DNA of 34,211 nt from NCBI GenBank assembly GCA_021773245.1, contig JAJFKK010000046.1, forward strand, positions 1 to 34,211, in the 5' to 3' direction. Numbering within the stretch: position 1 is the first letter of the stretch; each line of letters begins with the position of its first letter. This document shows positions 1 to 34,211 of the stretch, in pieces. Below the pieces are notes generated by a model. The model saw only the letters and a program-made list of their open reading frames with translations, searched no databases and was not told the origin of the DNA. Both the position numbers and the translations under genes were made by a program. This DNA is from Gammaproteobacteria bacterium (lineage in GTDB: Bacteria > Pseudomonadota > Gammaproteobacteria > Eutrophobiales > Eutrophobiaceae).

Positions 1-33
1 GCAAGAATTGCCCGCGCATTAAAACAGCAGTAA
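1..33 (+). CDS. 3' end of an unidentified gene (partial)
   Basis: The window opens inside a reading frame that ends ARIARALKQQ and a TAA at 31-33. Only ten codons are visible, so no family can be assigned. The next gene is CcmI-like, so this could be the tail of another cytochrome c maturation gene such as ccmH. The 150-base AT-rich gap before that gene argues against tight coupling. Chance openness of so short a frame cannot be excluded. Confidence 0.35.
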   Translation, partial: ARIARALKQQ

Positions 34-183
34 CAATTCAATTATTCTAAGCCTCTATAACGTTTCATTCTCGACAGAATCTACTTAAGTTATACTTCTT
101 TTTCAATTTATATTTATATTTATCTCATAGAGTTATAGAAACAAAAAAAATAACATCCGTTGTATAACTAACCTTTAAAACAC

Positions 184-1194
184 ATGTTAAAAGAAAAATC
201 AAAAGCACTAAAAATAAAATTAGTCATTTTATTATTACTACTACCTGTGTTTGCTATTGGGTTATATCAGTATTTAACTAAACCTGAGTTAATCGAACAG
301 ATATCACTACTAGAAGAATTAAACTCTGCTGAATCTGAAGAAGAAAAATCAGCTACTGTCGAAAAAATGTTATTACACATTGAACAACGACTTATAAACG
401 AACCCGATGATATCGATGGCTGGTTAATGTTAACTAATTCCTATACAGCACTTGAACGCTATCCGGAAGCACTCAGGGCTATTAATAATTTGTATCGCCT
501 CAGAAGTGAAGATCCTACAGTTCTTATTCGTTATGCAGAGATCTTGTCCAAGACCAACGGCGGCGTACTTTTAGGAAATCCCACTAAGTTTATCAATCAA
601 GCTTTACAGATTGATCCGGAAAACGCGAATGGACTTTGGCTGGCAGGTTTAGCTGCTAATGAACGTGGCGACATAAACAATGCAATTCAATTTTGGCAAC
701 GATTGCTTCCAAAGCTTGAAGAAGGTTCAAAGCCACAACTAAAAATTAAACAATACATACAGCTTGCAAATCAACATCTGTCAGAACCAAAAAATAAAGT
801 TAAACGTATGATTGTGCCGATTGATGAGGAGATAACATCTGATCAAACCATCTCATTACTGTTAAAAGTCAGTTTATCAAATGATTTAATAAATGAGACT
901 CATGGTGATGACACCGTTTTCATTTTTGCCAAAACAATAAAAAGACCAATTATGCTATTGGCCGCTGCAAGTAAAAAAGTCAAAAATCTTCCCTTACAAG
1001 TTATTCTGGATGATTCAATGGCCATTATTTCGAGCAATAAATTATCAGACCATAAGCACGTTCAACTCATTGCGCGCATTTCTAAAGACGGTACAGCCAA
1101 GGCCAAGTCAGGCGATCTATATGGAACACTTGATATTGTTCAAACTGATACAGATAAACCCATCAATCTGATTATTGACAAGAAAGCCCCATAA
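184..1194 (+). CDS. ccmI: Short CcmI-like c-type cytochrome biogenesis TPR protein
   Basis: Probable apocytochrome c chaperone of the Ccm system, which presents apocytochrome to the CcmFH haem ligase in the periplasm. One membrane segment lies at about residues 10-27. TPR-like repeats follow (NEPDDIDGWLMLTNSYTALERY; INQALQIDPENANGLWLAGLAANERGD). The C-terminal domain carries CcmI-type signatures: DDTVFIFAK, LPLQVILDDSMA, and an ISKDGTAKAKSGDL stretch. Full CcmI proteins also have a first membrane helix and a cytoplasmic coiled-coil loop before this point, and both are missing here. At 336 residues it corresponds to the CcmI-2 half, comparable to the C-terminal part of E. coli CcmH. No clear Shine-Dalgarno precedes the ATG. 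Family assignment is from remembered motifs. Confidence 0.75.
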   Translation: MLKEKSKALKIKLVILLLLLPVFAIGLYQYLTKPELIEQISLLEELNSAESEEEKSATVEKMLLHIEQRLINEPDDIDGWLMLTNSYTALERYPEALRAINNLYRLRSEDPTVLIRYAEILSKTNGGVLLGNPTKFINQALQIDPENANGLWLAGLAANERGDINNAIQFWQRLLPKLEEGSKPQLKIKQYIQLANQHLSEPKNKVKRMIVPIDEEITSDQTISLLLKVSLSNDLINETHGDDTVFIFAKTIKRPIMLLAAASKKVKNLPLQVILDDSMAIISSNKLSDHKHVQLIARISKDGTAKAKSGDLYGTLDIVQTDTDKPINLIIDKKAP

Positions 1195-1210
1195 ATCACT
1201 CATATAGAAT

Positions 1211-1235
1211 AACCTTTTGTATCCTGCAAAAGGTT
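1211..1235 (+). terminator. Hairpin after ccmI-like gene
   Basis: Nine-base inverted repeat AACCTTTTG / CAAAAGGTT around a 7-base loop, 16 bases after the ccmI-like stop. No T run follows, so termination is only plausible. Confidence 0.3.
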
Positions 1236-1344
1236 CCTAGTTAAGCCAGTTTCCTTCTAAATAAATTCCACAATCTACCGATATAGATAATAACGGCATT
1301 TAAATTGCTATAAATATTTAATTTCTTGAGAAAATTTATTCTAA

Positions 1345-2121
1345 ATGTGTGAATTATTAGGTTTAAGCGCAAATATGCCTGCGGATATACGTTTTACCTT
1401 TTCCGGTCTGAGACAGCGTGGCGGAAATACAGGTATACATAAAGACGGTTGGGGAATTAGCCTTTATGAAGGTCGTGCCAGTCGCTCATTTCATGACCCA
1501 AAAGCTAGTTTTTCATCAGAAGTAGCTCATTTTTTTCATACGTCTGCGATTAAAAGCAAAATGATCATTAGTCATATTCGCCAAGCTAATCGAGGGCGCG
1601 TATGTCTCGAAAATACGCATCCTTTTAGCCGTGAATTATGGGGTTGTGATTGGGTATTCGCACACAACGGACAGTTAAAAAACATCAAGAAAAAATCATT
1701 AAAGTTTTATCGTCCAAGAGGAACAACAGACAGCGAATATGCATTTTGTTATATGATGGATAAAATTCGTAAGAAGTATCCAAAACGACCAAAGAAAGAG
1801 AAAGAGCTCTGGTCATATATCGAAAAACTCGCTAACGAAGTAAATCAACTGGGTATTTTTAATTTCCTTTTATGTGATTCTCGACATATGTACGCCTACT
1901 GCAGTAACAAGATGTGTTGGGTCACTCGAAAATATCCTTTTGGTGAAGCACGGTTAATTGATACGGGTGATATAATAGATTTTAGTAACCATCTTTCAAA
2001 AAATGACGTCATTACTTTAGTCGCCTCTCACGCCTTGACCGAAAACGAACAATGGCATTGTATGGAGAAAGGTGAATTCAAAGTATTCAATAACGGAAAA
2101 CCCCGTCGACTAGCAGCCTAA
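1345..2121 (+). CDS. Class II glutamine amidotransferase, YafJ-type
   Basis: N-terminal nucleophile glutamine amidotransferase domain standing alone, as in E. coli YafJ. The sequence begins MCELLGLSAN, so Cys2 becomes the N-terminal nucleophile after Met removal. Other expected parts are visible: HKDGWGISLYEG, ISHIRQANRG, NTHPFSRELWG, the oxyanion-hole FAHNGQLK and RGTTDSEYAF. About 258 residues is normal for the family. The physiological substrate of these free-standing domains is not settled; release of ammonia from glutamine or a gamma-glutamyl compound is expected. It is probably a single-gene unit: upstream spacing is 150 bases, and two hairpins follow downstream. Confidence 0.85.
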   Translation: MCELLGLSANMPADIRFTFSGLRQRGGNTGIHKDGWGISLYEGRASRSFHDPKASFSSEVAHFFHTSAIKSKMIISHIRQANRGRVCLENTHPFSRELWGCDWVFAHNGQLKNIKKKSLKFYRPRGTTDSEYAFCYMMDKIRKKYPKRPKKEKELWSYIEKLANEVNQLGIFNFLLCDSRHMYAYCSNKMCWVTRKYPFGEARLIDTGDIIDFSNHLSKNDVITLVASHALTENEQWHCMEKGEFKVFNNGKPRRLAA

Positions 2122-2171
2122 AAAACCAATCTATAAATTATCAGCTGAAATAATTTTGCTACTTTTATAGC

Positions 2172-2206
2172 TTATTGAAGTTACTTCAATAAAACATACT
2201 TTTTAG
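2172..2206 (+). terminator. Candidate terminator after glutamine amidotransferase
   Basis: A 21-base palindrome (TTATTGAAGT, one centre base, ACTTCAATAA) lies 50 bases after the stop and is followed by AACATACTTTTT. Stem plus trailing T run fits a weak intrinsic terminator. Confidence 0.45.
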
Positions 2207-2219
2207 ATTCCTAATGTTT

Positions 2220-2262
2220 AGCGGCAGTTCTATATGAATATATAATAAGCTGCCGCTCTTTT
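2220..2262 (+). terminator. Second hairpin, GC-rich stem with T tail
   Basis: AGCGGCAG and CTGCCGCT form an 8-base stem around an AT-rich 22-base loop, then CTTTT. It lies between convergent genes and may terminate reading from the left. The long loop lowers confidence. Confidence 0.4.
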
Positions 2263-2375
2263 GCGTCCATGCAACCGCGGCATTTATCTATCCTATACTT
2301 TAAGTGGACACATTGGATATATAATCTATTAGTAACATATCTTAATGAGATACAGTTTATATGTAGATGAATATT

Positions 2376-3446
2376 CTAGTGTAGGCCAAACTCTTTGCCA
2401 TTCAAGGCACCACTTTCCACCAAATGACAAGCAGCAGTAAGTGATCGAGGATGATATTTTTCTGAGTTCTGTTTCATGATATCAATGGCATCGATAAATG
2501 AGAGGGCTTTATGGTAAGGACGAACACCAGCAATTGCTTCCAGAGAATCTGCAACTGCAACAATCGACACCTCCAAAGGAATACTTGTGCCAGCTAGACC
2601 ATTTGGATAACCGGATCCATCCTGACATTCATGATGTAACAAAACGATCTCTTTCACTTTTTCATCAAAATTAATCTCACCCAGAATGTCATAACCGTTA
2701 TTGGGATGGAGTTTTATAAATGCCCATTCGTGTGCTTCCAGTTTAGCTGGTTTTGTCAGGATTTCGATCGGAATCGCAATTTTGCCAATATCATGAATAC
2801 TACCACCAAGTGCAATCGTGCCTATAGATTTATGATCAAGATTTAATAGCTTGGCAATCTCAACAGCAATAGCGGCGGTACGACTCATATGTCCCACCGT
2901 ATAAGGGTCTCGTTTTTCAATTGTGGCACTTAAAGCCATCGCTGTTTGTTTCAATGACTTTATCTGTTCGTTCTGGAGTGCAACTAATGCTGTGTTGTCA
3001 ATAAATTCTGTAAGCCTGAATACAGTGTTTTCAATTTCAAACATTAAAGGTGAGGCTGTTACATATTTAATTTTTTTATCCTTGGTAAGTAAACGTAGCT
3101 GGTATCGTTCCGGATTGAATGACTTGATTCGTTCTAACACTCTCTTTCGTTCATCCTTGCAAACAATTTTCATTGCTTCACATCCATATATCTCGTTTCG
3201 TTTATAATTAATGAGTTTCAGGAATGCATCATTGGCAGCAACAATTTTAGCATCTACCGTAACGACAAATGCGCCCATAACAAAAGGCAAACTATTTGCC
3301 AGACTTTCTACGCCGCCTTGTTTATAAATTTGCTTTAAAAAAGCATGAAAATCCTTTTCATAGTTATGGTTCATAAGGTCAACACTCATGGGTTTAATAG
3401 ATGAGTCATTGCTCTGTCTTGTAGATGAAATTGTGTGAATATGCAT
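2376..3446 (-). CDS. PAS plus HD-GYP cyclic-di-GMP phosphodiesterase
   Basis: Expected to hydrolyse c-di-GMP. A PAS-like sensor covers about residues 52-150 (FVVTVDAKIVAANDAFLKLI, PLMFEIENTVFRLTEF). The HD-GYP domain runs from about 172 to 345. Its motifs look complete: VGHMSRTAAIAVEIAK, the metal-binding IHDIGK (H218, D219), HHECQDGSGYPNGL (GYP at 279-281) and VADSLEAIAGVRPYHKAL. No membrane helix or receiver domain is present, so this is a soluble sensor enzyme. The ATG at 3446 is supported by TTAAGGAAT upstream. It is divergent from ettA across 432 bases that hold a CRP-type palindrome. The signal sensed by the PAS domain cannot be read from sequence. Confidence 0.92.
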   Translation of the reverse strand: MHIHTISSTRQSNDSSIKPMSVDLMNHNYEKDFHAFLKQIYKQGGVESLANSLPFVMGAFVVTVDAKIVAANDAFLKLINYKRNEIYGCEAMKIVCKDERKRVLERIKSFNPERYQLRLLTKDKKIKYVTASPLMFEIENTVFRLTEFIDNTALVALQNEQIKSLKQTAMALSATIEKRDPYTVGHMSRTAAIAVEIAKLLNLDHKSIGTIALGGSIHDIGKIAIPIEILTKPAKLEAHEWAFIKLHPNNGYDILGEINFDEKVKEIVLLHHECQDGSGYPNGLAGTSIPLEVSIVAVADSLEAIAGVRPYHKALSFIDAIDIMKQNSEKYHPRSLTAACHLVESGALNGKEFGLH

Positions 3447-3878
3447 ATCGATTCCTTAATATAAACATCCTATTCCATATATTTCATGGCACGTTTTTCA
3501 CGAGGCACCTGCGTTATACATACTTAATCAAAAATACGCACAAATTGCTGTAAATGCTTATGAGTATAGTAAATAACTGATTTTTTGCTGTTCTTTATGC
3601 TGAGGAAAGTGTGACGTAGTTCACATACCGTCTTATAGCAGGTCGCTAATTATAATTCGGGATTTATTTCTACTGAATGAAATTCACCCAGAAAAAAAGT
3701 TCGTTACCGAAGATGTTATTGAATTTGTATATGAGAAAATTCACCTGTAACTAAAGCAAGCTTATAAACCGTCTAAAGTCACCTATAAATTAATAATATT
3801 GATTAGTTGATCCGTATTACGGATAATCCCTATTCTTGTAATTTTTACAATATAAACAGCAGGTTAATTCTTAATCTA
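3447..3878. other. 432-base intergenic region between HD-GYP gene and ettA
   Basis: AT-rich divergent region. It contains a perfect TGTGA-N6-TCACA palindrome (3610-3625, listed separately). It also holds an open plus-strand stretch ending at 3750 that reads LNEIHPEKKFVTEDVIEFVYEKIHL before a TAA but lacks a start codon and a ribosome-binding site; it may be a gene remnant or chance. The ORF track starts ettA at a TTG inside this region (3807), which I reject in favour of the ATG at 3879. Confidence 0.5.
3610..3625. promoter_or_regulatory. CRP-family binding site
   Basis: TGTGACGTAGTTCACA is an exact TGTGA-N6-TCACA palindrome, the core of the CRP (cAMP receptor) consensus. It lies 164 bases upstream of the HD-GYP start and about 254 bases upstream of ettA. 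Which gene it controls is not clear from position alone. Confidence 0.6.
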
Positions 3879-5543
3879 ATGGCTCAATACGTATATACCA
3901 TGAATGGCGTTGGCAAGATTGTCCCGCCTAAACGCCAAATTCTAAAAGACATTTATCTTTCTTTCTTTCCAGGTGCCAAAATTGGTGTTTTGGGTTTAAA
4001 CGGCGCAGGTAAATCGACCTTACTCAAAATCATGGCTGGGCTCGATGCTGATATTATCGGTGAAGCCTATCCTATGCCGGATATTAAAGTCGGTTATTTA
4101 CCTCAAGAACCACAACTAGATTCAGATAAAGATGTTAGAGGTAATGTAGAAGATGGTCTACGCGAGCCACTTGATGCACTAGCCGGTTTAACAGAAGTTT
4201 ATGCAGCTTATGCTGATCCTGATGCTGATTTTGATGCGCTTGCAAAGAAACAAGAACAATATGAAAGTATTGTTGCTGCATGGGATGCTGAAAATCTGGA
4301 AACAACTTTAGAGATTGCTGCAGATGCTCTTCGTCTGCCTCCTTGGGATGCGGCTATTGATACCTTATCCGGTGGTGAAAAACGTCGTGTCGCTCTATGT
4401 CGCTTACTATTATCACGTCCTGATATGTTATTGCTTGATGAACCAACAAACCACCTTGATGCTGAATCAGTTTATTGGTTAGAACGTTTTCTTGCTGACT
4501 TTAACGGAACTGTAGTCGCTGTAACTCATGATCGTTACTTTCTAGATAATGTTGCAGGTTGGATTCTTGAATTAGATCGAGGCGAAGGCATTCCCTTTGA
4601 AGGAAATTATTCACAATGGTTAGAAAATAAAGAAATACGCCTTGAATCTGAAGATCGCGCTGAATCTGCAAGACAAAAAGCAATTAAACAAGAACTTGAA
4701 TGGGTTCGTACATCACCTAAGGGACGTCATGCAAAAAGCAAATCACGTCTAGCTCGATTTGAAGAGATGAGCTCTCAGGACTTTCAAAAACGTAGCGAAA
4801 CTAACGAAATTTATATTCCACCTGGTCCTCGCTTAGGTGATGTCGTTATTGAATTTAATAACGTCGCAAAGTCATTTGAAGACCATGATTTATATGAAGA
4901 CTTAAGTTTTATTATTCCTAAAGGCGCGGTTGTTGGCATTATTGGCGGTAACGGCGCAGGCAAGTCTACACTCTTTCGTATGATTGCCGGGATGGAAAAA
5001 CCGGATAGCGGTGAGATAAAGATCGGTGATACTGTCGAAGTCGCTTTTGTTGAACAAAGCCGTGAATCATTGGATGATAGTAAAACAGTTTGGGAAGCAA
5101 TTTCCGATGGTTTAGACAACATAACTATAGGCAGTTATGAAATTAATTCTCGAGCTTATGTAGGTCGTTTCAATTTTAAAGGCACGGATCAGCAAAAAAA
5201 TGTTGGCAAACTATCTGGTGGTGAGCGTGGTCGACTGCATCTTGCTCATACCTTAAAGCAAGGCGCAAATGTTTTACTACTTGATGAACCTTCTAACGAT
5301 CTTGATATAGAAACATTACGAGCATTAGAAGAAGCGATTCTTGCCTACCCTGGTTGCACATTAGTAATTTCTCATGATCGTTGGTTTCTTGATCGTATAG
5401 CAACACATATCCTGGCATTTGAAGATGATGGTGAAACTGTATTTATTGAAGGTGACTTTACTGAATACCATGAAGATTTCATTAAGCGCAAAGGTAAAGA
5501 TACTCAACCAAAAAGAATGAAGTACAAGCGTTTAAAAACATAG
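3879..5543 (+). CDS. ettA: Energy-dependent translational throttle protein EttA (ABC-F)
   Basis: Cytoplasmic ABC-F ATPase that binds the ribosomal E site and gates the first elongation steps according to ATP/ADP ratio. Two nucleotide-binding domains are intact. The first has GLNGAGKST (about 39-47), LSGGEKRR and LLLDEPTNHLDAESV. The second has GGNGAGKST, LSGGERGR and LLLDEPSNDLDIETL. The start MAQYVYTMNGVGKIVPPKR is the EttA N-terminus, so I move the start from the TTG at 3807 to the ATG at 3879. This gives 554 residues, essentially the E. coli length. The basic tail (KRMKYKRLKT) also fits. The PP2C gene follows after 30 bases on the same strand, suggesting co-transcription. Confidence 0.96.
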   Translation: MAQYVYTMNGVGKIVPPKRQILKDIYLSFFPGAKIGVLGLNGAGKSTLLKIMAGLDADIIGEAYPMPDIKVGYLPQEPQLDSDKDVRGNVEDGLREPLDALAGLTEVYAAYADPDADFDALAKKQEQYESIVAAWDAENLETTLEIAADALRLPPWDAAIDTLSGGEKRRVALCRLLLSRPDMLLLDEPTNHLDAESVYWLERFLADFNGTVVAVTHDRYFLDNVAGWILELDRGEGIPFEGNYSQWLENKEIRLESEDRAESARQKAIKQELEWVRTSPKGRHAKSKSRLARFEEMSSQDFQKRSETNEIYIPPGPRLGDVVIEFNNVAKSFEDHDLYEDLSFIIPKGAVVGIIGGNGAGKSTLFRMIAGMEKPDSGEIKIGDTVEVAFVEQSRESLDDSKTVWEAISDGLDNITIGSYEINSRAYVGRFNFKGTDQQKNVGKLSGGERGRLHLAHTLKQGANVLLLDEPSNDLDIETLRALEEAILAYPGCTLVISHDRWFLDRIATHILAFEDDGETVFIEGDFTEYHEDFIKRKGKDTQPKRMKYKRLKT

Positions 5544-5573
5544 GTCTATGTTAATTTTTCTTTGAGATAAATT

Positions 5574-6386
5574 ATGAGCAAAACAAATATAATGGATACC
5601 ATCACTCGCTTTAATGCAACTGATGAGGAAGCAATAAGCTCAACTTTAGCTCATGGTGAAGTAGCCTGTTTTTCCGTTCGTTCTCCTGCAAAAGATACTC
5701 CAAATGAAGATGCATTAGCAGTAATTTCTGTTGATGAAGACACAACTGTTTTAGTCGTAGCCGATGGACTTGGTGGCATGCCCGCAGGAGAACAGGCGTC
5801 ACAAACAGTTGTTGAATGTTTAATTGAATCTTTACAAGATAAAAATATAAGCATCCGAGAAGCCATACTCAATGGCATTGATAACGCAAATCACGAAATC
5901 ATGTTTGGTAAAACAGGTTCGGGCACAACTGTTTCAATTGCTGAGCTTGCAGGAAATAAATTACGCACTTATCACGCAGGTGATTCATTAATCTTATTAA
6001 TGACTAGCCATGGCAATATTAAATATCAGTCACTTTCTCATTCTCCAATAGGCTATGCTGTTATATGTGGTGCAATCAATGCTGAAACCGCAATGCTTCA
6101 TCCTGAACGTAATTTAATATCGAATTATGTTGGTTGTGCTGACATGCATATTAACGTTGGACCTATTGTTGAACTTGCTCCACTTGATACGCTAGTACTC
6201 TCCAGTGATGGCTTATCTGATAATCTTTATGAAAATGAGATTTGCGAATTTATTCGAAAAGGTCCAATGCTAGAAGGAGTAAATGAAATGATTACTCAAT
6301 GCAGACAGAATATGCTGCAACCACTATCAGATCGACGTCCTCATCCAGATGACTTAACCTTAATCAGCTTTAGACAACATCATTAA
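5574..6386 (+). CDS. PP2C-family serine/threonine protein phosphatase
   Basis: Metal-dependent protein phosphatase (PPM/PP2C fold), predicted cytoplasmic. Motifs in order: TPNEDALAV, the metal-binding VVADGLGGMPAGEQAS, GTTVSIAEL, YHAGDSLILL, VLSSDGLSDNL and HPDDLTLISF. At 270 residues it is a catalytic domain with a short N-terminal extension and no membrane or sensor part. GAGATAAATT precedes the ATG. It lies 30 bases after ettA, so the two are probably one transcript. No Hanks-type kinase is visible in the window, so its substrate is unknown. A link to EttA is only positional. Confidence 0.88.
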   Translation: MSKTNIMDTITRFNATDEEAISSTLAHGEVACFSVRSPAKDTPNEDALAVISVDEDTTVLVVADGLGGMPAGEQASQTVVECLIESLQDKNISIREAILNGIDNANHEIMFGKTGSGTTVSIAELAGNKLRTYHAGDSLILLMTSHGNIKYQSLSHSPIGYAVICGAINAETAMLHPERNLISNYVGCADMHINVGPIVELAPLDTLVLSSDGLSDNLYENEICEFIRKGPMLEGVNEMITQCRQNMLQPLSDRRPHPDDLTLISFRQHH

Positions 6387-6479
6387 ATAGAAAAAATACT
6401 ATTTTTTAACATTCTTCTGTCAACTGAATCACTACAAGCACGTTAATACTCTTCGAATACCTAATATTTGGAGAGAAAA

Positions 6480-6875
6480 ATGAAAAAAATATTCGCTATC
6501 GTTTTAATGGTTTTAATAAGCCAATTCAGTTTCGCTCAAGGTGGAAAAAATTGCGATCGTTCAGCGAAATTAACAGAAAAGCTTGATTTACAATAAGACC
6601 AAATCGATGCTGTGCAAAAAGTCATGGAAGGACAACATGAAAAACGTCGTGAAATGTTCCAAGCAAGTCGAGACGAAATGAAAGAGAAAATGGAAGGCCT
6701 TCATAGAGAAACAAAAGATAAACTTAGTTCTGTGCTAACTGCCGAGCAACTAGCAAAATTTGAAAAATTACATGCAGAACGTATGGAAAAAAGAGAAAAG
6801 CGTAAGGAAGAGCGCATGAAAAAATTCAAAAAAGTATCGTCATCAGTTGAAGATAAATCAGAGAATTCAATTTAG
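6480..6875 (+). pseudogene. Spy/CpxP-like (LTXXQ) periplasmic protein with in-frame TAA
   Basis: A gene with a good ribosome-binding site (TTGGAGAGAAAAA) and ATG at 6480 begins MKKIFAIVLMVLISQFSFAQ, a typical signal peptide. After LTEKLDLQ a TAA at 6594-6596 stops it, but the same frame continues DQIDAVQKVMEGQ to a TAG at 6873. The second part carries VLTAEQLAKFEKLHAERM, an LTXXQ-family repeat, and the stop sits inside the first such motif (LDLQ-stop-DQ). One base change (CAA or GAA to TAA) explains the break. The ORF track lists only the remainder from a GTG at 6612. Intact relatives are periplasmic chaperones of the envelope-stress type. Sequencing error or readthrough are alternatives. Confidence 0.8.
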
Positions 6876-6894
6876 ATAGTTTTTGACATAAGAA

Positions 6895-6921
6895 CCCCCC
6901 GTGAGAACTTCACGCGGGGGG
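6895..6921. other. GC-rich hairpin in AT-rich intergenic DNA
   Basis: CCCCCCGTGA and TCACGCGGGGGG pair with a 2-base bulge over a 5-base loop. No T run follows on the plus strand, so it is not a standard intrinsic terminator. It stands out strongly against the AT-rich surroundings. Confidence 0.5.
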
Positions 6922-7187
6922 CAGTGCCACTGATAGTAGCATGAGGAGAGCATTTCATCTCTTAGCTATAAGTATAGAACATCGTTTTTAGAATGCAGTT
7001 TTATTTACATTTAATAAACGCATCTTAATTCATTTACTTTATTGAAACATTAAATAAGTAATTGAATAAAATCGAGATTCAACTCAAAATTTCAAAATAA
7101 TTATTTTAATAAACTTTTATTTTTAATAATTAAGATGATTCCCATTTCAGTTATATAACTAAAGTCTCTCAGAAATTTAAACATAGT

Positions 7188-7216
7188 TTGTTCAATGAGC
7201 TTCTTTTTATTATACT
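7188..7216 (+). promoter_or_regulatory. Sigma-70-like promoter before the His-rich gene
   Basis: TTGTTC (7188-7193), a 17-base spacer and TATACT (7211-7216). The predicted transcription start would be about 7223, only a few bases before the ATG at 7226, so the transcript may be leaderless or the true start may be further downstream. Confidence 0.5.
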
Positions 7217-7225
7217 TTCGCTCGC

Positions 7226-7660
7226 ATGAAATATTTCAGAAAATTAATAACTTACAGAAAACTTGCCGTTTTTCTCGCAATCGGCATGCTACTGCGATCT
7301 ACTATTGCAGTGGGCTACATGCTGGATACCAATCCTGATGATGGTAGTTTCCTATCTGTTGTAATTTGTGAAGGTCCTGCTGGTATTAATGCAATAGCAG
7401 GACTTGAAGATCATAGTCAACATCATGGAAACCATCATGATAATGCAGATCAGGACAACCATGAGCATGCTGCTCAAGATCACCCTATTTCAAGCTGTAG
7501 TTTTTGGTCTTCAAGTAGTCTTTCATTACTTGCAGATTTATCTTTATTTGATAACACAACATTCTTTTTATCTGATGAAGCGGTTGCTTATCAATACAAC
7601 AATGTATCTCGTTTATCTGAAAACTCACGTTTCGCGCGTGCTCCCCCATCTCTTAGCTGA
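7226..7660 (+). CDS. His-rich DUF2946-like small secreted or membrane protein
   Basis: A 144-residue protein with an N-terminal hydrophobic segment (KLAVFLAIGMLLRSTIAVGY). A histidine/aspartate-rich stretch follows at about 66-86 (HSQHHGNHHDNADQDNHEH). The end SRFARAPPSLS resembles the RAPP-type C-terminus of DUF2946 proteins. That family often sits beside copper-related TonB receptors. A role in periplasmic metal binding or buffering is inferred from the histidines and from the OprC-like receptor 95 bases downstream. No Shine-Dalgarno precedes the ATG; a promoter ends nine bases upstream of it. The histidines suggest Cu or Zn, but specificity is not proven. Confidence 0.65.
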   Translation: MKYFRKLITYRKLAVFLAIGMLLRSTIAVGYMLDTNPDDGSFLSVVICEGPAGINAIAGLEDHSQHHGNHHDNADQDNHEHAAQDHPISSCSFWSSSSLSLLADLSLFDNTTFFLSDEAVAYQYNNVSRLSENSRFARAPPSLS

Positions 7661-7755
7661 TTCAAATCTTTGAATTAATTTAATTCTGTTTGTCAGGATT
7701 CTGCGCCTGTGTGCAGACCTTGTATTGAACATAAGCTATATAGAGAGTAACTATA

Positions 7756-9882
7756 ATGTGTAAATCGAAGTATTTTATTGCTGGTACTATTTTTTCTGCC
7801 ATTTTTAATGTGTCGCCTGTATTGGCAGATCACCCTGAAGTTTTATCCGATGTAACCGTTTCTGGCGAAGTCGATACTGGTTTTAGTCCGACTCATATCC
7901 AGTTTGATGCCATGCGTTCAGGTGTGAGTGACATCTCAGAATTAATGAGCAAAGTCCCAGGTGGGAGTTTTAATAATAATGGTCCGCTTAGCGGTCAAAC
8001 CCAATATCGGGGTATGTTTGGAACACGCATGAATGTCAGAGTTGATGGAATGTACCTTAACTCTGGTGGTCCTAACTGGATGGATCCCCCACTACATTAT
8101 CTACCAGCCACTTTATTGGAATCAATGGAAGTAAGTCGTGGCATTGCGCCAGTTAGTTCTGGTACAGGAATAGGTGGCTATGTAAAAGCTAATACTAAAT
8201 CAAGTCAGTTTACGAGTAGTGATGAATTTGAATTTCATGGTGATATTCAGACAAGCATACATAGTGTAGATGATGGTTATAACCTTGGCGGTGTATTGGC
8301 GTATTCAAATAATAAACATCGTTTTCATATTCTCGGCGCTAGAGATGAAGCTGATGATATTGATTTCGGTGATGGTGAAATTAATGGTACTGAACATGAA
8401 AGAGATAACTACGGTTTTGGTTATGGCTTTCAACAAGGACAACAGGAACTGGCTTTAAATTTCCGTCACCAAGACACGGGTAGAAGTGGTAACCCATCAC
8501 TTCCTTTAGATATTGTATTTTTAGACACAGAATTATTTAACGCAAAATACAATACTAAATGGAACAACATTAATATTGAAACCAGCATCAATTACACTGA
8601 TGTCGGACATCAAATGGATAACTTCACTCTTCGACCTGTACCTGACTTCTTTACACCAGGCGGAACAACAGATCGTCGATTAGTCAATGCAACTAGTGAT
8701 AGTTTGGTTTACGCCTTAAAAGGAACACTAGCAATTGCCAAAGGTAATTTAACCGTTGGTTTTGACACCTCTTTTAATCAACATGATTCAACAGTGCTTG
8801 ATCCGGTTCAGGCATCATTTTTTGTTACTAACTTCAATAATGTTCAGAATGATACCTACAGTTTTTTTGCTGAAACAAAACAACAACTGACTGAACGTAC
8901 TGGAATTGAATTAGGTGTTCGTTATACACGTGTTGAAATGGATGCCGATGATGTTGATGCTATTGTATCCCCTGCGGGAACGTTACCTGCTGCTGCAACT
9001 ACTCTCAGAAATACTTTTAATTCATCAGATAGAAGTCAGGAAGACAATAATGTTGATTGGGTCGCTGAACTCAATTATGACGCTAATGACCACCTAACTG
9101 TAGAACTGGGTGTTGCACGCAAAACACGATCACCCTACTACCTTGAACGTTATCTTTGGATACCTTTAGAAGTTAATGCAGGCTTGGGTGACAGTAATGG
9201 TTATGTTGGCGACGTCAATCTTGATCCGGAAGTATCACATCAGATCGAATTAGGTTTAGATTGGCACCATCATCATTATTATGTCGCACCACGTGTCTAT
9301 TATCGGACTGTCGATGATTACATTCAAGGCACAGCTTCTACTAATGCAGCAGTAATAGGTGTAGGCACATTAAATAGTGAAACAACTCCTCTTGTATTCA
9401 CCAATGTCGAAGCCGAATTTTATGGTGCTGATGCTAATTGGGGTTATTCATTCAATGAAAGATGGCGACTTGATGGTGTAATCAGTTACGTTCAAGGTAA
9501 ACGTCGTGATATCGATGATAATCTATATCGAATCGCACCTTTAAATACCACACTTGCACTAACACATGAACGTGCAACATGGTCGACAACGGTTGAAGGT
9601 ATCTTTATTGCTGAGCAACATGATATATCAGATACGATCGTAACTAGCGAATCAAGAACAAACAATGACTCTACACCAGGATATGTCTTGATGAATATTT
9701 CAGGAAAGTGGAGTCCGACACACGATTTAACGTTAAATGCAGGCGTAAGTAATTTATTAGATAAAAATTACACAAATCATCTCAGCGGTTTTAATCGTAA
9801 CAGTGGCGGAGTTATCCCTGTTGGCAACCGTTTGCCTGGTCAGGGACGCAATGTATTTGCTACTGTCTCTTACGAATGGTGA
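7756..9882 (+). CDS. TonB-dependent outer-membrane receptor, OprC/NosA-like
   Basis: TonB-dependent receptor of 708 residues with signal peptide (MCKSKYFIAGTIFSAIFNVSPVLA), a TonB-box-like EVLSDVTVSG, a plug domain (about 45-150; YRGMFGTRMNVRVDGMY, ISELMSKVPGG), a beta-barrel and a C-terminal aromatic residue (VFATVSYEW). The plug segment GGPNWMDPPLHY matches the CPNRMDPP-type segment of the copper receptor OprC/NosA. HQM at 285-287 matches the HxM half of the OprC copper site. The cysteine of the CxxxM half is Gly105 here, while Met109 is kept. Copper uptake is the best guess; another metal is possible. GAGAG precedes the ATG, and the His-rich gene lies immediately upstream. Confidence 0.87.
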   Translation: MCKSKYFIAGTIFSAIFNVSPVLADHPEVLSDVTVSGEVDTGFSPTHIQFDAMRSGVSDISELMSKVPGGSFNNNGPLSGQTQYRGMFGTRMNVRVDGMYLNSGGPNWMDPPLHYLPATLLESMEVSRGIAPVSSGTGIGGYVKANTKSSQFTSSDEFEFHGDIQTSIHSVDDGYNLGGVLAYSNNKHRFHILGARDEADDIDFGDGEINGTEHERDNYGFGYGFQQGQQELALNFRHQDTGRSGNPSLPLDIVFLDTELFNAKYNTKWNNINIETSINYTDVGHQMDNFTLRPVPDFFTPGGTTDRRLVNATSDSLVYALKGTLAIAKGNLTVGFDTSFNQHDSTVLDPVQASFFVTNFNNVQNDTYSFFAETKQQLTERTGIELGVRYTRVEMDADDVDAIVSPAGTLPAAATTLRNTFNSSDRSQEDNNVDWVAELNYDANDHLTVELGVARKTRSPYYLERYLWIPLEVNAGLGDSNGYVGDVNLDPEVSHQIELGLDWHHHHYYVAPRVYYRTVDDYIQGTASTNAAVIGVGTLNSETTPLVFTNVEAEFYGADANWGYSFNERWRLDGVISYVQGKRRDIDDNLYRIAPLNTTLALTHERATWSTTVEGIFIAEQHDISDTIVTSESRTNNDSTPGYVLMNISGKWSPTHDLTLNAGVSNLLDKNYTNHLSGFNRNSGGVIPVGNRLPGQGRNVFATVSYEW

Positions 9883-9949
9883 TTTTCATATAATTTAACT
9901 TAAACGTAATTAAGGTATTAATCAGTTATTTTCAATCAAGTATTTACAC

Positions 9950-9984
9950 AAATAATATCTTGTGCGTAGCACAAGATATTATTT
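9950..9984 (+). terminator. Long perfect hairpin after TonB receptor
   Basis: Sixteen-base perfect arms (AAATAATATCTTGTGC / GCACAAGATATTATTT) around a 3-base loop, 68 bases after the receptor stop. The AT-rich 3' arm ends in TTATTTATAATT. A terminator or mRNA 3' stabiliser is likely. Confidence 0.6.
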
Positions 9985-10086
9985 ATAATTGCGAAACTTC
10001 GAAAATAACAGCCATACCGGCTTCATCAATTCATAACAAATTCTTGATATTCAATTTTATAATTTCATTAAGTTAGGAGAAAAAAC

Positions 10087-10368
10087 ATGAGTAAAGCAAC
10101 TGCACGCCATATTTTGGTTAAATCTGAAGAAGAATGCGAATCACTAAAACAAAAGATCGAAGACGGTACTGATTTTGAAGAAGTAGCAAAAGAACATTCG
10201 ACTTGCCCTTCTGGACGAAATGGCGGCGATCTTGGTGAATTTGGTCCAGGACAAATGGTAAAAGAATTTGATGAAGTTGTATTTAGTGGTGATTTGGATA
10301 CCGTACACGGCCCGGTTAAAACTCAATTTGGCTATCACTTATTGGAAATCACGAGTCGCGAAGACTAA
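10087..10368 (+). CDS. ppiC: Parvulin-type peptidyl-prolyl isomerase PpiC
   Basis: Single-domain parvulin of 93 residues, exactly the length of E. coli PpiC, catalysing cis-trans isomerisation of peptidyl-prolyl bonds in the cytoplasm. Family motifs include ARHILVKSEEE, the STCPSGRNGGDLGEFGPGQM signature, FDEVVFSG and TQFGYHLLEI. No signal peptide. A strong AGGAG lies about 8 bases before the ATG. It stands alone, with hairpins on both sides. Confidence 0.95.
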   Translation: MSKATARHILVKSEEECESLKQKIEDGTDFEEVAKEHSTCPSGRNGGDLGEFGPGQMVKEFDEVVFSGDLDTVHGPVKTQFGYHLLEITSRED

Positions 10369-10394
10369 TTTTATTCAAAAAGATTGTAATTAAA

Positions 10395-10432
10395 ACCTAT
10401 GAGTTATTAAAACTAACTAATAACTCATAGGT
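10395..10432. terminator. Bidirectional terminator between ppiC and GNAT gene
   Basis: Perfect 15-base arms ACCTATGAGTTATTA / TAATAACTCATAGGT with an 8-base loop, followed by ATTTTC on the plus strand. It sits between the convergent ppiC and acetyltransferase genes and could serve both. Confidence 0.75.
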
Positions 10433-10462
10433 ATTTTCATAACACTGAAGCAATAATCTTGG

Positions 10463-10897
10463 TTACTTAGATAAAAACTTAATCATTTTTAGATGTGGGA
10501 TACCGGCATCATCGAATACATCACCCTCTTCTTCAAAACCAAACTTTCTATAAAAACTAACTGCATCAATTTGAGAATTAAGAAAAACTGCTTTCATGTT
10601 TTTTAATTCTGCTACTGATAAAAGCTTTTCTAAAATTTTACTGCCAACACCTGATTGTCGATAAGATTTTAATACTGCCATTCGACCAATCTGACCATTT
10701 TCTAATATACGACCTGTTGCAATAGCATCATTATTTGATTTAACAAGAACATGTACGCAAGCATCGTCATATTCATCCCATTCCATTTCTTCAGGAACAT
10801 GTTGCTCTTCAATAAAGACGTCCGTTCGAATATATCGCAAATGACTTTCTTCGTCTCGCCATTTAACTTCTTCAATTTGAAACTCAAAATCATTCAT
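10463..10897 (-). CDS. GNAT-family N-acetyltransferase
   Basis: Predicted acetyl-CoA-dependent acyltransferase of about 144 residues. It has the GNAT core: VFIEEQHVPEEMEWDEYDD near the start, ATGRI, then the acetyl-CoA loop GRMAVLKSYRQSGVGSKILEKLL (R/Q-x-x-G-x-G type), AVFLNSQIDAVSFYRKFGF and a short C-terminus. The acceptor substrate is unknown. I prefer the second Met (10897), whose ATG overlaps the roxA stop by eight bases (ATGAATGA), implying translational coupling. The ORF track uses 10921. Neither start has a clear Shine-Dalgarno. Last gene of the ykgJ-roxA-GNAT run. Confidence 0.82.
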   Translation of the reverse strand: MNDFEFQIEEVKWRDEESHLRYIRTDVFIEEQHVPEEMEWDEYDDACVHVLVKSNNDAIATGRILENGQIGRMAVLKSYRQSGVGSKILEKLLSVAELKNMKAVFLNSQIDAVSFYRKFGFEEEGDVFDDAGIPHLKMIKFLSK

Positions 10898-12035
10898 CAA
10901 AAAAGAAATAATTACCGTCATATAATTTATAAAGCAAATCTAATGCAGCAAGTTCATCACAACATTTCATCACATGTTCATAGTCAATAGCGTGACGTGA
11001 ACTAATATAGCTTACTAAAGATAAATAACTATCTGACAAACTTAACTCTTCGCCGGCAATAAACAGACTGATCGAGTCTTCGTTTTTGATAAAGGATAAG
11101 CGTATATTCCCATTCCGCGTTAAACTACCTAAATCCTTAAATTGTTGCCAAAATTCGCTCTCGTCAAGCTCCTCATTTTCATACTCTTGCTCATTACTCT
11201 TCTCAGTAATAAAACAACCAAACCAACTACTAAACTTATCTGCATCAACATTTGATAAACGCATTAACTTTTTAATAGCATCAATATGTTCTTTTCTTAT
11301 TTCACCCGGCGAAGCTTGCAATGTTAATTCTGGATCAGAATAAAAAACCTCCTCGACCGATTCATCATTTTTGTCTGTATATGCAATTAATAATTCTTTT
11401 CGTGTCGGTGCGCGAAAGCCAATAGAAAAAGTTAAACAATCATCAAGTGCAATACCATGATGCGCAACGCCGGGAGGTAAATAAAGCATATCACCTGGTT
11501 CTAATACCCAATCCTGTTTGGAATCAAATTCATTTAGTATGCGTAAATCTGAGTCAGGTATAAAGTCATCATCGTCATAATCGTTTTCATTAATATGCCA
11601 ATGACGTTTACCTTGAACTTGTAATAAAAACACATCGTAATTATCCAAATGCGGACCAACACTACCCTGTGCTTGAGCAAAGCTAATCATTAGATCATCA
11701 ATGCGCCAAGTAGGTATAAAATCAAACTCATCAAGTAAACAAGCTAGTTCAGGAATATGATGATCGACTGATTGTACTAACAAGGTCCAATGCGTTTCAG
11801 GCAAGGAAGTAAAGTCGTTTTCAACAAAGGGGCCGTGACGGAGCTGCCAAGGTTTATCGCCTCCTTGTTCTTGAATTAATCGTGACTCAATTCCCTCTTC
11901 GCATGCTAAACCTGCTAATTCTTCTGCAGAAAGTGGACTTTGATAATCAGGAAACGCCTGTCGTATTAGCAAAGGTTTCTTTTGCCAATATTGTTTTAAA
12001 AATTCTTCACGACTTAAGTCGCCTAGTATATACAT
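10890..12035 (-). CDS. roxA: Ribosomal protein uL16 arginine 3-hydroxylase RoxA (YcfD)
   Basis: JmjC/cupin Fe(II)- and 2-oxoglutarate-dependent oxygenase, related to E. coli YcfD, which hydroxylates an arginine of 50S protein uL16. The iron-binding facial triad is visible as GPHLDNYDVF (HxD) and GVAHHGIALDDCL (distal His). LDEFDFIPTWRIDDLMISFA, QGKRHWHI and FSIGFRAPTRKELL also fit. The C-terminal third matches the dimerisation/winged-helix region. 381 residues is near the usual 370-390. Likely co-transcribed with the YkgJ-like gene (13-base gap upstream) and the acetyltransferase (overlap downstream). Confidence 0.94.
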   Translation of the reverse strand: MYILGDLSREEFLKQYWQKKPLLIRQAFPDYQSPLSAEELAGLACEEGIESRLIQEQGGDKPWQLRHGPFVENDFTSLPETHWTLLVQSVDHHIPELACLLDEFDFIPTWRIDDLMISFAQAQGSVGPHLDNYDVFLLQVQGKRHWHINENDYDDDDFIPDSDLRILNEFDSKQDWVLEPGDMLYLPPGVAHHGIALDDCLTFSIGFRAPTRKELLIAYTDKNDESVEEVFYSDPELTLQASPGEIRKEHIDAIKKLMRLSNVDADKFSSWFGCFITEKSNEQEYENEELDESEFWQQFKDLGSLTRNGNIRLSFIKNEDSISLFIAGEELSLSDSYLSLVSYISSRHAIDYEHVMKCCDELAALDLLYKLYDGNYFFFDE

Positions 12036-12048
12036 GATTAATTATTAA

Positions 12049-12435
12049 TTAGTTTTTATATGGAGGCCGACTATCTGCCATGAGTTTATCCAGCTTCTTT
12101 TGAGCTTGCTTAGGCTTGACTAAATCTTTTGATTCTAACATCTCGCAATCATCATTAATCATTTGCTCAATCGTAACAGGGTAATGTTTACAATCGTCGG
12201 GACGATCATAATAGATGTCGCATGTATAGATATTTTGATCAGGTACTTTTCTAAGCCACGGGCACAGTTCTAATTGTTTTCCCGTTTCCGGATCCATCCA
12301 GATTTTTCCATCTGATACATAGCGATATAGTTCAGGATTAATTATATCCCATAATTCTATTTCACTTGCAGTTACAGAAAGGCCAGCATTGCCATATTTC
12401 GTACAACATTTTCCACACTGATTACATTCTTTCAC
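12049..12435 (-). CDS. YkgJ-family cysteine-cluster protein (UPF0153-like)
   Basis: Small 128-residue protein with the family's N-terminal CNQCGKCC cluster and further cysteines (ELCPWL, YTCDIYYDRPDDCKHYP). These are thought to bind zinc or an iron-sulfur cluster; the function is not established. The start is a GTG (GTG-AAA-GAA-TGT). Directly followed by roxA after 13 bases, the same order as a single transcript. An 8-G tract lies about 22 bases upstream. Pairing with an iron oxygenase makes a metal-related accessory role conceivable, but that is inference. Confidence 0.8.
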   Translation of the reverse strand: MKECNQCGKCCTKYGNAGLSVTASEIELWDIINPELYRYVSDGKIWMDPETGKQLELCPWLRKVPDQNIYTCDIYYDRPDDCKHYPVTIEQMINDDCEMLESKDLVKPKQAQKKLDKLMADSRPPYKN

Positions 12436-12492
12436 GTTATTTTCTTTATCAGCTATGGGGGGGGTAATGAAGTGGTATGTTTTTACAGTTGT

Positions 12493-12627
12493 TTAATGCT
12501 TTACGTTACTACTCTTCCAGTTTTTGTGCCAGTACCTCCAAAGAAAATAATTTAACAATTGAACATCATCTGCTAGCGTAGCTTCTAGTATTTTAAATTT
12601 ACTTTTACGGGAAAAAGTCAATTCCAT
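12493..12627 (-). CDS. Possible small basic protein, unrecognised
   Basis: A 44-residue frame too short for the track, beginning MELTFSRKSKFKILEATLA and ending YWHKNWKSSNVKH. It is basic and aromatic-rich. No good Shine-Dalgarno is seen. It lies between katG and the ykgJ-like gene, reading away from the OxyR-type site. In AT-rich DNA a frame of this length can occur by chance, so I rate it low. No family recognised. Confidence 0.22.
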   Translation of the reverse strand: MELTFSRKSKFKILEATLADDVQLLNYFLWRYWHKNWKSSNVKH

Positions 12628-12647
12628 TGATCTTCAATCACTTAAAT

Positions 12648-12689
12648 TGTCCATAGTTATTAACTATGGACATGAAACAAATTATCAAT
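12648..12689. promoter_or_regulatory. OxyR-type binding site upstream of katG
   Basis: Palindrome with 12-base arms (TGTCCATAGTTA, centre T, TAACTATGGACA). Its core ATAGTTATTAACTAT fits the OxyR half-site ATAGnTnnnAnCTAT at every defined position. Seven bases further, AAACAAATTATCAAT matches 6 of 10 defined positions of a second half-site. The site is 61-102 bases before the katG ATG, where an activator would act. Confidence 0.7.
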
Positions 12690-12734
12690 TATAAATATGA
12701 CAATTCTTTCTGTAACATTCTTCAACGATAATAA

Positions 12735-14918
<2,184 letters not shown>

Positions 14919-14943
14919 GTAGTTAGTTTAGATAAACCCTTAA

Positions 14944-14980
14944 GTTGTTGCCCCAGAGTTTTTCTGGGGCTCAACTTTTT
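14944..14980 (+). terminator. Intrinsic terminator of katG
   Basis: GCCCCAGA / TCTGGGGC 8-base stem with a GTTTT loop, further pairing outside it (AGTTG / CAACT), then TTTTT. It begins 26 bases after the katG stop. Confidence 0.88.
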
Positions 14981-15204
14981 AAAAATTTGTTTCGCCTTCT
15001 CCGGCGAGTCGGCTGCTCTTTCATGTCCATGCGATCGCATGCATAAGTACTGTAGGAATGCAGGAATCTTTAGGTCACTTCTCTTTGTAGTTGTAATTGA
15101 CGAGAAGAAACATAAGAACAAATAAGAGATAAATAAATATACATATATATATTTATTTATAAGAACAATAGATTTTACCTATATTTGATATGGTTTACTT
15201 GGTT

Positions 15205-15672
15205 CTAAGAATGACCTTTATTAATTCTGTCGTACATAACAATACTACCGGTAACCGCGACGTTTAAAGAATGTTCACCAGGGAGTTTAATGACTGATTG
15301 GCACTGCTCGATAATCAGAGGTGGTAAACCGCTTACTTCATTACCTAGTAAATAGATAACTCTATCAGGATGAACATACTCACCTAGCGGCACAGCATCT
15401 TCTCCCATTTCTACCGCAACTAACTGCGTAGAAAAAGGTATATTCTCTTTAAGTTCGTCAAAGGTTTTATAATGATACAGTGGAATCTTCGTCCAGGATT
15501 TCGTGACATCACTACCTTCAATTTTATATTTCTTACCAACAGTAAATATAAAACTCGCACCCAAGATATAAGCCGAACGCCAAAGCGTACCGATATTAAT
15601 CTCATCAGTATTGTTTAATATTCCAATACCAAAAAAACCGTAATCATCTTCAATGTTTTTTACTCGTGACAT
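15205..15672 (-). CDS. SpoU/TrmH-family RNA 2'-O-methyltransferase
   Basis: SPOUT-class S-adenosylmethionine-dependent RNA methyltransferase. The SpoU motifs are present: NIGTLWRSAYILGA (motif 1), VIYLLGNEVSGLPPLII (motif 2) and SLNVAVTGSIVMYDR (motif 3, knot). Only the catalytic domain is present. I choose the internal ATG giving MSRVKNIEDDYGFFGIG (about 155 residues) over the GTG at 15708, because family members start close to this point; no clear Shine-Dalgarno supports either. Target nucleotide and RNA (tRNA or rRNA) are not predictable with confidence. Confidence 0.85.
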   Translation of the reverse strand: MSRVKNIEDDYGFFGIGILNNTDEINIGTLWRSAYILGASFIFTVGKKYKIEGSDVTKSWTKIPLYHYKTFDELKENIPFSTQLVAVEMGEDAVPLGEYVHPDRVIYLLGNEVSGLPPLIIEQCQSVIKLPGEHSLNVAVTGSIVMYDRINKGHS

Positions 15673-15745
15673 AGTGAATTTACATAGAAATTTGCTGGAT
15701 ATTAACACCTTGTTAGATAGCTTAGGCGTCTAATTGATTCATGGA

Positions 15746-15770
15746 AGATTGCCGCACTACTTATTTACTT
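15746..15770 (+). repeat. Left imperfect direct repeat flanking brnTA
   Basis: AGATTGCCGCACTACTTATTTACTTA-type element, matching the copy at 16419-16440 in about 21 of 24 aligned bases with a 2-base gap. The brnT/brnA operon lies between the two. Confidence 0.5.
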
Positions 15771-15791
15771 ATCAGAGCTGCTTGCCATGCA

Positions 15792-15812
15792 TGTATATGA
15801 TGATAATATACA
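15792..15812. promoter_or_regulatory. Candidate BrnA operator
   Basis: Inverted repeat TGTATAT / ATATACA with a 7-base centre ending three bases before the brnT ATG and overlapping a GATAAT -10-like element. BrnA antitoxins repress their own promoters, so this fits an operator. Confidence 0.45.
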
Positions 15813-15815
15813 ACC

Positions 15816-16127
15816 ATGATTGATTGGACTCAACTAACTGGCTTTGATTGGGACGATGGAAATTCCCGTAAAAGCAAAGATAAACACGAGGTTAACCAAT
15901 CGGAAGCAGAGCATGTGTTTTTCAATCAACCTCTTTTGATATTGGAAGATATCAAACATAGCCAGGAGGAAAGCCGCTTCCATGCATTGGGCATTACAGA
16001 TGATGAGCGATTTTTGCATATTAGCTTCACCTTGCGTGCTTCAGGAGAATTGATACGAATTATTTCTGCACGTGAGATGCACAAAAAAGAGAGAAATATT
16101 TATGAGCAAACAAAAACAGATACCTAA
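15816..16127 (+). CDS. brnT: BrnT-family ribonuclease toxin
   Basis: Toxin of a type II BrnT/BrnA system; known BrnT is a RelE-fold endoribonuclease that arrests translation. Family features: TGFDWDDGNSRKSKDKHEV near the N-terminus, SEAEHVFFNQPL, ESRFHALGITDD, and the C-terminal ELIRIISAREMHKKERNIYE that carries catalytic-type Arg residues. 103 residues is typical. The ATG has no obvious Shine-Dalgarno, and the toxin gene comes first, as usual for brnTA. Its end overlaps the antitoxin start by 26 bases. Confidence 0.87.
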   Translation: MIDWTQLTGFDWDDGNSRKSKDKHEVNQSEAEHVFFNQPLLILEDIKHSQEESRFHALGITDDERFLHISFTLRASGELIRIISAREMHKKERNIYEQTKTDT

Positions 16128-16377
16128 GTTCAAAACTGAAGCAGAGGAACGCGCTTTCTGGGAAAAGAATGATTCCAATGATTTTTTAAATTGGAAAGAA
16201 GCTAAGCTTGCCGCTTTTCCAAATTTAAAGCCGTCTACCAAAACGATATCCTTACGTTTGCCAGAAGGTTTACTTGATCGTATTAAGATCGAAGCCAATA
16301 AACGTGATATGCCCTACCAGTCACTTATCAAAGTTTGGCTTTCTGAAGATGTAAAAGAAAGTCAAAAACTAGGGTAG
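16102..16377 (+). CDS. brnA: BrnA-like ribbon-helix-helix antitoxin
   Basis: Antitoxin partner of BrnT, expected to neutralise it and repress the operon. The C-terminal half KTISLRLPEGLLDRIKIEANKR followed by QSLIKVWLSEDV is a ribbon-helix-helix DNA-binding domain of CopG/BrnA type. The N-terminal region with EERAFWEKNDSNDFLNW is the usual toxin-contacting part. I choose the ATG at 16102 (MSKQKQIPKF), preceded by AGAGAAAT, rather than the track's 16072; this gives 91 residues. It overlaps brnT, indicating translational coupling. Confidence 0.85.
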   Translation: MSKQKQIPKFKTEAEERAFWEKNDSNDFLNWKEAKLAAFPNLKPSTKTISLRLPEGLLDRIKIEANKRDMPYQSLIKVWLSEDVKESQKLG

Positions 16378-16418
16378 ATACTAAATAGTAGGCCTTGTTC
16401 ATTGCTAGCAAGTAACAA

Positions 16419-16440
16419 AGACTGCCGCTGCTTATTTACA
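16419..16440 (+). repeat. Right imperfect direct repeat flanking brnTA
   Basis: AGACTGCCGCTGCTTATTTAC element matching 15746-15770 in the same orientation. It overlaps the stop codon of the minus-strand MshEN-like gene. Confidence 0.5.
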
Positions 16441-16677
16441 TACATTTTTTCCCAACAACAGATTAAGAACCACTTCAATTTGGTCGCTGTTCATCCAGTC
16501 TTTTTCAAATAGTATGGTTCCAAGCAACCTATGCTTTTCTCCAGCAATATTTTCATCAACCTGAATGCTCAATGCAGATTTGAGTTGATCTGTAGTGATA
16601 TATCCTTTTTCTATAGCAATTTGACCAAATCTCGGACAGTATTTTTCTGAAATTCTTTTGCGTATCTCTGTAGACAT
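16432..16677 (-). CDS. Stand-alone MshEN-like (GSPII_E_N) mini-protein
   Basis: An 81-residue protein with a strong Shine-Dalgarno (AAGGAGA). Residues 16-39, RFGQIAIEKGYITTDQLKSALSIQ, fit the 24-residue MshEN motif (RLGxxLLxxGLIxxxxLxxxLxxQ) at nearly every position. A second, weaker copy follows (LLGTILFEKDWMNSDQIEVVLNLL). MshEN is the N-terminal c-di-GMP-binding domain of some type II secretion/type IV pilus ATPases. Here it is not attached to an ATPase or any other domain. c-di-GMP binding is an inference: the first half is well conserved, while the second has lost the Arg, the central Gly and the final Gln. Confidence 0.6.
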   Translation of the reverse strand: MSTEIRKRISEKYCPRFGQIAIEKGYITTDQLKSALSIQVDENIAGEKHRLLGTILFEKDWMNSDQIEVVLNLLLGKNVCK

Positions 16678-16750
16678 AAAATCTCCTTATTTTATCTGCT
16701 CGTTCATATCTCACAAGGTATGCCAAATATATTCCCAAGGAGACTATATT

Positions 16751-16929
16751 ATGAATAATGTTAAATCCTCACTTATTAGTTAAGCATTTACTTTGAGATA
16801 GTCAACTGGCAAGACGATAACGAACAAAACCCAATCTGGCTTAAATTTAGCAAGAAGCAAGACCTAAACCCACAACGCGTGGTAATTTAACATCAATTAT
16901 TAAATTGGTTCGACCCAGACAAGCAATAA
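16751..16929 (+). pseudogene. Broken small gene, unrecognised family
   Basis: AAGGAG (16737-16742) and an ATG at 16751 begin MNNVKSSLIS before a TAA. In another frame the DNA continues protein-like, SIYFEIVNWQDDNEQNPIWL and KFSKKQDLNPQRVVI, to a TAA at 16888, then HQLLNWFDPDKQ to a TAA at 16927. A frameshift plus a nonsense change of one small gene explains this. Composition looks coding, but I do not recognise the family. Confidence 0.45.
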
Positions 16930-16944
16930 AAATAGCATTACAGT

Positions 16945-17016
16945 ATGACTAAAGCGTATAGAGTGATTGAGGACAGTCATACTATTGGTAAAATAGTAAT
17001 AGAGATAGATTCTTAA
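16945..17016 (+). pseudogene. Remnant resembling the C-terminus of a zinc-type/quinone oxidoreductase
   Basis: The frame MTKAYRVIEDSHTIGKIVIEIDS ends in TAA. KAYRVIEDSHTIGKIVIE resembles the last helix and strand of MDR-superfamily dehydrogenases (pattern AHR-x-ME-x-x-H-x-x-GKIV). Upstream in frame is a stop, so only the tail remains. An inverted repeat AGTATGACT / AGTCATACT lies inside it. Confidence 0.4.
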
Positions 17017-17033
17017 CGGGGAGTTATATAATT

Positions 17034-17483
17034 ATGAATAAAGCATTTAATTTGCTGAGAGATATTATATTTCTAATTTTTCCTGCACTGATTGGCTATA
17101 TAATTATCATACTCTTCATTGAACACCCTAACTTAATTGAATACGAAGTAATTACTCTTTTTTCTTTGGTCTTAGGTGGTGTTGCAGTAGGCTGGAATTT
17201 TAGAAAGGAACAAGGAGATTCAAGCATAGGCACTTGTTTAGCTTCCGGCAGCAAATTATATATCTCTTTTTTTATTTATTCCTTATTTCTCGTCCTGTTA
17301 TTTTCTATTTTCATAATTTTATTTAATTTTCTTTTGGGTCGTGACGCTAACAGCATCACTGCTGCACCGTTATTAGTTGTGCTAAAGTTAGGTGCCATTG
17401 CAATTGGTTATAAGTGGATTTGTATTTACGCTTCAATGATCATTGGCAACTGGTTATATGGTTGGAAAAAAGAGTCTAATTAA
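17034..17483 (+). CDS. Small integral membrane protein, unknown
   Basis: 149 residues with about four hydrophobic helices: IIFLIFPALIGYIIIILFI, EVITLFSLVLGGVAVGW, YISFFIYSLFLVLLFSIFII and APLLVVLKLGAIAIGY-KWICIYASMIIG. A strong GGGGAG lies upstream of the ATG. No catalytic motif and no family recognised. It sits in an accessory patch between gene remnants and a NYN-like gene with a short dispersed motif nearby, so recent acquisition is plausible. Inner-membrane location is predicted from hydrophobicity only. Confidence 0.7.
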   Translation: MNKAFNLLRDIIFLIFPALIGYIIIILFIEHPNLIEYEVITLFSLVLGGVAVGWNFRKEQGDSSIGTCLASGSKLYISFFIYSLFLVLLFSIFIILFNFLLGRDANSITAAPLLVVLKLGAIAIGYKWICIYASMIIGNWLYGWKKESN

Positions 17484-17564
17484 ATTATCACTCTAAATTA
17501 ATCCGCTTCGAGAACATGTCGGTTTACATTATTCTCGAGTGAGCTGAGTTATTCGTAAGGCAAA

Positions 17565-17583
17565 AGCAAGGACTGACCCTGTC
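17565..17583 (+). repeat. Degenerate AGCAAGGACTGACCCT motif
   Basis: Resembles the CAAGACCTGACCCC motif scattered in many gammaproteobacterial intergenic regions. It lies just after the stop of the minus-strand NYN gene; a related copy lies just upstream of that gene (18257). Confidence 0.35.
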
Positions 17584-17602
17584 GTTTTGATATATTTTAA
17601 AA

Positions 17603-18202
17603 TCATGCCGCTGGAAGTTTATATGTAACATTTCCTTCTCGCACAATGATAAATTTCTTTTTTTTCATTTGATTAATTAGCGCTTGCAGTTCTTTTTCTT
17701 CTAATTTTTTTGTGAATATTGAATTTATACTATTTGATAAGGTTTTTAACTTCCTGGGTTTAGACTGTCCTCTTCCTATTAGATTTTTAACAATAGCTGA
17801 AATTTTTTCATCACTGCTGGTAGAACTTGAAACTTTCAACGCTGGGATTTCTGCCAAGTCTCTTTCTCTTTGTACTTTAATATTTCTGGTTTTCAGATGA
17901 CTAATGAGCGGATCAAATCCAGTATCTTTTGAGATTATATGGAAAAATGCTTTTGGATCTTTCGAAGCAAGTTCACCTATATAATAAGCAATATGGAAAT
18001 CTAATGCGTTTGGACCATTGCCAGAAATTTTAATGTACTTTGCATCCTTTCCAAGTTCTTGCATAGCAGATGCTAAATCAAAAGAAACTTTAGTTTGGCT
18101 AGCCCCAACAAAAATATATATCTTGAAAGGATGATTCGCCAGAATTTCTAAATTTTTTGGCTGAACATTTTCAAAATCAATAAGAACATAATTTGTTTCC
18201 AT
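17603..18202 (-). CDS. NYN/PIN-like nuclease with C-terminal winged-helix-like region
   Basis: Predicted metal-dependent ribonuclease fold. The N-terminal domain (about 1-125) begins YVLIDFENVQPKN and has NALDFHIAYYIGEL and ISKDTGFDPLISHL, supplying the acidic residues of a PIN/NYN active site (D9, E11, and the later aspartates). KYIKISGNGPNALD is conserved in this family. The C-terminal part (about 135-199) is lysine-rich with ELQALINQMKKKKFIIV, consistent with an OST-HTH-like or winged-helix nucleic-acid-binding region. GGGAG precedes the ATG. The target RNA is unknown. Flanked by short CAAGACCTG-like motifs in an accessory patch. Confidence 0.75.
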   Translation of the reverse strand: METNYVLIDFENVQPKNLEILANHPFKIYIFVGASQTKVSFDLASAMQELGKDAKYIKISGNGPNALDFHIAYYIGELASKDPKAFFHIISKDTGFDPLISHLKTRNIKVQRERDLAEIPALKVSSSTSSDEKISAIVKNLIGRGQSKPRKLKTLSNSINSIFTKKLEEKELQALINQMKKKKFIIVREGNVTYKLPAA

Positions 18203-18256
18203 TGCACTCTCCCAATTCGCAAAACAAGAGGGTCATTTTTTTATAACCTTAGTAAG

Positions 18257-18274
18257 AAACAAGACCTGCCCCTT
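18257..18274 (+). repeat. Degenerate AAACAAGACCTGCCCCTT motif
   Basis: Same-orientation relative of the motif at 17565. The two copies bracket the NYN-like gene. Confidence 0.35.
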
Positions 18275-18343
18275 CTATGGTACTGGCATAACGCTTGATC
18301 TCACGGCTGATTGATTTTACAAATAACAGTATATTAACGAATA

Positions 18344-19456
18344 TTACTCTACAGGCATTAACCTGAATAACCGTCCATCCGAATCATCAGTAATAATATA
18401 AATATAACCATCCAATCCTTGTTGTACTTCTCTTATACGTCCGACTTTGCCATTGATTAATCGTTCTTCCTTAATCACTTTATTACCTTGTATTTCTAAT
18501 CGCGCTAATTGACCGAACTTAAGTGAGCTGACAAAGGCATTGCCTTTCCAGCTGGGGAATTTGTCGCCGCTATAGAATAGTAAACTTGATGTTGCGATAG
18601 AAGGTACCCAACGATGAATTGGCTGAGCCATACCTTCCTTTTCTGTGCCTTCACCTATTTTAGTTCCTATTCCATAATTCACACCGTAGGTAATAACTGG
18701 CCAACCATAGTTGGCACCGGGCTTCATTAAGTTGAGTTCATCACCACCTTGTGGACCATGTTCTACTGTCCAGACATCACCTGTTTCAGGATGCATCGCT
18801 ATGCCTTGCATATTGCGATTGCCGTAAGTATAGATTTCCGGTTTTGCATTGGGGTTATTAACAAAGGGATTATCTTCTGGTATTGAACCGTCTTTATTAA
18901 TATGAATTAACGATCCGGCATGATCGCTTATGTCTTGTGCGCGATCTTTATCACCACGATCACCTAGCGTTATAAATAAACTGCCGTCTTTAACAAACAA
19001 TAAACGCGAACCAAAGTGATACCCTGTATTTGATTTGGGTGACAATTTAAATATGACTTGCGTGTCTTTTAATTCATTACCGACTAACTTGCCTTTAACG
19101 ACTTCTGTACCGACACCGCCTTTACCTTTTGCGGAATAGCTTAAATAGATTGTTTGATTATTTGCATAATCTGGATCAAGTGCAATATCGAGTAAACCAC
19201 CCTGACCTTTTTCTTTTATCTTCGGCAAACCTGTTATCGGTTCTGATAATTGTCCATTTGAAACAATTCTTAATCGACCTGGTTTTTCCGTGACTAATAT
19301 TCGACCATCAGGTAGAAAATCGACTGACCATGGATTTTCTAATCCATCAACAACCGTTTCTATGGTGAAGTTATGTTTTTCCGAAGTAATAGTTTCTGCT
19401 GATAATGCAAAACTAATGAACATTACTGTTATAGAGATGAGTAGTTTTTTATTCAT
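18344..19456 (-). CDS. PQQ-dependent aldose sugar dehydrogenase, YliI-like
   Basis: Periplasmic soluble sugar dehydrogenase of the six-bladed beta-propeller GSDH family, oxidising aldoses with pyrroloquinoline quinone. Signal peptide MNKKLLISITVMFISFALSA. Family features: LENPWSVDFLPDGRILVTEK, GQGGLLDIALDP, YHFGSRLLF with the catalytic-type His, LGDRGDKDRAQD, YGNRNMQGIAMHP, VEHGPQGGDELN, PGANYGWPVITYG and a closing GRLFRL. 370 residues matches the family. An AGGATATTCC ribosome-binding site is present. No PQQ synthesis genes are in the window, so the cofactor may be scavenged, as in E. coli. Monocistronic by spacing. Confidence 0.9.
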   Translation of the reverse strand: MNKKLLISITVMFISFALSAETITSEKHNFTIETVVDGLENPWSVDFLPDGRILVTEKPGRLRIVSNGQLSEPITGLPKIKEKGQGGLLDIALDPDYANNQTIYLSYSAKGKGGVGTEVVKGKLVGNELKDTQVIFKLSPKSNTGYHFGSRLLFVKDGSLFITLGDRGDKDRAQDISDHAGSLIHINKDGSIPEDNPFVNNPNAKPEIYTYGNRNMQGIAMHPETGDVWTVEHGPQGGDELNLMKPGANYGWPVITYGVNYGIGTKIGEGTEKEGMAQPIHRWVPSIATSSLLFYSGDKFPSWKGNAFVSSLKFGQLARLEIQGNKVIKEERLINGKVGRIREVQQGLDGYIYIITDDSDGRLFRLMPVE

Positions 19457-19514
19457 GGAATATCCTATTTATGACTTTTTACAGCATCCATTTTTTACGC
19501 CTTCACCTAGACTA

Positions 19515-20486
19515 CTACGGTTTCTCCGCTATTAAAATAGCACGCGTTGGCGCGGGATGCCCTTCTACAGTTTTGTTACTATCTTCTTTGTCCAAAAAAT
19601 CACTTAAAGATTCATAAATCATCCAATCTGTTTGCCGTTGCTCTTCCGCTGTCGTTCTTGTCACATCAACAATTCGCGCATTGATAAAGCCGACATCTTC
19701 TGCCCACTGCATTAATAAACTGCAACTAGGTATAGACCAAACATTCCTCATCTTTGAATAACGTCCATCAGGATTTAATACTTCACGTTCATCAGTCTCT
19801 ATCACTAGGGTTTCGAGCACTAATTCGCCTCCTGACTTGAGACAGTTCATCAATTGCTGCATATGTTTTGCTGGATCACGACGATGATAAATAACACCCA
19901 TGGAAAAAACCGTATCAAAATTTAATTGCAAATTGGGTAGGGCTTCAATTCCGAGAGGAATAATATCGATATTGGCATCGGGCAGGTATTTTTTAACTGC
20001 CGAGAATTGCATGATGAATAACAGTGTTGGATCCATGCCGACAACATACTTGGCATTCTCACCTAACATGCGCCAACCGTAATAACCGTTACCGCAACCT
20101 ATATCCAATACCATTCTATTTTCTAATGGTTTGATTTGATCTTTTAATCTATTCCACTTTAAATTCGAACGCCACTCGCTATCGATATCAACACCAAATA
20201 AATTAAACGGGCCTTTGCGCCAAGGCATTAAGTGTTTTAGCTGTTCTTTGATTAAAGATTGTTGTTCATTTGTACATTCTGATTCTGAACCAACAACAAT
20301 ATTTTCTGAATTCAATTCAACGCTAACATGAGAAATTAAAGGAAGATTTTCTACTGCTGATTTCCATCTTGGATAATCACCATGATTAATACTGGTGTAA
20401 AACTCAAATAATTGCGCGCCAAGCAAGCTTGACCAGTCACCCATTCCATTTTCATTGAGTACTGCTAATAACTTTTTGTAATCCAT
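19515..20486 (-). CDS. cmoB: tRNA U34 carboxymethyltransferase CmoB
   Basis: Transfers the carboxymethyl group from carboxy-S-adenosylmethionine to 5-hydroxyuridine at tRNA position 34, giving cmo5U. Characteristic segments: LKHLMPWRKGPFNLFGVDIDSEWRS, the SAM-binding VLDIGCGNGYYGWRMLG, VVGMDPTLLF, VFSMGVIYHRRDP, LVLETLVIE and SKMRNVWSIPS. 323 residues is the normal length. It lies 8 bases after cmoA and is the last of a four-gene minus-strand run. A DNA-spanning N-terminal domain precedes the Rossmann core, as expected. Confidence 0.96.
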   Translation of the reverse strand: MDYKKLLAVLNENGMGDWSSLLGAQLFEFYTSINHGDYPRWKSAVENLPLISHVSVELNSENIVVGSESECTNEQQSLIKEQLKHLMPWRKGPFNLFGVDIDSEWRSNLKWNRLKDQIKPLENRMVLDIGCGNGYYGWRMLGENAKYVVGMDPTLLFIMQFSAVKKYLPDANIDIIPLGIEALPNLQLNFDTVFSMGVIYHRRDPAKHMQQLMNCLKSGGELVLETLVIETDEREVLNPDGRYSKMRNVWSIPSCSLLMQWAEDVGFINARIVDVTRTTAEEQRQTDWMIYESLSDFLDKEDSNKTVEGHPAPTRAILIAEKP

Positions 20487-20494
20487 TAAGAAGT

Positions 20495-21226
20495 TTACTT
20501 AATAGCGACGAGCGAAACGAAATTAAAACACTTCAGCCAAACAAAGGCACTTTTAAAACCACTGTCGTTAAGTCGCTTAATGTGCTTTTCTATTGATTCA
20601 GGAATAAGTACATCTTCCAAAGCTTCGCGCTTACTTGCTATTTCCAGCTTGTCATAGCCATTTAATTCTTTCATATGATGATGCAAGAGATTCATCGTTT
20701 CATTTTCTGCTTCATTATCGAACATGATTTTTTCAGACAGAATTAAAACGCCGCCGGGCAAGAGTCCATTGTATATTTTATCTAATAAACTTTTGCGTTG
20801 TTCTAGTGGTATAAACTGCAAGGTAAAATTCATAACAACAACAGAAGCATTATTGACTTCAGTATCAAGTACATTTTGTAATTTGAACTCGACATTGTTA
20901 TCTTCATTGGGAATAGTTTCGACACAGGCATCAATCATTGCCTGTGAATTATCTACCGCAATAATACTGCATCGTTTATTTTTCAAGCCTTGTTGTATAG
21001 CAAGACTGACCGCGCCAAGTGAACAACCTAAATCGTAAACATTCGTTCCTTCTTGCGCATACTCATCAGCCATAACGCTGATCATAGAGATCGTCAACGG
21101 ATAACCGGGAACGGAACGTTCGATCATATCGGGAAACACATCAACAACGCGCTTATTAAACTCGAAGGGTTTAACGGGTTCGCCTCCCCCTTTATTTAGA
21201 CTATTTTTATAAAGCGTATCTTTCAT
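20495..21226 (-). CDS. cmoA: Carboxy-S-adenosyl-L-methionine synthase CmoA
   Basis: Makes carboxy-SAM from SAM and prephenate, the donor used by CmoB. Signatures: FEFNKRVVDVFPDMIERSVPGY, NVYDLGCSLGAVSLA for SAM binding, IIAVDNSQAMIDAC, VVVMNFTLQFIPLEQR and LLPGGVLILSEKI. 243 residues is typical. It is 4 bases downstream of the glutathione-transferase-like gene and 8 upstream of cmoB, so co-translation is likely. Confidence 0.96.
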   Translation of the reverse strand: MKDTLYKNSLNKGGGEPVKPFEFNKRVVDVFPDMIERSVPGYPLTISMISVMADEYAQEGTNVYDLGCSLGAVSLAIQQGLKNKRCSIIAVDNSQAMIDACVETIPNEDNNVEFKLQNVLDTEVNNASVVVMNFTLQFIPLEQRKSLLDKIYNGLLPGGVLILSEKIMFDNEAENETMNLLHHHMKELNGYDKLEIASKREALEDVLIPESIEKHIKRLNDSGFKSAFVWLKCFNFVSLVAIK

Positions 21227-21230
21227 TCTA

Positions 21231-21878
21231 TTAAACTGGGAAATAGACAGGGGTTTGTTCTGGCAACCATTGCTCGTATTTTTTCATGCAGCCTTGAAAC
21301 AAATCACTTTGCTCAATATTAGAAAACCATTTTTTAAGACAATCATATTGGCTCGCCTTAAACCAATCAAAATCAACCATTGCAAATTGTCGAATGAATG
21401 GAAAGACGGCTATATCTGCAAAAGAAATTCGATTACCAAGCAAAGCGGCACCTTTGTTTTCACTTAATTTCTTTTCTAATAATTTCAGAAATGTCTCGGC
21501 ATTGTCACGATAGTATTCTTGAGAATGTTCAGGGTAGCCGACATGATATTTATATCGATCTAAATAATGCTTAAATTCATTGTCATTATAATCAATTAAA
21601 TTTTGGCTTTGTGATGCATCTTCATCTAACCATTTATCCGGATCATTTTGGTTTAACGCCCAATGCATCACTTCACTGCTTTGCTCAATCACTTTTTTAT
21701 CGGGCGTTAATAATACAGGCACTGTGCCTTTATCAGACAAAAGCAACATCGATTCAGGTTTATCTTTTAAAACCACTTCACGAAGTTCGCATTTAATATT
21801 TGCCTTAAAAATTGCCAGTCGCGCACGCATGGCATACGGACAGCGTCTGAAAGAGTAAAGCACCGGATAGGTTTGCAT
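21231..21878 (-). CDS. Glutathione S-transferase family protein
   Basis: Thioredoxin-fold N-terminal GST domain: VLYSFRRCPYAMRARLAIF (a CPYA active-site-like cysteine), GTVPVLLT (cis-Pro) and IEQSSEVMHW for glutathione contact. An all-helical C-terminal domain follows with RISFADIAVFPFIRQFA. 215 residues. The Cys-type active site suggests a thiol-transferase or omega/beta-like GST. It is sandwiched between trhO (16-base gap) and cmoA (4-base gap). Whether it serves the U34 pathway or is a passenger is unknown. Confidence 0.87.
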   Translation of the reverse strand: MQTYPVLYSFRRCPYAMRARLAIFKANIKCELREVVLKDKPESMLLLSDKGTVPVLLTPDKKVIEQSSEVMHWALNQNDPDKWLDEDASQSQNLIDYNDNEFKHYLDRYKYHVGYPEHSQEYYRDNAETFLKLLEKKLSENKGAALLGNRISFADIAVFPFIRQFAMVDFDWFKASQYDCLKKWFSNIEQSDLFQGCMKKYEQWLPEQTPVYFPV

Positions 21879-21894
21879 AATGTAAGTATTAGTA

Positions 21895-22821
21895 CTATTT
21901 AGATTGTACTTTTTCGCCGATGTGTCTTTCGTTTCGTTGCTCGGCTAATTCAACCTGCTTTTGTCTTTCAGCAAAGTTTACGCGTTGTTCTTCTGTCGTT
22001 TCATTTATACAACGCGGGCATGATACGCCTTCAATATAAGCTTCCGATTGCATTTCTTCATCTGAAATCGGACGACGACAGGCAAAACATTGATGATAAC
22101 TGCCTTCGGCTAATTCATGATCAACGGATACACGGGAATCAAAAACAAAACATTCACCTTCCCAAAGACTTTCTTCGGTTTCAACTTCTTCCAGATATTT
22201 CAGAATGCCGCCGTTTAATTGATAAACCTCATCAAAGCCCTGCTCTTTCATATACGCACATGCTTTTTCGCAACGTATGCCACCAGTACAAAACATCGCA
22301 ACCTTTTTATTCTTTTCCGGATCGAGTTCTTGCTTTACATAATCCGGGAATTCACGAAAATTTGTTGTGTCAGGTGAAATCGCATTTTTGAAAGAGCCGA
22401 TTTGGTATTCATATTCATTACGAGTATCGATAACTAATACATCCGGATCGCTAATCAAGGCATTCCAGTCTTTCGGTTCAACACGTACTTCTGAGGTTTC
22501 AATAGGCTTGATATTCGGCTGCCCCATCGTCACGATTTCTTTTTTCAGCTTCACCTTCATACGGTGGAATGGGAGTTCTGCGGCCTGAGACTCCTTATGT
22601 TCCAGAGTACTTAAGCGTGGATCAGATTTAAGATAATCTAGTAAAGCATCAATTGCTTTTCTAGTACCTACAACCGTGCCATTGATGCCCTCTTCGGCTA
22701 ACAGCAAAGTACCTTTGATATTATGCTCTCTACAAAAAGCCAAAAGTTTTGGCTGGATAGCCTCGAAATCTGGAAGACGGACAAATTGATACATTGCCGC
22801 AACAATAAATTGCTCAGTCAT
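21895..22821 (-). CDS. trhO: Oxygen-dependent tRNA U34 hydroxylase TrhO (YceA)
   Basis: Rhodanese-domain enzyme that converts tRNA U34 to 5-hydroxyuridine using O2, the first step of cmo5U34 formation. The N-terminal domain includes [16 protein letters not shown], the middle rhodanese domain has [15 protein letters not shown] and the catalytic loop [14 protein letters not shown] (Cys178), then [12 protein letters not shown]-terminal Cys4 zinc-like motif is present ([10 protein letters not shown] and VSCPRCI). 308 residues. AGGTGAG precedes the ATG at some distance. First gene of the trhO-GST-cmoA-cmoB run, so all enzymes after the wobble-uridine hydroxylation step are together. Confidence 0.95.
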
Positions 22822-22851
22822 ACTACTATTTACTCACCTAGTTAATTGGAA

Positions 22852-25680
22852 TTATGCGATTTTATCAGATTTTTGATTATACAAAAGGATATGCTGTAAT
22901 AACTTATCTTCTGGTAATGGCCTGGATAAAAAGAAGCCTTGCGCTTCATCACAATTAATTGCATCTAGAAAATCATATTGTGCTTTAGTTTCAACACCCT
23001 CTGCCACTACTTTCAATGACAAACTATGTCCTAAAGCAACGATTGCTTTGGTAATAGAAGCAGAATCATCGCTCAAATTAATATTATCAATAAAGGATTT
23101 ATCAATTTTTAATTTATCAATGGGGATTTTTTGTAAATAGGTCATAGACGAATAACCCGTACCAAAATCATCGATTGCTATTTTTAAACCATGTTCTTTA
23201 AACTGATTTAACAACCTTATCGTTTTAGGGAAATTTTCGATTGTTGATGATTCCGTTATTTCTAATTCAATAGTTTCTGGGTTTACATTTGTATCCTCAA
23301 GGATAGCAACCATATTTTCGTATAATTGAGGCTGTCTAAATTGATCAGTGGAAATATTTATTGCAATCTTAAGGTTAAAACCATGGTCATTCCAAAGTTT
23401 GCTTTGTTGACATGCTGTTCTCATAACCCAATAACCGATATCTGTAATCAACCCTGTTTCTTCAGCTAAAGGAATAAATACAGACGGTGGAACCATTCCT
23501 TGTTCGGGATGGTGCCATCGAATTAAAGCTTCAACCTCATAAATTTTAGAATCATTAAAGTTTATTTTTGGCTGGTAATACAATTCAAACTGATTGTTTT
23601 CTTGAGCATGCCTTAAGTCGCTTTCTAATTCTAGCAACGCCAGTGTTTCTTTATTTTGTTGCTTTTTATAATATCGAAAACTGCCTGAACCTGTCGCTAA
23701 ACTTTTCGCTGCATACATAGCTGTATCAGCATTTTTTAATAAATCCGATAAATTGTCAGCATCTTCGGGGTAAATAGCTATTCCTATACTTGCGTCAATA
23801 TGAAACTCACGATTACTTAAAACAATAGGTTGAGACATTAAGCTAATAATTTCATAAGTTACTCTTTTTGTCCTTTCTTTTAACTCATCATATTTTAATC
23901 CAGAAATAATTATAGTAAATTCGTCACCACCTAATCGAGATACTGAATCAAACAAGTCAGAGCACTCTTGGAATATGTATGAGACCTCAATTAAAAGTTC
24001 ATCTCCAACAGAGTGCCCCAAAGAATCATTAACACTTTTAAAACGATCAAGGTCAATAAACAGCACAGCTACGCTTTGCTGTTCTTCTTCTGCAAGGTCA
24101 ATAGCTTTTTGAAGATTGTCTTGGAATAGAAAACGATTAGGCAATTGTGTTAAATGATCATAATTAGCCTGGTAAAACAATTTCTTTTCCCAATTAGCAT
24201 TAGAAAAGGCGACGCTTGCACGATCGGATATCTCTTTTATATCTTCACGCAATGCATCATCTAACTCTAACTCTACATCGCTATCAAAACCGAGACATAT
24301 AACGCCACAAATACCATCAACACTATTAATCGGACTAACTAAAAATGAAACTGAAGAAAACTCTTGTAATGGTAATAAGTAACTCAACTGTTCTTTATTA
24401 TGTTTAATGACAACATCATTAATGACCATCAATTCATCTAATTCATTTTGATTAAGGTGTACTTCAATTTTTCTTAACTCTTCATCGCCTTCATGCATAT
24501 ATTTCAAATGCGCTATATCCGCATTATCTGTATCGATAAGTAATATTGCATTTTCATCTGCTGATACAACAGACGGCATGTATTCAATCAGCACTTTTGA
24601 AATATAGTCTTCATCATATGCTGTTAGAGTTAACCTATCTATTTGAGATAATGCTTTTATCTTATTAAATTGGCCATCTATCTTCACAACCATTTTATTA
24701 AAAGTTTCACCTAGGACAGCAAATTCATCATCACTAGTAATATTAACTTTTTTTGTATAATCACCAGTTATAATGTTTTTAGCCCCTTCAATTAACTTAA
24801 GCAAAGGGGTGAGGCTACGTCGCATTTGAATACTACTGATAACGAAAACAATCATTAACGTTATTGTTATCGATAACGGCAATGCATCTATATAATAATT
24901 GTATTCCATCAGCGCTTCTTTTTTTGGCATAAAATAAACAACAGACATAGAGTCCATATTAAAATTTGATTTCAGAAACACATCCCAAGCACTACTTAAA
25001 TACTTTTCCTCGTGAATTATTGTTTCAAATAAACTGTTGTTTCTAACTACACTTAACTGTTCTTTGATATTTAAATATGTATCCAGATCATTTTCAGGGA
25101 GCTGACAATGTAGAAGGTGATGGTGCTCAACAGATACACAATATATGTCGGTTTGCTTTGTTGTGATATTCCAAAGATATTCCGGATTTAGTGTTGCCAC
25201 TAACAATTGATCTTTGTCAGAGGAAGACCTATTAACCATGACTATTTTATCTTGTTCATAACCAGAATCATCTAATAACAGCACGCTTTTATTATGTTCT
25301 AGATGTTTTATTTGTGATTCATTTAAATCAAGCTCATCTAACACATCACCAAAATAATTAAACTTGAAATCATTAGTTTTATATAGAGATAAACTGCTAT
25401 ACATTTCTTTAGCTAATTTATTAGAACTAATTAAATCAGCATTATTTATATATCCTCCAAGATTGATTAGATTGTTTTCCGCCGCAAGAATACGGTCGTA
25501 AATTGTTAATCCAACCGCACGACTCTCGGCATATATTTGCCGCGCAGCATTTTTTTCCAGAATACTGATAACCGTATAGTAAGAAATAACTGAAAGTATA
25601 ATGACGGGAATGATTGCTGAAAAAAAATATTGACTAAACAGCCTGCGTGAAAGCGTCGTATTGTATATATTGTTTTTCAT
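22852..25680 (-). CDS. Membrane sensor GGDEF-EAL protein (HAMP-GAF-GGDEF-EAL)
   Basis: 942 residues. One membrane helix at about 20-38 and a second at about 265-283 enclose a periplasmic sensor. HAMP follows (about 285-338; RRSLTPLLKLIEGAKNIITG, DEFAVLGETFNKMV). A GAF-like domain covers about 345-495. The GGDEF domain has DLDRFKSVNDSLGH and the intact active site RLGGDEF. The EAL domain has YEVEALIRWHHPE, DDFGTGYSS, KIDKSFI and the loop-6 region EGVET. Both catalytic domains look intact, so synthase and phosphodiesterase activities are both possible; which prevails cannot be predicted. It lies 9 bases after the pseudopilin gene. Confidence 0.93.
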   Translation of the reverse strand: MKNNIYNTTLSRRLFSQYFFSAIIPVIILSVISYYTVISILEKNAARQIYAESRAVGLTIYDRILAAENNLINLGGYINNADLISSNKLAKEMYSSLSLYKTNDFKFNYFGDVLDELDLNESQIKHLEHNKSVLLLDDSGYEQDKIVMVNRSSSDKDQLLVATLNPEYLWNITTKQTDIYCVSVEHHHLLHCQLPENDLDTYLNIKEQLSVVRNNSLFETIIHEEKYLSSAWDVFLKSNFNMDSMSVVYFMPKKEALMEYNYYIDALPLSITITLMIVFVISSIQMRRSLTPLLKLIEGAKNIITGDYTKKVNITSDDEFAVLGETFNKMVVKIDGQFNKIKALSQIDRLTLTAYDEDYISKVLIEYMPSVVSADENAILLIDTDNADIAHLKYMHEGDEELRKIEVHLNQNELDELMVINDVVIKHNKEQLSYLLPLQEFSSVSFLVSPINSVDGICGVICLGFDSDVELELDDALREDIKEISDRASVAFSNANWEKKLFYQANYDHLTQLPNRFLFQDNLQKAIDLAEEEQQSVAVLFIDLDRFKSVNDSLGHSVGDELLIEVSYIFQECSDLFDSVSRLGGDEFTIIISGLKYDELKERTKRVTYEIISLMSQPIVLSNREFHIDASIGIAIYPEDADNLSDLLKNADTAMYAAKSLATGSGSFRYYKKQQNKETLALLELESDLRHAQENNQFELYYQPKINFNDSKIYEVEALIRWHHPEQGMVPPSVFIPLAEETGLITDIGYWVMRTACQQSKLWNDHGFNLKIAINISTDQFRQPQLYENMVAILEDTNVNPETIELEITESSTIENFPKTIRLLNQFKEHGLKIAIDDFGTGYSSMTYLQKIPIDKLKIDKSFIDNINLSDDSASITKAIVALGHSLSLKVVAEGVETKAQYDFLDAINCDEAQGFFLSRPLPEDKLLQHILLYNQKSDKIA

Positions 25681-25689
25681 TTATTATTT

Positions 25690-26202
25690 TTAATAATCAG
25701 CAGCAACGCCCACAAACAATCCATTTCTTCCTCTAACTATATCATCTTGACTGATAGCTGCGGTTAAAGGTGATGCCGTTTTTCCGTCGGGTCCCATGCT
25801 ATAAAAATCATAATCAGAATTTATTGGCACGAGATTTTTATCTTTTCTAAATTTACCCTTACCTTTACCTTTTGCATTTTGAATATTGGTATATTGATAT
25901 GGATTACCCCAAGGGTCTATTGGTACTTCATCAAATACTTCTTCTAATGAATCTGGGAAACGCCCATTTTTCTTAAAAAAATCATCAATTGTTGTTATTG
26001 ATTCTTCAATAACGTTACTGGTAGTACTTGTTTTAGCATTGTTAACAGAAGCAACTATTGCCGGTGAAACCGTCATATAAATCAAACTAACGATCATCAT
26101 ACCAACAGCAATTTCAATTACAGTAAATGCTTTACTCTTCTGTCTTTGACTTAATGTGTTCAATTTAATTACGTTTTTTATGTTATTGAAAAATAAAGAC
26201 AT
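25690..26202 (-). CDS. GspG-like type II pseudopilin
   Basis: Prepilin-like protein of 170 residues. A basic leader ends KSKA before FTVIEIAVGMMIVSLIYMTVSPAI; Glu at +5 is present and the -1 residue is Ala rather than the usual Gly. The periplasmic part carries GspG hallmarks: GRFPDSLEEV, PIDPWGNPYQYTN, DYDFYSMGPDGK, and a DDI near the end. The lysine/glycine stretch KGKGKGKFRK is unusual. It sits 9 bases upstream of the GGDEF-EAL gene, with no other secretion or pilus genes in the window. It may be processed by a chromosomal prepilin peptidase such as PilD. Confidence 0.8.
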   Translation of the reverse strand: MSLFFNNIKNVIKLNTLSQRQKSKAFTVIEIAVGMMIVSLIYMTVSPAIVASVNNAKTSTTSNVIEESITTIDDFFKKNGRFPDSLEEVFDEVPIDPWGNPYQYTNIQNAKGKGKGKFRKDKNLVPINSDYDFYSMGPDGKTASPLTAAISQDDIVRGRNGLFVGVAADY

Positions 26203-26362
26203 TCACAGGAAAGCCTTGATTGTCTATATGAAATAGACCAACTACCCTAGCTTATATCGACAATATAACTGCAAAAATTAAGCCTATGTCTAAATTATTA
26301 TGAAAATATTCTCCTTATCATAAGTAAATATCAGCTTATACTACTAATTCAAAAATTATTGG
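26203..26362. other. Divergent promoter region
   Basis: 160 AT-rich bases between the pseudopilin/GGDEF-EAL operon and the J-PilZ gene. It must hold both promoters, but I see no clear consensus boxes or operator. Confidence 0.4.
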
Positions 26363-27523
26363 ATGCTACTTAAAGAATCCTTTTTGTCAGTCGATTTATA
26401 CCTAATGTTAAAAAATAAAAACCAGTCTATAAATGATGAGAGAAGGAACTATTACCGTATCCTCAACGTGCAACCCGACGCCTCGCTAGAAATCATTAAA
26501 AATAATTATAGAACCTTATTACAGAAATTACGTTTACACCCTGATCTTGGTGGTAAAAACTGGAATGCCAGCATCATTAATGAAGCTTATAACACGTTAA
26601 GCAAACCACTTAAGCGTGCTGAATATGATGAAAAATTATTACAAACATATGATTTAAAGTCTTTGGCTCGCGGCAACCTTGATAACAATTCAAACCAACA
26701 GGAAAACTATAAATTTAACAGTAAAGATAAACACGGAAACCAACGTAATTTTTATCGTTTGTTCAATATACAAGCCGACTCACCAGCACACATAATTAAA
26801 ACCAGTTATCTAACCTTGTCTAAAGATCCGGATGTGCCGAAAGAATTATTAAACATGGCTTATACTATTCTTAGTAACTCGGATAAACGTGCCTTGTATG
26901 ACAAACTATTATCAAAGCATAATCATGGTTATGCTTTAAAAAAATTAACCACACACAAGCAAGGAAATATTACACTTCATACTCATGAACAAGAAAAGAT
27001 AACCTCAACGAATACTAAACAAACTAGCATCGTAAAAGTCAAACGTTCACGCGTTAGTTCTGAGTATGGAAACTCAAAACAATCATATTACCAACCTGTC
27101 ATCACGCAATACTGTTCTTTTTGTAAAACACCACATAATCAAAGTCCATGTGAACATACGGCAGCATTATGTAATGAATGTAAAAGCCCTCTCTTTCCTC
27201 CATCAGATGCGTTTCTTGAACAACAGCGTAGAGATATAATTCGCATCTCTAAAGATCAGCATATTTACTTCTATGCATATTGGCCGGGCACAAAATTAAC
27301 GGGCGCTATCGCTGACATATCACCTACAGGAATACAATTAATTTCAGATAAAGAATTAGCTGAAGAGCAAATTATCAAACTGGATGGTGAAGATTTTAAA
27401 GCAGTCGGTGTCGTATCTTATTGCAAAAACAATAAATCCAATGGACAACAAATCAGCGGCATTCAATTTCTAACCGTTAACTTCAATAAACGCAAAGGCC
27501 AGTTTTTCTCAGAATCAGCTTAA
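26363..27523 (+). CDS. J-domain, zinc-motif and PilZ protein
   Basis: 386 residues with an unusual domain order. A DnaJ J domain at about 29-92 (NYYRILNVQPDAS, HPD at 59-61, INEAYNTLSKPLKRAEYDEKL). A second, degenerate J-like domain at about 129-184 (NFYRLFNIQADS, MAYTILSNSDKRALYDKLL) has lost HPD. A cysteine region follows at 251-273 (CSFC and CNEC, with C263). A C-terminal PilZ domain spans about 288-375 with both c-di-GMP-binding motifs, RDIIR (RxxxR) and DISPTG (DxSxxG). I infer a c-di-GMP-responsive DnaK co-chaperone. It is divergent from the GGDEF-EAL operon. The start is uncertain (M1 or M15); neither has a Shine-Dalgarno. Confidence 0.85.
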   Translation: MLLKESFLSVDLYLMLKNKNQSINDERRNYYRILNVQPDASLEIIKNNYRTLLQKLRLHPDLGGKNWNASIINEAYNTLSKPLKRAEYDEKLLQTYDLKSLARGNLDNNSNQQENYKFNSKDKHGNQRNFYRLFNIQADSPAHIIKTSYLTLSKDPDVPKELLNMAYTILSNSDKRALYDKLLSKHNHGYALKKLTTHKQGNITLHTHEQEKITSTNTKQTSIVKVKRSRVSSEYGNSKQSYYQPVITQYCSFCKTPHNQSPCEHTAALCNECKSPLFPPSDAFLEQQRRDIIRISKDQHIYFYAYWPGTKLTGAIADISPTGIQLISDKELAEEQIIKLDGEDFKAVGVVSYCKNNKSNGQQISGIQFLTVNFNKRKGQFFSESA

Positions 27524-27581
27524 TAAAGATTAATCTTTATAATTATGCTTAAATAAAGCATCTATTTATTTATTTTGCCTG

Positions 27582-28754
27582 ATGAATTTTAAAAATTACA
27601 AAATTAACTGCTTATTGTTTTTACTATCTTTTTTAGTACTTACTGCCTGTGAAAAAGACAATGCTAGCGTACAAGCACAAACTCAAACTGCCCCTGAAGT
27701 CACTGTCGCAACACCATTAATTAAAGAAGTTACCGATTGGGACGAGTTTACTGGTCGACTTTATGCTGTTGAATCCGTCGAAATACAACCGAGAGTTAGC
27801 GGATATTTACAATCTGTCAACTTCACTGAAGGCAGCATAATAAACAAAGGTGATCTTCTCTACGTTATTGACCCTCGTCCTTATCAGGCAGAACTGGACC
27901 AAGCAAAAGCCGAATTAGAAAAAGCCAAAGCAGACCAACAATTAGCAGAAAACGATCTCGCACGGGCTGAACGACTTTTTAATACACGAGTAATGCCTGA
28001 AGAAGAATTGGATTCACGTAGAAACAAAAAGTTATCGGCTATCGCTTCAGTACATGCAGCAATTGCTGCGGTTGTTGCGGCAGAACTTAACATTGAATTT
28101 ACACGCATCAAATCGCCTATTACTGGCAGAATAGGTCAAACAAATATTACTAAAGGGAATCTTGTTACTTCTGGAGACGATAATTCTAATATCCTTACGA
28201 CTATTGTCTCACTGGATCCAATTTATGTTTATTTTACTGCCGATGAACAAAGTGTCCTGCATTACACGCGAATGGATATGGCGGGTATGCGCAAATCTTC
28301 CAGAACAACGGCAAACCCGGTTTATTTACGTTTGGCTGATGAAGAAGAATATATGCATAAAGGTCATATGGATTTTGTTGATAATCAGATTGATATGGCG
28401 ACCGGCACAATGCGTGGTCGAGCCATAGTCGAGAATCCTGATTTATTACTAGTACCAGGTATGTTTGCCGATGTTAAATTGTTGGGAGAAGGTCCCTACG
28501 AAGCAGTATTGATTCCTGACTCAGCTATTAATCTGGATCAAACGAATAAATTTGTTTATGTCTTAGATGAAAATAATATCGTCGAACGTCGACAGATAAA
28601 AACCGGCAATACACAAGGTAGTCTACGCGTTATACGAGAAGGACTAACAAAAGATGATCGTATAATTATTAATGGTCTTCAACGTGTCCGTGCAGGTATA
28701 GAAGTATTGCCAGAAGAAAGCACCATAGAATCCAGCACAGTAATTAAAGGATAG
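27582..28754 (+). CDS. RND efflux periplasmic adaptor (membrane fusion lipoprotein)
   Basis: AcrA/MexA-type adaptor of 390 residues linking an inner-membrane RND pump to an outer-membrane channel. Lipoprotein signal LLSFLVLTAC with Cys as the lipidation site. Barrel-sandwich/lipoyl halves VSGYLQSVNFTEGSIINKGDLLYVIDPRPY and ITGRIGQTNITKGNLV bracket an alpha-helical hairpin (QAKAELEKAKADQQLAENDLARAERLF). A beta-barrel follows with TGTMRGRAIVENPDLLLVPGMFADV, then LIPDSAINLDQ. It lies 6 bases before the RND pump gene, so they are co-transcribed. No outer-membrane factor gene follows, so a TolC encoded elsewhere is presumably shared. Confidence 0.93.
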   Translation: MNFKNYKINCLLFLLSFLVLTACEKDNASVQAQTQTAPEVTVATPLIKEVTDWDEFTGRLYAVESVEIQPRVSGYLQSVNFTEGSIINKGDLLYVIDPRPYQAELDQAKAELEKAKADQQLAENDLARAERLFNTRVMPEEELDSRRNKKLSAIASVHAAIAAVVAAELNIEFTRIKSPITGRIGQTNITKGNLVTSGDDNSNILTTIVSLDPIYVYFTADEQSVLHYTRMDMAGMRKSSRTTANPVYLRLADEEEYMHKGHMDFVDNQIDMATGTMRGRAIVENPDLLLVPGMFADVKLLGEGPYEAVLIPDSAINLDQTNKFVYVLDENNIVERRQIKTGNTQGSLRVIREGLTKDDRIIINGLQRVRAGIEVLPEESTIESSTVIKG

Positions 28755-28760
28755 TTTGCC

Positions 28761-31700
28761 ATGAAGTTTGGTCATTTCTTTATTGACAGACCGCGATTCG
28801 CTGCTGTTATTTCCATGCTGATTCTAATTCTTGGCGCATTGTCGTATGGCAAACTACCAATAACACAATATCCTGAAATTGCTCCGCCAACGATAATAGT
28901 TAATGCAACTTATCCTGGTGCTTCACCACAAGTGATCGCTGATACGGTAGCAACACCTATAGAGCAGGAAATTAATGGCATAGAGAATATGCTCTATATG
29001 ACCTCACAGTCTACAAGTGACGGCGCAATGTCATTAACTATCACCTTTGAACAAGGCACTGATCTAGATACTGCACAAGTACAAGTACAAAACCGCATCG
29101 CTAAAGCAGAACCCAAATTACCCGAAGATGTTCGACGTTTAGGGATTATTGCACGAAAAAGTTCACCTAACTTTATGATGGTCGTACACCTATTGTCCCC
29201 AGACAATAGTCAGGACGAACTTTATATCAGTAATTATGCTTTATTGCAGATACGTGATCAGATCGCCCGTATTGATGGCGTTGGAGAACTTATCGTATTT
29301 GGTGCACGAGAATACAGTATGCGTATTTGGTTAAACCCGGAACGCATGGCTGCATTTCAATTATCCGCTACAGAAGTAGTGAGTGCATTACGCGCACAAA
29401 ACGTACAAGTTGCAGGCGGGAAATTGGGCCAGTCGCCAATGCCTCTAGATAATTCATTTCAATATACGATTACAGCCCAGGGTCGTTTTATCGATGCTGA
29501 ACAATTTAGCAATGTAATTGTTAAACGTGGCGAAGATGGAAGATTAACGCGTCTTGCTGATATCGCGCGAGTAGAAATTGGCGGCAAAGACTACGCTAGA
29601 AATAGTTATTTGAATGGTAAAAATGCAGTGGCTATTGCTATTTTCCAGCGCCCTGGTAGTAATGCATTGGAAACATCAGATCAAATCATCAATACCATGG
29701 AGTCCTTATCAAAAGACTTCCCTCCGGGTATCGAGTATCGCATCGTTTATAACCCGACCGAATTCATTGAACAGTCGATAGAAAAAGTTTACTTAACTAT
29801 TATTGAAGCAATCTTTCTGGTTGTATTAGTCATTATTATATTCCTGCAATCATGGCGTGCCGCTATTATTCCTATTGCAGCTATCCCTGTTTCTCTAATA
29901 GGCACATTCGCTGTTATGGCAGCAATGGGTTATTCACTAAATAGCTTGTCGCTTTTTGGCTTAGTGCTTGCGATCGGTATTGTTGTTGATGATGCTATTG
30001 TTGTTGTAGAAGACATACAAAGAAACCTTGAAAAAGGTATACCCGCACGAGACGCGGCAAGAATCACAATGACTGAAGTCGGAAGTGCGTTGATCTCTAT
30101 GGCATTGGTATTGGTTGCTGTATTTCTTCCAAGTGCTTTTCTTGGAGGTATACCTGGTGCTTTCTTTAAACAGTTTGCCTTAACAATTTCCGTCGCAACA
30201 GTTATCTCTGCTTTTAACTCACTAACATTAAGTCCGGCATTAGGTCGTTTATTACTTAGAGCACCTGAACATCTAAATAATGGTAATGGCCATGGCCATG
30301 GTAATGATAATAATAAAAAACCGAACTTTTTTTATCGTGGCTTTAATATTTTATTCAATGCAAGCAGTAAGAAATATGGAAAGCTAATTGCTTTTTTTGT
30401 ACATAGACCTCTAATCATGGTTACTGTTTTTATAATCTTAATCAGTAGCACTTATTTTATACTCCAAAAAGTACCCAAAGGGTTTATTCCTCAACAGGAT
30501 CAAGGTTACTTAATTACAATTATTCAGTTACCAAAAGGTGCATCTTTAGAAAGAACAGATAAAGTTGTAGAAGAAGCAACAAAAATTGCACAACAAAACC
30601 CCGGGATTACAAATGTCGTCGCTTTTGCTGGTCTTTCTGCAGCTACGTTTACCACTGCTAGTAATGCTGCAGCAATGTTTGTTTTATTAAAACCTTTTGA
30701 AGAACGCGAAGGAATTAAAGAGCAATCAGCAAGTGCTGTCGCCGGACAACTTTATGGCGCGCTAAATTCAATACAAGAAGCTTCATTTTTTGTAGTTCAA
30801 CCACCTTCTGTTCGTGGCATGGGTCGCGGTGGTGGTTTTAAAATGATTATTCAGGATAAAAGCGGACTGGGTTTACCTGCACTTGAAGCGGCAACATGGC
30901 AGCTTGCGGGCGCAGCAAATGAAAACCCGAAATTGAAACAGGTTTTCAGCACTATCGATTCCAGTACACCTCAATATTTTCTTGATATTAATCGCACTCG
31001 TTCTGAAATGCTAAATGTTCCAGTTGAAAATATATTTGAAACCTTACAAACATTTCTCGGTTCAAATTACATTAATGATTTTAATTTGTTTGGTAAAACC
31101 TATCAGGTAATTGCACAGGCTGATGCACCTTATCGCCTTGAACCTTCCGATATTATGCGTTTACGTGCTAAAAACAGTAATGGTGATATGGTGCCGCTAG
31201 GTTCAATTTTAAAAGCAAACCTGATTCAAGGCGCTGACCGAATTGTACGTTATAACCTCTACCCTTCAGCTGAGCTACAAGGTAGTAGTATTCCTGGTGT
31301 TAGTACTGGCGAAGCTTTAATTGAAATGGAAAAACTGGCAAAAGACATACTCCCAGCAGGCATTAGTTTTGAATGGACAGAAATTGCATTACAAGAGAAA
31401 CTGGGTGGCAACGTTGGCATAATTATATTTCCATTAAGTGTTCTCTTTGTTTTCCTTTTGTTATCGGCTCAATATGAAAGCTGGACACTACCAATCACAA
31501 TAATTTTAATCGTACCTTTATGTGTTTTGTTTGCGCTCACCGGTATTCACTTGCGCGGTATGGATAATAATATTTTAACGCAAATAGGTTTTATCGTACT
31601 TATCGGACTCGCCAGTAAAAATGCAATCTTAATGGTTGAGTTTGCAAGACAACTTGAACGTGAAGGTAAAAATCATATTGACGCTGCTATTGAAGCCGCA

Positions 31701-31925
31701 CAAATTCGACTACGCCCTATTCTGATGACAGCATTTGCGTTTATTTTAGGTGTCGTTCCTTTGATGATATCGACAGGTGCAGGCGCAGAGATGCGACAAG
31801 TATTAGGTACAACCGTATTCAGTGGCATGCTTGGTGTAACAATGCTTGGTTTGTTTTTAACCCCGGTCTTTTACGTCATCATCCGTGGCATGGTTTTAAA
31901 AAGCAGTAAAAATGCTAACGCATAA
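28761..31925 (+). CDS. RND multidrug efflux permease, AcrB/HAE1 type
   Basis: Proton-driven inner-membrane pump of 1,054 residues, near AcrB length. Start MKFGHFFIDRPRFAAVISML is the AcrB-type N-terminus. Also seen: LPITQYPEIAPPTIIVNATYPGAS, the TM4 proton-relay GIVVDDAIVVVEDIQ with paired Asp, and TM10 GLASKNAILMVEFARQ with the Lys. Two periplasmic porter halves and twelve helices are consistent with length. A Gly/His/Asn-rich linker (NNGNGHGHGNDNNKK) occurs in the central cytoplasmic loop and is not typical. Substrates cannot be told from sequence; drugs, bile-like detergents or fatty acids are usual for HAE1 pumps. Confidence 0.95.
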   Translation: MKFGHFFIDRPRFAAVISMLILILGALSYGKLPITQYPEIAPPTIIVNATYPGASPQVIADTVATPIEQEINGIENMLYMTSQSTSDGAMSLTITFEQGTDLDTAQVQVQNRIAKAEPKLPEDVRRLGIIARKSSPNFMMVVHLLSPDNSQDELYISNYALLQIRDQIARIDGVGELIVFGAREYSMRIWLNPERMAAFQLSATEVVSALRAQNVQVAGGKLGQSPMPLDNSFQYTITAQGRFIDAEQFSNVIVKRGEDGRLTRLADIARVEIGGKDYARNSYLNGKNAVAIAIFQRPGSNALETSDQIINTMESLSKDFPPGIEYRIVYNPTEFIEQSIEKVYLTIIEAIFLVVLVIIIFLQSWRAAIIPIAAIPVSLIGTFAVMAAMGYSLNSLSLFGLVLAIGIVVDDAIVVVEDIQRNLEKGIPARDAARITMTEVGSALISMALVLVAVFLPSAFLGGIPGAFFKQFALTISVATVISAFNSLTLSPALGRLLLRAPEHLNNGNGHGHGNDNNKKPNFFYRGFNILFNASSKKYGKLIAFFVHRPLIMVTVFIILISSTYFILQKVPKGFIPQQDQGYLITIIQLPKGASLERTDKVVEEATKIAQQNPGITNVVAFAGLSAATFTTASNAAAMFVLLKPFEEREGIKEQSASAVAGQLYGALNSIQEASFFVVQPPSVRGMGRGGGFKMIIQDKSGLGLPALEAATWQLAGAANENPKLKQVFSTIDSSTPQYFLDINRTRSEMLNVPVENIFETLQTFLGSNYINDFNLFGKTYQVIAQADAPYRLEPSDIMRLRAKNSNGDMVPLGSILKANLIQGADRIVRYNLYPSAELQGSSIPGVSTGEALIEMEKLAKDILPAGISFEWTEIALQEKLGGNVGIIIFPLSVLFVFLLLSAQYESWTLPITIILIVPLCVLFALTGIHLRGMDNNILTQIGFIVLIGLASKNAILMVEFARQLEREGKNHIDAAIEAAQIRLRPILMTAFAFILGVVPLMISTGAGAEMRQVLGTTVFSGMLGVTMLGLFLTPVFYVIIRGMVLKSSKNANA

Positions 31926-31936
31926 AAAAAGCCGCA

Positions 31937-32545
31937 ATGATAAGACAAACCATCGCCGCTTTTAGTATTTTGAAACCATTCAAATCAATCTCAATCTGCC
32001 AGATGGTGATGTGCGTTGCTGCTTTTCTTGCAACAAATGCTGCTTCGTTATCCGCAGCGGAGAGTGCGCCATATCAAGAAGCTGCTGTTGTTGAGAACCC
32101 ATACGTCAAACCCGTTAAACCTCTGATAGGTGCGATTCGGCCGAATTTTAGCCTGCCTGATGTTAATGGCGTGATGCGTGAAGTCAGTGAATGGGATGGC
32201 AAAGTATTAATCCTGAATTTCTGGGCAACGTGGTGCATGCCGTGTTTGAAAGAAATTCCCGAATTTATTCAACTACAGGAAAAATACGGGGAACAGGGAT
32301 TACAGTTTGTCGGAATAGCCCTGCAAGAAGCAGATGAAATTAAACCTTATATGAAGAAAACAGCCATGAACTACCCGTCGCTACTCGGAATAGATAAGGT
32401 CAAAGAAGTGGCGAGGTTATTCGGAAACCGATTTGTTGTTCTCCCCTACACAGTCGTGATTGATCGTGACAGCAAAATTTACTTTATTCGCAGCGGACCG
32501 ATTAAATACGAAGAAACAGAAGCGTTAATCAAATCAATATTATAA
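31937..32545 (+). CDS. TlpA/ResA-like periplasmic thiol-disulfide protein
   Basis: Thioredoxin-fold protein of 202 residues. A signal peptide or anchor is likely at the N-terminus (MIRQTIAAFSILKPFKSISI then VMCVAAFLATNAASLSA). Core: RPNFSLPDVNG, VLILNFWATWCMPCLKEIPEF with the CMPC active site, GLQFVGIALQEADEI and VVLPYTVVIDRDSKIYF with the cis-Pro. It should reduce or exchange disulfides in the periplasm, possibly for cytochrome c maturation. It starts 12 bases after the RND gene, with no clear ribosome-binding site, inside an imperfect AAAAAAGCCGC / GCCGCTTTT repeat that looks like a decayed terminator. Confidence 0.87.
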   Translation: MIRQTIAAFSILKPFKSISICQMVMCVAAFLATNAASLSAAESAPYQEAAVVENPYVKPVKPLIGAIRPNFSLPDVNGVMREVSEWDGKVLILNFWATWCMPCLKEIPEFIQLQEKYGEQGLQFVGIALQEADEIKPYMKKTAMNYPSLLGIDKVKEVARLFGNRFVVLPYTVVIDRDSKIYFIRSGPIKYEETEALIKSIL

Positions 32546-32961
32546 ATCCATATATGAATATTGATCTAAATCGAATCAATGCTGAACTGAGAATTAAATG
32601 AATTATGTGGGTAGTCCAATTACTGACATAAACAATTATTAATTAAAGTACTGACCCTGACGGATTAAAATGGCGCGCCCTGAAGGATATACTGGGCACT
32701 GGATTGAACACATAAATCTCTATAATTAATTATTCTTGAAATAATCAATGTCGAGCATAAGTAACCATATCGGTATTTTAACTTAATACGAGTTGGCTTC
32801 TAGTCCAGAAGTCTATTAGATAATGGTTCCAATCTGTATATAAAACTAACCTCTTTCATTTTAGAATATTTTTATAGTACAATGACTGAAGGCTCAAGAA
32901 TCGGTTCAGGGACGCTCAATAATAATAGTGTGAAATGTACTGTTCACAAAGAGGTTCCTGA
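32546..32961. other. 416-base intergenic region before porin
   Basis: No coding frame I trust. It holds a degenerate TACTGACCCTGACGG motif (32646-32662) like those near 17565 and 18257, a CTTCT / AGAAG hairpin, and a TATAGT -10-like box at 32873-32878 without a good -35. AGAGG just before 32962 is the porin ribosome-binding site. Confidence 0.45.
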
Positions 32962-33963
32962 TTGTTTCAACGATTCAAGAATACTTGGTGTTTTTACCTT
33001 GTTTTATTTATCGCTTTGCCAGTGTATGCCTTTGAACCAGGGCTATACGGCTCCCTTCGTTTGCAAGGTGAGTATGTTGAGCCCGATAACAAACCCAATA
33101 ACTTTGACAGTTATGTAGCGCCACGAGATGCTTACTCAAGAATTGGTTTAAAAATAGCCCATTCTTTCACGAGTGAATGGTCGGCTCTTTTCCAGATAGA
33201 AGCTGCACTTGATCTGGCAAACCTAGCTATACAAGGTACTTGGGATCAAGATGAAGACTTAAGAATTTTCAAGCTTGATATTTCTGGTCCTTTAGGGTTG
33301 TTGTCATATGGTAGAGACTGGCTTCCCTATTACAATAAAATTGCATACCCGGTTGATTACTTTAGTAGTTATTACAGTGGCTTTGCTACATTCACCACTT
33401 TTCGTTTGGACGATATCCTCTATTACACTTCACCCACACATAACGGGATTCAGTTTTCGATAGCGACATCAAAAGATAATGGCTCGACAGATGAAAGCAG
33501 GAACCAATATACAGTTTCATATACAAACAAAGTATTGACATTAGCAGCGGGTGTTGATGATTTAGGTGGTAATGGCAACACAAAAATACTTGGCTGGGCT
33601 GCTTCGTATAAAAAAGGCTCATGGTACCTTGCTGCTAAATATGAGCGCTTTAATAGTGATATAGCGGGGAATGGCTGGGCTGCAAATGGAACAGAAGCTG
33701 TTAACTTTTTAGTACAACATACTGTTGGGAAACATGTGCTACGGGCAATGCTGGCTAATGTTGATAATTACGGTGAATTTGTTTTCCATACTGGCTGGGA
33801 CTTCCATTATAACGAAAGGACAAAACTGTTCTTTGAGTATTATCAAGAACAGGAAACGGCTGCAATAGCAGACGTCAGGCAAACAACATCATCCGGTAGT
33901 AACTCCGATCCTGCCGATAGTGGAGGCCGAAGCTTGCTTGTTGGGATTAGGTATGATTTCTAA
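32962..33963 (+). CDS. Gram-negative outer-membrane porin
   Basis: Predicted 16-stranded general porin (Porin_4/OmpC-like) of 333 residues. Signal peptide FKNTWCFYLVLFIALPVYA followed by mature FEPGLYGSLRLQGEYVE. Typical strands: SRIGLKIAHSFTSEWSALFQIE, PLGLLSYGRDWLPYYN (constriction loop), ILYYTSP, and the C-terminal Phe (SLLVGIRYDF). A TTG start at 32962 is supported by AGAGG eight bases upstream; the overlapping frame 32882-33118 is rejected. The stop overlaps the next gene's ATG by one base, implying coupled expression with the sensor gene. Confidence 0.87.
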   Translation: MFQRFKNTWCFYLVLFIALPVYAFEPGLYGSLRLQGEYVEPDNKPNNFDSYVAPRDAYSRIGLKIAHSFTSEWSALFQIEAALDLANLAIQGTWDQDEDLRIFKLDISGPLGLLSYGRDWLPYYNKIAYPVDYFSSYYSGFATFTTFRLDDILYYTSPTHNGIQFSIATSKDNGSTDESRNQYTVSYTNKVLTLAAGVDDLGGNGNTKILGWAASYKKGSWYLAAKYERFNSDIAGNGWAANGTEAVNFLVQHTVGKHVLRAMLANVDNYGEFVFHTGWDFHYNERTKLFFEYYQEQETAAIADVRQTTSSGSNSDPADSGGRSLLVGIRYDF

Positions 33964-34211
33964 TGAATCAATCTAATTTCACTCTCTTCCAACCCATGAA
34001 GTTTAAAACGAAAACTCAGTGGCAAATACGTATTCAGTCACTATTTTTATTCGTAATCTCCACCTTTCCAATATCGCTTGCTAATGCTGAAACGAACAAC
34101 ACTGCAAAACTTTCTTTTACTCCTGAAGAGCAAGCGTTCATTAAAGAGCACCCGGTCATTGTAGTTGGTGGGGAAACAGACTGGCCACCCTATGATTTCG
34201 TAGAAAATGGT
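33963..34211 (+). CDS. Sensor protein with periplasmic solute-binding domain (partial)
   Basis: The frame runs off the window, so the track missed it. MNQSNFTLFQPMKFKTKTQW is followed by a hydrophobic signal (SLFLFVISTFPISLANA) and then LSFTPEEQAFIKEHPVIVVGGETDWPPYDFVENG. That is the first strand of an SBP_bac_3 domain in the LTPEEQ-WL-HP-V style found in BvgS-type histidine kinases and GGDEF/EAL sensors. The downstream output domain is outside the window. The ATG overlaps the porin stop (TAATG); a second Met at codon 12 is possible. Porin and sensor may act in the same uptake or sensing circuit. Confidence 0.75.
   Translation, partial: MNQSNFTLFQPMKFKTKTQWQIRIQSLFLFVISTFPISLANAETNNTAKLSFTPEEQAFIKEHPVIVVGGETDWPPYDFVENG

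Follow-up and report, generated by a model that had tools for sequence, protein, structure and literature searches.

A candidate c-di-GMP receptor fused to a J-domain protein in a patchily distributed gammaproteobacterial family

We analyzed a gene in the window, by which we mean the whole 34,211-nucleotide stretch of DNA under study. Its open reading frame (26363 to 27523, opening with ATG, 386 amino acids, plus strand, as are all features within it) encodes, in one chain, an active-type J domain (J1), a shortened J-like domain (J2), a four-cysteine zinc-ribbon-like segment, and a PilZ domain. A preliminary description of this DNA had given the same coordinates and the order J, degenerate J, cysteine motif, PilZ, and this order is borne out by Pfam, by the orthologues, and by profile comparison. 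Residues are numbered here from the ATG at 26363; relatives with matching length and spacing to the ERRNYYR stretch begin at the equivalent of Met15 when the orthologues are compared, so we place the probable true start at the ATG at 26405 (residue 15), and the first 14 codons (26363 to 26404) are probably not translated. A misread or chance reading frame is ruled out by dN/dS and by the orthologues, and a unique or recent fusion or an assembly artefact by the occurrence of the gene in independent genomes of many genera. Two genes on the minus strand are divergent from it: a pseudopilin-like (T2SSG) gene (25690 to 26202; Pfam E = 5.9e-6) and a gene for a membrane HAMP-GGDEF-EAL c-di-GMP enzyme (22852 to 25680; Pfam).

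J1 (residues 29 to 89; 26447 to 26629) scored 64.7 bits against Pfam DnaJ (PF00226, E = 8.5e-18), well over the curated cut-off of 27.8 bits. Its HPD motif (residues 59 to 61; 26537 to 26545) lies between helices II and III, as in a J domain of the Hsp40 superfamily, and is invariant in all 19 aligned family members, in agreement with the HPD-containing J domain first described at residues 29 to 92. J2 (about residues 129 to 180; 26747 to 26902) was matched by the same profile at 24.5 bits (E = 3e-5), slightly under the cut-off in the window protein, and in 8 of 8 orthologues, the best with an E value of 8.9e-10. The description of a second J-like domain lacking HPD also held: HPD was absent from 11/11 J2 domains, its loop is deleted, and a “DPD” in the J2 of the window protein is not conserved among relatives. 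On these grounds we rejected J2 as an active J domain.

J2 sequences were nearer to the J1 domains of the family, often those of a shorter, single-J form, than to the remaining J domains of the window's genome. A tree of J1 and J2 split the family's J domains from the genome's other J domains (100/98) and left a single origin of J2 unsettled. The simplest reading of these sequences is that J2 arose by internal duplication of a J domain followed by loss of HPD, and it is most likely a structural or docking module beside the sensor. The protein shares an N-terminal J domain with HPD and cysteine knuckles with class A DnaJ; it differs in having only two CxxC pairs rather than four CxxCxGxG repeats, and no DnaJ_C or central-domain match was found by Pfam. 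Canonical DnaJ identity was rejected with NCBIfam DnaJ_bact, which gave 52 bits against a cut-off of 377.

Following J2 is a fast-evolving, low-complexity linker (26903 to 27088), with dN/dS of 0.28 to 0.79 in pairs without saturated sites; model pLDDT falls below 50 at residues 199 to 248. The zinc-ribbon-like segment (27113 to 27181) reads C251-x2-C254 ... C270-x2-C273, then SPL. All four cysteines of these two CxxC pairs, which had already been noticed in the letters, are invariant in 19 C-terminal sequences, and the dN/dS of the ribbon is 0.017 to 0.022; a fifth cysteine of the window protein (SPC) is not conserved. Pfam returned no zinc-ribbon match for the window protein, and we predict from the cysteine pattern that the segment binds zinc.

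The C-terminal region was examined with profiles and with structure predictions. PilZ domains bind c-di-GMP through RxxxR and [D/N]xSxxG, and both motifs had been reported as intact within a PilZ domain at residues 288 to 375; we place the domain at residues 286 to 375 (27218 to 27487) on the combined results of Pfam, hhalign, AlphaFold2, and Foldseek. Both Pfam searches proposed in the preliminary description were run, and PF00226 was above its cut-off while PF07238 was slightly below it: in the window protein the PilZ match (residues 308 to 373; E = 6e-4) reached 20.5 of the 22.5 bits required, such that Pfam's own rule would miss it. PF07238 matched 13 of the 19 family members (E up to 0.01), the best at 4.8e-7. 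When an alignment of eight C-terminal regions was compared by hhalign with seven further PilZ domains encoded by the window's genome, the match had an E value of 3.2e-6 and a probability of 87.9%, with RxxxR and DxSxxG aligned to the same motifs of those domains. The first motif (R290-DII-R294; 27230 to 27244) has both arginines invariant in 19/19 sequences; in the second (D318-ISPT-G323; 27314 to 27331), serine and glycine are invariant, and the first position is D or N in 19/19. The residues of a c-di-GMP receptor (R290 and R294; D318, S320, and G323) are thus retained throughout the family, and among the genome's remaining PilZ domains some (L006, L011, and L012) lack one or both motifs.

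AlphaFold2 placed six strands at residues 300 to 374, as in a six-stranded PilZ-like barrel, with a pLDDT of about 80 to 88 for this block. Confidence in the whole-chain model was low (pLDDT 59, pTM 0.28), so interdomain geometry is unreadable from it. Searching this model with Foldseek returned PilZ proteins as the top six (PP4397, MotI/DgrA, MrkH, and YcgR first), with J-domain structures close behind. The C-terminal region modelled alone (pLDDT 76, pTM 0.71) gave a less clean result, in which PilZ structures were among the best and non-PilZ barrels were interleaved. Since no Foldseek E value was below 0.001, the structural evidence is supportive and not decisive alone. The barrel is strictly followed by a conserved C-terminal tail, KGQFFSESA in the window protein (27488 to 27520; GxFxSxxA in the family), in which Gly379 is invariant in 19/19.

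We looked for the same architecture in other genomes. A family emerged, with members in about 15 of the 271 gammaproteobacterial genera sampled. Full-length orthologues were present in 5 of the 57 relatives searched (G001, G007, G009, G016, and G019), at 69 to 45% identity, all in the same genus or family. A C-terminal profile search of 369 genomes of the class matched 16 genomes; after exclusion of L067, a stand-alone PilZ protein, 15 genomes remained, so the gene is patchy and occurs in about 4% of sampled gammaproteobacterial genomes. Among the named records, two Nitrosomonas MAGs and one Thiotrichaceae MAG carry the gene. In a sample of 399 genomes spanning the phylum there were no further full matches, those outside Gammaproteobacteria being PilZ-only, and no plasmid copies were found. 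The family takes two forms: a short J-ribbon-PilZ form with a single J domain (about 236 to 264 amino acids, typically about 245) and the long J-J'-ribbon-PilZ form (about 330 to 386 amino acids), to which the window protein belongs. In two close relatives the gene is broken, showing recent independent losses: the G005 copy (L087, 8796 to 9479) has decayed with stops, and the G011 copy (L086, 8983 to 10806) is truncated beside IS-type transposase genes. The gene is thus dispensable.

Identity to the window protein falls to 23% among the 19 C-terminal sequences, and only nine columns do not vary: four cysteines, two arginines, a serine, a glycine, and one late glycine. Eight of these nine are the positions expected for a putative two-knuckle metal site and c-di-GMP pocket. 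The hypergeometric probability of eight pre-named motif columns falling among nine invariant ones of about 138 is about 3e-12; restricted to the four PilZ positions, it is about 8e-7. Both values ignore phylogeny and are indicative only. L044 and L043, the closest ortholog pair, gave dN/dS values of 0.04 for J1, 0.125 for J2, 0.017 for the ribbon, and 0.08 for PilZ, and 0.28 to 0.40 for the linkers; synonymous sites of deeper ortholog pairs are largely saturated, and those pairs were used qualitatively only. The values in the closest pair indicate that all four modules, the HPD-less J2 included, are under purifying selection. J2 demonstrates that a J fold can be retained without HPD, and this would suit a c-di-GMP effector whose J domains are protein-interaction modules only, with DnaK not engaged; we consider such an effector very unlikely, however, as every J1 keeps HPD and few parts of the protein are as constrained as J1.

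J domains of the HPD type recruit and activate DnaK. The best reading of the gene product is a J protein joined to a candidate c-di-GMP receptor, since domain order and motifs are conserved across distant genera. Specifically, we propose, with a probability of roughly 0.55, that the protein is a class C (specialised) J-domain co-chaperone in which c-di-GMP would set the recruitment of DnaK or the choice of client. The window's genome is in keeping with this: it encodes one full-length DnaK, and the profiles gave 38 matches for GGDEF, ten for PilZ, and four for J domains. J1 would engage this DnaK via HPD and trigger ATP hydrolysis, as would be expected from what is known of the family, and the ribbon-PilZ block would be the ligand-reading part and probably also the partner-binding part. 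Because RxxxR sits in the short stretch between the ribbon and the barrel, the ligand should reorder this block: c-di-GMP may order the RxxxR segment, and the ordering may alter the binding of the block or free J1, so that delivery of a partner protein to DnaK would require a given c-di-GMP level. J2, apparently descended from a J domain and without the HPD needed for DnaK stimulation, would have a docking or structural role beside the sensor. We infer from this arrangement that c-di-GMP may choose which client reaches DnaK, or where. More tentatively, the family could be an allosteric, c-di-GMP-gated set of Hsp70 co-chaperones across Gammaproteobacteria, in which the messenger would directly switch DnaK recruitment to chosen clients, proteostasis would be a direct output of the motile/sessile switch, and J2 would be an autoinhibitory mimic released by c-di-GMP; we regard this larger proposal as doubtful.

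The regulated co-chaperone that we favor is best judged beside known PilZ and J proteins. The PilZ fold and the RxxxR and [D/N]xSxxG motifs are shared with YcgR, PP4397, and MrkH, which were top Foldseek matches. In proteins of that type, PilZ is joined to another PilZ-like domain or to one of YcgR-N type, and to our knowledge none of these or other c-di-GMP-binding PilZ proteins is a J protein. CsdK1 and CsdK2 of Myxococcus xanthus are PilZ-DnaK chaperones that stabilise the client CdbS (PMC10313047), and they offer a precedent for our proposal. Like the window protein, they join PilZ to the Hsp70 machine, and the c-di-GMP motif of CsdK2 is intact (PMC10313047). They differ in that their PilZ domain is N-terminal on Hsp70 itself, with no J domain and no ribbon; Pfam found no HSP70 match in the window protein. 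They also differ in that their contact with the client is independent of the c-di-GMP motif: mutating the motif in CsdK2 left contact with CdbS undisturbed in the test (PMC10313047).

The last result would also suit an ordinary specialised J protein in which the PilZ fold is conserved for binding a client or partner and c-di-GMP has no physiological role. In CsdK2 it is the DnaK part, not PilZ, that touches the client, and the motif mutation had no effect on this contact (PMC10313047); M. xanthus PlpA has the motif residues and is reported not to bind c-di-GMP (PMC8316039). Such a protein is nonetheless unlikely in our case, as only the ligand residues and one glycine are invariant in the PilZ part and the remainder has diverged. 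Several points do count against the regulated co-chaperone: PilZ domains that bear the motifs do not always bind c-di-GMP, as PlpA illustrates; the motif mutation in CsdK2 left its client contact intact; the gene is dispensable and patchy; and it has no neighbor conserved throughout the family.

In a M. xanthus survey, four of 24 PilZ proteins are given a DnaK or DnaJ domain, and the motility, EPS, and development phenotypes of the screen are assigned to other named proteins, plpA, pixA, pixB, and pkn1 (PMC8316039). The DnaJ/PilZ combination seems already noted there, as domain lists (PMC8316039), and our comparison with these proteins is by description only. CbpA and CbpM of E. coli also involve a J protein with regulated DnaK-facing activity (PMC4063869); there the regulator, CbpM, is a separate protein that binds the J domain, not a sensor of a small molecule within the J protein itself. 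Another c-di-GMP effector, Tsrp1 of Rhodococcus, lacks a PilZ domain and was set aside as unrelated. A text search of open-licence PMC papers turned up nothing on DnaJ-PilZ as such, nor any description of a J-J'-ribbon-PilZ chain in exactly that order. The earlier remark, that no described system with this exact order was known, stands within that search, and the gammaproteobacterial J-(J')-ribbon-PilZ family appears to be undescribed. The remark does need a qualification: joining PilZ to the Hsp70 machine is already known and is not new here, given the Myxococcus PilZ-DnaK proteins and PilZ proteins with DnaK or DnaJ domains.

If a J protein does carry its own small-molecule signal input, this would be a direct and testable link from c-di-GMP signalling to the DnaK machine. 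In the literature searched, the Myxococcus PilZ-DnaK proteins are so far the one known case of such a link, and what c-di-GMP itself does in them is unsettled. The family suggests that chaperone activity can be directed by a signal tied to lifestyle. Its short form, of about 245 amino acids, is a compact system for asking if a nucleotide messenger gates Hsp70 recruitment, and a duplicated J domain kept under selection after loss of HPD bears on the role of inactive J domains.

Finally, we compared the genomic neighborhoods of the gene. Within the genus, in four genomes (that of the window among them), it is divergent from the pseudopilin-like and membrane GGDEF-EAL genes, and UPF0176 (TrhO-type) rhodanese and cmoA/cmoB-like methyltransferase genes adjoin. 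In these four genomes, the pseudopilin-like gene (25690 to 26202) is apparently paired with the GGDEF-EAL gene. Neighbors beyond the genus differ (pyrE/uvrA-like genes in G179, a trpF-like gene in G124, and mazG in G080), with names assigned by eye from the sequences, as they were for G298. In G298 (L073, 8061 to 11425), the short-form gene is flanked by an HDOD-like gene on one side and a second PilZ-like gene on the other, and the locus adjoins flagellar genes (flagellin- and filament-cap-like); these surroundings are a possible functional hint for the family.

The divergent gene pair of the genus and the G298 locus would both fit a role for c-di-GMP as a localiser or assembly signal only, in which PilZ docks the protein and DnaK at a c-di-GMP-dependent complex and J1 is allosterically unaffected. 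Candidate complexes, which we put forward with equal reserve, would be a pilus, a polysaccharide or flagellar machine, or the neighboring GGDEF-EAL/pseudopilin pair. We think such docking rather improbable, however: these neighbors are lineage-specific, and most of the distant members have unrelated ones (pyrE/uvrA-like, trpF-like, and mazG). Comparing the carrier loci revealed no conserved operon partner beyond the genus, no universally conserved neighbor, and none that names a client. GGDEF genes within about 9 kb showed a weak enrichment, with 6 observed against 2.06 expected (p = 0.02). GGDEF proteins were encoded in 19 of the 19 carrier genomes examined, which is a weak test since they are common in the class. 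Elsewhere in the window, a 333-amino-acid open reading frame (32962 to 33963) without a Pfam or NCBIfam match has a signal-like N-terminus and perhaps encodes a porin-like outer membrane protein.
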